From the NCBI GenBank assembly GCA_018714105.1, contig DVNW01000008.1, positions 1 through 64,000 on the forward strand: DNA of 64,000 nt, written 5' to 3'. The notes under the pieces are model-generated. The model was not told where the DNA came from. It worked only from the letters and a program-made list of their open reading frames with translations, and searched no databases. A program made the position numbers and the translations under genes. Shown here in pieces: positions 1-64,000 of this stretch (position 1 is its first letter; each line of letters opens with the position of its first letter). This stretch comes from Candidatus Faecicola pullistercoris (GTDB taxonomy: Bacteria > Bacillota > Clostridia > Christensenellales > CAG-917).

Positions 1-119
1 TTTATTATTATTTTATAATATAATTAATTATTTATTTTTTTATGTTTATAGTAAGAATTTATTATCTATTTTTATAATATATTATAAATTGTTTACAGGA
101 TAAATTACAGAGGACTTTT

Positions 120-2036
120 ATGAAAATAGTACTGGTTATAGATATTTACGACCTTATGACAAACGGTACCGTAATGACGGCTTACCGCTTTGTGGAAGGG
201 CTCAGAAAGCGCGGACACGAGGTGCGCGTAGTTGCTACGGGCGCGAAGGGCGAGGGATGTTACGAGGTTCGCGAGAGATACATTCCGCTTGTAACCGAAG
301 TTTCCAGATTGCAGCAGATAAGGTTCGGCAAGCCCGAAACGCCCATACTCACCAACGCCTTTTCGGGAGCGGACATAATACATTTTTACTTGCCGTTCAA
401 ACTTGAGAAAAAGGGAAGGAAAATCGCGGAGATAATGGATATACCCGCAACGGCGGCGTTTCATCTGCAGCCCGAAAACATTACTTACAATGCGGGACTC
501 AAACACAGCCGCATAATGCCAAAAATTCTGTATGCCGGCTTTAAAAACACTTTTTATAAGCATTTCGAACATATACACTGTCCGTCAAAGTTTATAGCGG
601 ATCAGATGCGGAAGCACGGTTATCAGTCCAAACTTCACGTTATCTCAAACGGCGTAGGGGCGGAGTTCTGTCCCGACCCCGAGCATAAAAAGGCCGAGGA
701 CAGGTTTAACATACTCATGATCGGTCGTTATGCAAACGAAAAAAGGCAGGACGTGCTCATAAAGGCTATCGCGCAATCAAAATACAAGGATAAAATATAT
801 CTTACTCTTGCGGGCAAAGGGCCTAATTTCAACAGGCTTTCGCGCATGGCGGACAAGTATCTTCCCGACAGGGTCAGGTTCGGCTTCTTCAAGAAGGAGG
901 AACTTATCGAGGTAATAAGGAGCTCGCACTTATACGTACACGCCGCCGATATTGAAATAGAGGCAATAGCCTGTCTTGAAGCCATAGCCTGCGGCACCGT
1001 ACCCGTAATATCCAATTCCGACAAATCGGCCACGCCGCAGTTCGCGCTGGACGACAGGTCGCTTTTCAAGGCGGGAAGCGTCAAGAGTCTTGCCGAGAAA
1101 ATCGACTATTGGATAGAGCATCCGGAAGAAAGGGAACGTATGAGCGAGGTATACGCTCAATCGGCAAAGGTATATTCTCTGGATTACTCTCTCGACAAAG
1201 CCGAGGAAATGTTCAGGGAGGCGATAAACTCTCATCGCGACAAAAAGAAGTTCGCTACGAAAGAAGGTAAGCAAAAAAGCAGAAAATTCGTAAAAAAATC
1301 CAGGCTGTTTAAATTCTGTTCCAATCTTTTCTACTATTTAATAGCCTTGCCGTGTTTGTATATATATGAAAAAACGGTATACGGGTTGAAAATACGCGGC
1401 AAACGCAACGTCAGAAAGGTAAGAAAAACGGGCGCCGTATCGGTAAGCAACCACGTCCATCTTCTCGATTGCGCGAAAAACGCCATAGCGATGTATCCCA
1501 GACACGTGATTTTTACCGCATTGCCGAGCAATTTTGAAATTCCCGTGGCGGGTAAGCTGCTTACCATGCTGGGAAGCATGCCCGTACCCGATAAAATAGC
1601 CGACGTCAAGGTTTTTCTCAACGAAGTAAAAAAACTGGTTAAAATCAAAAAGCGCATCGTCCATATCTATCCCGAAGCGCATCTTATAAATTACTATGCA
1701 GGTATACGCTCTTTCGAAAAGGGCGCATTCACGATAGCGTGCGACGCTCAGGTGCCGATATTGCCTCTCGTAATTTCCTGGCGCGAAAGAAGAGGCCTGT
1801 TTAAACTGTTTCTGAAAAACAAACCCTTGCCTACCATAAGCATAGGAAAGCCGATATATCCCAATTTGTCGCTGATGGCAAAGGACCAGATAAAGGACCT
1901 GTCGGAGCGCACCAGAAAGGCCATGGAAGACATTTATACGACTTCCAACAACGGCAGCAACGTGGATTATTTCCGCGGAAAGGCCGCCCCGCAGGAGTTT
2001 CATACCAAGTACGACAGGCCTGCCGACGACGAATAA
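120..2036 (+). CDS. Fusion protein: N-terminal family-4-like glycosyltransferase, C-terminal PlsC-like 1-acylglycerol-3-phosphate acyltransferase
   Basis: 638 aa ORF; GT-B features (MIGRYANEKRQDVLIKAI, EAIACLEAIACGTVPVIS) then PlsC-like HX4D motif (SNHVHLLDCAK) and YPEAH region. Confidence 0.85.
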   Translation: MKIVLVIDIYDLMTNGTVMTAYRFVEGLRKRGHEVRVVATGAKGEGCYEVRERYIPLVTEVSRLQQIRFGKPETPILTNAFSGADIIHFYLPFKLEKKGRKIAEIMDIPATAAFHLQPENITYNAGLKHSRIMPKILYAGFKNTFYKHFEHIHCPSKFIADQMRKHGYQSKLHVISNGVGAEFCPDPEHKKAEDRFNILMIGRYANEKRQDVLIKAIAQSKYKDKIYLTLAGKGPNFNRLSRMADKYLPDRVRFGFFKKEELIEVIRSSHLYVHAADIEIEAIACLEAIACGTVPVISNSDKSATPQFALDDRSLFKAGSVKSLAEKIDYWIEHPEERERMSEVYAQSAKVYSLDYSLDKAEEMFREAINSHRDKKKFATKEGKQKSRKFVKKSRLFKFCSNLFYYLIALPCLYIYEKTVYGLKIRGKRNVRKVRKTGAVSVSNHVHLLDCAKNAIAMYPRHVIFTALPSNFEIPVAGKLLTMLGSMPVPDKIADVKVFLNEVKKLVKIKKRIVHIYPEAHLINYYAGIRSFEKGAFTIACDAQVPILPLVISWRERRGLFKLFLKNKPLPTISIGKPIYPNLSLMAKDQIKDLSERTRKAMEDIYTTSNNGSNVDYFRGKAAPQEFHTKYDRPADDE

Positions 2037-2055
2037 AGTGTGATTCAAAATTGTG

Positions 2056-2082
2056 AAAAGAGCCGCTGTTTGCGGCTCTTTT
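2056..2082. terminator. Bidirectional intrinsic terminator between convergent genes
   Basis: AAAAGAGCCGC-TGTTT-GCGGCTCTTTT. Confidence 0.8.
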
Positions 2083-2413
2083 AAATTTGTTTTTCTTTAA
2101 AAAGCGTGTAAAGCGCACGGTTGATTTCCGAGTTCATAATCGTCTGTCTGGGGTCGGGCGGCGGTTTTACGGGGGCAGGGGGCGCGGCTTCGGATTTGCC
2201 CGATTTCATCAGCCCCGGCAGCATATTCATTACCGACAGAAGCGTTTTGGTCTTTTCGTCGCCTCCGCCAAGAGCTTGCAGCATTCCGGCGGTATCTCCC
2301 GATTTCAGCCCGGTCAGCACAGAAGCCAGTTTTTCGGTATCCATTTTGGCGCCGTCTTTATTCTGTCCCAGCATTCCGATGAGCGGAATAAGCATCGAAG
2401 GGTCGATATTCAT
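2081..2413 (-). CDS. Small hypothetical protein, helical, Met/Gly/Pro-rich
   Basis: 110 aa ORF, convergent with the GT gene, AAAGGAGA-type SD before the start on the minus strand. Confidence 0.6.
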   Translation of the reverse strand: MNIDPSMLIPLIGMLGQNKDGAKMDTEKLASVLTGLKSGDTAGMLQALGGGDEKTKTLLSVMNMLPGLMKSGKSEAAPPAPVKPPPDPRQTIMNSEINRALYTLFKEKQI

Positions 2414-2486
2414 TATTTCAAATCTCCTTTCACGTTTACAGTATATTCAGAATATTATTGAATAGTGATAAAAAAAGGAGAATGTT

Positions 2487-2768
2487 ATGGATTTCAGAAG
2501 TTACGACAGTTCTGTTAAGGCAAATAACGGTTATTGTTCCGCTCGCGAATCGGGCGACGAAGCCGCGATAAGGGATATTGCGGGCAAGTACGCGGGAAAA
2601 TCGCAGGATGAAATGATGGCCGAGGTAAAAAGACATGCGGACAAAATGAAGGCCGACGGAAGCTACAATCCCGCACAGATCGAAGAAATGTACGCAAAAC
2701 TCGCGCCTATGCTCGACGAAGGGCAAAAACAAAAACTCGACGCCGTTATGAAAATGCTGAGGGGGTAA
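2487..2768 (+). CDS. Small hypothetical helical protein
   Basis: 93 aa ORF preceded by AAAAAAGGAGAATGTT; directly upstream of the subtilase. Confidence 0.7.
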   Translation: MDFRSYDSSVKANNGYCSARESGDEAAIRDIAGKYAGKSQDEMMAEVKRHADKMKADGSYNPAQIEEMYAKLAPMLDEGQKQKLDAVMKMLRG

Positions 2769-2775
2769 ACTCCGT

Positions 2776-3810
2776 ATGGAAGTGGTTGCCTATCTCAAAA
2801 ACATGAAATACGTGAAATACCTGGATAAGCGGCTCGAAGTTAAAAAAGTTTATCCGTTCATAAACGCCGTGGGCGCGGAATGTAAAGAAGGATACTTTGA
2901 AAAAATAAAAAAACTGCCTTACATAGAGGGGTTGTTTTTCAATGCCAGGGTAACCGCGCTGGAAGAATCCCGAAGCGAAGTCGAGGACCTTGCCGGGCGC
3001 GCGCCGCGCATATATAACGGCAGGGGGGTAGGCGTATGCATAATGGATACCGGAATAAGCGCGCATACCGATTTTCTTTGTCCGGTAAGCAGAGTTGCCG
3101 CCTTTAAGGATATTTACGGGGGAAGCGATACCGTATACGACGATAACGGGCACGGCAGCTTTGTTGCGGGGATTGCGTGCGGCAACGGCCTTGCGTCGGG
3201 CAGAAAGATAAAAGGCGGAGCTCCCGCAGGAAAAATCATCGGAGTAAAGGTTATGGGCGCGCAGGGCGAGTGCGGCGTTTTCGACGTGCTGGACGGCATG
3301 CAATGGGTGATGAACAACCGCGACAAATACAATATCCGGGTGGTATGCATGTCGTTCGGCAGCACTCCTTCCGAGAGCGGCGAAGACCCCTTGGAAAGAG
3401 GGGCCGAAAGCCTTGTAAGAGGGGGCATAACCGTGGTTTGCGCCGCCGGCAACAGCGGGAAGGGAAAACTGAAATCTCCTGCCACAAGCCCGTCGGTAAT
3501 ATCCGTAGGAGCCGTAAACGACGAGTACGAAGAGGCCTCGTTCAGCTCGTCGGGACAGTCGCACGGTACGGATAAACCCGAGTTTTACGCAAAGGGAGTC
3601 AAGGTAAAATCCGTTATGAACGACGGGCGTTACGGGGAGATGTCGGGAACGTCCGCCGCGGCGCCGTGCGTTGCGGGCGCGGCCGCTCTGGTAATACAGA
3701 AACACCCTTATTTTCTGCCTTGGCAGGTAAAACAGTTTTTATATAAAGTGGCTATAAAAGAGGGGAATAAATACATTATAGACTGCGATAAACTTGCAAA
3801 AGTATTATAA
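2776..3810 (+). CDS. S8 family subtilisin-like serine peptidase, no obvious signal peptide
   Basis: Catalytic triad contexts IMDTGI (D), NGHGSFVAG (H), SGTSAAAPCVAG (S). Confidence 0.92.
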   Translation: MEVVAYLKNMKYVKYLDKRLEVKKVYPFINAVGAECKEGYFEKIKKLPYIEGLFFNARVTALEESRSEVEDLAGRAPRIYNGRGVGVCIMDTGISAHTDFLCPVSRVAAFKDIYGGSDTVYDDNGHGSFVAGIACGNGLASGRKIKGGAPAGKIIGVKVMGAQGECGVFDVLDGMQWVMNNRDKYNIRVVCMSFGSTPSESGEDPLERGAESLVRGGITVVCAAGNSGKGKLKSPATSPSVISVGAVNDEYEEASFSSSGQSHGTDKPEFYAKGVKVKSVMNDGRYGEMSGTSAAAPCVAGAAALVIQKHPYFLPWQVKQFLYKVAIKEGNKYIIDCDKLAKVL

Positions 3811-4956
3811 ATTATCCTCTTTTTTATAGGTATCGGCAATTTCTCCTATGGCTTTTAACAACAGGTCGGCGTCTTTAAGAGTGTTGTTGTAACCTACGCT
3901 TATTCTGACCGCGCCGCTTTCCAACGTTCCCAAATAGTTGTGCATCAACGGGGCGCAATGCAGCCCCGTTCTTACCGCTATTTTGTATTTTTCGTTAAGT
4001 ATGTCGCCCACTTCCGAAGAGGTAAGCCCGTTCAGGTTGAAGCTGATAACGCCCGTGTGACAGCCGTCGGGAGTGTAAACCCGAATCCCAGGCATTTTTT
4101 TAAGTCCGTATAAAATTTTATTCGATATTAAAGATATGCGCGCGTTTATTTTGTTTATGTGCTCGAAAGTCCATTTTGCGGCTTCGCCCAGCGCGGCGAT
4201 GCCGGCGGTATTAAGAGTGCCGCTTTCCATGCCTTCGGGCAGAGTCAACGGCTGATACACGCTGTCCGAGTTTGTCCCCGTTCCTCCGTACAGCAGGGGT
4301 TTAAGGGCAATCCCTTGTCTCACTATCAGAAATCCCGTTCCCTGAGGCCCGTGTAATCCCTTATGCCCGGGGCAGGCCAGAAGGTCTATGTTCTGCTCCC
4401 GCATATCCGTTCTGACGTGGGGTACGGATTGCGCTCCGTCGGCAAGATAAACTAGGTTGTATTTGCGCGCGAGTTTTCCCGTTTTGGATATTTCGGACGG
4501 AACTCCGGTTACGTTCGACATAGAGCTGACCGCCAGCATATAGGTTTCCTCGGTAATAAGGCGTTCTATCATATCTGCCCGTACGGTAAGGTTTTTGTCG
4601 GGATTTATTACCGAAAGCGTTATTATTTTATTGCGTTGAAGTTCGTAAAGCGGCCGCAGTACGCTGTTATGTTCGGTTACCGTGGTTATCACGTGTCCGC
4701 CCTTTTTTACTGTGCCGAAAACGGCGAGGTTAAGCGCTTCGGTACAGTTTTTCGTGAATATCAGATCGTATCCCTCGGCGGCGCCGAGATTTTCAAGCAG
4801 AATGCTTCTGGCCGTTTCCGTCTTTACTGCCGCGTTTACGGCGTCGTCGTGTCCGCCGCGGCCCCCGTTTGCCGAATTGACGTAGGTTTCGAGAAGGGCG
4901 CGTCTGCTTTTTTTGGGTTTGAATCTGCTGGTTGCGGCATTGTCGAAATATATCAT
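3805..4956 (-). CDS. Cysteine desulfurase / class V aminotransferase family protein
   Basis: MIYFDNAATSRFKP start, ADGAQSVPH, CPGHKGLHGPQGTG PLP-lysine context, RTGLHCAP. Start taken at the internal Met (track ORF begins 5 codons earlier). Confidence 0.9.
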   Translation of the reverse strand: MIYFDNAATSRFKPKKSRRALLETYVNSANGGRGGHDDAVNAAVKTETARSILLENLGAAEGYDLIFTKNCTEALNLAVFGTVKKGGHVITTVTEHNSVLRPLYELQRNKIITLSVINPDKNLTVRADMIERLITEETYMLAVSSMSNVTGVPSEISKTGKLARKYNLVYLADGAQSVPHVRTDMREQNIDLLACPGHKGLHGPQGTGFLIVRQGIALKPLLYGGTGTNSDSVYQPLTLPEGMESGTLNTAGIAALGEAAKWTFEHINKINARISLISNKILYGLKKMPGIRVYTPDGCHTGVISFNLNGLTSSEVGDILNEKYKIAVRTGLHCAPLMHNYLGTLESGAVRISVGYNNTLKDADLLLKAIGEIADTYKKEDNL

Positions 4957-5054
4957 GGCTGCTCCGTTCACATTTTTTTTACTTTTTATATAATATGTTT
5001 AGTGTGGACGCCGTATGACGCGGGCGCAGTACATATTTTATCGAGGTGCCGTTT

Positions 5055-5312
5055 ATGGAAAATTTAATAATAGCTTTCAGGTCGCGTTCGTCCACGATGC
5101 GGTATGCAGCCGCGCTCAGAAATTCGGGAATAGCCGTAAAAATAATAAATACGCCCAGGGAGGCGGGAGCGGGTTGCGGTATATCGGCCCGCTGTTCGCT
5201 GGACTCCTATAATACGGCAAGGAGCGTACTGGCAAGCGGCAACTATCAGGGCTTTGCCGGTTTTTACAGAGAAAATCCTTATGCGTCCGCGGGCAGAATT
5301 GTTCCGATGTGA
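5055..5312 (+). CDS. DUF3343-like protein (putative Se/S carrier-like)
   Basis: MENLIIAFRSRSSTMRYAAALRNSGIAVKIINTPREAGAGCGISARC resembles DUF3343; divergent from the cysteine desulfurase. Confidence 0.7.
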   Translation: MENLIIAFRSRSSTMRYAAALRNSGIAVKIINTPREAGAGCGISARCSLDSYNTARSVLASGNYQGFAGFYRENPYASAGRIVPM

Positions 5313-5465
5313 TTGAAAAATTTTGGTTAAAATTACGAATTTTGTATTTTTTAATATTTTTTTGAATTTTTTTTAAAAAAATAAAAAATATGCAAAATAT
5401 CCGTAATATTCGCATTAAAACGCTTATAATTGCATACAATCTTTAATATTTTTCTTTCCTTGCTG

Positions 5466-5494
5466 CTGACAAATTTATTTTTTTGTTGTATAGT
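5466..5494 (+). promoter_or_regulatory. SigA-type promoter
   Basis: CTGACA-N17-TATAGT upstream of the 5531 ORF. Confidence 0.55.
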
Positions 5495-5530
5495 TTGCGC
5501 ATAACGAATTTCGAGACAAAGGAGTGTTTT

Positions 5531-5863
5531 ATGTCCAGGGTAGTTTCTCTTTCGGCGCTTGCGGCGGACGCGAAGAAAAGAATGAATAAAGGTTACGGCG
5601 CAAAGGGCGATATCGGCAATTTTTCCAAACCCGCCCGTATTTTTTCCTTTGACAGGTCGGCGATATCTCTTTCAAAGGAAACGGACTGTTATAAGATTTT
5701 CGAGGTATTGGCTTCGGACTCGGCCGAGAGTCCTATCGTGCGGCTTATGGACAGGGAATATTTCGATAAACTCTCGCCCGAACAGCGGCAGAGATACGTG
5801 TTCAGATTATCCGAAGCCTATAAAACGGTTAAGGCGCAACTGAAAAACAACAGAACTTTTTAA
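5531..5863 (+). CDS. Hypothetical protein
   Basis: ORF MSRVVSLSALAADAKKRMNKGYGAKGDIGNF...; AAAGGAGTG SD; the track start at 5483 lies within the predicted promoter, so start moved to 5531. Confidence 0.65.
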   Translation: MSRVVSLSALAADAKKRMNKGYGAKGDIGNFSKPARIFSFDRSAISLSKETDCYKIFEVLASDSAESPIVRLMDREYFDKLSPEQRQRYVFRLSEAYKTVKAQLKNNRTF

Positions 5864-5925
5864 CATAAACATTTATTTTCGGGTTTCGGTTGGCATTTTC
5901 AAGAAAATATGTTAAAATATTTTCT

Positions 5926-8139
5926 ATGAATAATCTTTCAGAAATCGCATACGATTTACCCATACCGCTTAACGCCGAACAGCGCAAGGCCGTCGAGGAC
6001 ACCGAGGGCCAGCTTCTGGTGCTTTCGGGCGCGGGAAGCGGCAAGACGCGCGTGCTTACCGCCAGGATAGCCTATCTTATCGAGCAGAGAGGCGTCAGCC
6101 CGCGCGAAATTTTAGCCATTACCTTTACAAAAAAGGCGGCCAAGGAGATGCTTGACCGCATAACGGGAATACTGGGCGACCGTTCGTCCGGCGTATGGGC
6201 TATGACTTTTCACGCTTTCTGCGCGCGCATCCTGCGTTATCACGCGGACGTGCTGGGCTTTACTTCGGATTTTTCCATTTACGACGAAAGCGACAGCCTC
6301 AAACTTATCAAGAGGATTTGCGGCGAAAAGGGCATTACCGACTCCAAAAAAAAGGAAAGTATTGCATGTTATATTTCCGAGGCTAAAACCTTCGGGCTGA
6401 CTCCCGCGCAGTTTGAAAAGGAAAAGGCCTACGTCAAAGACGTTCAGACCGTAAGCGAAGTGTTTTCGGCTTATAACGCGCGCCTCAAAGAAAGCAACGC
6501 CATGGATTACGACGATCTGCTTCTGAACGCAAAGGAGCTGCTTTTGTCGTCGGAGTCCGTGCTTAAACGTTATCAGGAGCGTTTCCGTTACGTTCACGTA
6601 GACGAATTTCAGGATATAAATTCCACTCAGTACGATTTGATAAGGCTTATTGCCGGCGGCCACGGAAACATATTCGCCGTGGGCGACGAGGATCAGAGCA
6701 TTTACGGCTGGCGCGGAGCCAGAATAGACATCATTTTAAATTTCGAAAAGGATTTTCCCGCGGCGAAAATATATAAACTGGAACAGAATTACCGCAGCAC
6801 AGCGCCCATTCTCAATTGCGCTAACAGAGTAATAGCAAACAATAAGCAGCGAATAGGCGACAAAAAGCTGTGGACTTCCAAATCGGGCGGCGCGCCCGTG
6901 TCGTTCTGCAGCGTGGGCAACGACCGCGACGAGGCCGATTTCGTCGTGCAGAAAATAAGCATGCTTTTGGCGGAAGGCTATAAATACCGCGATTTTGCCA
7001 TACTTACCCGAATAAACGCTCTTACAAGGCCCTTCGAGGAAAGGCTCAACCTTTACGGGTTGCCTTATAAGGTTTACGGCGGCGTCAAGTTTTACGAGCG
7101 CAAAGAGATAAAGGACATGCTGGCATATATGCGCATTGCCGTAAATCCCAAGGACACCGAGGCCATACTCAGGGTTATCAATTTCCCTGCGAGGGGGATA
7201 GGCGACGGGACTACCGAAAAACTTCTGGAATATTGCCGCGGCACGGGCAAAGACCTTATCGACGCGATTCTCGAAATAGACTTCAACACGGCTATAGCAC
7301 CTTCCGCGGTCAAAAAGATTTCGGCGTTCAAGGACATAGTTTTATCCGTTATCAGAAACGTGAATCAGCTGTCTTCCGAGGAATTTCTGAAACAGCTTAT
7401 CAAGGACGCCGGCATAGAGGCGCATTACAAAGCGTGTAAAGAGGACGAATGGGACAGGTTCGAAAACATCAACGAACTTGTTACCGCGGTCAGGGATTTC
7501 TCGCGCGACAATCCCGGTTCGGGCATAGGCGACTTTTTGCAGTCGATAGCGCTCATTTCGGATACGGACAGCATTCAGGACGACGATTATATAACCATTG
7601 CCACCGTGCATGCGGTTAAAGGCCTTGAATTTCCGGTGGTATTTCTGATAGCTCTCGAAGAGAGCATTTTCCCTTTGCAGCGGGCCGTGGACGAAAACGA
7701 CATCGAAGAGGAAAGACGGCTTATGTACGTAGCGGTCACGCGCGCTTCGGAAAGGCTGTTTTGCAGTTACGCTTCCAGAAGATTCAGATTCAATCAGGTT
7801 GTCTATAATATGAAAAGCAGGTTTATTACCGAAATGCAGGGCGAGCAGAAAAAACAGACAATTCCGCAGCAGCCCCGCGCATCCGTTTCGGGCGGGCAAG
7901 GCGGCGGACTTAATCTGAAAGGGCTGCCTCCTAAACCGCAAACGGCCGCGCCCAGAATTCTGAATACCGATTTTTCGGCTTTTACCGCGGGCAGACAGGT
8001 ATCGCACGCGAAATTCGGCGTCGGTACCATAGTGGAAACTTTCGGGGAGGGCGTGGACAAGAGCGCGCTTATCAATTTCCCGGGTATAGGCACCAAAAAG
8101 TTTTTGCTGCTGATAGCCAACCTGACGCTTACGGACTGA
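5926..8139 (+). CDS. pcrA: UvrD/PcrA-like ATP-dependent DNA helicase
   Basis: LNAEQRKAVEDTEGQLLVLSGAGSGKTRVL, VDEFQDINSTQYDLI, GDEDQSIYGWRGA, VHAVKGLEFPVVF, YVAVTRASERL. Confidence 0.95.
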   Translation: MNNLSEIAYDLPIPLNAEQRKAVEDTEGQLLVLSGAGSGKTRVLTARIAYLIEQRGVSPREILAITFTKKAAKEMLDRITGILGDRSSGVWAMTFHAFCARILRYHADVLGFTSDFSIYDESDSLKLIKRICGEKGITDSKKKESIACYISEAKTFGLTPAQFEKEKAYVKDVQTVSEVFSAYNARLKESNAMDYDDLLLNAKELLLSSESVLKRYQERFRYVHVDEFQDINSTQYDLIRLIAGGHGNIFAVGDEDQSIYGWRGARIDIILNFEKDFPAAKIYKLEQNYRSTAPILNCANRVIANNKQRIGDKKLWTSKSGGAPVSFCSVGNDRDEADFVVQKISMLLAEGYKYRDFAILTRINALTRPFEERLNLYGLPYKVYGGVKFYERKEIKDMLAYMRIAVNPKDTEAILRVINFPARGIGDGTTEKLLEYCRGTGKDLIDAILEIDFNTAIAPSAVKKISAFKDIVLSVIRNVNQLSSEEFLKQLIKDAGIEAHYKACKEDEWDRFENINELVTAVRDFSRDNPGSGIGDFLQSIALISDTDSIQDDDYITIATVHAVKGLEFPVVFLIALEESIFPLQRAVDENDIEEERRLMYVAVTRASERLFCSYASRRFRFNQVVYNMKSRFITEMQGEQKKQTIPQQPRASVSGGQGGGLNLKGLPPKPQTAAPRILNTDFSAFTAGRQVSHAKFGVGTIVETFGEGVDKSALINFPGIGTKKFLLLIANLTLTD

Positions 8140-8144
8140 GGTGA

Positions 8145-10091
<1,947 letters not shown>

Positions 10092-10114
10092 ATCCCGCAG
10101 CGCGCCCGAGGCGT

Positions 10115-10137
10115 ATCCTCCGTATCGGAGGATTTTT
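10115..10137 (+). terminator. Intrinsic terminator after ligA
   Basis: ATCCTCCG-TAT-CGGAGGAT-TTTTC. Confidence 0.85.
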
Positions 10138-10175
10138 CTTTTATGCGGCAAAACGCCGAAAAAAGGCTAAAATCC

Positions 10176-10204
10176 TTGCAAGTTTTTATTTACTATGATA
10201 CAAT
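10176..10204 (+). promoter_or_regulatory. SigA-type promoter of the AIR synthase-yicC-... operon
   Basis: TTGCAA-N17-TACAAT. Confidence 0.55.
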
Positions 10205-10234
10205 TATAAATAATTTTATTTTACGGGTGCGTAT

Positions 10235-11203
10235 ATGCGTGTCGGCAAACTTACTTCCGAACAACTTAACAGACTGGTGCTTGACAAGCTTAAAATAAAA
10301 AACGACAAGGTGATTATGTCTGCCGGTCTTTCGGAGGACTGCGCCGCAATCAGGCACGACGGAATTCTGCTTATTACCACCGATCCGATAACGGCGTCGG
10401 GCGATAACGCGGGCGCGCTTGCGATAGAGGTTTCGGCAAACGACGTAGCCGCATGCGGCGGAAAACCGTTTTGCTGTACGCTTACGCTCATCGCGCCTCC
10501 TTCGATAACCGAAGACGAACTCGAAAGAATCGTCGACGGCGCGTCGGCAAAAGCGGATATGCTGAACGTGGATATCGTAGGCGGGCATACCGAAGTTTCG
10601 GACAGCGTGGTCAGGACGGTAGCCAGCGTTACCATGCTCGGCAAGGCCGACAGGGTAATAGGCACGGCGGGCTGCAGGCCCGGCGACGGAATTATAATAA
10701 CCAAACAGGCGGGCATCGAAGGCACTTACATCATCGCCAACGATTATCCCGATAAGCTGGGGCTTACCGAGGAGGAAAGGGCGGAAGCCGCTTCTTACGG
10801 CGACATGCTGAGCGTTCTTCCCGAAAGCGAGGTGGCCGTCGCACACGAAATAAGCGGCATGCACGACGTTACCGAAGGCGGAGTTTTCGGCGCGGTTGCC
10901 GAAATGTGTCAGGCCGCGGGCACGGGCGCGGTTATCTATACGGATAAAATTCCTTTTTCGCCGCTGACGGTAAAGGTTTGCCAAACTCTGGGTCTCGACA
11001 GATACAGGCTTATTTCGAGCGGCAGTCTTATAATAACTTCGCCACGTCCCGAAGACATAGTCGATGATATGAAAAACCACGGCATCAAGGCCGCTGTTAT
11101 AGGAAAAATAACCGAAAAGGACACCGTTGCCGTTTATCCCGACGGCACGCGGGCGACTTTCGACGTCACGGCGGACGAACTTTTAAAGGCAGGTAAATTA
11201 TGA
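10235..11203 (+). CDS. AIR synthase-related (HypE/PurM-like) protein
   Basis: ANDVAACGGKPFCCTLTLIAPP, DIVGGHTEVS, MHDVTEGGVFGAVAEM. Confidence 0.85.
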   Translation: MRVGKLTSEQLNRLVLDKLKIKNDKVIMSAGLSEDCAAIRHDGILLITTDPITASGDNAGALAIEVSANDVAACGGKPFCCTLTLIAPPSITEDELERIVDGASAKADMLNVDIVGGHTEVSDSVVRTVASVTMLGKADRVIGTAGCRPGDGIIITKQAGIEGTYIIANDYPDKLGLTEEERAEAASYGDMLSVLPESEVAVAHEISGMHDVTEGGVFGAVAEMCQAAGTGAVIYTDKIPFSPLTVKVCQTLGLDRYRLISSGSLIITSPRPEDIVDDMKNHGIKAAVIGKITEKDTVAVYPDGTRATFDVTADELLKAGKL

Positions 11204-12075
11204 TAAGCATGACCGGTTACGGCAAAGGCACGGCCGAGAGCGAAGGCAAGAAAATTACGGTTGAACTCAAATCCGTAAATCACAGGTTCCTCGACCTCTC
11301 TGTGAAAATACCCAAAACCATGAATTTTGCCGAGGAAACAGCCAGAAAAATTCTGCAACAGTCTTTTTCGAGAGGGCATATCGACGTATATCTCACTTAC
11401 GAGAACAACGGCGCTTCCGATTACGACCTTTTTGTCAACGAGGGGCTGGCGGACGAATACGTAAGGACGGCGGCATACCTTGCGGACAAATACGGTATCG
11501 AAAACGATTTTACCGTTTCCTCCCTTATGAAGACGGCCGATGTCATAACTCCTTCGGAGAAGGAACAGAGCGAACAGGCCGTTGCCGCGCTTATTAAAGA
11601 CGCGCTCGAGGTAGCCGTGGAAAAATTGCAGGAAATGCGCGCAAAAGAGGGTTTTGCGCTTAAAAACGACCTTGTCGAAAAAGCCGATTCGGTAGGCGTG
11701 CTGCTCGAACTCGTTAAACAGCGCGCGCCCGAAGTAGTCAAAAATTACCGCGCCAAAATCGAGGAACGCATTACCGAGGCGCTGGCAGGGGTGGATATCG
11801 ACGAAGCGCGCCTGATAAACGAAGTGGCCTTTTTCGCAGACAAGGCCTGTATCGACGAGGAAACCGCGCGGCTTACGGCGCATATAGATAACTTTTACGC
11901 CATACTCGAATCCGACGAACCCGTGGGCAGAAAACTGGATTTCCTGGTGCAGGAGATGAACAGGGAAGTAAATACCATAGGCTCCAAATCCAACGATATA
12001 GTAATTACCAATTACGTGGTAAACATGAAATCCGAAATAGAAAAAATACGCGAGCAGGTGCAGAATGTCGAATAA
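11200..12075 (+). CDS. yicC: YicC/YloC family protein
   Basis: MISMTGYGKG start, SVNHRFLDLSVKIP, EMNREVNTIGSKSNDI; upstream of remA and gmk. Confidence 0.95.
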   Translation: MISMTGYGKGTAESEGKKITVELKSVNHRFLDLSVKIPKTMNFAEETARKILQQSFSRGHIDVYLTYENNGASDYDLFVNEGLADEYVRTAAYLADKYGIENDFTVSSLMKTADVITPSEKEQSEQAVAALIKDALEVAVEKLQEMRAKEGFALKNDLVEKADSVGVLLELVKQRAPEVVKNYRAKIEERITEALAGVDIDEARLINEVAFFADKACIDEETARLTAHIDNFYAILESDEPVGRKLDFLVQEMNREVNTIGSKSNDIVITNYVVNMKSEIEKIREQVQNVE

Positions 12076-12340
12076 CAACCCATTATCCAAAACGTTTATC
12101 AGCATAGGTTTCGGCAATATCATCAACGCCGATAAGGTGGTTACCGTAATGGCGCTTCCCGGAAGCGCGGCGGCCAAAGTGCTTGCCGCGGCCAAGGAAA
12201 AGAATACGGCTATCGACGCCACGGCGGGCAGGAAGACGCGTACCATTTTAATTATGGACAACGGTTTCGTGGTCATGAGCGGCATCAACTCGGGCACTAT
12301 TCTCGACAGGCTCAACGGAAAGGAGGATAAAGATGAATAA
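12065..12340 (+). CDS. remA: RemA/DUF370 family regulator
   Basis: ISIGFGNIINADKVVTVM...IDATAGRKTRTILIMDNGFVVMSGI; between yicC and gmk. Confidence 0.92.
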   Translation: MSNNNPLSKTFISIGFGNIINADKVVTVMALPGSAAAKVLAAAKEKNTAIDATAGRKTRTILIMDNGFVVMSGINSGTILDRLNGKEDKDE

Positions 12341-12947
12341 GAAAGGTCTGGTATTCGTTTTGTCCGGTCCGTCCGGCTCGGGTAAAGGAACCGTGCTCGA
12401 AGAAGTGCTTAAAACCGAAAAACTTTATCTTTCGGTTTCCGCCACGTCGCGTAGGCCCCGCGAAGGCGAAAAAGACGGCGTCAATTATTATTTCTACACC
12501 CCCGAGCGTTTTTCGGAAATTGCGGCGGGCGGCGGCTTTCTGGAATACACCACCACTTACGGCAATTTCTACGGTACGCCCAGGCAGCCTATTCTGGACG
12601 CCGTGGAGAGAGGGGAGAATATCATGCTTGAAATCGACTCGGTCGGGGCGGTCAACGTCAAGGCGGAGTATCCCGACGCCATTCTGATATTTTTGGTTAC
12701 CCCGAACGTGGCCGAACTCAAACGCAGGCTTATAGGCAGGGGTACGGAAGATCCCGAACAGCTTAAAACCCGCATAGATTGCTATATTGACGAAATCAAG
12801 GCGGGGCTGAAATACGACTACCTCGTAATAAACGACGACGTCAAACGCTGCGCGGCCGACGTAATAGCTATTATCCGCGCGGAGCAGCTGAAAATCAAAA
12901 ACAACATCGGTTTTATAAACAATTTTAAAGGAGACAATATATGTTAG
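12333..12947 (+). CDS. gmk: Guanylate kinase
   Basis: VLSGPSGSGKGTVL, SVSATSRRPREGEKDGVNYYF. Confidence 0.97.
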   Translation: MNKKGLVFVLSGPSGSGKGTVLEEVLKTEKLYLSVSATSRRPREGEKDGVNYYFYTPERFSEIAAGGGFLEYTTTYGNFYGTPRQPILDAVERGENIMLEIDSVGAVNVKAEYPDAILIFLVTPNVAELKRRLIGRGTEDPEQLKTRIDCYIDEIKAGLKYDYLVINDDVKRCAADVIAIIRAEQLKIKNNIGFINNFKGDNIC

Positions 12948-13129
12948 TAGATCCCCCCATCGACAAACTCATCAAAAAGGCGGAATGCAGATACGCTCTT
13001 ACCTGCGCCGTAGCAAAAAGGGCCAGAACCATTATCGCTCAGTCCGAGCAGACCGACGAAGGCGACAAACCCATCACCGTTGCCTGCAAGGAAATTTACG
13101 AAGGGAAACAGAAAATCCACAGAGACTGA
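12941..13129 (+). CDS. rpoZ: RNA polymerase omega subunit
   Basis: MLVDPPIDKLIKKAECRYALTCAVAKRAR, KPITVACKEIYEGK; downstream of gmk. Confidence 0.93.
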   Translation: MLVDPPIDKLIKKAECRYALTCAVAKRARTIIAQSEQTDEGDKPITVACKEIYEGKQKIHRD

Positions 13130-13131
13130 TT

Positions 13132-14316
13132 ATGCTTTACGGTAAAAACGTTCTTCTCGGCGTATGCGGCGGGATAGCCGCGTACAAGAGTTGCGAAATC
13201 GTAAGCAGGCTGAAAAAACTGGGTGCGTCCGTGGACGTAGTCATGACCGAAAACGCCACCCGTTTCGTAACACCGCTTACATTTTCCTCTCTTGCGGGGT
13301 CGCGCACCGTCTGCGACGCATTCGAAGGCGGATTCGAATACGACGTCAAACACGTTTCGCTTGCAAAAAAGGCGGACGTCTTTATTATTGCTCCCGCTAC
13401 CGCCAACGTGATTGCCAAACTCGCGTGCGGCATTGCGGACGACATGCTTACCACCGTTGCCGTCGCTACGCGCGCGCCGCTTTTAATATGCCCCGCAATG
13501 AACACGGGTATGTGGGAGAGCGTTACCGTTAAGGAAAATATCGCCGTTCTCAGGCAAAGGGGCGCGCTTATAGTCGAGCCCGATTCCGGCAGACTGGCGT
13601 GCGGAGATACCGGCAAAGGCAAAATGGCGTCGCCCGAGCAGATTGTGGACGAGGCGGTTAAACTTCTTATGCCCGTTAACGATTACGATGGCAAAAGAGT
13701 GCTTGTTACCGCGGGTGCGACAAAGGAAAACATCGACGGCGTAAGGTGCATTACCAACAACAGCAGCGGCAAAATGGGAATGGCCATAGCGCGCGCGGCG
13801 GCGGACAGGGGAGCCAGGGTTACCGTTATAAAAGGTATAGTATCCGTACCCGTGCCCGAAAACGCTTATAAGGTCGTGGACGTCAGCTCAACAGAACAGA
13901 TGTACGACGCGGTGATGGCCGAGCTTGCCGATAACGACATCGTTATAAAAGCGGCCGCACCCGCCGATTACAGACCTGCCGAAGTTTACGATAACAAGAT
14001 AAAGTCGCAGACGCTGACGCTCGAATTCGTAAAAAACCCCGATATCGCCGCGGCCGTCGGCAAAATCAAGGGCGATAAAAAACTTGTCGTTTTCAGCGCC
14101 GAAACCCAAAACCTTTTATCAAACGCTCGCGCCAAACTTGAAAGCAAAAACGCCGATATGGTTGTAGCCAACGACCTTACCGCCGAGGGCGCGGGGTTTA
14201 ACGTGGATACCAATATAGCCACCATTATCGCAAAGGACGGCAGTGTGTGCGAAACGGGACTGGTTACCAAGCGCAGGCTTGCCGATATTATACTTGACAC
14301 CGTTAAAACGCTCTGA
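13132..14316 (+). CDS. coaBC: Bifunctional phosphopantothenoylcysteine decarboxylase / phosphopantothenate-cysteine ligase
   Basis: GVCGGIAAYKSCEIV, APATANVIAKLACG, CPAMNTGMW, TAGATKENIDGVRCITNNSSGKMG; start moved to 13132. Confidence 0.96.
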   Translation: MLYGKNVLLGVCGGIAAYKSCEIVSRLKKLGASVDVVMTENATRFVTPLTFSSLAGSRTVCDAFEGGFEYDVKHVSLAKKADVFIIAPATANVIAKLACGIADDMLTTVAVATRAPLLICPAMNTGMWESVTVKENIAVLRQRGALIVEPDSGRLACGDTGKGKMASPEQIVDEAVKLLMPVNDYDGKRVLVTAGATKENIDGVRCITNNSSGKMGMAIARAAADRGARVTVIKGIVSVPVPENAYKVVDVSSTEQMYDAVMAELADNDIVIKAAAPADYRPAEVYDNKIKSQTLTLEFVKNPDIAAAVGKIKGDKKLVVFSAETQNLLSNARAKLESKNADMVVANDLTAEGAGFNVDTNIATIIAKDGSVCETGLVTKRRLADIILDTVKTL

Positions 14317-16496
14317 TGATTGCCGAAGTAATAGTTGACATAGCTTCGTCCGAAGTGGACAGGATTTTCGATTATACCGCAGGACCCGACATAGTGCCCG
14401 GCATGCGCGTTTCGGTGCCTTTCGGCAATAAACTTATAGAAGGGTTCGTCATAGGCCTCAAAGATAAATCGGATTACGCCGACAAACTCAAATCCGTTGC
14501 GGGCAAACTTGACGATTTTGTGGCAGTCGGTCCCGAAATGTTCGGGCTTATGGACTTCATGGTAGACAAATACCATCTCCGCAAGATCGACGTTTTAAGG
14601 CTGTTTGTTCCCGCTCAGCTCAGAGGCGGCAGAGTAGGCGAGATACTGCTCGATTTCGTACAGCTCGCCCTGCCTTACGAAGAGGCCGTTTCCATGGTAT
14701 CCGCTTCCGCGGCGAAGCAGATTGCGGCAATCGAATATCTCAAAGACGCAGGGGGTTTTTCCTCCGAGCTGAATAAGCTGTTCGGCGCGTCGGCATTGAA
14801 AGCGCTTAAAGATAAGGGGATAACCCGAGTGTTCAAAGTGCGTAAAATGCGCGAGCCGGATACCTTCGAGTCTTCGGACAAAAGCGTTAAGCTGAACGCC
14901 AATCAGCGTGAAGCCGTGGACAGAATCGACCGTTCGAAAGGAGTTATACTTCTGCACGGCGTTACGGGAAGCGGCAAGACCGAAGTATATATGAACGCCG
15001 TAAGCCACGCGCTCGACAGAGGAAAAACGGCAATAGTGCTGGTTCCGGAAATTTCGCTCACGCCTCAGTTGTTAAGCGTGTTCCGCGCCCGTTTCGGAGC
15101 GAAAGCCGCCGTGCTTCACAGCGGACTTTCCGCGGGGGAGCGTTTCGACGAGTGGAAACGTCTTCTTACGGGCGAAGCCTCCATAGCGATAGGCGCGCGG
15201 TCGGCGATATTCGCGCCGCTTAGCAATATAGGCCTTATCGTAATCGACGAGGAACACGACGGCAGTTACGTGTCCGAGTCCAACCCCCGTTACGACGCAA
15301 AAGAAGTCGCGCGTTTCCGCGCCGGGTATTACGGAGCGCCGCTCGTCCTGGGAAGCGCGACGCCCCAGATAGAAAGTTACTATAAGGCGCAGACGGGCGA
15401 ATACGAACTGGTATCGCTGCCCGACAGAATAAATAAAAAAAAGCTGCCCGAGGTGGAAATAGTCAATATGTCCCGCGAAATCCGCATGGGCAACAGGGAA
15501 ATATTCTCCTCGTCGGTAAAACAGGCGCTCGAAAACTGCCTGGCCGACCGAAATCAGGCCATAATTTTTATCAACAGGCGCGGATATTTTTCTTACGTGA
15601 TGTGTCGGGATTGCGGCTTTATCGCCAAATGCGAAAGCTGCGACGTATCCCTTACATATCATAAAACCGAAAACGTATTGAAATGTCATTGTTGCGGCAA
15701 GACTTACCGCAATATAGAAAAATGCCCGCACTGCGGCAGTACTCATCTCAGGCAGGGCCATACGGGCACCGAACAGGTTGCGGAAGAGGTGAAAAAACTT
15801 TTTCCTCATGCCAACGTCGCGCGCATGGATAACGATTCCACACGGAAAAAAGGCGCGCATGCCGCTATCTTAAAGGATTTTGCCGACGGCAAAGCGGACG
15901 TCCTGGTGGGTACTCAGATGATTTCCAAAGGGCACGATTTCAAAAGGGTGGCGTTAGTGTGCATTTTAGAAGCCGATTACAGCCTGTACATGAGCGATTA
16001 CCGCAGCAACGAACGTACTTTTCAGCTGGTAACCCAAGTGGCGGGACGCGCGGGACGCGAAGGGCTGGACGGCAAAGTGATACTGCAGACGTACACCCCG
16101 AAACATTACGTATTCAGATATGCCGCCGCGTACGATTACCAAGGCTTTTACGAGAAGGAACTCAATACAAGGCAGGTAACCAAGTTTCCGCCGTTTGCAA
16201 AAATCGTGAGAGTGCTTATTTCCTCGCCGTCAGACGAGGACGCCAAGGCCTCCGCCAGAAAAACTTACGACGCGCTTACCAAAGTAAGAAACGACTCTCC
16301 CGACGATTTTATATATTTTCAGGGCATGAAATCGCCCGTGGAAAGGGAAATGGATATGTACCGCTATCAGGTACTTATGAGAATAAAGCAGGAGAACGCC
16401 GATAAGATTATCCGAAGCGTTTACACCGCTACGGATAAATGCAAAAACAAAAAATCGCAGATTTTCGTGGAGATAAATCCGCAGAATCTGAACTGA
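14316..16496 (+). CDS. priA: Primosomal protein N' (PriA helicase)
   Basis: LLHGVTGSGKTEVYM, DEEHDGSY, Zn clusters CRDCGFIAKCESC and CHCCGKTYRNIEKCPHCG. Confidence 0.97.
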   Translation: MIAEVIVDIASSEVDRIFDYTAGPDIVPGMRVSVPFGNKLIEGFVIGLKDKSDYADKLKSVAGKLDDFVAVGPEMFGLMDFMVDKYHLRKIDVLRLFVPAQLRGGRVGEILLDFVQLALPYEEAVSMVSASAAKQIAAIEYLKDAGGFSSELNKLFGASALKALKDKGITRVFKVRKMREPDTFESSDKSVKLNANQREAVDRIDRSKGVILLHGVTGSGKTEVYMNAVSHALDRGKTAIVLVPEISLTPQLLSVFRARFGAKAAVLHSGLSAGERFDEWKRLLTGEASIAIGARSAIFAPLSNIGLIVIDEEHDGSYVSESNPRYDAKEVARFRAGYYGAPLVLGSATPQIESYYKAQTGEYELVSLPDRINKKKLPEVEIVNMSREIRMGNREIFSSSVKQALENCLADRNQAIIFINRRGYFSYVMCRDCGFIAKCESCDVSLTYHKTENVLKCHCCGKTYRNIEKCPHCGSTHLRQGHTGTEQVAEEVKKLFPHANVARMDNDSTRKKGAHAAILKDFADGKADVLVGTQMISKGHDFKRVALVCILEADYSLYMSDYRSNERTFQLVTQVAGRAGREGLDGKVILQTYTPKHYVFRYAAAYDYQGFYEKELNTRQVTKFPPFAKIVRVLISSPSDEDAKASARKTYDALTKVRNDSPDDFIYFQGMKSPVEREMDMYRYQVLMRIKQENADKIIRSVYTATDKCKNKKSQIFVEINPQNLN

Positions 16497-16505
16497 GAGG
16501 AAAAA

Positions 16506-16973
16506 ATGGCTTTAAGAAACATAGTAAAAGATCCCGACCCCTTGCTTCGCAAAAAGTCGAGGCCGGTGGAAACTTTCGATAAAAAACTGCACCTCCTTCT
16601 TGACGACATGCGCGAAACCATGGCGAAAAACGACGGCGTAGGTCTTGCCGCGCCTCAGGTAGGTATTTTAAGAAGGGCGGCCGTGGTAGAGGTAGGCGAC
16701 TTTTACGTCGAGCTTGTAAACCCCGAGGTGCTCGAATCCGAGGGCGAGCAGATAGACGTGGAGGGGTGCCTGAGCATCAATAATTACAATTGCTATGTCG
16801 CGAGGCCCGAGAGAATAAAATTAAGGGCGCAGAACCGCGACGGCGAGTTTTTCGAACTGGAATGCCGTGATTTCATAGCGCGCGCCTGCCTGCACGAAAT
16901 GGACCATCTGGACGGCATACTGTTCAAGGACAAATGCTATGCCGAGCTCGATTTTGACGAGGAACAAGAGTGA
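16506..16973 (+). CDS. def: Peptide deformylase
   Basis: GVGLAAPQVG, EGCLSI, CLHEMDHLDGILF. Confidence 0.97.
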   Translation: MALRNIVKDPDPLLRKKSRPVETFDKKLHLLLDDMRETMAKNDGVGLAAPQVGILRRAAVVEVGDFYVELVNPEVLESEGEQIDVEGCLSINNYNCYVARPERIKLRAQNRDGEFFELECRDFIARACLHEMDHLDGILFKDKCYAELDFDEEQE

Positions 16974-17896
16974 GACTGATATTTCTCGGTACGCCTGACT
17001 TCGCCGTACCCGCACTTCAGAAAATAGCGGCCGCGGGACACCGAATCGCAGCCGTGGTTACTCAGCCCGACCGAAGACGGAACAGGGGCGAAATTTCCTT
17101 TTCGCCCGTAAAGGAGGCGGCATTGAAGCTGGGGCTGGAGGTGCTGCAGTTTCAAAGCGTTAAAAAAGAGGGCGTCGATATTCTTAAAAACCTGCGCCCG
17201 GATATTATGGTTACCGCCGCTTTCGGGCAAATTCTTTCGCAGGAAATACTCGATATAGCAAAATACGGCGTCATAAACGTGCATGCGTCCCTGCTTCCTG
17301 CTTACCGAGGCGCCGCGCCCATACAGAGGGCTATTATGGACGGGTGCGAATATACGGGAATAAGCATTATGCAGACGGCGCTCAAAGTAGACAGCGGCCC
17401 CGTTATTCTGCAGAAAAAAGTAAAAATAGGCGAGGACGAGACCGCGGAAGAACTTTTCCTCAGGCTTGCCGCAACGGGCGGAGACGCCGTGTGCGAGGCT
17501 CTGTCGCTTATAGAAAGCGGCAAGGCGGTTTATACCGAGCAGGACGAAAGCAAGGCGACTTTTTGCGGTATTATAAAAAAAGAAGACGGCGAAATAAATT
17601 TCGACACCTCCTTTTTCATGCTTAAAAGGTTTATAAACGCGATGACGCCGTGGCCGTCGGCATATACGAATATTGAGGACAAACGCTTTAAAATACTCGC
17701 CGTTGAAAGGGCCGAGGGCAGAGGCGTTCCGGGTTGCGTATTGAAAGCCGACAGAAAAAACGGTCTTGTTATAGCCCTTAAAGAGCAGGCCGTAAAAATA
17801 TTGAAATTCCAGCCCGAAAACAAGAGCGCCATGCGGCCGGAAGATTATTTTCTGGGCAATACTGTTCCCACAGGGATAACGGCAGGGAAAGGCTGA
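16970..17896 (+). CDS. fmt: Methionyl-tRNA formyltransferase (GTG start)
   Basis: MRLIFLGTPDFAVPAL, INVHASLLPAYRGAAPI. Confidence 0.97.
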   Translation: MRLIFLGTPDFAVPALQKIAAAGHRIAAVVTQPDRRRNRGEISFSPVKEAALKLGLEVLQFQSVKKEGVDILKNLRPDIMVTAAFGQILSQEILDIAKYGVINVHASLLPAYRGAAPIQRAIMDGCEYTGISIMQTALKVDSGPVILQKKVKIGEDETAEELFLRLAATGGDAVCEALSLIESGKAVYTEQDESKATFCGIIKKEDGEINFDTSFFMLKRFINAMTPWPSAYTNIEDKRFKILAVERAEGRGVPGCVLKADRKNGLVIALKEQAVKILKFQPENKSAMRPEDYFLGNTVPTGITAGKG

Positions 17897-19167
17897 TGGA
17901 TTATACCCGTAAAAGTTACGAAATTCTGGATAAAATTTACAGGGGCGGGGCCTATTCGACGATTGCCCTGGGGCAGGTTTCGGGCGAGGACTCGCATCTT
18001 GTCACGCGCATTGTCAAAGGCGTGCTAGAAAGAGATACCGAACTCGAATACATAATAAGCCGTCTTGTGGGAAGACCCGCTAAAAACGTTTTGAAACTGA
18101 TTCTTAAACAGGGGATATTCTGCCTTAAATACATGTCGTCGCTACCCGATTACGCGGTAATAAACAATCATGTGGAACTTTGCAAACAGCTCGGAAAGCG
18201 TCAGAACGCCGGGTTTATCAACGCCACGCTCAAAAACGCCGCGGCGGGGAAATATGCCTTGCCCGAGCCTTCCGACGGCGATCTGTATTTATCGGTAAAA
18301 TACTCCAAACCCTTATGGTTTATTGAAAAACTACGTGCCGACTACGGTAACGAAAAAGCGGTTGAAATAATTTCGGTCAAGCCTTCGGATAGGCTTCATA
18401 TCAGGGTAAGCGGCCTTAAATTAACAAAAAAAGACTTTGAAAATTATATAAAAAGGCATAATTTAGAATACTCGGTTTCTCCCGCCGGCGGATATTATAT
18501 TAAGGGAGGCAGGCTTCTGGACGAACTTTTTTTGCAAGGTAAAATAACTTATATGTCGGAAAGTTCAATGTATGCCGTAAAAGCCTTGGGGATAAAGCCC
18601 TATTCGCAGGTGCTGGATTTGTGCGCCGCTCCGGGCGGTAAATGCGTATATGCGGCCGAACTGGATACGGGCGGCATGGTGGAAGCCGGCGATATTTATC
18701 CGCATCGGGTTAATCTTATAAAATCTTACGCCAAACGCATGGGCGTTCATAACGTGGACGCATGCGTCAGGGACGCGGCCGAGGCGCATAAGAATTTTAC
18801 CGCCCGTTTCGATTACGTCCTGGCCGACGTGCCTTGCAGCGGGCTGGGGGTATTCAACCGCAAGCCCGACGTGCTTCTGAAAAAAAACGCGGACTGCGCC
18901 GATCTTACGGCGTTGCAGAAGAAAATACTTTTCAACGCTGCCGATTACGTAAAGGAGGGCGGAACGCTCGTTTATTCCACATGTACTTTAAGCAAGCGGG
19001 AAAACGAGGACGTCGTAGCAGAGTTTTTAAAAACGCGTAAGGATTTTTATCTGTCAAAGGCGGATATTCCGTTTGTCAACGACGGCATAATTACCATTTT
19101 TCCCGACAACGAAGGGAGAACGGGCTTTTTTATAGCGAGGTTTGTGAAGAATGGACTGTCTGCTTAA
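17896..19167 (+). CDS. rsmB: 16S rRNA (cytosine-C5)-methyltransferase RsmB
   Basis: NusB-like N-terminus; VLDLCAAPGGKCVYAAE, DVPCSGLGVFNRKPDV, YSTCTLSKRENE. Confidence 0.95.
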   Translation: MDYTRKSYEILDKIYRGGAYSTIALGQVSGEDSHLVTRIVKGVLERDTELEYIISRLVGRPAKNVLKLILKQGIFCLKYMSSLPDYAVINNHVELCKQLGKRQNAGFINATLKNAAAGKYALPEPSDGDLYLSVKYSKPLWFIEKLRADYGNEKAVEIISVKPSDRLHIRVSGLKLTKKDFENYIKRHNLEYSVSPAGGYYIKGGRLLDELFLQGKITYMSESSMYAVKALGIKPYSQVLDLCAAPGGKCVYAAELDTGGMVEAGDIYPHRVNLIKSYAKRMGVHNVDACVRDAAEAHKNFTARFDYVLADVPCSGLGVFNRKPDVLLKKNADCADLTALQKKILFNAADYVKEGGTLVYSTCTLSKRENEDVVAEFLKTRKDFYLSKADIPFVNDGIITIFPDNEGRTGFFIARFVKNGLSA

Positions 19168-20197
19168 TTACGATTTGGACGAACTTTATAAACTCGCAGC
19201 GGAAACGGGGCAGCCTCGGTTCAGGGGCGAGCAGCTTTTCCGCGCCGCGCACGAAGGAAGAACGTGGGACGAAATAACCAACGTGCCTAAATCGCTTAAA
19301 GCCGAGCTTACAGCGCGCGGCTTTTGGGTAACGGGCGTAGAAATCGCCGATAAGCTAATATCCTCGGACGGGACCGTAAAGTATCTTTACCGCCTTGCCG
19401 ACGGCAACGTGATAGAAGGCGTGCTCATGAAATACAAGTACGGAAACACGCTTTGCGTTTCCACCCAGGTCGGTTGCAGAATGAATTGCGCTTTCTGCGC
19501 TTCGGGGCTTGACGGACTGGTGCGAAATCTTACTTCGGGCGAAATTCTGGGGCAGGTTGCCGCGGTAAACAGGGACGCGGGCGGCACTCTTGCGGCGCGG
19601 GCCGTTACCAACGTCGTACTTATGGGCAGCGGAGAACCCCTCGATAATTATCAGGAGGTAACCGCTTTTCTCAGACGCGTGAATCATCCGAAAGGTCTTA
19701 ACGTCAGCGAAAGAAACATTTCGCTGTCCACTTCGGGGCTGGCCGATAAAATATACCGCCTCGCCGACGACGGATTTAACGTAACTTTAACGGTATCCCT
19801 TCACGCGCCGGACGACAAGACGCGTCTGTCTATTATGCCGGTGAATAAAGCGTTCGATATAAAAACCGTACTCGACGCAGCGAGATACTATTTCGGTAAA
19901 ACGGGGCGGAGGGTGATTTTCGAATACGCTCTTATCAAAGGAGTCAACGACTCGCCCGAGCAGGCTGAACGGCTTGCCGCGCTGGCAAAGGGCTTTCCCT
20001 GCCATATCAATTTAATCCGTCTTAATTACGTCAGGGAAAGAGGTCTGAAAGCCGCCGATTCGGTAAAGGCGTTTGCCGCCGTTCTGGAAAGCGAAGGGGC
20101 GTCGGTAACCGTACGCAGGACTATGGGCGGCGATATCGAAGGAGCCTGCGGGCAACTCAGACGAAGGTATTTGAGCAATGAAAGCAAGAGTAATTAA
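19151..20197 (+). CDS. rlmN: 23S rRNA (adenine2503-C2)-methyltransferase RlmN, radical SAM
   Basis: CVSTQVGCRMNCAFCASG, MGSGEPLDNYQEV, SLSTSG. Confidence 0.97.
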   Translation: MDCLLNYDLDELYKLAAETGQPRFRGEQLFRAAHEGRTWDEITNVPKSLKAELTARGFWVTGVEIADKLISSDGTVKYLYRLADGNVIEGVLMKYKYGNTLCVSTQVGCRMNCAFCASGLDGLVRNLTSGEILGQVAAVNRDAGGTLAARAVTNVVLMGSGEPLDNYQEVTAFLRRVNHPKGLNVSERNISLSTSGLADKIYRLADDGFNVTLTVSLHAPDDKTRLSIMPVNKAFDIKTVLDAARYYFGKTGRRVIFEYALIKGVNDSPEQAERLAALAKGFPCHINLIRLNYVRERGLKAADSVKAFAAVLESEGASVTVRRTMGGDIEGACGQLRRRYLSNESKSN

Positions 20198-21038
20198 AGA
20201 GGCAGGCGGAAAGTTTTTCCTTCTGTGCGATGACGGACGCACGCTGACCTGTCATGCACGGGGGAGAATAAAAAGAGACGATATGATATTCGTAGGCGAT
20301 TTCGTCGAGGTATCCGAGGAAAAAAACGGGTTTGTGATAGACGGTATCTTGCCGAGAAAAAACAAACTTATCAGGCCTTACGTTGCAAACGTGGACGTTG
20401 TGGTTATACTTATCGCCTGCGAGCCCGAACCCGATTTCCTTCTCGTGGACAAACTGCTGGTAGACGCCGCCGCAAACGGTATAGAGTCCGTTATCGCGGT
20501 CAACAAATGCGATCTCGACGGAGGAGAGCTGTACGCGAAAACGCTGAAACAGTACGGAGCGCATTTCAGGGTGACGGCGCTTTCCGCCGTCGGCGGAGAG
20601 GGAATTGACGAATTGCGCGGGTTCGCCGACGGAAAACTTATAGCTTTTGCCGGTCAGTCCGCGGTAGGAAAAAGCTCTTTGATAAACGCGCTGGGGAATC
20701 TGGGGCTTCAAACAGGAGGCCTGTCCAAAGTAGGCCGCGGACGCCATACCACCAGACGCGCCGAAATTTTCGATGCGGGTACTTTTACGGTTGCCGATAC
20801 GTGCGGGTTTTCCATGCTCGAAACCGAAAAGGATTTCGACCCGATTACTTTAAAGGATTATTATCCCGAATTCGAAAATCTTGCTTCTCGATGCAGGTTC
20901 AGAGGCTGCACACACACCGACGAACCGGATTGTGAGGTAAAGCGAGAACTAGGCAAAAGCGTGGACGAGGCGAGATACGAAAGATATACCGAGCTTTACA
21001 AAAGCCTTAAAGATAAATGGAGGAAAAGATATGATTAA
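20178..21038 (+). CDS. rsgA: Ribosome small subunit-dependent GTPase A
   Basis: GQSAVGKSSLINAL, ADTCGFS, CRFRGCTHTDEPDC. Confidence 0.96.
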   Translation: MKARVIKEAGGKFFLLCDDGRTLTCHARGRIKRDDMIFVGDFVEVSEEKNGFVIDGILPRKNKLIRPYVANVDVVVILIACEPEPDFLLVDKLLVDAAANGIESVIAVNKCDLDGGELYAKTLKQYGAHFRVTALSAVGGEGIDELRGFADGKLIAFAGQSAVGKSSLINALGNLGLQTGGLSKVGRGRHTTRRAEIFDAGTFTVADTCGFSMLETEKDFDPITLKDYYPEFENLASRCRFRGCTHTDEPDCEVKRELGKSVDEARYERYTELYKSLKDKWRKRYD

Positions 21039-21672
21039 GGTAGCACCTTCGATACTGTCGGCGGATTTTGCGGCCATGGGACAGGCCGTGGAAAACCTTG
21101 AAAAATGGGGGGCGGATTACGTGCATTGCGACGTTATGGACGGCAGATTCGTGCCGAACATTACTTTCGGTATGCCCATGATAAAGGCGATACGCAAACA
21201 TACGAGTCTTCCGCTCGACGTCCATCTTATGATTGTCAACCCCGAAGATTATATAGAAAAATTTATCGACGCAGGGGCGGATATAATCACTTTCCACCCC
21301 GATTCCACAAATAAGACCGCCGAGTGCCTTGCAACCGTAAAAAACGCAGGCCTGAAATGCGGTCTGGTACTTAATCCCGACAAGCCTTTGTCGATGCTGA
21401 CCGATTATCTCGATATTGTCGACGAGGTGATTGTAATGGGAGTGTACGCAGGGTTCGGCGGCCAGAAATTCTTGCCTCAGACCCTTGATAAAATAAGTCA
21501 GCTTAAAAAACTCGCGAAAGGTAAAAACCTTTTAATAGAAATGGACGGCGGCGCTACGTGTGAAAACGCGCGCTCGATAGAGAATGCCGGCGCCGATATT
21601 CTTGTGGCGGGCTCGGCCGTTTTCGGTGCGGAAAATCCCGCAGAAGCGATAAGAATACTCGGCGGCAAGTAA
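21031..21672 (+). CDS. rpe: Ribulose-phosphate 3-epimerase
   Basis: APSILSADFAAMG, HCDVMDGRFVPNITFG, GFGGQKFLP. Confidence 0.97.
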   Translation: MIKVAPSILSADFAAMGQAVENLEKWGADYVHCDVMDGRFVPNITFGMPMIKAIRKHTSLPLDVHLMIVNPEDYIEKFIDAGADIITFHPDSTNKTAECLATVKNAGLKCGLVLNPDKPLSMLTDYLDIVDEVIVMGVYAGFGGQKFLPQTLDKISQLKKLAKGKNLLIEMDGGATCENARSIENAGADILVAGSAVFGAENPAEAIRILGGK

Positions 21673-21718
21673 CATGCCCGCTCTGCCCGGCATATTATGT
21701 GTGCGAGGAGAAACGAGT

Positions 21719-21826
21719 ATGAAAATTTGTTGTATCAATCCGCCCAAACCGATAAAATCCTTTCTCAGGCTTTTTGTGCGCAAAAACAAAAAACAGGCTA
21801 AACAGTCTGCCGCCGAGCGCGTATAG
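21719..21826 (+). CDS. spoVM: SpoVM-like stage V sporulation peptide (35 aa; not in supplied ORF track)
   Basis: MKICCINPPKPIKSFLRLFVRKNKKQAKQSAAERV; AGGAG SD 9 nt upstream; aligns gap-free with B. subtilis SpoVM (MKFYTIKLPKFLGGIVRAMLGSFRKD), keeping P9, K10, R17; lies between rpe and rpmB as in Firmicutes. Confidence 0.78.
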   Translation: MKICCINPPKPIKSFLRLFVRKNKKQAKQSAAERV

Positions 21827-21902
21827 AATGCGTATCAACCGCCGGTAGAGCGTCAGAAAAGGATTTCGACTTAAAGTAGGTTTGCTTTTTGCGGCGTCTG
21901 GC

Positions 21903-21925
21903 TTAATTTTAAGATATAAAATTAA
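21903..21925. repeat. AT-rich inverted repeat upstream of plsY
   Basis: TTAATTTTA-AGATA-TAAAATTAA, perfect 9-bp arms. Confidence 0.5.
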
Positions 21926-21938
21926 TTCGGAGTCGTAT

Positions 21939-22622
21939 ATGAACGTTGTATTTTATCTTGCGGCCTTTCTCGTTTCCTATCTGATAGGCGGGTTAAACGC
22001 AAGTATACTGTATTCGAAATTCAAGCATACTGAAGATATAAGGACGCTCGGCAGTAAAAATGCAGGAACGACCAACGTTTTAAGAGTATTCGGTCGTTTG
22101 CCCGCGGCATTTACTCTGATATGGGATATCGCAAAGGCCGTTATAGCCGTTCTGGCCGCGCGGCTTATATTCCGCTCGGACGAAGCGGCTTGCGTATGGG
22201 CATGCCAAGGCGCGGCGTTCGGCGTGGTAGCGGGGCACTGCTTTCCCGTATATTTCGGATTCAGGGGCGGAAAGGGCGTAACTGCATATATGGGCGCGAT
22301 GCTCGTCATAAACCCGTATGCGGCGCTGTTGGGGCTAGCGCTCTTTATAGTGCTTGTGGCAATTACGAGGTACGTTTCGCTGGGTTCGGTAAGCGGTTGT
22401 TTAAGCTATCCCGTTTGGGTAGCCGTGCTCGGATACGCTTCGGTTTACGGAAGCCATATCCCGCTTAATATCGCATTGGCGTTATTACCCGCGTTGCTGA
22501 TAGCAATTCAGCACAGGGGCAACATAAAAAGATTACTTACGGGAACGGAGCGGAAACTATCCTTTTCCAAGCGTCCGCCCGAACAGGAAAAGAAAGAGGA
22601 AAACACTGAAAATGGAAGATAA
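21939..22622 (+). CDS. plsY: Acyl-phosphate:glycerol-3-phosphate acyltransferase PlsY
   Basis: GSKNAGTTNVLR, GHCFPVYFGFRGGKGV, membrane protein; start moved to MNVVFYL. Confidence 0.95.
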   Translation: MNVVFYLAAFLVSYLIGGLNASILYSKFKHTEDIRTLGSKNAGTTNVLRVFGRLPAAFTLIWDIAKAVIAVLAARLIFRSDEAACVWACQGAAFGVVAGHCFPVYFGFRGGKGVTAYMGAMLVINPYAALLGLALFIVLVAITRYVSLGSVSGCLSYPVWVAVLGYASVYGSHIPLNIALALLPALLIAIQHRGNIKRLLTGTERKLSFSKRPPEQEKKEENTENGR

Positions 22623-23625
22623 AATCCGAATATTCATATTGGGCGCGGGGTTCGGAACGGCGCTTGCGGTAATGCTTGCCGGCGAAGGTCACGACGTAAC
22701 GTTGTGGACCAGAAACGAAGCCGACGCAGAGCGTATTTTCAAAACTCGCACGAACAGCAAACTGCTTAAAGGGGTAATGCTTCCCGAAAGCGTAAAAGTC
22801 ACAAGTCTGACCGAAGGGGCGGGAGAGGCCGACGTAGTATTGATAGCCGTGCCTTCGTCGGCCGTGGAAAGCACGGCGGCTATGCTTTCGGACAAGCTCG
22901 CGCCTTCCGCGATAATAGTAAACGTGGCGAAAGGTTTTGCCGACGACAAGCTGACCACATTGTCGGAAATAATCAAAAAGCACTGCAAAAATTCCGTGGT
23001 TACCCTGTCGGGTCCGTCCCACGCCGAAGAACTTGCAAGGGGCAAGGAAACGGCCGTGGTAGCTTCTTCGGAGGATATGGGAAGCGCGGAATATATTCAG
23101 AAGATTTTTTCCAACGCATATTTCAGAATATATACCAATCCCGACCTTAAAGGCGTGGAAATAGGCGGAGCCGTCAAAAACATAGTGGCGATAGCCGCCG
23201 GAATAGGCGACGGAATGGGGCTTGGGGACAATGCGAAAGCCGCACTGATAACAAGAGGGCTTAACGAGATAGCCATGCTCGGGGTAAGTCTGGGGGCAAA
23301 CAAATATACCTTTGCGGGGCTTAGCTGTCTGGGCGATCTGATAGTGACGGCAAACAGCGTGCACAGCAGAAATTATCAGGCCGGATTAAGGCTGGGGAAA
23401 GGCGAAACTCCCGACGAGGCTGTCAAAAATATCGGTATGACTGTCGAGGGTGCACTCGCGGCAAAGCGAATTCACGATTATACGGGGGAGGGCAAACCCG
23501 CCATGCCCGTCTGCGAACAGATATACGCCGTATTATACGAGGGGAAAAATCCTGCCGACGCGGTCAAGGCCCTGATGTCCCGTCCAAAAAAACAGGAACA
23601 CGAAAGCTTGTGGCTGGACTACTGA
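22612..23625 (+). CDS. gpsA: Glycerol-3-phosphate dehydrogenase [NAD(P)+]
   Basis: LGAGFGTALAVMLAGEGHDVTLWTRN, LSGPSHAEELA, GAVKNIVAIAAGI, GDLIVTANSVHSRNYQAG. Confidence 0.95.
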   Translation: MEDKIRIFILGAGFGTALAVMLAGEGHDVTLWTRNEADAERIFKTRTNSKLLKGVMLPESVKVTSLTEGAGEADVVLIAVPSSAVESTAAMLSDKLAPSAIIVNVAKGFADDKLTTLSEIIKKHCKNSVVTLSGPSHAEELARGKETAVVASSEDMGSAEYIQKIFSNAYFRIYTNPDLKGVEIGGAVKNIVAIAAGIGDGMGLGDNAKAALITRGLNEIAMLGVSLGANKYTFAGLSCLGDLIVTANSVHSRNYQAGLRLGKGETPDEAVKNIGMTVEGALAAKRIHDYTGEGKPAMPVCEQIYAVLYEGKNPADAVKALMSRPKKQEHESLWLDY

Positions 23626-23638
23626 GCGACATAAAACA

Positions 23639-23661
23639 AAAAAGGGCCTTTGGCCCTTTTT
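23639..23661. terminator. Bidirectional terminator after gpsA
   Basis: AAAAGGGCC-TTT-GGCCCTTTT. Confidence 0.8.
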
Positions 23662-23673
23662 AAATTTAAAAAA

Positions 23674-23695
23674 ATAAGGGCCCGAAAGCCCTTTT
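23674..23695 (-). terminator. Terminator after rpmB (minus strand)
   Basis: AAGGGC-CCGAAA-GCCCTT with a T-rich tract on the minus strand. Confidence 0.65.
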
Positions 23696-23706
23696 CGTTT
23701 ATACGG

Positions 23707-23898
23707 TTAAGCCCTTTCGACTTTGCCGCTGCGCAGGCATCTGGTGCAAACGTATTCGCTTGCTATCGAGCCGTCTTTTTTTACAACTTTAACTTTTTGT
23801 ACGTTAACGCCCCAAGCCCTTCTGGTTTTACGATGACTGTGGCTGACCTGGTTACCGCTCATCTGGCTTTTGGCACATACGCTGCATACTCTCGACAT
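23707..23898 (-). CDS. rpmB: 50S ribosomal protein L28
   Basis: MSRVCSVCAKSQMSGNQVSHSHRKTRRAWGVNVQKVKV. Confidence 0.97.
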   Translation of the reverse strand: MSRVCSVCAKSQMSGNQVSHSHRKTRRAWGVNVQKVKVVKKDGSIASEYVCTRCLRSGKVERA

Positions 23899-23988
23899 AT
23901 TTAACCTCCTTGGTTAGTCATAACGACTGATATTCTATCACTAAAATTAAAAAAATGCAACTAAATATAAGATATTTGTTGCGTTTAC

Positions 23989-24017
23989 TTGCAAAAATGT
24001 TGTATTTATTGTAAAAT
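23989..24017 (+). promoter_or_regulatory. SigA-type promoter of asp23
   Basis: TTGCAA-N17-TAAAAT. Confidence 0.5.
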
Positions 24018-24060
24018 AACTGCGTACTGTTAAGTATAATCATCGGGTTTGAGGCAGTTT

Positions 24061-24411
24061 ATGGCACTTAATACTACAAATAAATACGGGCGCATCACCA
24101 TCTCGGACGAGGCCGTCGCAATGATAGCGAGTCAGGCCGCAGGTGATTGTTACGGAGTCGTCGAGCTTGTTTCCAGACGCCTTTCCGATAATATTTCGCG
24201 CCTGTTTAACCGCCAGATTTACGGCAAAGGTATTAAGGTTTTAACTGCCGAAAATATCATTTACATTGATATTTTCGTTGTTCTTAAACTGGGTGTTTCC
24301 GTTGAAGCGGTTAAGGAGTCCCTTATCAGTACCGTAAAATACACCGTCGAACGCTTTACCGGTATGCGCGTAAAGGAAATCAAGGTGAACGTGGTAGGAC
24401 TCCGCGTCTGA
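24061..24411 (+). CDS. Asp23/Gls24 family envelope stress response protein
   Basis: GRITISDEAVAMIASQAAGDCYGVVELV, VKYTVERFTGMRVKEIKVNVVGL. Confidence 0.93.
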   Translation: MALNTTNKYGRITISDEAVAMIASQAAGDCYGVVELVSRRLSDNISRLFNRQIYGKGIKVLTAENIIYIDIFVVLKLGVSVEAVKESLISTVKYTVERFTGMRVKEIKVNVVGLRV

Positions 24412-24438
24412 GTTTTGTAATTATTGGAGAATAAATAT

Positions 24439-26097
24439 ATGTTGAAAATAGACGGAGAATTGTTCGCCCGTATGGTACGCGGCGGCGCAAAACTCCTTGA
24501 AGTCAATAAAAATATGGTAAATATGCTGAACGTATTTCCCGTTCCCGACGGAGATACGGGCACGAATATGTTGCTTACCGTTTCCACTGCCGCAAAAGAA
24601 GTCGAATCTCTCGACACCGACGATATTTCCGAACTTGCTTCCGCCTTTTCAAAGGGCGCGCTTAAAGGAGCCAGGGGAAATTCAGGCGTTATTCTTTCGC
24701 AGATTTTCAAAGGATTTTCCGTGGCCGCAGAAAACAAAGAGGCACTCGAAGTTGAGGATCTCGCGCATGCGTTTGTCAAAGGGACGGAGATTGCTTACAG
24801 TGCGGTTACCCGCCCCAAAGAAGGCACTATTCTTACCGTTATGCGGATTATGGCGGAAAGGGCGGCGCAGCTGACTTCCAAAAAGCGCAAAGCCCCCGAT
24901 ATAGAAGGGTTTTTCGACGAGGTACTGAAAGCGGGCGAAGAGATACTTGCCAAAACGCCCGACATGCTTCCCGTTCTGAAAAAGGCGGGCGTAGTGGACG
25001 CCGGCGGCAAGGGGCTGCTGTTTATATTCAGGGGTTTTTACGAAATAATTCTCGGAAACGAGATTCCCGACGCGCCTCAAAGTGCGGAAGAGGCCGCTCA
25101 CGACGACGACCCCTTTACCGCCTTTACCGACGCGGACGATCATGAGGATATACACTTCGGATATTGTACCGAATATTTTATAACCAACCTGCTTGCCAAA
25201 ATTACCACGGCGGATATAGACAGATTAAGGGATTATCTTTCCACGATAGGCGATTGCGTGCTGGTTATAGGCGATTTGCAGCTGGTAAAGGTGCACGTCC
25301 ATACCAACAAACCAGACAAGGCGCTTAACGCCGCTCTTAAGCTCGGCGAAATAGACAGGGTTAAAATCGAGAATATGCTCGAACAAAACCGTCAGATACT
25401 CGCAAGGCGCGCCGAACAGGAAAAGGCCAAGGAGCCGCCCAAACCCTTAGGTATGATTTCCATCTGTTCCGGAGAAGGCATGGAAAACATATTCAAAGAC
25501 CTGATGGTTGACGTTGTGGTCGAAGGCGGTCAGACCATGAATCCCAGCGTGGACGATATCCTCACGGCAGTAAACGAGGTCAATGCCGACAGCGTAATCG
25601 TACTTCCCAACAATAAAAACATTATTCTAGCCGCAGAACAGGCCAAGGATCTTGCGAACAAGAAAGTGGTGGTTATACCTACGGTGAACTGTCCGCAGGG
25701 TATAGGAGCGGCTCTTGCTTTCAATCCCGAAGCCGACGCGGACGCCAACGCTTCCGCCATGGCCGCCGCGATAGACCGTATCAGATGCGGGCAGGTTACC
25801 CATGCGGTGCGTGCTACGAGAATAAACGGTTTTTCGCTTAAAGAGGGCGATATTATCGGGCTTGACGACAAAAAGGTCATAGCCAAAGGCGACGACAAGG
25901 GCGAAGTCGTTAAAAAGACGGTTGAAAAACTTATTACCGACGACGTCGAAGTGGTTACCTTGTATTACGGAGAGGGCGTAGAAGAAGAGGAAGCCCTTAA
26001 AGTGGTGGAAGAACTTACCGAGCAGTTCCCCGACGTGGACGTTATGGCTTACGAAGGCGGTCAGCCTCATTACTATTATCTGATTTCGCTGGAATAA
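24439..26097 (+). CDS. DAK/DegV-type fatty acid kinase FakA-like (YloV family)
   Basis: MLNVFPVPDGDTGTNM, GARGNSGVILSQIFKGF; follows asp23; ATG at 24439 with GGAG upstream preferred over TTG at 24424. Confidence 0.93.
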   Translation: MLKIDGELFARMVRGGAKLLEVNKNMVNMLNVFPVPDGDTGTNMLLTVSTAAKEVESLDTDDISELASAFSKGALKGARGNSGVILSQIFKGFSVAAENKEALEVEDLAHAFVKGTEIAYSAVTRPKEGTILTVMRIMAERAAQLTSKKRKAPDIEGFFDEVLKAGEEILAKTPDMLPVLKKAGVVDAGGKGLLFIFRGFYEIILGNEIPDAPQSAEEAAHDDDPFTAFTDADDHEDIHFGYCTEYFITNLLAKITTADIDRLRDYLSTIGDCVLVIGDLQLVKVHVHTNKPDKALNAALKLGEIDRVKIENMLEQNRQILARRAEQEKAKEPPKPLGMISICSGEGMENIFKDLMVDVVVEGGQTMNPSVDDILTAVNEVNADSVIVLPNNKNIILAAEQAKDLANKKVVVIPTVNCPQGIGAALAFNPEADADANASAMAAAIDRIRCGQVTHAVRATRINGFSLKEGDIIGLDDKKVIAKGDDKGEVVKKTVEKLITDDVEVVTLYYGEGVEEEEALKVVEELTEQFPDVDVMAYEGGQPHYYYLISLE

Positions 26098-28134
26098 ATG
26101 CAGCTGAAAGAAGTTAAGGGCGTAGGAAAGGTCGCCATTGAAAAACTGAAAAAACTCGGCATAAACGACGTTAAGGATCTGGTCGGTTATCTGCCGGGAA
26201 ATTATGTGGATTTATCATCGCCCGTGGCTCTGCGCGACGCAGAGGACGGGCAGTTTGTTTTAGTGGCCGTAAAAGTCAATAAGGTCGGCGGCGAGTTCCG
26301 CAAAAGCAAAAGTCTTTCCTTTTTCAAACTGAAAGGCGAGTGCGCGATAGGCGCGAAGAGCAACCGCAGCGACATATTCGACGCAATCTGGTTTAACCAA
26401 CCCTATCTCAGAAAAGGGCTCAGGGAGGGGACGACTTACTTTTTCTGGGGCAAGATTAAATGCAAAGGTTCGGTTAAAGAAATGGTCAATCCCGCCTTCG
26501 AAGAGGCCGGTAAGCCCAGAAATCTCTGCGGTATAATTCCCGTTTACAAGACGAAAGGCCTTTTTGCGCAAAGTCTGTTCAGAAACATGGTAAAAGAGGC
26601 TTTAAGCGGTTTTAGTCCCGCCTCGGTAATATCCGAGAGGATTGCCGCAGGGTTCGGACTTGACGAGCTCGGCAAGTCCTATCTTACCGCGCATGCGCCT
26701 CAAAGCATAGACGAGGGGCTTGCCGCGCAAAAGCGTATACTTACAGAAGACACGGTAAACTCCGTAATAGCGTACAGGCTTTTGGTAAAGAGCTGCGCAA
26801 AATCTCGCGAGTACGCATATTCGGACGACAGGACCGAGGTTTACGCCTTTCTGAAATCGCTGCCGTTCAGGCTTACGCCCAGTCAGGAGAGAGCGACAGA
26901 GGATATATTCCGCGACCTCTGTTCGGACAGCGGGTATATGAACAGGATACTTTCGGGCGACGTCGGAAGCGGCAAAACCGTCGTGGCTTTCGCGGCAATG
27001 TACTATGCCGTTATATCGGGGTATCAGACCGCCCTGATGGCCCCGACCGAAATACTTGCCAGACAGCATTATCTGAACGCGTTGAAATTTTTTAAGGACT
27101 ACGGGCTGAAAACGGTATTTCTGGCCTCGTCGCTTTCGGCCGCCGAGCGGCGCGCGGCATTAAGTTCAGTGGCGTCGGGCGAAGCAGATATCGTAATAGG
27201 CACGCACAGCATTATTCAGAAAGACGTGGTTTTCAAAAACCTGGCTCTTGCCGTCATAGACGAACAGCACAAATTCGGAGTCAATCAGAAAAGTCTGCTC
27301 GAACAGATGTCTGTTTCGGCAGACACTCTGACTCTCAGCGCGACGCCTATTCCGCGCGCTATGGCGTTGATACTTTACGATAACCTTAAAGTATCCCATA
27401 TCGAAAAAAGAGAAGATACCGTGCCCGTAAGTACTTTTGTGCTCAGCGACGATAAACTGCCCGGACTTTACCGCTTTATCGGCGAGGAATGCGACAAAGG
27501 CGGCAAGGCGTTTATAGTGTGTCCGCGTATCGTGGACGGAGAGGGTATGGATTTGTATTCTGCCGAACAGCTTTACAAAGAATTATCGTCGGGCGTGTTC
27601 CGCAATAGGAAAACGGCATTGCTGCACGGCGGTCTTTCCAAGCAGGAAAAGGAAAGCGTGATGGCCGGTTTTGCGGGCGGAGATACTCAAATTCTGATTT
27701 GCACCACCGTGGTGGAGGTAGGCATAGACGTCCCCGACGCCACGGTTATGGCGGTACTCAACAGCGAAAGAATGGGGCTTGCCTCGCTGCATCAGCTAAG
27801 AGGCAGAATAGGACGGGGAAGCAAGCCCGGATATTGTTTTCTGCACGTCGCTTCAGAGAAGGCGCAAGAGCGCGTGAAAATTATGGAAAACTACTCCGAC
27901 GGGCTGAAAATCGCCGAACTCGATTTCGATTTGCGCGGCGGCGGAGATTTTTTGGGAACGAGGCAGACGGGCGAGACTCTTACGGCGGGCGCCGTAAGGC
28001 TTTCGGCGGATATAATCAAAAGAGCGGGCGAAATTGCCGACAGCGTCATGCAGGACGGGGAATATCTTGAAAACCTGTCGGCACTCAATCTTACCCTGTA
28101 CTACGAAAAGCTGAAAGACGTAAGCGTTAACTAG
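26098..28134 (+). CDS. recG: ATP-dependent DNA helicase RecG
   Basis: LSGDVGSGKTVVAFAAM, APTEILARQH, DEQHKFGV, SATPIPR, LRGRIGRG. Confidence 0.97.
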   Translation: MQLKEVKGVGKVAIEKLKKLGINDVKDLVGYLPGNYVDLSSPVALRDAEDGQFVLVAVKVNKVGGEFRKSKSLSFFKLKGECAIGAKSNRSDIFDAIWFNQPYLRKGLREGTTYFFWGKIKCKGSVKEMVNPAFEEAGKPRNLCGIIPVYKTKGLFAQSLFRNMVKEALSGFSPASVISERIAAGFGLDELGKSYLTAHAPQSIDEGLAAQKRILTEDTVNSVIAYRLLVKSCAKSREYAYSDDRTEVYAFLKSLPFRLTPSQERATEDIFRDLCSDSGYMNRILSGDVGSGKTVVAFAAMYYAVISGYQTALMAPTEILARQHYLNALKFFKDYGLKTVFLASSLSAAERRAALSSVASGEADIVIGTHSIIQKDVVFKNLALAVIDEQHKFGVNQKSLLEQMSVSADTLTLSATPIPRAMALILYDNLKVSHIEKREDTVPVSTFVLSDDKLPGLYRFIGEECDKGGKAFIVCPRIVDGEGMDLYSAEQLYKELSSGVFRNRKTALLHGGLSKQEKESVMAGFAGGDTQILICTTVVEVGIDVPDATVMAVLNSERMGLASLHQLRGRIGRGSKPGYCFLHVASEKAQERVKIMENYSDGLKIAELDFDLRGGGDFLGTRQTGETLTAGAVRLSADIIKRAGEIADSVMQDGEYLENLSALNLTLYYEKLKDVSVN

Positions 28135-28272
28135 TGTAAACATTGCAAAATATGCCGCATATTATATTTATACCGCGGGAGCAAGGCGTTAATTTAACTT
28201 CAAATTTTAAAAACCTGTTAAAATCTCTTGCATTTTTATTAAAACTTTGCTATATTAAATAAGCTGGTTTTC

Positions 28273-28348
28273 GGGGGTATAGCTCAGCTGGGAGAGCATC
28301 TGCCTTACAAGCAGAGGGTCATAGGTTCGAGCCCTATTGCCCCCACCA
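28273..28348 (+). tRNA. tRNA-Val (anticodon TAC)
   Basis: Cloverleaf GGGGGTATAGCTCAGCTGGGAGAGCATCTGCCTTACAAGCAGAGGGTCATAGGTTCGAGCCCTATTGCCCCCACCA; loop CTTACAA. Confidence 0.95.
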
Positions 28349-28374
28349 CCATAAAATTTAATACGCCGTAATAT

Positions 28375-28449
28375 GCGGGAGTGGCTCAGTGGTAGAGCGT
28401 CGCCTTGCCAAGGCGAATGTCGCGGGTCCGAATCCCGTCTCCCGCTCCA
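28375..28449 (+). tRNA. tRNA-Gly (anticodon GCC)
   Basis: GCGGGAGTGGCTCAGTGGTAGAGCGTCGCCTTGCCAAGGCGAATGTCGCGGGTCCGAATCCCGTCTCCCGCTCCA; loop TTGCCAA. Confidence 0.95.
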
Positions 28450-28453
28450 ATAC

Positions 28454-28527
28454 GGCACCATCGCCAAGTGGTAAGGCACGGGCCTGCAAAGCCTTGACCC
28501 CCAGTTCGAATCTGGGTGGTGCCTCCA
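28454..28527 (+). tRNA. tRNA-Cys (anticodon GCA)
   Basis: GGCACCATCGCCAAGTGGTAAGGCACGGGCCTGCAAAGCCTTGACCCCCAGTTCGAATCTGGGTGGTGCCTCCA; discriminator U. Confidence 0.95.
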
Positions 28528-28535
28528 TTAAAAAC

Positions 28536-28622
28536 GCCGAAGTGGCGGAATAGGCAGACGCAAGGGACTTAAAATCCCTCGGGGGAAACTCCGTATCGGT
28601 TCAAGTCCGATCTCCGGCACCA
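28536..28622 (+). tRNA. tRNA-Leu (anticodon TAA)
   Basis: Type II tRNA with long variable arm; loop CTTAAAA; ends CTCCGGCACCA. Confidence 0.93.
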
Positions 28623-28626
28623 ACTT

Positions 28627-28653
28627 AAGGTACACCTTGCGTGTGCCTTTTGT
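28627..28653 (+). terminator. Terminator of tRNA cluster
   Basis: AAGGTACAC-CTTGC-GTGTGCCTT followed by T-rich tract. Confidence 0.7.
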
Positions 28654-28669
28654 TTTGTCTTTTTTTTGC

Positions 28670-28698
28670 TTGAAAAGCGTTGCGGTATATATTATAAT
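28670..28698 (+). promoter_or_regulatory. SigA-type promoter of the GH26 gene
   Basis: TTGAAA-N17-TATAAT. Confidence 0.65.
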
Positions 28699-28745
28699 TG
28701 AATTAAAAAGTCAGTATTAGTTATGCAGTTTTGACGGGGGACGAT

Positions 28746-29933
28746 ATGAAGCCGAAATTCAAAGCCGTTGCAATTGTCACGGCAATAGCGATTTGTTTAT
28801 CCGTCGTGCTCGGCGGGTGCGGCTATTCGCGTATAAAGGTGGAGGATTCGCATTATGCACGGGCGGATGCTGATTTGATCAATCCCGACGCTACGGAAAA
28901 CGCGAAAGAGCTTATGCGCTATCTGAAAAGCGTTTACGGTACAGGTGTTATAAGCGGGCAGTACGTTAACGAATACGAAAATTTCGATGCTCCCGAATTC
29001 CGCGTCGACGAAAATGATCCGCAAAGTCCGCGCACCGTGTTCAAAGCCAACGAGTTGCAGGCGGTGTATAAAGTAACCGGCGAATATCCCGCTCTTATCG
29101 GACTCGACGTATCGGGTATAGAATGCGGCGAAAAGTGTTATTCGACAGAACAAGCTGCAGAATGGCATAATGCGGGAGGTATAGTTACGCTTTGCTGGCA
29201 CTGGAAAATCGATAATTTCGACGGCAAGCCTCGCGAATTTTATACCGAAAAAACGGATTTCAATCTCAGAAAAACACTGCGAAACAAAGACAGCGAGCAA
29301 TATAAAGGGCTTATTAAGGACATCGACGTCGTTTCCGCTGAACTCAAAAAACTTTACGAGGCCGACGTTCCGGTGCTATGGCGGCCGCTTCATGAGGCCG
29401 GCGGCGGCTGGTTTTGGTGGGGAGCAAGCGGCAAAAACGCATATAAGGAATTATGGGATATTCTTTATGACCGCATGGTGAATTACCACGGACTCGATAA
29501 TCTTATATGGGTTTACAACGGGCAGGAGCCCGATTGGTACGTAGGTGACGATAAGTGCGATATCATAGGCGACGATCCGTATTATCTCAACAACGAAAGA
29601 GAACGATATCTGAAAGATACGGCTAATTCGGAAAGATTTAAAAAAACCTATGCCGCCAGTTCGGCAAAAATGATTATGATGAGCGAAAACGATTTTGTCT
29701 TCGATATAGACTCGGCTTTCAGGCAGAATACGCGTTGGCTTACTTTCTGCACGTGGTGCAGGGAATTCGTCTGCGTTTACGAGCAGGGTGAGGACGGCAA
29801 TTATTATACGAAACCCGAGTACGGCGCAATGTGCTCGACGGAAGACGAACTGAAATCTGCTTACCATAACGCACGTACCATTACTCTTTCAGACCTTGTT
29901 TCGAGCGGGCAATATAATCCCGTACGGGGCTAA
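28746..29933 (+). CDS. GH26-like glycoside hydrolase (beta-mannanase-like) lipoprotein
   Basis: Lipobox VVLGGC; VLWRPLHEAGGGWFWWG acid/base motif; VYNGQEPDWYVGDDKCDIIGDDPY; MMSENDF nucleophile candidate. Confidence 0.85.
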   Translation: MKPKFKAVAIVTAIAICLSVVLGGCGYSRIKVEDSHYARADADLINPDATENAKELMRYLKSVYGTGVISGQYVNEYENFDAPEFRVDENDPQSPRTVFKANELQAVYKVTGEYPALIGLDVSGIECGEKCYSTEQAAEWHNAGGIVTLCWHWKIDNFDGKPREFYTEKTDFNLRKTLRNKDSEQYKGLIKDIDVVSAELKKLYEADVPVLWRPLHEAGGGWFWWGASGKNAYKELWDILYDRMVNYHGLDNLIWVYNGQEPDWYVGDDKCDIIGDDPYYLNNERERYLKDTANSERFKKTYAASSAKMIMMSENDFVFDIDSAFRQNTRWLTFCTWCREFVCVYEQGEDGNYYTKPEYGAMCSTEDELKSAYHNARTITLSDLVSSGQYNPVRG

Positions 29934-29959
29934 GGTCAGTCAGGGCTGCAAGAGGTTGT

Positions 29960-30934
29960 ATGGATTTTGTTTTTTTCGATATCGAATGTGCGAACTGTTA
30001 CGACGGAAAGGGGAAACCCTGTACTTTCGGGTACGTGATAACAGACGAAAATTTCAGGGTAAAGGAATCGGACGATATCCTTATCAATCCGCGTGCGCCG
30101 TGGGATTTTTACGTGCGCAAAAAAATAATCAGATACGACCTCAAAGAGTTTGACAAGGCGCCCGAATTCGACGGCGTTTATCCCGCTATCAAACGCATAA
30201 TGACCGCGCGCGACCGAATGGTTTTCGGTTATTCGGTGCAAAACGATATCAAATTTTTATACGACGCCTGCGAGCGCTACGGTTGCAGACAGCCCGTCTA
30301 CGATTATATAGACGTATCGCTCGTTTATAAAACGGTAAAAAGGCTTAAAGACGAAGCGTCGCTTTCGGCGGCGGTAGCCGAATACGGCAGCGTTTTCGAG
30401 GGCGAAAAGCATAAAAGCGTGGACGACGCATTCAACACCATGACGGTATTCAAAAACCTTTGCGTCGAACTCAACCTGACTTCAACCGAGGCGGTATCCG
30501 AATTTTTCAGCGGTTGCGGAGGAAACAGCCTGTTTAAAATCAAGCTGTTCGGCGTAAAAAACCTGAACGAAATCGAAAGCGTGAAAGATTTCTGCAACCT
30601 TAAAAACAAATTCAAAAAGCCCGCCGAGACGTACGTATCCGAAGGCAGGGAAAAAACCGTTTTCCGTTGCAGGCTTACCGGAAAAAGGGTTGCGGTCAAC
30701 CACTCGTTTTTCTCCGACGATTTTATTGCGGCTCTGAAACTTCTGAAAAGGATGAAGCAGTCGGGTATAGCGACAGTGAGGAGAGGGCTGCCTTTCGACT
30801 TTATTCTTACGGGCAAAAAAGAGGAGCGGGAAGGCGGCAAAAAAGAACTGGACGCAACCGATATGCTGCAAATTCTGGGTATGTCTTCCGACGAGCTTGC
30901 TCAAACCTCTTTGCCTGATTTTAAAATAAAATAG
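29960..30934 (+). CDS. DnaQ-like 3'-5' exonuclease (DEDDh)
   Basis: FFDIECAN, HKSVDDAFNT; unknown C-terminal extension. Confidence 0.8.
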   Translation: MDFVFFDIECANCYDGKGKPCTFGYVITDENFRVKESDDILINPRAPWDFYVRKKIIRYDLKEFDKAPEFDGVYPAIKRIMTARDRMVFGYSVQNDIKFLYDACERYGCRQPVYDYIDVSLVYKTVKRLKDEASLSAAVAEYGSVFEGEKHKSVDDAFNTMTVFKNLCVELNLTSTEAVSEFFSGCGGNSLFKIKLFGVKNLNEIESVKDFCNLKNKFKKPAETYVSEGREKTVFRCRLTGKRVAVNHSFFSDDFIAALKLLKRMKQSGIATVRRGLPFDFILTGKKEEREGGKKELDATDMLQILGMSSDELAQTSLPDFKIK

Positions 30935-31025
30935 GCGATTGCCGCTAAATTTGGCGCATATTACCGTTATAGTATTATAAATTTCGCCTTAATTTTAAAC
31001 GGTTTTATAAACTGATTCAGGCAGG

Positions 31026-31055
31026 TTGACAAGATTTTCGTACTCATAGTAAAAT
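31026..31055 (+). promoter_or_regulatory. SigA-type promoter of aldo/keto reductase
   Basis: TTGACA-N18-TAAAAT. Confidence 0.55.
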
Positions 31056-31081
31056 AAAAAAATAAAATTTACGGTGAAGTT

Positions 31082-31933
31082 ATGGATATTAAAAATTTTT
31101 ATAAAACTTTATCCAACGGTGTTAAAATGCCGGCTTTGGGTTACGGTACTTACAAGAGCCCGGAAGGTAAACTCTGCGTCGAAGGCGTCGCTGCGGCTTT
31201 GCAGACGGGGTATAGACATATAGATACCGCTTCGTTTTACATGAACGAAAAAAGCGTGGGCGAGGGAATAAGGCTGAGCGGTGTAAAACGCAACGAAATA
31301 TTTCTCGTTACAAAGGTGTGGAACGACGATCAGGGCTACGATAACGCCCTAAGAAGTTTTGAAGAAAGCGCGCGCAGGCTGGGCGTCGATTATATAGACA
31401 TGCTTCTGATTCACTGGCCCGTCGCGTTCAGATACAGAGACGAGTATCCCGAAAGGTTTTTGCAGACGTGGAAAGCCTTTGAAAAACTGTACGGACAAAA
31501 GGCGGTAAGGGCGATAGGGGTGTGCAACTGCCTGCCTCATCATCTCAGAACGCTTCTTAAAACCGCCGAGGTTAAACCTGCGGTAAATCAGATTGAACTG
31601 CATATCGGTTATACGCAGAAAGAGGCCGCCGATTATTCGGTTTCCGAGGGGATTGCCGTCGAGGCCTGGAGCCCCGTGGCAAAGGGTAAGGCTCTTGCGT
31701 TGCCCGAAGTCAGGGCTCTTGCCGATAAGTACGGGCGCACTCCCGCGCAGATAGCCATAAGATGGTGTATCGACAAGGGATACGTTCCTCTTCCTAAGTC
31801 CGTAACGCCGGAACGGATAAAGGAAAACGCCGACGTCTTCGGTTTTTCGCTGTCCGCCGACGACATCGCTATGCTCGACGCGGTAAGCGACATAGGAAGG
31901 TTGGGCAGTTATCCCGACGACTGTCCGTTCTGA
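31082..31933 (+). CDS. Aldo/keto reductase
   Basis: GVKMPALGYGTYKS, GYRHIDTASFYMNEKSVGEGI, LIHWPV, IRWCIDKGYVPLPKSVTPERI. Confidence 0.95.
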   Translation: MDIKNFYKTLSNGVKMPALGYGTYKSPEGKLCVEGVAAALQTGYRHIDTASFYMNEKSVGEGIRLSGVKRNEIFLVTKVWNDDQGYDNALRSFEESARRLGVDYIDMLLIHWPVAFRYRDEYPERFLQTWKAFEKLYGQKAVRAIGVCNCLPHHLRTLLKTAEVKPAVNQIELHIGYTQKEAADYSVSEGIAVEAWSPVAKGKALALPEVRALADKYGRTPAQIAIRWCIDKGYVPLPKSVTPERIKENADVFGFSLSADDIAMLDAVSDIGRLGSYPDDCPF

Positions 31934-31935
31934 TT

Positions 31936-32604
31936 ATGGCTTTTTCCGAAATCATATGGGACTATAACGGCACGGTTCTGGACGATCTTGACATCTCAAT
32001 CGTTTCGATGAATACTTTGCTTGAAAGGCGGAGCATGCCTTTGCTTGCAGGCAGAAAGGAATATCTTGCCAAATTCGGTTTTCCCGTGATCGATTATTAT
32101 AAAAAATGCGGGTTTGAATTCTCGGCGGAGTCTTTCGACGCGGTTGCCGAGGAGTTCATTTCGGTCTACTACCGCAATATGGAAAGCGCATTGCCGAAAG
32201 AGGGCATTGTCCCGCTGATGGAAAAGCTTTGCGGATTGGGCATAGAGCAATATATAGTTTCCGCCGCCGAGACGGGCTGGATAAAACGAAACGCGCAAAA
32301 ACTGGGCATTATAAAATACATAAAGGGCGTGGTTGGCGACGACGGCATCCTTGCGCACGGCAAAACGGAATATGCCAAGCGTTGGCTTGACGGAAGAAAG
32401 GTCGATCCCGAAAAGTGTCTTTATATCGGCGATACCCTGCATGACGCGCAGACCGCCGCCGCGCTGGGTACGGGGTGCGTACTCGTTTCTTACGGCCATT
32501 GCCTCAAAAGCAAACTGCTGGCAACGGGATATCCCGTAGTGGACAGCACGGAGTCGCTTACGGAATTCGTACTTGACAATATCGTAAAAAATAGTAGACG
32601 TTAA
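31936..32604 (+). CDS. HAD family hydrolase
   Basis: IIWDYNGTVLDDL motif I, IVSAAE motif II, YIGDTLHDAQTAAALG motif IV. Confidence 0.88.
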   Translation: MAFSEIIWDYNGTVLDDLDISIVSMNTLLERRSMPLLAGRKEYLAKFGFPVIDYYKKCGFEFSAESFDAVAEEFISVYYRNMESALPKEGIVPLMEKLCGLGIEQYIVSAAETGWIKRNAQKLGIIKYIKGVVGDDGILAHGKTEYAKRWLDGRKVDPEKCLYIGDTLHDAQTAAALGTGCVLVSYGHCLKSKLLATGYPVVDSTESLTEFVLDNIVKNSRR

Positions 32605-32676
32605 ATACGGATTTGTCTTTAAAAAGCCCGTATAATATGGCGTTTTTAATTTTTATATTGTTAAAAAATTGTTGTA

Positions 32677-32705
32677 TTGACAACTTTTGATTTATATAGT
32701 ATAAT
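32677..32705 (+). promoter_or_regulatory. Consensus SigA promoter of citrate synthase
   Basis: TTGACA-N17-TATAAT, exact consensus. Confidence 0.8.
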
Positions 32706-32768
32706 GTAAAATATTTGTTTTTATGGGATTTTCCGCATAGGTATGCGGCTCTTTGCAAGGAGGTATAT

Positions 32769-34139
32769 ATGAGCGAGTTTGAATTCTTCTCCTCTGAAGT
32801 TTCCGACAAAATAGTCGAGCTCGGCAAAAAAGCCAGACAGAGTACTATTATCGACAGCTCCTGGTACACGAAATACGACGTAAAACGCGGTCTCAGGGAT
32901 CTGGACGGAAAAGGCGTATTGGCCGGGCTTACCGAAATATCCGAAATACAGGCTTTCAGTAAGGACGAACAGGGCAATAAAGTGCCTATGGACGGCGAAC
33001 TTTATTACCGCGGTATAGGTATTCAGGACCTTATAGGAGGGTTTATAAAAGAGGACCGTTTCGGGTTTGAAGAGGTTACCTATCTTTTGCTTTTCGGAGA
33101 ACTGCCTAATAAAAGTCAGCTTAAATCTTTCAAGCGCATCCTGTCGGGCTTCCGCACGCTTCCCACGAGTTTTGTGCGCGACATAATAATGAAAGCACCT
33201 TCCGCAGACCTTATGAACGTACTCGCGCGATCGGTGCTTATACTTTACAGTTACGACGACCATGCCGACGATACCGGAATAGCCAACGTATTGAGGCAGT
33301 GCTTACAGCTTATCGCGCAATTTCCGCTTATATCGGTGTACGGACATCAGGTGGCCAGGCATTATCATCACGGCGACAGTCTTATAATTCATCAACCCGA
33401 CAAAAAGCTGTCTATTGCGGAAAATATACTTCACCTTCTCAGGGAGGACAGCAAGTTTACCAAACTCGAAGCACGGGTTCTTGACATGTGCCTAATTCTT
33501 CATGCCGAGCACGGCGGCGGCAACAACAGCAGCTTTACCATGCACGTAGTAAGTTCCACGGGCACGGATACCTATTCCGCGGTTGCGGCGTCGCTGGGCG
33601 CTTTAAAAGGTCCGCGGCACGGCGGCGCCAACATAAAGGCGATACGCATGATGGACGACCTTAAAGCCAACGTGAAAAACTATTCCGACAAATACGTCGA
33701 GCATTACATAGCAAAACTACTTGACAAAAAGGCGTTTGACAAGGCAGGCTTGGTTTACGGAATGGGGCATGCGGTATATTCGCTGTCCGATCCCAGGGCG
33801 GTTATTCTTAAAAAATACGCCCGATTGCTTGCCGAAGAAAAGGGTATGCAGGAAGAGTTCGATCTTTACGACAGAGTGGAAAGAATCGCTTCCGAACTTA
33901 TTTCCGAGCGTCGTAAGATTTATAAAGGCGTTTCGGCAAACGTGGACTTTTATTCGGGATTCGTTTACAGAATGCTCGGTCTGCCCGAGGAGTTGTTTGC
34001 GCCCATATTCGCCGTTTCGCGCATTACCGGCTGGAGCGCGCACCGCATAGAGGAGCTCAGCAACAACGGTAAAATCATCCGTCCCGGATACGAAAGCGTC
34101 TGCGCTCGCAAGTCCTACGTTCCAATAGACGAAAGATAA
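32769..34139 (+). CDS. Citrate synthase family protein
   Basis: DGELYYRGIGIQDLI, LHAEHGGGNNSSFTMHVVSSTGTDTYSAVAASLGALKGPRHGGAN; start moved to 32769. Confidence 0.93.
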   Translation: MSEFEFFSSEVSDKIVELGKKARQSTIIDSSWYTKYDVKRGLRDLDGKGVLAGLTEISEIQAFSKDEQGNKVPMDGELYYRGIGIQDLIGGFIKEDRFGFEEVTYLLLFGELPNKSQLKSFKRILSGFRTLPTSFVRDIIMKAPSADLMNVLARSVLILYSYDDHADDTGIANVLRQCLQLIAQFPLISVYGHQVARHYHHGDSLIIHQPDKKLSIAENILHLLREDSKFTKLEARVLDMCLILHAEHGGGNNSSFTMHVVSSTGTDTYSAVAASLGALKGPRHGGANIKAIRMMDDLKANVKNYSDKYVEHYIAKLLDKKAFDKAGLVYGMGHAVYSLSDPRAVILKKYARLLAEEKGMQEEFDLYDRVERIASELISERRKIYKGVSANVDFYSGFVYRMLGLPEELFAPIFAVSRITGWSAHRIEELSNNGKIIRPGYESVCARKSYVPIDER

Positions 34140-34168
34140 ACACGGATACGACTTAATTAATTTTCATA

Positions 34169-34196
34169 AACCTTGCCGTAAGGCAGGGTTTTGTTT
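34169..34196 (+). terminator. Terminator after citrate synthase
   Basis: AACCTTGCC-GTAA-GGCAGGGTT-TTGTTTTTT. Confidence 0.8.
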
Positions 34197-34342
34197 TTTC
34201 CCGACATAATTATACGGGCTCCGGCATAAGTTAATTCAGGGTGCGGAATATTCCCGACCGACCGATTTCGGCGCGAATATTTCTTTTTCGTCGTAAAGCG
34301 ACGTTTTGCGACAGTCAAAATCAATTAATATAGAGGTGCCGA

Positions 34343-35122
34343 ATGTTTTGGGTTTTTAAATTTAAAAACGTCGTAAAAGTACTCGTGGCGATAATAGCCG
34401 TAATTACCGTAACGGTAACGGCGGCGGTAGGACAGAGCGTAACGGCGGCTAATTACGGCGTGCGCAAACTTCCCGTCTACGGCGTGGACAGGGGAGATAA
34501 AACGGTAGCGCTTACCTTTGACGCCGCCTGGGGCGCGGATAAAACGGATAAAATACTGGAAATTCTGGACGAGTACGGGGCAAAGGCCACCTTCTTTCTG
34601 GTAGGATTCTGGCTTGACGACTATCCCGACGAGGTTAAAAAGATCGACGCCGCCGGTCACGAAATCGGCAATCACAGTAAAAACCACCTTAACATGAGCG
34701 GCCTTGACAAGTCCGAACAGGTCAAAGAGATAACGTCGGTCAACGAACAGATTAAAAATCTCACGGGAAAGACTCCGCGATTTTTCCGTCCGCCTTTCGG
34801 CGACTATAACAACAGCCTTATCGAAAGCGTGGAGCAGCAGTCGATGATAGCCGTTCAGTGGTCGGTGGACAGCCTGGACTGGAAAGGCCTTTCCGCCGCT
34901 CAGATAGCCGACAGGGTGCTTGCCAAGGTAACGGACGGCTCAATAATACTTTGTCACAACAACAGCGACCATATAGTCGAGGCCCTGCCGCTTATACTTA
35001 TAGGTCTTGAAAACAAGGGATATAAACCGGTTACGATGTCCGAACTCGTATATACGGAAAATTACAGTATCGACAATAACGGAATACAGCATTTAAACAA
35101 TCAAGGCAAACAGGAGGAATAG
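34343..35122 (+). CDS. Polysaccharide deacetylase family protein (NodB; PdaB-like)
   Basis: VALTFDAAWGADKTDKILEIL, GHEIGNHSKNHLNM, RFFRPPFGDYN. Confidence 0.9.
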   Translation: MFWVFKFKNVVKVLVAIIAVITVTVTAAVGQSVTAANYGVRKLPVYGVDRGDKTVALTFDAAWGADKTDKILEILDEYGAKATFFLVGFWLDDYPDEVKKIDAAGHEIGNHSKNHLNMSGLDKSEQVKEITSVNEQIKNLTGKTPRFFRPPFGDYNNSLIESVEQQSMIAVQWSVDSLDWKGLSAAQIADRVLAKVTDGSIILCHNNSDHIVEALPLILIGLENKGYKPVTMSELVYTENYSIDNNGIQHLNNQGKQEE

Positions 35123-35123
35123 C

Positions 35124-35768
35124 ATGAATTACCACGAGATGGAAAACAATCAGGTACGGCTTACGGGTACGATAACCGGAAAACCCAGATTCAGCCACGA
35201 AGTTTTGGGAGAGGGATTTTTCGAGCTCAGTTTAAGCGTTAAACGGCTTTCGGGCCAGGAGGATATAATACCGCTTACCGTATCCGAAAGACTTTTGGAA
35301 AATCACGAAACGCAGGAAGGGCAGACGCTTTGTGTTGCGGGTCAGTTCAGAAGCTACAATAAGCAGGAAAACGAAAAAAGCAAACTGATGCTTACCGTTT
35401 TCGTAAGAGAAATATTAAGCGGAAACGAAGAAGAAAATCCCAACGTCATAAAACTTACGGGATACGTCTGCAAACAACCCGTTTACAGGACTACGCCGTT
35501 CAAACGCGAGATATGCGATATACTTCTTGCGGTGAACAGGGCGTATAACAAATCCGATTATATACCGTGTATAGCATGGGGCAGAAACGCCCGTTATGCG
35601 GCAAATTTCCGCGTAGGCGAAAAAATCACGGTTACGGGACGTATACAAAGCCGCAATTATCAGAAAGCCGTGGGCGACGAAACGGTAACCAAAACGGCTT
35701 TCGAAGTTTCGGTAAGCAAGATAGATAAGGCCGATTCAGTCGAGGAATACACTCAAAGTATTATATAA
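35124..35768 (+). CDS. SSB-like protein with two tandem OB-fold-like segments
   Basis: NQVRLTGTITGKPRFSHEVLGEGFFELSLSV and NVIKLTGYVCKQPVYRTTPFKREICDILLAVNRAYNKSDYIPCIAWGRNA. Confidence 0.7.
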   Translation: MNYHEMENNQVRLTGTITGKPRFSHEVLGEGFFELSLSVKRLSGQEDIIPLTVSERLLENHETQEGQTLCVAGQFRSYNKQENEKSKLMLTVFVREILSGNEEENPNVIKLTGYVCKQPVYRTTPFKREICDILLAVNRAYNKSDYIPCIAWGRNARYAANFRVGEKITVTGRIQSRNYQKAVGDETVTKTAFEVSVSKIDKADSVEEYTQSII

Positions 35769-35874
35769 AAAGCACATTGTTCATAATAATTTATCATTTG
35801 CTTAAATTTAAGGCCGCTCCTTTACGGTGCGGTTTTAAGTTTTATTTTTCAGGCCGCTTGTTTGCAAAAAAGTA

Positions 35875-35903
35875 TTGCTATATAAATTCAAGTATGTTAT
35901 AAT
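35875..35903 (+). promoter_or_regulatory. SigA-type promoter of yggS-sepF-lspA-rluD
   Basis: TTGCTA-N17-TATAAT. Confidence 0.55.
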
Positions 35904-35934
35904 TTTTATGATAAATTTTACGGTTAGGCGCTTT

Positions 35935-36621
35935 ATGTGGTCAGACAGTATAGTTAAAAACCTTTCCGAAGTAAAAGCCCGTATCGGGGAAGCCGCGGCG
36001 GCAAGCGGCAGGGACGAGTCCCTTATTACCGTCGTAGCCGCAAGCAAAACACGCAGTCAGCAGACTTTGCGCGAGTTTGAAAAGCTCTGTCCGGGCAGTA
36101 TATTCGGCGAAAACAGGGTGCAGGAATTCAACCTTAAATATACGCCCGATCTGCAGTGGCATTTCATAGGCCGTTTGCAGACGAACAAGGTCAAATATCT
36201 CATAGGCAAAGTCGGACTTATTCATTCCGTCGACAACGTCAGACTGCTTGAAGAAATCGACAGGCTTTCCCTGAAAAGAAAGCTGCTTACCGACGTGCTT
36301 GTCGAGGTCAATACGGGCGGGGAGCTTTCCAAAGGCGGGCTGGCGCCGTCCGAAGTCGAAAAGTTCATTCTGGACGCGCAGCGTTATAAAGGGGTGGCGA
36401 TAAAGGGAATAATGTCCGTTATGCCTCACGTTACGGGACAGGCCCTTTGCGATTGTTATGCCCGTCTTAAAGAATTGTACGATTCGCTCTTTGCGGTTAA
36501 ATCGGACAATTACCGGAATCTGATACTGTCGGCGGGTATGAGCGAAGATTATGAAGTGGCCGTCAGGTACGGCAGTAATATGCTGAGATTGGGCAGAGCC
36601 CTTTTCGGCGAAAGATTATAG
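35935..36621 (+). CDS. YggS/YlmE family PLP-binding protein
   Basis: LITVVAASKTRSQQ, FGENRVQEFNLKY, WHFIGRLQTNKVKYL, MSVMPH, LSAGMSEDYEVAVRYGSNMLRLG; start moved downstream of predicted promoter. Confidence 0.93.
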   Translation: MWSDSIVKNLSEVKARIGEAAAASGRDESLITVVAASKTRSQQTLREFEKLCPGSIFGENRVQEFNLKYTPDLQWHFIGRLQTNKVKYLIGKVGLIHSVDNVRLLEEIDRLSLKRKLLTDVLVEVNTGGELSKGGLAPSEVEKFILDAQRYKGVAIKGIMSVMPHVTGQALCDCYARLKELYDSLFAVKSDNYRNLILSAGMSEDYEVAVRYGSNMLRLGRALFGERL

Positions 36622-36630
36622 GAGGAGTTT

Positions 36631-37302
36631 ATGGCTTTTTGGAACAATAACGACGACAGACGCAGGCGCGAAGCGGCCGAAAACGGCAGACAGTCCGATT
36701 ACGATTTTACCGCCGACGACAGTTTTGCCGACAGAAGTTTCATGCGCGGAGGGTTTAACCCCGCGCCCGATTACAATTCGCGCAGCCGTTCCAGAAGACT
36801 TACCGACCTTCCGCCCGTTTACGGCGGCAATATGGAGGAACTTCCCCCTATAAGGCAGGACTCTTCTTACGGCAGGTTCGACGAGGCCGCCAGGCCTCAA
36901 CGGCAGGTAAATCCTCCCGTTCAGCCTGTTTCTTCCTCGTACGGTTACAGGCCTTCGTCTGCGCAGTACAGGCCCGAACCCGCGCCGCAGGACCCTCCGC
37001 ATACTTCGGTTTCCATAGCGGGAGGCGAAAGCAGCAAAGTCGTAATATTTGCCCCCAAAACCTATAACGACGTTCAGACTCTTATCGATTATCTCAAACG
37101 CAGCGAGCCCGTTATTATAGATTTTGCCAAAATCAGCGGCGATTCCGCGCAGAGAATACTCGATTTCATGAGCGGCGCAGTATATGCGCTCAGCGGCAGC
37201 ATGCAACGGATAAGTCAGACGATTTTCCTGCTGACGCCCGCAAATCTGCAGATAACCGTGCCCGTTGAACAGCTTAAAAAGAATCTGGAAAAGAAAAGAT
37301 GA
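36631..37302 (+). CDS. sepF: Cell division protein SepF
   Basis: C-terminal KVVIFAPKTYNDVQTLIDYLKRSEPVIIDF...RILDFMSGAVYALSGSMQRISQTIFLLTP; follows yggS. Confidence 0.93.
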   Translation: MAFWNNNDDRRRREAAENGRQSDYDFTADDSFADRSFMRGGFNPAPDYNSRSRSRRLTDLPPVYGGNMEELPPIRQDSSYGRFDEAARPQRQVNPPVQPVSSSYGYRPSSAQYRPEPAPQDPPHTSVSIAGGESSKVVIFAPKTYNDVQTLIDYLKRSEPVIIDFAKISGDSAQRILDFMSGAVYALSGSMQRISQTIFLLTPANLQITVPVEQLKKNLEKKR

Positions 37303-37808
37303 TAATATTGTTTGAAATACTTTTGCTTGTCGGCATAGTGCTTCTCGACCTTTCGTCAAAAGCGCTTATGGTTAATCTGCTAGAAGTGGAAAACCATTAC
37401 GGCGACAGGGTCATAACCGTAATAAAAGGCGTACTGTCGTTCGATTACGGCGAGAACACGGGCGCAGGTTTCGGTATATTTCAGGGCAACGCTAAACTGC
37501 TTGCCTGGGTAACGCTTATATTTATGCTCGCGATAGCGGGATACCTGTTCTTTTACCGCAAGGACCATACCTTATTAAGGCTCGCGCTGTTTTTCGTGCT
37601 CGGCGGGGGATTGGGAAATCTTGTGGACAGGTTCTCGCTCGGATACGTCAGGGATTTTATAAGGTTCGATTTTATAGATTTCCCCGTATTCAACCTTGCC
37701 GATACTTTTATCACTTTCGGCGGCGTTATGCTGGTGGCGTACGCGGTACTCGTTCTGCCCGGAGAAATAAAGGCGGAAAAGCGGGCAAAAGAAAAATCGG
37801 ACGGATAA
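37299..37808 (+). CDS. lspA: Lipoprotein signal peptidase (signal peptidase II)
   Basis: ENTGAGFGIFQ, GGGLGNLVDRFSLGYVRDFI, FPVFNLADTFITFG. Confidence 0.95.
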   Translation: MIILFEILLLVGIVLLDLSSKALMVNLLEVENHYGDRVITVIKGVLSFDYGENTGAGFGIFQGNAKLLAWVTLIFMLAIAGYLFFYRKDHTLLRLALFFVLGGGLGNLVDRFSLGYVRDFIRFDFIDFPVFNLADTFITFGGVMLVAYAVLVLPGEIKAEKRAKEKSDG

Positions 37809-37809
37809 T

Positions 37810-38718
37810 ATGCGCAGAGAAGTTCGGGCGACCGAGGGCCAAAGGCTGGACGTGTTCCTTTCGACGGAACTCGGGCTTACGCGCTCTCGTGTCAAAAACC
37901 TTATTGAGGACGGCCGCGTAACCGTAAACGGTAAAGAGGTAAAAGCGGGATATATGCTCAGAAACGGCGAGACCGTAGCGGCCGATATACCCGAAGACAA
38001 GCCTCTAGAAGCGGTGGCTCAGGATCTGCCGGTCAATATAGTGTATCAGGACGAGGACTTTGCCGTTATCGACAAGGAACAGGGTATGGTTGTACATCCT
38101 GCGGCAGGCAACCGCGACGGCACCCTGGTAAACGCGCTTTTAGCGCGCCTTGACAACTTAAGCTCCATAAACGGGGTTGTCAGGCCGGGTATAGTTCACC
38201 GTCTGGATAAAATGACGTCGGGTCTGCTGGTTGTGGCAAAGAACGATGCCGCTCACAAATCGCTTGCGGCTCAGATTGCCTCGAAGGAAGCGGAAAGACG
38301 ATATATCGCCCTTGTGGACGGTAACGTCAGAGAGGACGAAGGGAAAATAGAAGCCTCTATTGCCCGAAGCAGAAAAGACCGTAAAAAAATGGCGGTTGAC
38401 AGCGAGGGTAAAAAGGCGGTTACTCTGTACAGGGTGCTCGAAAGGCTTGGAAAATACACTCTGGTCGAGTTCAGCCTCAAAACGGGACGAACGCATCAGA
38501 TAAGGGTACATTGCAAACATATCGGACATCCCGTAGTGGGGGACGAAACGTACGGCGGCAGCAACGCTTTTAAGCTGAAAGGTCAGTTGCTTCACGCTTA
38601 TCGACTTTCGTTCGACCATCCGACGACGGGGGAGCGAAAGGTGTTTGATTCGCCTTTGCCGGCATACTTTACCGAGGTGTTAAAAAAACTTAATTCAGCA
38701 TATACTAACAACAAATGA
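37810..38718 (+). CDS. RluA/RluD family pseudouridine synthase
   Basis: S4 domain, GIVHRLDKMTSGLLVVAKND, LKTGRTHQIRVHCKHIGHPVVGDETYGG. Confidence 0.95.
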   Translation: MRREVRATEGQRLDVFLSTELGLTRSRVKNLIEDGRVTVNGKEVKAGYMLRNGETVAADIPEDKPLEAVAQDLPVNIVYQDEDFAVIDKEQGMVVHPAAGNRDGTLVNALLARLDNLSSINGVVRPGIVHRLDKMTSGLLVVAKNDAAHKSLAAQIASKEAERRYIALVDGNVREDEGKIEASIARSRKDRKKMAVDSEGKKAVTLYRVLERLGKYTLVEFSLKTGRTHQIRVHCKHIGHPVVGDETYGGSNAFKLKGQLLHAYRLSFDHPTTGERKVFDSPLPAYFTEVLKKLNSAYTNNK

Positions 38719-38731
38719 AGGAGCGCATCTT

Positions 38732-39343
38732 ATGAGCAAAAAAATTAAGAAAGCGGAAGAAGAGATAATCGAAGTACCCGCAACCGAGCAAGCGGCCGCC
38801 GACGAAGCGGCAGAAACCGAACAGGCCGAGGCTATAACCGAAGTCGCGGAGGAAAAGGAAGAAATCAAAGAGGAAATCAAAACCGAAGAGGTTGAAGAAA
38901 TCAAAGAAGCCGAAGCGGCAGAAACGGCCCCCGAAGAGATTTCCGAGCCCGTTGCGGACGAGGAAGCAAAGGCGGAAGAAAATCCCGAAGTTATCGAATA
39001 TAAGCCCGTTCAGCAGGACGTGCCCGTTAAAAAACGCAGCAAGCTCCTTGTAACGGCAAGTTATTTCGCTCTTATGCTGGGCGTGGTCATGCTTGTTCTC
39101 GATTTCGTAAAAATAGATTTCGTTACCTATATTTCCAACTTTATGACCTACGGTATACTTGCCATAGTCGCTTATCCTTTTATAAAGGGTAAAAAGAAGG
39201 GCTGGATGATAGCCTATATAGTGGCCGTAGTGCTTCTTGCCGCCTTCACGCTTATACCTTTTATAATGGATATAGTAAAAGCCACCTCGGACGGCGGCGA
39301 GGCTAAAAACATCGTAAGCCTTATAAACGGCGTAACGCTGTAA
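38732..39343 (+). CDS. Hypothetical membrane protein with Glu/Ala-rich N-terminus
   Basis: 203 aa; low-complexity acidic first ~90 aa then hydrophobic segments; good SD (GAAGGAG). Confidence 0.75.
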   Translation: MSKKIKKAEEEIIEVPATEQAAADEAAETEQAEAITEVAEEKEEIKEEIKTEEVEEIKEAEAAETAPEEISEPVADEEAKAEENPEVIEYKPVQQDVPVKKRSKLLVTASYFALMLGVVMLVLDFVKIDFVTYISNFMTYGILAIVAYPFIKGKKKGWMIAYIVAVVLLAAFTLIPFIMDIVKATSDGGEAKNIVSLINGVTL

Positions 39344-39360
39344 AAGCGATATAAAGTATA

Positions 39361-39387
39361 TAATCCGACGGAAATTCCGTCGGATTA
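39361..39387. terminator. Bidirectional terminator between convergent genes
   Basis: TAATCCGACGGAA-A-TTCCGTCGGATTA followed by TTTTAT. Confidence 0.8.
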
Positions 39388-39412
39388 TTTTATAAAAAGA
39401 CCTAATTTATAA

Positions 39413-41116
39413 CTATTCGTCTTTTTGAGCGGGTAGAGAAGGGATGACCGTAACGGTTTTATAATCGGTATAATTGACCATGCCCGGCAGTCCTCCGGGG
39501 ATTTTTCTTACGTTGCGTCGAACGGTGTAGTCCACTTCCGCTTTTCCGTTGTCCGCGGCTTCTGACAGTGCGGCGGCTATGGCTGCGGCCTTGACGATAA
39601 TTTCCTCGGACGGGTTTTCGGCGAAAATTATTACGTGGCTTCCGTGGTAGTTTTTGACGTGCAGCCAGATATGGTTTCTGTCCGCCGTCCTGAACGTAAG
39701 CTCTTCGTTCTGAATATTGTTTTTGCCGGCAACGACTTTGACGCCGTCGATGAAAAATTCGAGAGGGCGCGCGGCCTGTTCTCTTATTTTGGACGAAGGC
39801 TTTTTCACGGCTTTTAAAGCTCCTATTCCGACAAGCTCCTTTTCCAGTTCGGCCGCCGCCGCGCGGTCGTCGCAGGTTTTCAGGTACAGTTTAAGCGACT
39901 TTACGTAATCGAGATTTTTTTCGCATTCCGCTTTCATCGCGGTCAGGTTGGTTCGGGTACGCTTTAATTTGTTGTATTTTCTGAAATAGTCTGCGGCGTT
40001 CTGTTGCGGCGTATGATTTTCATCAAGCGGAATGCTCACGACAGGGCATGATTCATCATAGTAGTTTTGGACTTCGGCAGAGGTATCGCCTTTTTTCAGA
40101 CGGTAGAAATTTGCTGTTAAAAGTTCGCCGTAAAGTCGGTAGAGCTCCATATTCTCGCACTCTTCGAGTTTTTTGGCATAATCGCCGAGCTTTTTATTCA
40201 GCTTGTTTTCGTAACGGACGGCCGCGGTTACAAGGTGCGAGGTAAGCTGTTTGTTTGCGCGCTGTCGGCGGGATAGTTCGAAATGTCTTTCCACTGCCTC
40301 GCTCAGGCTTTTTCTTGAATGAAAATTTCCGCCGAGGGAAAGGTACGGCATAGCGAAAAAGTCTGCGTCGCCGTCGGAATTGCAGGGGCAGTACGATTGA
40401 CTTTCGTAAATACCGTCGAACTCCTTCGCCGTTCGTATTACGGAGTTTATTACTTCTTCCGTCGGGTTGCAGCAGTCGTAACCCGCGCGAAGCAGAAGTT
40501 CGTTGACCGTAATCCGGCTGACGCCGTTGATTCGGCGGGTAAGCAGGGAGGCAATATCGCCTCCGTCGTTATCCGACAGCAGTTTTTTTATTCCTTCTCC
40601 GTCGGAAAGAGCCGTTTTATCAGGTTGGGAGGGGATAACGTAAATGGCGCCGCTTATAATGCCGCGCTTTCCTTCGTCGAAAGAAATGCGTTTGATTGCG
40701 TCCGATATGCGCCCGTCCGACGTAACCAGAACGATATTGCTGTATCTGTTCATTATCTCGACGTACAGTCTGTATTCGGCCTTGTCTTTAAGCTCGGTAC
40801 GGCCGCTGAGTTTTATTTCCACGACTCTGTCGTCCAGCGTGCGTATATTATCTATCGCAAAGCCCGAAATATGCTTTCTCAGATGCATGCAGAAAGCGGG
40901 CGCGGTTGCCGGATTCGGTCGTTTGTCGGTAGCGAGATGAATGCGCGGCGCCTCGGGATTGGCACTGATCAGCAGGGTATAATTGTTGCCGAACGCCCTG
41001 ATGTGCAAGCGTATTTCGTCCTTTTCTGGCTGGGTGATCTTGTCTATTTTACCGCCTTTCAGCGCGTCGTTCAGTTCGGCGGCAAGCGGTTTTAATGTAA
41101 ATAAATCGGACGGCAT
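39413..41116 (-). CDS. rqcH: NFACT family protein (RqcH/FbpA-like)
   Basis: NFACT-N (GGKIDKITQPEKDEIRLHIRAFGNNYTLLISANPEAPRIHL) and NFACT-R (ADRNHIWLHVKNYHGSHVII). Confidence 0.92.
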   Translation of the reverse strand: MPSDLFTLKPLAAELNDALKGGKIDKITQPEKDEIRLHIRAFGNNYTLLISANPEAPRIHLATDKRPNPATAPAFCMHLRKHISGFAIDNIRTLDDRVVEIKLSGRTELKDKAEYRLYVEIMNRYSNIVLVTSDGRISDAIKRISFDEGKRGIISGAIYVIPSQPDKTALSDGEGIKKLLSDNDGGDIASLLTRRINGVSRITVNELLLRAGYDCCNPTEEVINSVIRTAKEFDGIYESQSYCPCNSDGDADFFAMPYLSLGGNFHSRKSLSEAVERHFELSRRQRANKQLTSHLVTAAVRYENKLNKKLGDYAKKLEECENMELYRLYGELLTANFYRLKKGDTSAEVQNYYDESCPVVSIPLDENHTPQQNAADYFRKYNKLKRTRTNLTAMKAECEKNLDYVKSLKLYLKTCDDRAAAAELEKELVGIGALKAVKKPSSKIREQAARPLEFFIDGVKVVAGKNNIQNEELTFRTADRNHIWLHVKNYHGSHVIIFAENPSEEIIVKAAAIAAALSEAADNGKAEVDYTVRRNVRKIPGGLPGMVNYTDYKTVTVIPSLPAQKDE

Positions 41117-41142
41117 ATTTCGTCTCCTGTTTTAATACCATA

Positions 41143-41171
41143 ATTATAGCAAATTGCCGCGCATTTTGCAA
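41143..41171 (-). promoter_or_regulatory. SigA-type promoter of rqcH
   Basis: Minus strand TTGCAA-N17-TATAAT. Confidence 0.65.
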
Positions 41172-41273
41172 CGGGCGCGAAGGCCTTTGCGGTTTAAGCG
41201 ACGGCTTTTGAAATATGTGAGTTTAAATGGCCGTTTTAAAGTTAATAATGTATCCGTAACCTTGCATAAACTA

Positions 41274-41302
41274 TTGCATTAATGTTTTTTATGTGATATA
41301 AT
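41274..41302 (+). promoter_or_regulatory. SigA-type promoter of tig
   Basis: TTGCAT-N17-TATAAT. Confidence 0.6.
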
Positions 41303-41349
41303 ACTATAACTTGAATTATATTATTATGTCTCAGGAGGACAATTTTTAT

Positions 41350-42639
41350 ATGAATTACACTATCGAAAAACTTGAAAACAGCAAGGTTAAATTCGTTATC
41401 GAAACCACCGCAGACGAACTCGAAAGCGCCACGCAGGAAGCATACGAGAAGAATAAACACAAATACGGCGTTGAAGGTTTCAGAAAGGGGCACGTTCCCC
41501 GCAAGGTGCTTGAAAGCGTTTACGGAAAAGGTTTGTTTTACGAGGACGCTCTCGATATAATCTTGCCTAAGTATTTCGATGAGGTTTTGATAAAGGAGCC
41601 CGAAATCGAGCCCGTCGGCAAGCCCGAAGCCGATATTATTGCTTTTGAGGAAACGGGCGTGAAATTCAGCGTTACCGTTGCGGTTAAGCCCGATGTCAAA
41701 CTCGGCAAGTACAAGGGCCTTAAAGTGAAGAAGACGGTTGAGGCGGTAACGGACGAACAGGTAGAGGCCGAACTCAAACTCGCTCAGGACAGACAGGCCA
41801 GGATAGAGGAAGTTACCGAGGACCGTGCCAGCGTGAACGGCGATTTTCTTACCATAGATTTCGAGGGCAAGGTTGACGGCGTTAAATTCGACGGCGGTTC
41901 GGCTCAGGGTTATGACCTCGAACTCGGTTCGGGCACTTTCATACCCGGATTCGAAGAGCAGCTCGTAGGAGTAAAGAAAGGAGACGTAAAGGACGTTAAG
42001 GTTACCTTCCCCAAAGAGTACGGCGCGCAGAACCTGGCAGGAAAAGACGCGGTATTTACGGTAACCGTACACGCTATCAAGGTTAAAGAGCTTCCCGAGC
42101 TCAACGACGAGTTCGCTAAAGACGTAAGCGAATTCGATACTCTCGCCGAATACAAGGAAGACGTTAAAAAGCAGCTTGTGGCCGAGGCCGAAAGCGCGGC
42201 CGAGCAGAAAGTCGAGAACGAGCTTATGGATAAAATAACTCAAAAGTCCGAAGTGGTTATTCCCGACGAAATGGTTGAAAGCCAGATAGACGAACGCATT
42301 CAGGAACTCGAATACCGCCTTATGTATCAGGGAATGAAGCTGGACGACTACTGCAAGATGATTAACACCGACGTCGCCAAAATAAGGGAAGACTATAAAG
42401 AAAGCGCGGCTCTTTCCGTAAAGACGAGGCTTGTCATGGAAGCGATAATAAAGGCGGAAAATCTTATGCCCACCGAGGATGAAATCAACGAAAAAATCGC
42501 GGATTTCGCAAAGGGAGCCAACAAGTCTGCCGAGGAATACAGAAAACAGATGCACGAGCGTCAGTTAAATTACATAGTAAACAGTATCGCCACAGACAAA
42601 CTTCTGGCCTTTCTCAAATCCAACAACACCGTTCAATAA
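41350..42639 (+). CDS. tig: Trigger factor
   Basis: VEGFRKGHVPRKVLE, GDFLTIDFEGKVDGVKFDGG, GTFIPGFEEQLVG; CAGGAGGA SD; upstream of clpP-clpX. Confidence 0.96.
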   Translation: MNYTIEKLENSKVKFVIETTADELESATQEAYEKNKHKYGVEGFRKGHVPRKVLESVYGKGLFYEDALDIILPKYFDEVLIKEPEIEPVGKPEADIIAFEETGVKFSVTVAVKPDVKLGKYKGLKVKKTVEAVTDEQVEAELKLAQDRQARIEEVTEDRASVNGDFLTIDFEGKVDGVKFDGGSAQGYDLELGSGTFIPGFEEQLVGVKKGDVKDVKVTFPKEYGAQNLAGKDAVFTVTVHAIKVKELPELNDEFAKDVSEFDTLAEYKEDVKKQLVAEAESAAEQKVENELMDKITQKSEVVIPDEMVESQIDERIQELEYRLMYQGMKLDDYCKMINTDVAKIREDYKESAALSVKTRLVMEAIIKAENLMPTEDEINEKIADFAKGANKSAEEYRKQMHERQLNYIVNSIATDKLLAFLKSNNTVQ

Positions 42640-42660
42640 CGGCAGGATAAGGAGTATAAT

Positions 42661-43251
42661 ATGATTAACAATCAACTCATACCTTACATCATAGAGCAAA
42701 CCAGCAGGGGCGAGCGCTCCTACGATATATATTCCCGTCTGCTCGAAGACAGGGTGATTTTCCTTACGGGAGAAATAAACGACGCCGTTGCCAACACCGT
42801 GGTGGCGCAGCTTATCTATCTCGAAGGCAAGGACCCGGCGGCGGATATATGCCTTTATATAAACAGCCCCGGCGGCAGCGTAACCGCGGGCATGGCGATT
42901 TACGATACGATGAACTATATCAAACCGGACGTAAGTACCATATGTATAGGCATGGCGGCTTCCATGGGTGCCTTTCTGCTTTCGTCGGGCGCGAAGGGTA
43001 AGAGATTCTGCCTGCCCAACAGCGAAGTTATGATTCATCAGCCCCTGGGCGGCGCGCAAGGTCAGGCCAGCGATATTGCCATCGTGGCGGACCAGATTAT
43101 GAAAACCAAAAACAAACTTAACAGAATTCTAGCCTCAAATACCGGGCAGTCGCTTGAAAAAATTCAGGCCGATACGGACAGGGATTTCTATATGTCCGCC
43201 GAGGAGGCCAAAAGCTACGGTATCGTTGACGGCGTATATTATTCCAGATAA
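42661..43251 (+). CDS. clpP: ATP-dependent Clp protease proteolytic subunit
   Basis: [48 protein letters not shown]. Confidence 0.98.
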
Positions 43252-43262
43252 CGAGGTGCAAA

Positions 43263-44513
43263 TTGGATAGAATTTCAGGTCATTTAAGATGTTCCTTCTG
43301 CGGCAAAAGCGAGGACGAAGTCGAAAGGCTTATATCGGGTCCGGACGGGGTAGCGATATGCGACGCGTGCGTGGAACTTTGCAACGATATAATCAATTCG
43401 GCTTACGACGACGAACAGGCCTCTTCTGCGGGGTCCGTTACCCTTTACACGCCGCAGGAAATCAAAGCCAAACTCGACGAGTATATCGTCGGGCAGGATA
43501 ACGCCAAAAAGGTTTTGTCCGTTGCGGTATACAATCACTATAAGCGCATAGGCAAAAAGGCCGCAACCGACCGGTCCGACGAGGACGTCGTGCTTGAAAA
43601 AAGCAACGTGCTCGTGCTGGGACCTACGGGAAGCGGTAAGACCTTGCTTGCCAAAACGCTTGCGGACATTCTTAACGTGCCTTTCGCGGTAGCCGACGCG
43701 ACCACGCTTACCGAAGCCGGCTACGTTGGCGAAGACGTGGAAAATATCCTGCTTAAACTGATCAACGCCGCGGGCGGCGATATAGCCCGCGCCGAAAAGG
43801 GTATCGTATACGTGGACGAGATAGACAAAATCGCACGCAAGTCCGAAAACGTGTCCATCACGCGCGACGTATCCGGCGAAGGAGTACAGCAGGCGCTTCT
43901 TAAAATTATCGAAAGCACGGTGGCAAGCGTTCCTCCGCAGGGCGGGCGCAAGCATCCTCAGCAGGAGTGTTATCAGATAGATACCACTAATATTCTGTTT
44001 ATATGCGGAGGGGCGTTCGTAGGACTGGACAAAATTATAAACAAGCGTAAGGAAGGCGGAGCTCTGGGCTTCGGCAAGGATATCAAGACCGACGAGAAGT
44101 TCAAATATTCTCAGCTTATCGGCCAGATTCAGCCCGACGACCTTATCAACTTCGGCCTTATTCCCGAATTCGTGGGCAGGTTGCCTATCGTCGTTGGCCT
44201 TGACGAGCTTGACGAAGAAGCCCTGGTTAAAATACTGTCCGAGCCTAAAAACGCTCTTGTAAAACAATATAAGAGGCTTTTGTCCATGGATAACGTGGAT
44301 CTCGAATTCGAGGACGACGCTCTTATCGCGGTTGCGCGCAAGGCTATCAAGCTCAACACCGGCGCGAGAGGCCTGAGGTCTATTCTCGAAAACACCATGC
44401 TCGATATAATGTACAAGATACCCGACGACAAATCCATCGCCAAAGTCGTTATAACGGCAAAAACAATCGAGGGAGAACCGCCTTTAATCGTTCGGGGTAA
44501 AGAGGCGGTATAA
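43263..44513 (+). CDS. clpX: ClpX ATPase subunit (TTG start)
   Basis: Zn domain [58 protein letters not shown]. Confidence 0.98.
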
Positions 44514-44523
44514 TCGGAATTTT

Positions 44524-46824
44524 ATGTCAAAATATCTCAAATTGCCGTTAATACCTTTAAGAGGATTAACGGTTTTTCCGAACACGACGGTTCATTTCGA
44601 CGTCGCCAGAAAGAAATCGGTTGCCGCAATCGAAGCCGCTACCAAGGAATTCGAGGGCAACCTGCTTTTGGTTTCCCAAAAATCCTCTGAAGACGCCAAT
44701 CCCGCACCGCATCAGATTCACACGGTAGGCGTTCACGCAAATATCGTGCAGATTATCAATATGCCCGAAGGCATACAGCGCGTCGTGATTATCGCCGACA
44801 AAAAAATCAGGCTGGAAGAGTATTGTCAGACTACGCCTTATTATATGGCCGAGTATACTGCCGTTAAGGATAAAAAAAGCAAGACTCTTGCCGCGCAGGC
44901 CTATTTCAGAAAGGCCAAAGAGCTGGTTTCGTCTTTTTCCAAGGTAAACGAAACTCTTAACCGCGACCTTGTTAAAGCAGTTCTCGACGAGGAGGATTAT
45001 ACCTCGTTCTGTTACAGGGCGGCCCAGCTTTGTCTTGTAAAAAATCATCAGCAGTTTCTGGAAATCGACGACCTCGAAGCCAAGTACGAATTTTTAATCG
45101 AGGAAATAAACACCGAAATTCAGCTTGCCAAAATCGAGCGACGCATCAACAATAAAGTGCGTTACAATATCGATAAAGGACAGAAGGAATACTTCCTGCG
45201 CGAGCAGATGAAGGTAATTAACGAGGAACTGGGCGAGGGCGACGACGAGAACGAATATATCGCAAAGATAGACGCGCTTCCCATAGCGGACGAATATAAG
45301 GAAAAGCTTAAAAAGGATTTTCGCAGAAGCAATAATCTGCCGAGTTCTTCGCCCGAGTATTCGCTGACGCGCAACTATCTCGACTATCTGCTCGAACTGC
45401 CGTGGGCAAAGTTCACCGAGGATAACAACAGCCTTAAAAACGCCAGAGCCGTACTCGATAACGACCATTACGGACTGGAAAAAATAAAGGAACGGATAAT
45501 TGAATTTCTTGCCGTAAGGCAGCTTACCGACCATAAAAAGGAGCCTATAATCTGTCTGGTAGGGCCTCCCGGCGTGGGGAAAACGTCAATAGTCAAATCC
45601 ATAGCGTCCGCGCTCGGGCGGAAATATATCAGAATGAGTCTGGGCGGCGTGCACGACGAGGCCGAAATCAGAGGACACCGCCGTACTTACGTCGGCGCGA
45701 TGGCCGGCAGGATAATAGGCGGAATAAGACAGGCAGGCTCGGCAAATCCCGTATTTCTTCTGGACGAAATAGATAAACTGGCAAGCGATTATAAGGGCGA
45801 TCCCGCCAGTGCGCTTCTCGAAGTTCTCGACCCCGAACAGAATAACTCGTTCAGGGACAATTATCTTGAAATACCTTTCGACCTGTCAAACGTAATTTTC
45901 ATAACCACGGCCAATAATCCCGACACGATTCCCGACGCGCTGTACGACCGTATGGAAATTATTGAGATGAGCGGATATACGCCGGACGAAAAGTTTGCCA
46001 TAGCCAAAAAGTATCTGCTTCCCAAACAGGCCGACGCCAACGGCATCAAGCCCGAAAAACTCGAAATTACCGACGACGCGGTAATGTGCGTTATAGAGCG
46101 TTATACTCGCGAAAGCGGAGTGCGGGGGCTTGAAAAACAGATTGCCAAAATAATGCGTAAAGTCGCGCGGAAATTTGTCGAAGAGGGCGACGAGGGCGCC
46201 CTGACGGTACGTTCCGAAAACCTAAAAGAATATCTGGGCGCGCCCGTGTATACGCCGGGCGTTAAAAACCAATCGGACGAAGTAGGCGCCGCTACCGGCC
46301 TGGCCTGGACTTCGGCGGGCGGGGATATACTGACCATAGAAGTCAGCCTCATACCCGGCAAGGGAGAAATACTGCTTACGGGTTCTTTGGGCGACGTGAT
46401 GAAGGAATCTGCCCGTACTGCCATTACTTTCATAAGGGCGCACGCTAAGGATTACGGCATCGAAGACAAGCTCTTTAAAAACAAAGATATTCACATACAC
46501 GTGCCCGAAGGCGCGATACCGAAAGACGGGCCTTCCGCAGGCATTACGATGGCTACGGCGGTGCTTTCGGCTCTTACCGAAAAAGGGGTAAGAAGCGACG
46601 TTGCAATGACGGGGGAGATTACTCTCAGAGGAAAGGTGCTGCCCATAGGCGGACTCAAAGAAAAAACCCTGGCAGCTCAGCGCGCGGGGATAAAAACCGT
46701 TCTGATTCCCGAGGACAACAAAAAGGATATCGACGAAATACCCGAGGGTGTCAGGGAAAGCGTTAATCTCGTGTTCGTCAAAGACATGCCCGGCGTTTTC
46801 AGTAACGCCATAGCGGGGCTGTGA
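44524..46824 (+). CDS. lon: ATP-dependent endopeptidase La (Lon)
   Basis: [39 protein letters not shown] catalytic Ser. Confidence 0.98.
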
Positions 46825-46825
46825 T

Positions 46826-47407
46826 ATGATTAAGAACGCGAAATTTTACATATCGGTCGCGGACAGTTCCAAACTGCCCGCGCTTAATATTCCCGAAATC
46901 GCGGTTGCCGGAAAATCCAACGTGGGCAAGTCTTCGTTTATCAATTTTATTACCAACAACGGCAAACTTGCCAGGACGTCGGGCGAGCCGGGCAGGACAA
47001 GACTTATCAATTATTTTACCGTCAACGGAGGGGAATTCGCGCTTGTGGATTTGCCCGGGTACGGTTATGCAAGAGTCGCAAGGGAAGAAAAAGCCAAATG
47101 GGGCAAAATGATAGAAGGCTATCTGTCGGCAAGCGTAAATCTTAAAAACGTGTTTGTGCTTGTGGACGTGCGGCATACGCCTACCGAAGACGACAAACTG
47201 CTGCTTAATTATCTTAACCATTACAATATTCCTTTTACCGTAATTGCGACAAAAGCCGACAAACTCAGCCGAATGCAGCTTCTTAAAAGACGGCAGGAAA
47301 TAGCTTCGGAAATAGGCGTGGGACGGGAAAACGTATATATCGTATCCTCTTTGAAGAAAACGGGCAAAGAGGAGATTTTTGAACGAATAAGTCAGATTTT
47401 AAGCTGA
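46826..47407 (+). CDS. ysxC: Ribosome biogenesis GTP-binding protein EngB/YsxC
   Basis: PEIAVAGKSNVGKSSFINFI, SGEPGRTRLINYF, LVDLPGYGYARV, TKADKLS; downstream of lon. Confidence 0.96.
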   Translation: MIKNAKFYISVADSSKLPALNIPEIAVAGKSNVGKSSFINFITNNGKLARTSGEPGRTRLINYFTVNGGEFALVDLPGYGYARVAREEKAKWGKMIEGYLSASVNLKNVFVLVDVRHTPTEDDKLLLNYLNHYNIPFTVIATKADKLSRMQLLKRRQEIASEIGVGRENVYIVSSLKKTGKEEIFERISQILS

Positions 47408-47457
47408 ACCATTATAATTTATACACTAATTTATAGTACTATGCGTACATTTACGAC

Positions 47458-47486
47458 AAAAACCCGTCGCTTTCGCGGCGGGTTTT
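47458..47486. terminator. Bidirectional terminator
   Basis: AAAACCCGTCGC-TTTC-GCGGCGGGTTTT. Confidence 0.8.
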
Positions 47487-47514
47487 CGGGTTATGCCTGC
47501 TTGCCTGATCCGAT

Positions 47515-48168
47515 TCAGTTTCTGCCCATGGGGCAGTTTTCGGGGTATAAAGGCATTTCAAACATGCCGGTGCAGGCTTCCTGCGTGTATTCCTGACAGG
47601 GCGGTATTTCGCAATACCCGTAGGTGGGTACCATCAGCTGTACCGTTGCGGTTACTTTAAGCACTATGGTAAGGCATACCGTTGCCGTGAAAGTAAGGTC
47701 GCTCTGGTATGTAGCCTGAGGTATTATCGCGCTCACGTTGGCGCTTAAACCTACCGGTACGAGACCGCCGTCGGGTACGCACATTATACAGTCGATAGGC
47801 ACGCTTACCGTGCCCGTGGCTTTTCCTTCGGTTTCGTTGCTGTCTACGTAAATGACTTCAACGGGTATTCCTACGGTTGCCTGTACGCGGCTCAGCCCCG
47901 AATTGTCGTTGAGTTTGGTTATAACCGGATTGCTTATCTGGCCCGTGGTCGACGTGGATATACCGCTTACGAACGTAAGGGGTGTGGTGGGCGAGGACGG
48001 CACGGCATCGGTAAGGGTTAAGCTGTAGTTTTCAAGCGAACTCTGATTTAAGCAGGCGTCAAACACTTTATTAACCTCGATACATGCCCTCTCGCACAAT
48101 CCCGACAGCGGATTACCGCATATTAAGCCCGGTCTTTTATCCGGTTTTGGGTTGCAGCTAAAAGACAT
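47515..48168 (-). CDS. Cys-rich hypothetical protein (possible spore-surface/structural)
   Basis: 217 aa, about 12 Cys, KRPGLICGNPLSGLCERACIEVNKVFDACLNQ; very strong AGGAGGTGAT SD. Confidence 0.75.
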   Translation of the reverse strand: MSFSCNPKPDKRPGLICGNPLSGLCERACIEVNKVFDACLNQSSLENYSLTLTDAVPSSPTTPLTFVSGISTSTTGQISNPVITKLNDNSGLSRVQATVGIPVEVIYVDSNETEGKATGTVSVPIDCIMCVPDGGLVPVGLSANVSAIIPQATYQSDLTFTATVCLTIVLKVTATVQLMVPTYGYCEIPPCQEYTQEACTGMFEMPLYPENCPMGRN

Positions 48169-48249
48169 AAAATCACCTCCTGATTAGGGTTGTATACTTA
48201 TTATTATGAAAAGCGCGGGATATTTGTGAATGTTACGCGCGGCAAACGA

Positions 48250-48278
48250 TTGAATATAATTTCTTCGTATGGTATTAT
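48250..48278 (+). promoter_or_regulatory. Extended -10 SigA-type promoter of the phosphoesterase
   Basis: TTGAAT-N17-TATTAT with TGn immediately upstream of -10. Confidence 0.55.
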
Positions 48279-48298
48279 ATATATCGACAGGAGTTTTT

Positions 48299-49012
48299 AT
48301 GAAAGTATTTGCCATATCCGATTTACATTTATCCTTTTCGTCCGACAAACCGATGGACGTTTTCGGCGACGGCTGGGTAGACCATTGGAGCATAATCAAA
48401 AAGGACTGGGACAGTAAAGTAGGAGATGAGGACGTCGTCCTGATTGCCGGGGACATAAGCTGGGGGATGAATATTGCGGAAGCGGCCGCCGACTTTACGG
48501 AAATAGGCAAAATGCGCGGCAGAAAGGTAATTATAAAGGGCAATCACGATTATTGGTGGAGCAGTTATAAAAAGGTTTGCGAGGCGGTAAAGGATAAAGG
48601 CGTTTATCCTTTGCAGAACAACGCCGTGCGTTTCGACGGGCTTGTCGTGTGCGGCAGCCGCGGCTGGACTCAGCCCTCCGAAAGCTCTTCGGATGAGGAT
48701 AAAGCCATTTACCGGAGAGAGCTTATCAGGCTCGAATTGTCGCTTTCCGAAGCGGCAAAGCTTAAAAAGGCGGGGGATAAACTTATAGGAATGACGCATT
48801 ATCCGCCGTTCAACGCCCGTTTTGAAGACAGCGAAGTAACCGCATTATTTGAAAAATACGGCGCCGATCTGGTTGTTTACGGGCATCTTCACGGCAAAAA
48901 CGTGAGGGTTTTGCCCGTTGTCAACAAGGGCAATATACCTTATTATATTACTTCGTGCGACCAGATAAACAACACGTTGACGGAGCTTGCCGATATCCGA
49001 TATAATATATAA
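48299..49012 (+). CDS. Calcineurin-like metallophosphoesterase
   Basis: AISDLHLSF, IAGDISWGM, KGNHDYWW, VYGHLHG. Confidence 0.93.
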   Translation: MKVFAISDLHLSFSSDKPMDVFGDGWVDHWSIIKKDWDSKVGDEDVVLIAGDISWGMNIAEAAADFTEIGKMRGRKVIIKGNHDYWWSSYKKVCEAVKDKGVYPLQNNAVRFDGLVVCGSRGWTQPSESSSDEDKAIYRRELIRLELSLSEAAKLKKAGDKLIGMTHYPPFNARFEDSEVTALFEKYGADLVVYGHLHGKNVRVLPVVNKGNIPYYITSCDQINNTLTELADIRYNI

Positions 49013-49168
49013 TTAACTAAGTACTAATTAAACTTTATATAAAATATATATAATATACTGACTGATAAACCATATTATAATATGAAGCCGACAAGCAGTG
49101 TATTACAACAGAATTTATGTACAAACCGTTACTTTTCCGCCGTATGGGAAAGGGGGCGCAAAGCTCTT

Positions 49169-49198
49169 CGGGAGGATAAAATATCCGCCCGATTTTTT
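49169..49198 (+). terminator. Intrinsic terminator in the yloX-like phosphoesterase/mraZ intergenic region
   Basis: CGGGaGGATA-AAA-TATCCgCCCG-ATTTTTT. Confidence 0.65.
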
Positions 49199-49599
49199 AT
49201 TTCGGCCGATAAAAAAACAGTGCTTTTCGACACTGAAAGAAAGACAAAATCATTAACTTTCAAGATAGTTAAAAAAACCCGAAAAACAGTAAAACGTGCA
49301 TAGATTTAAAAGCCTTTAAAATAGTTGTATTTACAATTTATTTTTTGAAATCAAGTTAAAATTTTTGTTTTTAAAAAAGTTTAAATTGCAACAAAATTCT
49401 TTATACCGAAAAATAACATTTTAAAAGATCTTTGCATATTATGGTGTAAATTTTGAAAAAAGCAGGGACTGACAACCACTTTCAACCCTTGTTATTTTTT
49501 TCAAAAAAGCGTTATAAACTTAACAAATAAAAGGTTAATTTAACATTTTATGCAAACATACAAAAATTTATTAAAAAATTTTTTAAAAATTATTAAAAA

Positions 49600-49615
49600 G
49601 TGGTTGCAAGTGGTT
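49600..49615 (+). promoter_or_regulatory. Candidate MraZ operator
   Basis: GTGGTT-GCAA-GTGGTT, 10-bp spaced direct repeats overlapping the mraZ -35. Confidence 0.6.
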
Positions 49616-49632
49616 AAAGAATATGGTATCAT
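49604..49632 (+). promoter_or_regulatory. mraZ promoter
   Basis: TTGCAA-N17-TATCAT with extended -10 TGG. Confidence 0.6.
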
Positions 49633-49663
49633 ATAACTAAGTTTAAAAAGGAGGTTGTCCGCT

Positions 49664-50101
49664 ATGGATTTTATCGGTACTTTCTATCACCAGCTCGATG
49701 ATAAAAACCGTATCAGAATTCCCGCTAAATTCAGAAGCGAAATGGCTGACGGTTACGTAATAACCCGTGGCAACGGCGGATGCCTCGACGTTTATCCCAC
49801 GGCCAAATTCGAACAGCTTAAACAGAAGTTCAAAACCGTGCCTCAAAGTAATCTGGTTGCTCAGGCCGTAGTCAAAAAAATTACCAGCAGCGTACAGATT
49901 CCCGAAGAGGACAAACAGGGCAGGTTCGTTTTGAGAAACGACCTCAGAGCTCTTGCCGGCATCAATAAGAACGTTGTGTTCATCGGAGTGCTGGACAGGG
50001 TGGAAATCTGGGACGAGGATAAATGGAACAGCTTTATGTCGGACGAAACCAATCAGAGCTTTGACGAGGCTTATCAGTCTTTGGAACAGTTCGGTATTTA
50101 A
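49664..50101 (+). CDS. mraZ: Transcriptional regulator MraZ
   Basis: MDFIGTFYHQLDDKNRIRIPAKFRSEM, ITRGNGGCLDVYP; AAAGGAGGT SD. Confidence 0.97.
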   Translation: MDFIGTFYHQLDDKNRIRIPAKFRSEMADGYVITRGNGGCLDVYPTAKFEQLKQKFKTVPQSNLVAQAVVKKITSSVQIPEEDKQGRFVLRNDLRALAGINKNVVFIGVLDRVEIWDEDKWNSFMSDETNQSFDEAYQSLEQFGI

Positions 50102-50140
50102 TTTCGGCGCCCGGGCGCATACGGTAAGCAGTCGTTATTT

Positions 50141-51076
50141 ATGAAAACATTCAATCACATCCCCGTAATGCTTAACGAGTGCATCCGAGGGCTGGACATC
50201 AAACCCGACGGTATTTACGTAGATTGCACGCTGGGTGGCGGGGGACACAGCAAGGAAATAGCAAGCAGGCTCACGACGGGCAGGCTGATAGCCATAGACA
50301 AGGACGAGGACGCCATTATGGCGGCCGCCGAAAGACTTTACGGGTATAAAGAACGCATAACCATCGTTCACGACGACTTTAAGAATTTCAGACACATTCT
50401 CGACGGGCTCAAAATAGACAAAGTCGACGGAATACTCGCCGACCTGGGCGTAAGCTCATATCAGATAGACAACGAGGAACGCGGTTTCTCTTATATCAAG
50501 GACGCGCCTTTGGATATGAGGATGGACCGCAGTCAGTATCTGTCGGCGTTCAACGTGGTAAACGAATACACCGTTAACGAGCTTACCAAAATAATAGCCG
50601 CTTACGGCGAAGAGCGTTACGCCAGAAAAATCGCCGAAAACATAGTGCAATACCGCGAGAACAGATCTATACGCACGACGGGGCAGCTTGCGGAGATAGT
50701 GGAAAAAAGCATACCCGCGAAGTTCAGATGGAAATACGGTAACCCGTGCAAACGAACTTTTCAGGCAATCCGCATCGAGGTGAACGGCGAACTCGAATAT
50801 CTCGACGCCGCGATAACCGATATGGTAAACAGCCTCAAATCCGGCGGAAGGATGTGCGTGATTACCTTCCACAGTCTGGAAGACAGAATAGTCAAACAGC
50901 GGTTTAAGGAATTCTTTACCGACTGCGTATGCGATAAGAGTCTGCCGCAATGCGTGTGCGGTAAGAAACGCGAAATAAAGATACTTACACCCAAACCCGT
51001 AACCGCGGGCGAAGAGGAACTGGGCAACAACTCCCGCGCGGAGTGCGCCAAGCTGAGAATAATCGAAAAAATCTGA
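50141..51076 (+). CDS. rsmH: 16S rRNA (cytosine1402-N4)-methyltransferase RsmH
   Basis: HIPVMLNECIRGL, DCTLGGGGHSKEIASRL, GILADLGVSSYQID, FHSLEDRIVK. Confidence 0.97.
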   Translation: MKTFNHIPVMLNECIRGLDIKPDGIYVDCTLGGGGHSKEIASRLTTGRLIAIDKDEDAIMAAAERLYGYKERITIVHDDFKNFRHILDGLKIDKVDGILADLGVSSYQIDNEERGFSYIKDAPLDMRMDRSQYLSAFNVVNEYTVNELTKIIAAYGEERYARKIAENIVQYRENRSIRTTGQLAEIVEKSIPAKFRWKYGNPCKRTFQAIRIEVNGELEYLDAAITDMVNSLKSGGRMCVITFHSLEDRIVKQRFKEFFTDCVCDKSLPQCVCGKKREIKILTPKPVTAGEEELGNNSRAECAKLRIIEKI

Positions 51077-51107
51077 TTTAAATATATTAAAAGCGAGGAT
51101 GTTTAAA

Positions 51108-51698
51108 ATGATAGGAACTGCCGAAAGAAACAGTGTAAGAGAAGAACAGAATTACAACGGTTACAGCTCTACTTATTCGGGAAGGGCGCCCGTGGCCGAA
51201 AGAAGTTATTATTATAACAACAGCAGATACGAGGCTCCCGCGGCAGAAACTCCTACCGACGAGTACAGGGATTATCTCTGGGGCAAGCTCAACAGCACGG
51301 CGGGTACCGTTCCCGCTTATCAGAGGCAGACGCGCGCGTCGGCCCAGACGTCTTCGGAAGCCTATTCGAGAAGCGCTATCAGGCCCGTTTTCCAGCCCGT
51401 TGATTACAGCTCGCTGAAACCCGCGTCCAGAAGGAAAACTTCTAAAAAGCTCAGCACGCAGGGCAAAATAATTCTGGCGGTTTATCTGGTGGTGGTACTC
51501 GTAATAGTAAGCCTTGTGATAATTAACGCCGAAATGATTAACGGAAGCACCGACACTTATACCAAGGTTGAAGCCGTCAGCCCCTTCGAGGCAAATGAAA
51601 ACGGCCTCCGTTATATCGAAAGTCCATCTTCGCAGACTATCGAGACCAACGCTTTCGACAATTTCTGTGACGGAATCAACAGATTGTTGGGCGAATAA
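51108..51698 (+). CDS. Single-pass membrane protein in the ftsL position of the dcw cluster
   Basis: Disordered N-terminus, one TM (IILAVYLVVVLVIVSLVII), ~55 aa extracytoplasmic tail; start chosen by GAGG spacing. Confidence 0.7.
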   Translation: MIGTAERNSVREEQNYNGYSSTYSGRAPVAERSYYYNNSRYEAPAAETPTDEYRDYLWGKLNSTAGTVPAYQRQTRASAQTSSEAYSRSAIRPVFQPVDYSSLKPASRRKTSKKLSTQGKIILAVYLVVVLVIVSLVIINAEMINGSTDTYTKVEAVSPFEANENGLRYIESPSSQTIETNAFDNFCDGINRLLGE

Positions 51699-51732
51699 CA
51701 TCAGCATAGTAGTAAAAATCCCATAAAAAAGT

Positions 51733-51761
51733 AAAGCAGAGTTTGCGCTCTGCTTTTCTTT
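51733..51761 (+). terminator. Intrinsic terminator 1 between ftsL-slot gene and PBP gene
   Basis: AAAGCAGAG-TTTGCG-CTCTGCTTT-TCTTTTT. Confidence 0.85.
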
Positions 51762-51763
51762 TT

Positions 51764-51790
51764 GCCTTTGCCGCGGCAAGGGCTTTTTTT
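51764..51790 (+). terminator. Intrinsic terminator 2 (tandem)
   Basis: GCCTTTGCC/GGCAAGGGC stem followed by TTTTTTT. Confidence 0.7.
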
Positions 51791-51798
51791 GTTTTCCG

Positions 51799-51827
51799 TC
51801 ATAATCGGCGGGGGACGGCCATATATT
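51799..51827 (+). promoter_or_regulatory. Candidate SigE-like (mother-cell) promoter of the PBP gene
   Basis: TCATAAT-N14-CATATATT compared with recalled SigE consensus kmATATT-N13-15-CATACAnT. Confidence 0.4.
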
Positions 51828-51842
51828 TTTGTGAGGTGGAAA

Positions 51843-53738
51843 ATGAAAGTTTCTTTTCCCGCAAAGCGGATAAAATTCGTCGCTATCGTCTGCGTTATGA
51901 TGTTTGCCGTAGTTGCCGGCAAGCTTTTTTACGTGCAGATAATAAACGGCGTGAATTTGCAGGCGAAAGCCCTTTCGCAGTGGAACAGGGACTTGCCCGT
52001 AACCGCTAAACGCGGAGGCATTTACGATACGCAGGGCATATTACTTGCGGGCGCGACTACAAGGTATTCGGTATACGTCAGGCCCAACGCGCTTACCGAC
52101 GCCGCCAAAGCGGCTTCGCTGCTTTCGGCCCGTCTCGGCCTCGATTACGGAAAACTGCTGGAAAAAATAAGCCGGAAAGGCGTATCCGAAATAACGGTGG
52201 CAAAAAAAGTCGAAAAGGAAGTCATGCTGGAAATACAAAAGGAAAATCTTGACGGAATCTATTTTACCAGAGATACGCAAAGGTATTATCCGTACGGCGA
52301 TTTCATGACTCAGCTTCTGGGATTTACCAATATCGACGGAGAAGGACAGAGCGGCCTGGAACGCTATTACGAAAATTATCTGAAAGGGGTAAACGGTTAC
52401 ATACTTACCGAAAGCGACCTGGTAGGAAAGGAGCTTGAAAACGGACAGACCGCCTTCATGCCCGCCATAGACGGGTTCGATCTCAATACCACTCTGGATT
52501 TTCACGTACAGGCAATAGTCGAAAACGTCGTCGACAAAGCAATGGCCGCAACAAACGCCAAACGCATATCGTGCCTTGTCATGAATCCCGAAAACGGAGA
52601 GGTGCTCGCGCTGGCCGAGAGTCCGTCGTTCGATCTTAACAATCTTCCGCGCGACGACGTGGCCAAACTGCTGACTTACTCTAAAAACAATATGGTATCT
52701 TCGGTTTACGAGCCGGGCAGTACTTTCAAAATACTTACTTCGGCAATAGCGCTTGAAGAAAACGCGTTCAGGGAAGACCACAGCTTTTTCTGCCCCGGAT
52801 ACAGAACGGTGGACGGACAGAGAATAAGGTGCTGGCGTTCGGTGGGACACGGCAGTCAGGATTTTGCCGAGGGCGTATGCAACAGCTGTAACTGCGTGTT
52901 CATGGACTGCGCTCTGGCAATAGGCAAGGAGACCTTTTACGATTATCTTGAAGACTTCGGGCTTATGGCAAAGACCGGAGTCGACGTGAGCGGAGAAACG
53001 TCGGGACTGTTTTTACGAGAGGAAGCCGTAAAAAACGTGGACCTTGCCCGTATAGGTTTCGGGCAGGCGGTAGCGGTAACTCCCATAGGGCTGGCGTCGG
53101 CGGTGGCAACGGCCGTTAACGGAGGCAACAAAATCACTCCGCATATTCTTAAAAGCATAACGGATTTTAACGGAAATACCGTATACGAATATAAAATCAG
53201 TACGGAAAAAAGCAAAATATCGGCCGAAACCAGCGAAAAATTGCGCGATTTACTGCAAAACGTGGTTGAAATCGGCAGCGGTAAAGCCGCTTATCAGGCC
53301 GGATACAGCATAGGCGGCAAGACCGGCACCGCGCAGAAATACGTGAACGGCGCAATAGCGCAGGGAAAATACGTTTCCTCGTTCGTGGGTTATACGTTTA
53401 CCGAAGGCGTTAAAGCCATGGTTGTTTTTATAGTTGACGAGCCCGTAGGTCCGTATTACGGCAGCATAGTAGCGGCGCCTTACGTGGGCGAGATTTTCAA
53501 AGGAATCTTCGATTATAAAAACGTCGCTCCCGTCTACACCCAAAAGGACAAAGAGATTATAGGAGAGCCTTTCGCCATGCCCGACCTCAGAGGCCTTAGC
53601 GTGAACGAGGCCAGAAACATGCTTTACTCTCTTGGCCTGTATTACGAAATCGACGGAGAGGGCGACTACGTATCCGCACAGTTGCCCGCCCCCGGGGCGA
53701 CGGTAGACAAGACGGTAAGCGTGCTTATTTCGGTCTGA
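51843..53738 (+). CDS. spoVD: Class B penicillin-binding protein with C-terminal PASTA domain (SpoVD/FtsI)
   Basis: KRGGIYDTQGILLA, YEPGSTFKI (SxxK), GGKTGTAQ (KTG), C-terminal PASTA-like MPDLRGLSVNEARNMLYSLGL; spoVD versus ftsI is inference. Confidence 0.85.
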   Translation: MKVSFPAKRIKFVAIVCVMMFAVVAGKLFYVQIINGVNLQAKALSQWNRDLPVTAKRGGIYDTQGILLAGATTRYSVYVRPNALTDAAKAASLLSARLGLDYGKLLEKISRKGVSEITVAKKVEKEVMLEIQKENLDGIYFTRDTQRYYPYGDFMTQLLGFTNIDGEGQSGLERYYENYLKGVNGYILTESDLVGKELENGQTAFMPAIDGFDLNTTLDFHVQAIVENVVDKAMAATNAKRISCLVMNPENGEVLALAESPSFDLNNLPRDDVAKLLTYSKNNMVSSVYEPGSTFKILTSAIALEENAFREDHSFFCPGYRTVDGQRIRCWRSVGHGSQDFAEGVCNSCNCVFMDCALAIGKETFYDYLEDFGLMAKTGVDVSGETSGLFLREEAVKNVDLARIGFGQAVAVTPIGLASAVATAVNGGNKITPHILKSITDFNGNTVYEYKISTEKSKISAETSEKLRDLLQNVVEIGSGKAAYQAGYSIGGKTGTAQKYVNGAIAQGKYVSSFVGYTFTEGVKAMVVFIVDEPVGPYYGSIVAAPYVGEIFKGIFDYKNVAPVYTQKDKEIIGEPFAMPDLRGLSVNEARNMLYSLGLYYEIDGEGDYVSAQLPAPGATVDKTVSVLISV

Positions 53739-53774
53739 AATAAATGTATAAAAAAGTCTAATTTTACCTTTCCG

Positions 53775-53803
53775 TTGACACTATTATTCTTTTAGAATAA
53801 TAT
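53775..53803 (+). promoter_or_regulatory. murE promoter
   Basis: TTGACA-N17-TAATAT. Confidence 0.65.
53782..53802. promoter_or_regulatory. Perfect 21-bp palindrome overlapping murE promoter (candidate operator)
   Basis: TATTATTCT-TTT-AGAATAATA. Confidence 0.6.
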
Positions 53804-53829
53804 CAAATCATCAAACACGGAGGCGGCTT

Positions 53830-55275
53830 ATGAAAACACTTAAAAGTTTACTCTCGGGCGTATACGAAGGCGAGGTTCCCGATATCGAGATTGCGGACAT
53901 CTGCACGGACAGCAGGCAGGTTAAGAACGGGGACCTTTTCATTTGCCTGTCGGGCGGAAATTTCGACGGGCACGATTACTCTCTTGAAGCGGAGATGCTG
54001 GGCGCGGCGGCAATAGTTTGCGAACACGCCGTGGAAAGCGGACTGTTTCAGGCGATTGTAAGCGATACGCGCAAGGCATACAGTCTGATATGCGGAAATT
54101 TTTTCGACAATCCCGCCCGGGATATGAAGTTCGCGGCCGTCGTTGGCACCAACGGCAAAACAAGTACGGCTTCGGTTTTGCGGTGTATTCTCGAAAGAGC
54201 CGGACACGTTACGGGGCAGATAGGAACCACGGGCGTCAAGATGCCCGATAAAGTTTACGATACCGGTATGACCACGCCCGACCCTTACGAGCTGAACCGC
54301 TATCTCAAAAAAATGAGAAAAGCGGGCGTCGATACCGTAATCTGCGAAGTCACCGCTCATGCGATTTTCTGGAAAAAGACATACGGGATAAAGGCCGATT
54401 ACGCGATATTCACCAACGTAAGCAAGGACCATCTCGACTTTTTCGGGGATATGGAAACCTATGCCGGGGTAAAGCGCGGTTATTTTTCGCCCGATAACGT
54501 AAAAGTCGCCGTGGTAAATTCGGACGACGAAAACGGCAGGGCGATAATTTCCGCCGCGCGCACGGCGGTGTTTTCGTACGGAATAAATCAACCCGCCGAC
54601 GTTTTCGCCATAGACATACGCCATTCGGACAGGGGGTTGGAATTCGTCATAAATCTGTTTGACGACGTGTTCGGCATCGCCGTTCCGCTGTACGGACGTC
54701 ATAACGTATACAACGTGCTTGCGGCGGCGACTTTGGCAAAACTCATGGGCGTGGACGGGGCGGTTATAAAAGAAGCTCTCGAAAACGCGGACGAAATAGA
54801 GGGGCGGTTTAATATTTTTTATTACAATGGGGCAAAAATAATAGTGGATTTCGCTCATACTCCCGACGGTCTTGACAATCTTCTGCAGGCCGCCGCCGAA
54901 ATTACCGACGGGAAAATAGTTACGGTGTTCGGATGCGGCGGCAACCGCGACAGAACAAAGCGCGCCGAAATGGGAACGGTTGCGGGCATGCGCAGCGACG
55001 AAGTCGTTATTACTTCGGACAATCCCAGATACGAACAGCCCATGGACATAATATCCGATATATTGCCGGGCGTTAAGCGGTGCGGAGCGGAATACATAAT
55101 AATTCAGAACAGAAAAGAGGCCATAGCCTACGCCATATCCCGCGCGGGACGGGGCGACACGGTAGTGATAGCCGGCAAAGGCGGCGAAAAATATACCGAA
55201 GTCAAGGGCAAAAAAATAGCTTACAGCGACGAGAACAGCGTGAAGGCCTTTATCGAAGGAGGAAGGATTGACTGA
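53830..55275 (+). CDS. murE: UDP-MurNAc-tripeptide synthetase (meso-DAP type)
   Basis: VVGTNGKTSTASVL, TTPDPYELNRYL, TSDNPRYEQP (DNPR is typical of mDAP-adding MurE). Confidence 0.96.
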   Translation: MKTLKSLLSGVYEGEVPDIEIADICTDSRQVKNGDLFICLSGGNFDGHDYSLEAEMLGAAAIVCEHAVESGLFQAIVSDTRKAYSLICGNFFDNPARDMKFAAVVGTNGKTSTASVLRCILERAGHVTGQIGTTGVKMPDKVYDTGMTTPDPYELNRYLKKMRKAGVDTVICEVTAHAIFWKKTYGIKADYAIFTNVSKDHLDFFGDMETYAGVKRGYFSPDNVKVAVVNSDDENGRAIISAARTAVFSYGINQPADVFAIDIRHSDRGLEFVINLFDDVFGIAVPLYGRHNVYNVLAAATLAKLMGVDGAVIKEALENADEIEGRFNIFYYNGAKIIVDFAHTPDGLDNLLQAAAEITDGKIVTVFGCGGNRDRTKRAEMGTVAGMRSDEVVITSDNPRYEQPMDIISDILPGVKRCGAEYIIIQNRKEAIAYAISRAGRGDTVVIAGKGGEKYTEVKGKKIAYSDENSVKAFIEGGRID

Positions 55276-56260
55276 CGCCTTAAAAATTCTGCTGGCCGCG
55301 GGACTGACCTTCGCGGCGGGGCTTGCCGTAGGACCGCTTGTCATAAGGGCGGCGAAAAAACTTAAAGCGGGACAGGTGATTCTGGGGTACGTCGAACAGC
55401 ACAGTTACAAGTCGGGTACGCCTACTATGGGCGGATTCATATTTCTTTTGCCCGCTTCTGCGGTGTCCATGATACTGGGGTACACAAAGTTGGCGGCCGT
55501 AGCCGTCGCGCTGACTCTCAGTTACGCAACGCTGGGGTTTCTGGACGATTTTATTAAAATAAAATTCAAACAGAATCTGGGCTTGAGGGCTTATCAGAAA
55601 CTGATAGGCCAGCTGGGCATTGCGGTTATCGTAACGGTATTCTGTTACAAAAACCCTTTGGTAGGCACCGTTATAGATATACCTTTTGCCGCAGTCACGC
55701 TTAACCTGAAATGGTGGTATCTGCCTTTTACGATGTTCGCGTTCATCGCGCTGACGAACGCGGTAAACCTTACCGACGGCCTCGACGGGCTTGCGGGTTC
55801 GGTAGGGATTGCGTATTTCGCCTTTTTCGCGCTGATAATTTATCTGCGCGGAGAAGCGGCCGATTATTTCGGGGAAACCGTTCTGTCCGACGAGCTTAAC
55901 GGGCTTGCGGTATTTTCGGCGGCAATGGCGGGCGGAATAGGAGCCTTTTTGTGGTTTAACGGAAATCCCGCCACGGTTATGATGGGGGATACGGGTTCTC
56001 TGGCCATGGGCGGCGCGGCCGCGGCGGTAGCGGTATTTTCGCGGACTCCTCTGCTTATTCTCGTGCTGGGAGTGACCTATATAGCGTCGTGCGTGTCCGT
56101 CATCGCACAGGTGATATCTTTCAAACTTACGGGAAAAAGAGTTCTGCTTATGGCTCCTCTGCATCACCATTTCGAAAAAAAAGGCTTGCCCGAACAGAAG
56201 ATAGTTTTGCGATATGCGCTCGTAACGGTAGCGGCGGGGCTGATAGCCCTTGCCGCGTGA
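55268..56260 (+). CDS. mraY: Phospho-MurNAc-pentapeptide transferase (TTG start)
   Basis: SGTPTMGGFIFLLP, GFLDDFIKI, NAVNLTDGLDGLAGS, MGDTGSLAMGG, PLHHHFEKKG. Confidence 0.97.
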   Translation: MTDALKILLAAGLTFAAGLAVGPLVIRAAKKLKAGQVILGYVEQHSYKSGTPTMGGFIFLLPASAVSMILGYTKLAAVAVALTLSYATLGFLDDFIKIKFKQNLGLRAYQKLIGQLGIAVIVTVFCYKNPLVGTVIDIPFAAVTLNLKWWYLPFTMFAFIALTNAVNLTDGLDGLAGSVGIAYFAFFALIIYLRGEAADYFGETVLSDELNGLAVFSAAMAGGIGAFLWFNGNPATVMMGDTGSLAMGGAAAAVAVFSRTPLLILVLGVTYIASCVSVIAQVISFKLTGKRVLLMAPLHHHFEKKGLPEQKIVLRYALVTVAAGLIALAA

Positions 56261-56272
56261 AGGTGGTGAAAT

Positions 56273-57580
56273 ATGTTTCTTAAATCCAGAAAAGTTTTGA
56301 TTTACGGTTTTTCGGACAGCGGCAAGCAGGCGGCTTTGCTTGCGTTGTCCGAGGGAGCAGACGTATACGTTTACGACGACGGCAATATTCCCGAACTGAC
56401 CGAAGGCGTTACCTTGGTAACCTCCGAACAGGCCGCCCCCGACGCGGATATAGTGATAATAAGTCCCGGCGTACCTTTCGACAGGCCTTTGCTCGAACGG
56501 GCAAGACTGGCGGGTAAGGAAGTTATAGGGGAAACCGAATTTGCTTACCGTTTCTGCAAAAGCGACATTATAGCGGTAACGGGCACCAACGGCAAAACCA
56601 CTACCACAATGCTTATTAACCGGATACTTAACATGGCGGGGCAGTCATCCTACGCGCTGGGCAACATAGGTATTCCGCTGAGCGCGAAAGTAAAAGAGCT
56701 GCAGCCTTCGCAGACCGTGGTATTGGAAGTAAGCAGCTTTCAGCTTGAAAGCACGGTGACTTTCAGCCCCGACATAAGCGTGATTTTAAATCTCGCGCCC
56801 GACCATATCGACAGACACGGCAGTTACCCGAATTACATAAACGCCAAATGCAAAATATTTGAAAACCAGGTGAAACGGGACAAAGCCGTGCTGAATTACG
56901 ACGACGCCGACACTCAGGCGCTGGCGCAGAGATGCCCCGCCGACGTTTTCTATTTCAGTAAAAGCGAAAGAGTGAGGGGCGCTTACGTCAAAGGCGGAAG
57001 AATCTGCTTCGAGGATAAACGGGCCTCGGTTATATGCCCCGTAAAAGATCTTTCTCTCACGGGCGGACACAATCTGGACAACGCGTTGGCGGCCGTTGCG
57101 GCGGCAAAGCTGAAAGGCGTGGACGATGACATAATATCGCACGCGCTGAAAACCTTCGAACTGCCCGATTTCAGAATGCAGTTTATAGGCAGCAAATGCG
57201 GCAAGGATTTTTATAACGACAGCAAGGGCACGAACGTGGCGGCTACGCTCGCCGCGGTCAGGTCGGTATCGGGTGACAGCCTGCTTATACTGGGCGGAAG
57301 CGATAAAGGCGAAAATTTCGACGACCTTTTTGCAAATCTGCCCGACAGCGTGAAATACGTTCTGGTAAGCGGGGCTAACGCCGACAAAATAATCGAAAGC
57401 GCGGCCAGATGCAAAAAATTTAACGTATTCAAACGTGACAACTTAGAAAACTGCGTTACAGAAAGTTTGTCGTTTGCGGTTAAAAACGTCATTTTTTCGC
57501 CGAGTTCGGCCTCTTTTGACAGATTTATTGACTATAAAGACCGCGGACGGGCATTTAACAGATACTTTAACGGGTTGTGA
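56273..57580 (+). CDS. murD: UDP-MurNAc-L-alanine:D-glutamate ligase
   Basis: ISPGVPFDRP, AVTGTNGKTTTTMLI, LNLAPDHIDRHGS, FYNDSKGTN. Confidence 0.96.
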   Translation: MFLKSRKVLIYGFSDSGKQAALLALSEGADVYVYDDGNIPELTEGVTLVTSEQAAPDADIVIISPGVPFDRPLLERARLAGKEVIGETEFAYRFCKSDIIAVTGTNGKTTTTMLINRILNMAGQSSYALGNIGIPLSAKVKELQPSQTVVLEVSSFQLESTVTFSPDISVILNLAPDHIDRHGSYPNYINAKCKIFENQVKRDKAVLNYDDADTQALAQRCPADVFYFSKSERVRGAYVKGGRICFEDKRASVICPVKDLSLTGGHNLDNALAAVAAAKLKGVDDDIISHALKTFELPDFRMQFIGSKCGKDFYNDSKGTNVAATLAAVRSVSGDSLLILGGSDKGENFDDLFANLPDSVKYVLVSGANADKIIESAARCKKFNVFKRDNLENCVTESLSFAVKNVIFSPSSASFDRFIDYKDRGRAFNRYFNGL

Positions 57581-57581
57581 T

Positions 57582-58688
57582 ATGAAGCGAATAGACTGGA
57601 AATTGGCGACACTTGTTATAGTTTTGTCGCTTTTCGGCATAATTATGATATATTCGGCCAGCAGTTACAGCGCACTGAAAGATTACGGCGACGCATTTTT
57701 TTACGTTAAAAAGCAGGTTTTAGCCTTTTTTTTGGGAATTATCGTAATGTTTGCGCTGATTTTTGTAAATATTGAAAAAATCAAGCGCTTTGCCGTGCCC
57801 GTATATGCGGTCAGTATGCTGCTACTGGCGCTCGTTTTCGTTCCCGGGCTGGGCGTAGAGAGTTACGGTGCGAAAAGATGGCTCGATTTAGGTTTTTTCA
57901 CTTTACAGCCGTCGGAATATTCCAAGTTCGGGCTGGTTATTTTTCTGGCGGCGTTTATGTCGTCCCGCGACATAACGAAGCTGAAAAACCTTGCCCTCGC
58001 GCTCGCGTGCGGACTTGCAATGAGCGCGCTCATAATAGTCGAGCCCAACATGTCCATCACCGTTTGCGTAGGCGCCGTGCTTATTATAATGCTTTTCGTG
58101 GGAGGTATGAAGACAGGACATCTTGCGGCGCTTGCCTTGCCCGCGGCCGCCGCAGTGCCCGTGATGATAATAGCCGAGCCTTACAGGTTAAAACGTCTTG
58201 CCGCATTTATCGATCCGTGGAAAAATCCTTTGGGCGAAGGTTATCAGCTTATTCAGAGTTATTATGCTTTGGGCTCGGGCGGATTTTTCGGAGTGGGGCT
58301 TTTCAATTCGCGTCAGAAATATCTTTTTCTGCCTTTTGCCGAATCCGATTTTATTCTGTCTGTAATAGGGGAGGAACTGGGATATGCGGGCTGTCTGTTG
58401 CTGTTTGCGCTGTTCGCCGCGCTCATATATCTCGGATACGCCGCTGCCGTACGGGCGGATACTCCTTTCAAATGTTATCTTGCCGCGGGCATAACCTCGG
58501 TCATCGCGGTGCAGACTCTGGTGAACGCGGCGGTGGTGAGCGGAGCCATACCGCCTACCGGTCTTCCGCTTCCGTTTATAAGCGCGGGAGGAAGTTCGCT
58601 CGTCGCGTTTATGGCTGCGTGCGGTTTGCTGCTTAACGTATCCGCAAGGGGGGCTACACACAAACAAGAGAAAAACCATAGTATGTAG
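57582..58688 (+). CDS. ftsW: FtsW/SpoVE family SEDS peptidoglycan polymerase
   Basis: MIYSASSY, GAKRWLDLGFFTLQPSEYSKF, PTGLPLPFISAGGSSL; start moved to MKRIDWK. Confidence 0.95.
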   Translation: MKRIDWKLATLVIVLSLFGIIMIYSASSYSALKDYGDAFFYVKKQVLAFFLGIIVMFALIFVNIEKIKRFAVPVYAVSMLLLALVFVPGLGVESYGAKRWLDLGFFTLQPSEYSKFGLVIFLAAFMSSRDITKLKNLALALACGLAMSALIIVEPNMSITVCVGAVLIIMLFVGGMKTGHLAALALPAAAAVPVMIIAEPYRLKRLAAFIDPWKNPLGEGYQLIQSYYALGSGGFFGVGLFNSRQKYLFLPFAESDFILSVIGEELGYAGCLLLFALFAALIYLGYAAAVRADTPFKCYLAAGITSVIAVQTLVNAAVVSGAIPPTGLPLPFISAGGSSLVAFMAACGLLLNVSARGATHKQEKNHSM

Positions 58689-58712
58689 TATTCGGTCACT
58701 TGGGAGTGTGTT

Positions 58713-59963
58713 ATGGAAAAATTCGTTATCGGCGGAGGACACCGCCTGTGCGGAAGCACGAGAATAAAAGGGGGAAAGAACGCCGTACTGCCCATATTGG
58801 CGGCGGCGATACTCACGGACGAGAAGGTTACGATACACGACTGTCCCGACATAAGCGATATAAGAAATATGCTTAAAATATTAAACAGTCTGGGTGCGCG
58901 GACGACGTTTGAAAATTCGGTCATCACCGTGTCGGGGGGCATAAGCGTAGGCGAAATACCTACCGAGGCCGCAAAGGAGATAAGGTCGTCCGTATTTTTG
59001 CTGGGGCCCATACTGGCCCGAATCAAAAAGGCAAAGGTGGCATATCCCGGCGGATGCGACATAGGGCTAAGGCCTATAGACATACACCTGAAAGGGTTCA
59101 GGGAGCTCGGCATCGAGGTTACCGAACAGAACGGATACATAATATGCGACGCGTCGGGTATAAGGTGCGCCGACATTCAGTCGGACAAGGTAAGCGTGGG
59201 AGCTACCGAAAACCTTATGATGGCCGCCGTTTTCACTAAGGGAAGCACGTTTATAAGAAACGCGGCGAAGGAACCCGAAATAGAGGATCTCGCATCCTTT
59301 CTCGTAAAGATGGGCGCGAAAATCAAAGGGGCGGGCAGCGACGTTATCGAAATACGAGGAGTGGACTGCCTGCACGGGTGCGACTATACGCCCATACCCG
59401 ACCGTATCGTTGCGGGAACTCTGCTTGCGGCTACCGCTATATGCGGGGGCGACGTGCTTTTGGAAAACGTGGTATACGAGCATATTTTTTCGCTTGTGTC
59501 CAAATTGTCAAAAAGCAGTTGCTTAATCAAACCCGTTTGTGATAGTATATATATTAGCTTTAAGTCGAGAGTCAGGGCTTTCGACATAGTAACGCATCCG
59601 TATCCCGCTTTTCCCACGGATATGCAGTCGCAGTTCATGGCGGTGGCGGCCACGGCGGCGGGGACCAGCATAATCACCGAAACCGTATTCGAAACCCGTT
59701 TCAAGCAGGCAGGTCAGCTCATCAAGATGGGCGCGGACATAACGCTTCGCGGGGATACCGCAATAGTGCGCGGAGTGGGGCGTCTTTCGGGCGCGGAAGT
59801 TACCGCCTGCGAGTTGCGCGGCGGGGCGGCTCTGGTGCTTGCGGGGCTCGGGGCCGAAGGCGTTACTACCGTCGACGGTATAAGACATATCGACCGCGGC
59901 TACGAAAGTTTTGAAAAAACATTAACACAATTACAGGCGGATATCACAAGGATTTGCTTATGA
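58713..59963 (+). CDS. murA: UDP-N-acetylglucosamine 1-carboxyvinyltransferase
   Basis: IKGGKNAVLPILAA, YPGGCDIGLRPIDIH (catalytic Cys), PAFPTDMQSQFMA. Confidence 0.96.
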   Translation: MEKFVIGGGHRLCGSTRIKGGKNAVLPILAAAILTDEKVTIHDCPDISDIRNMLKILNSLGARTTFENSVITVSGGISVGEIPTEAAKEIRSSVFLLGPILARIKKAKVAYPGGCDIGLRPIDIHLKGFRELGIEVTEQNGYIICDASGIRCADIQSDKVSVGATENLMMAAVFTKGSTFIRNAAKEPEIEDLASFLVKMGAKIKGAGSDVIEIRGVDCLHGCDYTPIPDRIVAGTLLAATAICGGDVLLENVVYEHIFSLVSKLSKSSCLIKPVCDSIYISFKSRVRAFDIVTHPYPAFPTDMQSQFMAVAATAAGTSIITETVFETRFKQAGQLIKMGADITLRGDTAIVRGVGRLSGAEVTACELRGGAALVLAGLGAEGVTTVDGIRHIDRGYESFEKTLTQLQADITRICL

Positions 59964-60766
59964 ACAAACGAATAATCACTTTGTTTGTCGGCCTTGCGTT
60001 AATCGTCCTGCTGGCTGTTCTAAACGGAGCGGTGTTCGTGGTAAAGGAAATCGAGGTTCGGTTTCAGACTCCGCAGCACCTCGAAGATCAGCAGGAGCTG
60101 GAACAGCGGATTATCGACGCGTCGGGTATTACCATCGGTAAAAATATTTTTACCATCAGGGAAAGCACGGCTACCGAGAACATTCGTTCGGCAATAGCGG
60201 ACATAGACGTTCTCGCCGTGGAAAGGTATACCGACAAAGTGGTTCTTTACGTCGCCCGGAGGGTGCCCGTGATGGCAATTCCGGTTGAAGCGGCCGAACC
60301 CGATACTTACGTAATAGTCGATACGGTCATGACCGCGTTGCGTACCGTTACCAACGCTACACGGGAAGACCTTGCGGGATTGATTGTTGCCGACATTATC
60401 CCCTTGAAAGGGGGCACTATTTCGATAGGTCGGACGCTCACGGGATACGGGGACACGATCACGCGTTTTCAGAACGTGGTCGTAGCCTTCCAGTACGCGG
60501 GGCTTTCGCCCGAAGGCATAGCCGGATTTATCGGGCGCGTAGAAACGGAGGAAAACCGTATTATTCTCTATACGCGGGAGGGGCTCGAAGTATACGTGGA
60601 CGTGCGCGAGCGCGGAGAATCCGACGGCGCGATGCTGACCTCCGAGCAGATTTCGGAGCGCGTTCAGAACTTCTATACCGAATGGCTTAAAAACCCCGCT
60701 TCGTCCGGGCAGGCCAAATTCGATTACGTTCAGGGCAAATACGTATTTTACAATACCGACATTTAA
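59960..60766 (+). CDS. ftsQ: FtsQ/DivIB-type division protein (POTRA)
   Basis: Single TM then VKEIEVRF...GITIGKNIFTIRESTATENIRSAIADIDVLAVERYTDKVVLYVARRVPVMAI; between murA and ftsA. Confidence 0.85.
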   Translation: MNKRIITLFVGLALIVLLAVLNGAVFVVKEIEVRFQTPQHLEDQQELEQRIIDASGITIGKNIFTIRESTATENIRSAIADIDVLAVERYTDKVVLYVARRVPVMAIPVEAAEPDTYVIVDTVMTALRTVTNATREDLAGLIVADIIPLKGGTISIGRTLTGYGDTITRFQNVVVAFQYAGLSPEGIAGFIGRVETEENRIILYTREGLEVYVDVRERGESDGAMLTSEQISERVQNFYTEWLKNPASSGQAKFDYVQGKYVFYNTDI

Positions 60767-60787
60767 CGACAGTTTATTGCCGCAAAC

Positions 60788-60817
60788 GGCGGAAAACGGA
60801 AAGTTTTCCGCCTTTTT
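60788..60817 (+). terminator. Intrinsic terminator after ftsQ
   Basis: GGCGGAAAAC-GGAAA-GTTTTCCGCC-TTTTTATTT. Confidence 0.85.
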
Positions 60818-60859
60818 ATTTATTTTTAATAAAAATATTATAAATAATATAAAAAATAC

Positions 60860-60888
60860 TTGACACAGTACTTTGCCCAGTATATAAT
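60860..60888 (+). promoter_or_regulatory. Consensus SigA promoter of ftsAZ
   Basis: TTGACA-N17-TATAAT, exact consensus. Confidence 0.85.
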
Positions 60889-60941
60889 TTAATTAAAAAT
60901 AATATAATATTAATTTATATTATAATTTTGCGAGGTTCTTG

Positions 60942-62114
60942 ATGGCTCGAAACAGTGATATCGCCGTGCTTGACATAGGGTCCAGAAAGGTTTCCGTTCT
61001 GATAGGCGATAAAAACGAAAAAGGCATCTACAATATAAAAGGCATAGGGCAGTTCGACTACGCGGGGTACGCGTGCGGCAAGTGGTATGACGAGGACAGC
61101 CTGAAAAAGGCGGTTTCGGGCGCATTGAAAATTGCCGAAGTGGAAGCCGGCGTAAAAGTCAGAAAGCTTTACATCGGCGTACCTGCGGAGTTTTTGGCGG
61201 TAAACGTCAAGGAAGTTACCGAGGTTTATCCTAAAACCACCCGCATCACCGATACGGAAACGGACAGGCTGTTCAGGCAGGGAGGCAACTTCGAAACCGA
61301 CGCTTTTACCGAAATTAACTGCTCGCCCGTATATTACACTCTCGACGGAAGCTCCAAGCGCATTATAGAGCCGCGCGGCGCAACCGTTCAGAAGCTGTCG
61401 GGACTGCTGTCGTATATACTGTGCGAAAACACTTTTATAAACCTCTTCGATTCTATCGCGGAGGAACTTAAACTCAAAGAGGTCGAATACGTGGCCACGC
61501 CGTGGGCCGAGGCTCTGGGGCTGATTTCCGCAGAGCAGCGCGACAAATACGCGATAATTATAGACATCGGCTATATTTCAAGCAGCGTCGCGGTAATAAG
61601 GGGCGACGGACTTCTGCATCTTTCCAGCTTCTCGATAGGGGGCGGACACATAGCGGGGGATATATTCCAGGCTCTGGACCTGCCTTTCCAGGTGTGCTGC
61701 GAGATTCAGAACAAAATAGACCTCAACCTCGTTTATTCGGTAGAGGAATATCACGAAGTTAACGACAACGGCACTGTTTACAGGGCCGCCGCAGAGGACG
61801 TGAATTACGTAACGCGCGAGCGACTCGAAGAAATAGCGGGGTATATCCGCCAGGCGCTGGACATCTGCAAATTCGACTGTCCCGTATACGCGCCCGTGTA
61901 TCTTACAGGCGGCGGAATTACCTTTATCAGAGGGGCGAAAGAATATATTTCGGCCTCTATAAACAGAAAACTGGAAATTTTGGCTCCTTCGTTACCCAGA
62001 TACAACACTCCGGCTTTTGCCTCGCTTATGGGGCTGTTCGAAGTGGCTGTCTTGCTTAACGGTAAGTCGGGGACCAACTTTATAAAAAAGCTAATCGCAA
62101 AAATAGGAGGATGA
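60942..62114 (+). CDS. ftsA: Cell division protein FtsA
   Basis: [52 protein letters not shown]-terminal amphipathic [11 protein letters not shown]. Confidence 0.93.
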
Positions 62115-62118
62115 ACTT

Positions 62119-63303
62119 ATGTACGGAGCACCCGTAAACGTTGCAAAAATCAGAGTTATAGGTATAGGCGGCGGCGGCAACAACGCAGTTGACCGTATGA
62201 TTGACGCAGGTATCAAAAGCGCGGATTTCGTTGCCATGAACACCGACCTGCAGACTCTTATGAGAAGTAAGGCCGAACTGCAGATTCAGCTCGGTGAAGA
62301 ACTTACCAAGGGCCTGGGCGCGGGCGCCGATCCCGATATCGGCGAAAAAGCCGCTCTCGAAAGCCAGGAAGCCATCAAGGAAGTCCTTGAAGGAAACGAC
62401 CTCGTATTCATTACCGCAGGTATGGGCGGCGGCACCGGCACGGGCGCGGCTCCTATAGTTGCCAATCTTGCCAAAGACATGGGTATCCTTACCGTGGCCG
62501 TAGTAACCAAACCTTTCGGCTTCGAAGGCAGAAAGCGTATGGAAAACGCCGAACTCGGTATCGAAAAACTCAGAAAATTCGTTGACACTCTGCTCGTTAT
62601 ACCTAACGAAAAACTTTTACAGGTTGTTCCCAAGGGCACGCCTATCGTAAAAGCCTTCCAGGTTGCCGACGACGTACTCCGTCAAGGTATCCAGGGCGTA
62701 TCCGACCTTATCGTCAATCCCGCCCTCATCAACCTCGATTTCGCCGACGTCCGCACCGTTATGCGCAATAAAGGCCTGGCCCACATGGGTATCGGTAGCG
62801 GAAAGGGTGAAAACCGCACTCTCGAAGCTGTCAGACAGGCTGTTCAGAGCCCCTTGCTCGAAACCGATATCGAAGGCGCTACCGGCGTTATCCTTAACGT
62901 TACCGGCGGTCTCGACCTCGCACTCGACGAAGTTGACGAAGCTTGCCGCCTTGTTCAGGACGTGGTAGACGTAGGCGCAAACATCATCTTCGGTGCCGGC
63001 ATCGACGCCGAACTCAAAGACGAAGTCATCGTTACCATCATCGCTACGGGTTTCAACGGTAAAACCGAAAAGAATCACCGCGCTGCCGTTCAGGAAGACG
63101 CCGTTGAGGAAAAGGCTGCCGAACAGGCTCCCGAACTCGATGTTTTTCCCGTAAATAACGCTCAGCCCGTTGCGCCCGCTCAGCAGGTAGTGGCTGAAAG
63201 ACCTCAGGTTAACCAGCCTTCGGACGGAATATACGTATCCCGTCTCAACAAGACCGAAAGTTACATACCCGCTTATCTCCAGAAAATCAGAAGCGGAGAA
63301 TAA
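62119..63303 (+). CDS. ftsZ: Cell division protein FtsZ
   Basis: [33 protein letters not shown]-terminal peptide [14 protein letters not shown]. Confidence 0.98.
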
Positions 63304-63519
63304 TTGACGAGTCAAACGGTATGCCCGCCTTGCCTGCGCAGGGCGGGGCTATCCGATTGATTACGCGTTTCGGACGCGCGGAATTCGGTTTCCGCGTGCC
63401 TGCACCCGTACGTCGCCGGGAGCGGAACCGTCTGTTCCAAACGGCGGTGCTTCCTTATGCGCGCACGGCTTATTCCCGCAAAAGTATTTTGCAGGGACTT
63501 ATTTGAAACAGGTCGTTTT

Positions 63520-63544
63520 AAGCGCGGCACGAGCGCGCTTTTAT
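63520..63544 (+). terminator. Possible terminator in the ftsZ 3' region
   Basis: AAGCGCG/CGCGCTT stem then TTTTA. Confidence 0.45.
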
Positions 63545-63715
63545 CGGTGCGTCGCCGGATAACGGCTGTTTTGACTATAAATCTGCCGGATTCTTTCCGT
63601 GCGGATATATATGATTTCACACGAATATTATCCCTTGCAGGGCTAATATATTTTCGCAATAACTGCTTTGCTACAACTTTTAGGTTAATCCACCTAATTG
63701 CGATTACACGACATT

Positions 63716-63734
63716 AGCGGCTTCGGCCGCTTTT
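63716..63734 (+). terminator. UUCG-loop terminator upstream of spoIIGA
   Basis: GCGGC-TTCG-GCCGC-TTTT. Confidence 0.65.
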
Positions 63735-63746
63735 GTCATTAATGAA

Positions 63747-63768
63747 TTATCCACAAAAATGTGGATAA
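63747..63768. repeat. Inverted pair of perfect DnaA-box-like 9-mers
   Basis: TTATCCACA-AAAA-TGTGGATAA followed by TTTTT. Confidence 0.6.
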
Positions 63769-63848
63769 TTTTTAATAAATGTTTTATACGCACAGCGTCC
63801 GACACGGACGGAAATATTTTTCTCTTTCCCGTGCCTAAAATGTCAGTT

Positions 63849-64000
63849 ATGGAAGTTTACATAGAATATGTAATTCTCGACAATCTTGCCGTTAACACGC
63901 TTATTGTGTTGCTTACGGTTACCTTGCTCAGACTCAGAAAAAGCAAACTTCGCGTTTTTGCGGCTTCCGTTATAGGTACGGCTTTCGCGGTGGCCTTTCC
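63849..64000 (+). CDS. spoIIGA: SpoIIGA sigma-E processing peptidase, N-terminal part, truncated by window end
   Basis: MEVYIEYVILDNLAVNTLIVLLTVTLLRLRKSKLRVFAASVIGTAFAVAF; resembles SpoIIGA N-terminus; immediately after ftsZ. Confidence 0.82.
   Translation, partial: MEVYIEYVILDNLAVNTLIVLLTVTLLRLRKSKLRVFAASVIGTAFAVAF

Follow-up and report, generated by a model that had tools for sequence, protein, structure and literature searches.

A conserved promoter with a dedicated upstream box in front of murE, and an overlapping palindrome that relatives lack

The murE gene of this genome is preceded by a conserved sigma-A promoter and a dedicated upstream box, and the perfect palindrome that overlies the promoter is probably incidental rather than a conserved repressor operator; the probability of this reading is put at about 0.7. 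The sequence lies in a window of 64,000 nucleotides, the whole stretch analysed. To our knowledge, little is known outside model species about how murE, murD, ftsW and murA are controlled apart from mraZ, and no paper on a murE promoter palindrome or on the upstream box was found in the literature.

The murE promoter and its upstream box

On the plus strand, murE (53830-55275; Pfam Mur_ligase_M, Mur_ligase_C and Mur_ligase) follows a gene for a penicillin-binding protein of the ftsI/spoVD type that carries a PASTA domain (51762-53738; Pfam Transpeptidase, PBP_dimer and PASTA). It is the first gene of a block that continues with mraY, murD, ftsW and murA, all recognised by Pfam, and an open reading frame in the ftsQ position. 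The 91-bp gap between the two genes contains the murE promoter, which on direct reading consists of a -35 element TTGACA (53775-53780), a spacer of 17 nt (53781-53797) and a -10 element TAATAT (53798-53803), with the murE Shine-Dalgarno sequence GGAGG at 53819-53823. A scan of 53600-53900 returned this as the sole promoter-like match, at 10 of 12 positions.

Conservation was assessed in 31 murE loci of the same family, which align without gaps from the upstream box to the -10 and amount to about 15 effective sequences; the relatives compared belong to other genera of that one family, none to the same genus, and their MurE proteins are 44-51% identical. In these promoters the TTG of the -35 is invariant and its fourth base is A in 87% (weighted), while the first T, the A and the last T of the -10 (TAnnAT) are present in 100% and the fifth-position A in 93%. 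The 17-nt spacing is conserved across the family. A sigma-A promoter is expected to have hexamers 16-18 nt apart that are kept at orthologues, and this one does. The site is an internal sigma-A promoter of the dcw cluster, driving its murE part, and the promoter claimed by the sequence-only reading is present as described and strengthened by its conservation in the family. That reading had further proposed that a repressor operator controls the block from murE to the ftsQ position independently of mraZ; the separate promoter is supported, the repressor part is not.

The more promising conserved element is a box, AGTCTAATTTTACC (53755-53768, plus strand; family consensus TGWCTWnTTTTRCS), whose first base lies 20 bp 5' of the -35 and which is close to, but not within, the span 53775-53803 that had drawn attention. 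Across the 31 aligned promoters its G2, C4, T5, TT and C are invariant, and TTCCGTT often stands immediately 5' of it. In each genome the box is effectively unique to murE. In the genome studied here, a longer version of the pattern has its sole full match (0 mismatches) at murE, all others having 3 mismatches, and a weight matrix built without this copy ranks it first, at 25.2 against 18.1 for the next site in the 37% of the genome scored. Elsewhere in the family, 0-mismatch matches all lie at murE, one per genome, except for a second contig copy in G017, and pattern matching added two further members with the box (G009 and G024).

The box also occurs with the same spacing at murE in several genomes of a second family, f32, where matrix scores are 18-27 (L169 and L170 read directly), whereas the opposite strand of all 80 regions, taken as the null, scores no higher than 2.6. 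It was found once at murE in family f16, and some f5 genomes carry the variant TGTCGAAGATTGCGAAG there, whereas none was found at the murE genes examined in families f3, f7, f13, f14, f24 and f28. Matches with 1 mismatch outside f32 and the family studied here (f1) have no murE homologue on the surrounding stretch examined. A murE-confined box that is kept between families whose MurE proteins are only about 45% identical gives a tangible starting point in the search for a cell-wall regulator.

The box probably binds a regulator. RNA polymerase would use TTGACA-N17-TAATAT at murE, and AGTCTAATTTTACC, at its fixed distance from the -35, would aid it; the box is most likely a putative activator binding site or a specialised contact site for the alpha subunit. 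The arrangement, in which a conserved box starts a constant 20 bp 5' of the -35, resembles that of a housekeeping sigma-A/sigma-70 promoter with an upstream activator site or UP element, but the box differs from a plain A/T-rich UP element in its invariant G and C positions and in its specificity for murE. The MraZ box, made of tandem GTGG repeats 5' of mraZ, controls the same gene cluster, but it sits at mraZ and not at murE: tandem AAGTGG repeats resembling it lie just 5' of mraZ at 49598-49620, and no tandem GTGG repeats were found in the murE region. MraZ was set aside as the murE regulator on these grounds.

The palindrome within the murE promoter

The palindrome itself, TATTATTCT-TTT-AGAATAATA, occupies 53782-53802, across the greater part of the spacer and -10; the span 53775-53803 is that of the promoter. 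Direct reading bears out its 21-bp perfect symmetry, with 9-bp arms and a 3-bp centre, as well as the earlier remark that its geometry does not fit Fur/PerR or CIRCE sites. Fur/PerR operators are 7-1-7 repeats, TGATAATnATTATCA or TTATAATnATTATAA, and the CIRCE element bound by HrcA is TTAGCACTC-N9-GAGTGCTAA. Like Fur/PerR-type operators, the palindrome is an AT-rich inverted repeat over a promoter, but it is a 9-3-9 repeat with a different half-site and occurs in a single copy; on inspection it does not have the CIRCE sequence either, and both candidates were rejected. A role in RNA structure was likewise discarded, since the palindrome would not be transcribed if, as assumed, transcription starts about 7 nt after the -10. 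No intrinsic terminator (a G+C-rich stem with a T run) was found in 53600-53900, and Rfam reported only four tRNAs in the window.

The reading of the palindrome as a conserved repressor operator is not supported by sequence comparison. No second copy with 2 or fewer mismatches exists in the genome (1.62 Mb, 98% complete), a result still compatible with a repressor of one target. There are four sites with 3 mismatches; these and the near matches in relatives have no target gene in common, and most lie inside or at the edge of unrelated reading frames. Alignment of the sequence 5' of murE gave a promoter that is kept in relatives and a palindrome that is not: it occurs in none of the other aligned promoters among the 31 family loci, and the spacer bases beneath it carry low information, against the high information of TTG, TAnnAT and the upstream box. 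The two observations that the sequence-only reading had named as refuting an operator, no other occurrences and absence from relatives (here of other genera) that retain the promoter, were both made, and they leave the conserved operator unsupported.

How readily such symmetry arises by chance depends on the comparison. When the 91-bp intergenic region was shuffled, arms of at least 9 bp with a loop of at most 8 appeared in 0.9% of trials (P about 0.009), and shuffling the 55 bp from the -35 to the start codon gave P = 0.00085 for a palindrome of this strength, values that express the local improbability of a site chosen for its striking look. A control set of 74 sigma-A-like promoters 5' of open reading frames, drawn from 604 kb (37% of the genome) and scored alike, contains two with the same score, murE included, where shuffling predicts 0.63; one chance palindrome of this strength somewhere in the genome is therefore unsurprising. 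Four more of the 74 score 8 or 8.5, several with palindromes over the -10, and in a sample that includes relatives 1 of 64 upstream regions attains the murE score. AT-rich promoter spacers, in short, easily yield perfect palindromes that resemble operators. The murE palindrome, confined to this lineage, is most likely a by-product of an AT-rich spacer beside the TAATAT -10.

The second control promoter at the murE score stands in front of a dihydroorotase-like gene (L142, 10387-10444, on contig C20 of the same genome) and has the 9-2-9 palindrome TATTATATTTTAATATAATA overlying its spacer and -10. Two further palindromes were observed in the window: a perfect 14-1-14 repeat, ATAATCCGACGGAAATTCCGTCGGATTAT, at 39360-39388, and an 11-4-11 repeat, AATTATCCACAAAAATGTGGATAATT, at 63745-63770, 3' of ftsZ, which is formed by two inverted DnaA-box-like TTATCCACA sequences.

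Alternative readings of the palindrome and the box

An unlikely alternative, though one to be kept in view, is that the palindrome is a lineage-specific operator, on which a dimeric repressor devoted to this one target would cover spacer and -10 and so block RNA polymerase at murE, sister lineages using other operators at the same place. The local improbability of the palindrome (P = 0.00085) favours this, as do the different perfect palindromes that some relatives have across the murE -10: AATATTTATT-A-AATAAATATT in g2; the 22-bp TACACTTATT-AA-AATAAGTGTA in g8, identical at 22 of 22 positions in three species although spacer and downstream flank vary; and TACACTCAT-TATT-ATGAGTGTA in two species of g4. 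The g8 and g4 palindromes are related by a common half-site, TACACT, and read together as TACACTyATTAwwATrAGTGTA (loci L026, L032, L035, L027 and L050), with no differences among the g8 species or between the two of g4; exact sites of this type lie only at murE, apart from the second contig copy in G017. As operator candidates they surpass the palindrome in the window, which shares neither half-site nor register with any of the three, starting at +7 after the first -35 base where those of g8 and g4 start at +14. Among relatives, perfect palindromes cover the murE -10 in 3 of 14 lineages, compared with 1 of 73 control promoters (Fisher p = 0.012), a value that becomes 0.066 if the two similar palindromes are counted once, the lineage counts being a matter of judgement. 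This modest excess makes lineage-specific operators at the promoter possible. Against such an operator here stand the lack of a second genome copy, the similar palindromes at unrelated promoters of the genome, the many family members without any strong palindrome at murE, which are the majority, and the fact that no candidate repressor gene came to light. A broader scheme, in which a dedicated one-target regulator of cell-wall precursor synthesis would bind TGWCTWnTTTTRCS at murE in at least two uncultured Clostridia families while lineage-specific repressors, each acting at a -10 palindrome of its own, were repeatedly added, is speculative and doubtful. Far less probable is a bidirectional promoter whose shared -10 also fires antisense into ftsI: in E. 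coli, divergent transcription is common at pseudo-symmetrical -10 regions (PMC12825309), and the minus strand does carry TGATATTAT, similar to an extended -10, but no minus-strand sigma-70-type promoter passed the scan of 53600-53900, and 9-bp arms are longer than a shared -10 requires. An antisense promoter was therefore rejected.

For the box, the preferred reading as a putative activator or alpha-subunit site has to be set against the improbable one that it is a variant 0A box recognised by Spo0A or a stand-alone Spo0A_C protein of about 110 aa that has no receiver domain. Spo0A was considered because TGTCGAA, the Spo0A core, is exactly what some box variants in f5 and f32 read, and the TGnC core is shared. 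Spo0A contacts G2, C4 and G5 of the 0A box, and in C. difficile mutation of the contacted bases lowers affinity about 10-fold (PMC3485338); of these, G2 and C4 are invariant in the upstream box, but position 5 is T, never G, in 31 of 31 family copies. The genome's own spo0A promoter, moreover, has normal tandem TTCGACA boxes. Candidate proteins are at hand: almost all members of the family encode Spo0A in full length, a stand-alone Spo0A_C protein or the two together. The solved structures closest to the stand-alone protein are those of the Spo0A DNA-binding domains 1lq1 and 1fc3, and its gene is located 15-18 kb from murE in many genomes. The distribution of the candidates does not follow that of the box: full-length Spo0A occurs in nearly all genomes, and the stand-alone subfamily, found in f1 and some other families, is missing in box-bearing f32 and occurs in f13 and f7, whose murE genes yielded no box on examination. 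With T5, the canonical boxes of spo0A itself and the lack of co-occurrence, neither form is supported as a box binder.

Three genomes of genus g3 in the same family (G002, G010 and G015) have neither a murE match at E<=1e-60 nor a Spo0A_C match; the genus has possibly lost wall synthesis and sporulation, or diverged strongly. In Bacillus, spo0A lies next to spoIVB. In the genome studied here, the stand-alone Spo0A_C protein (109 aa, without receiver domain) is encoded at 9992-10321 of L258 on contig C6, and the sequence 5' of its gene ends like a SpoIVB C-terminus, while full-length spo0A sits on contig C20.
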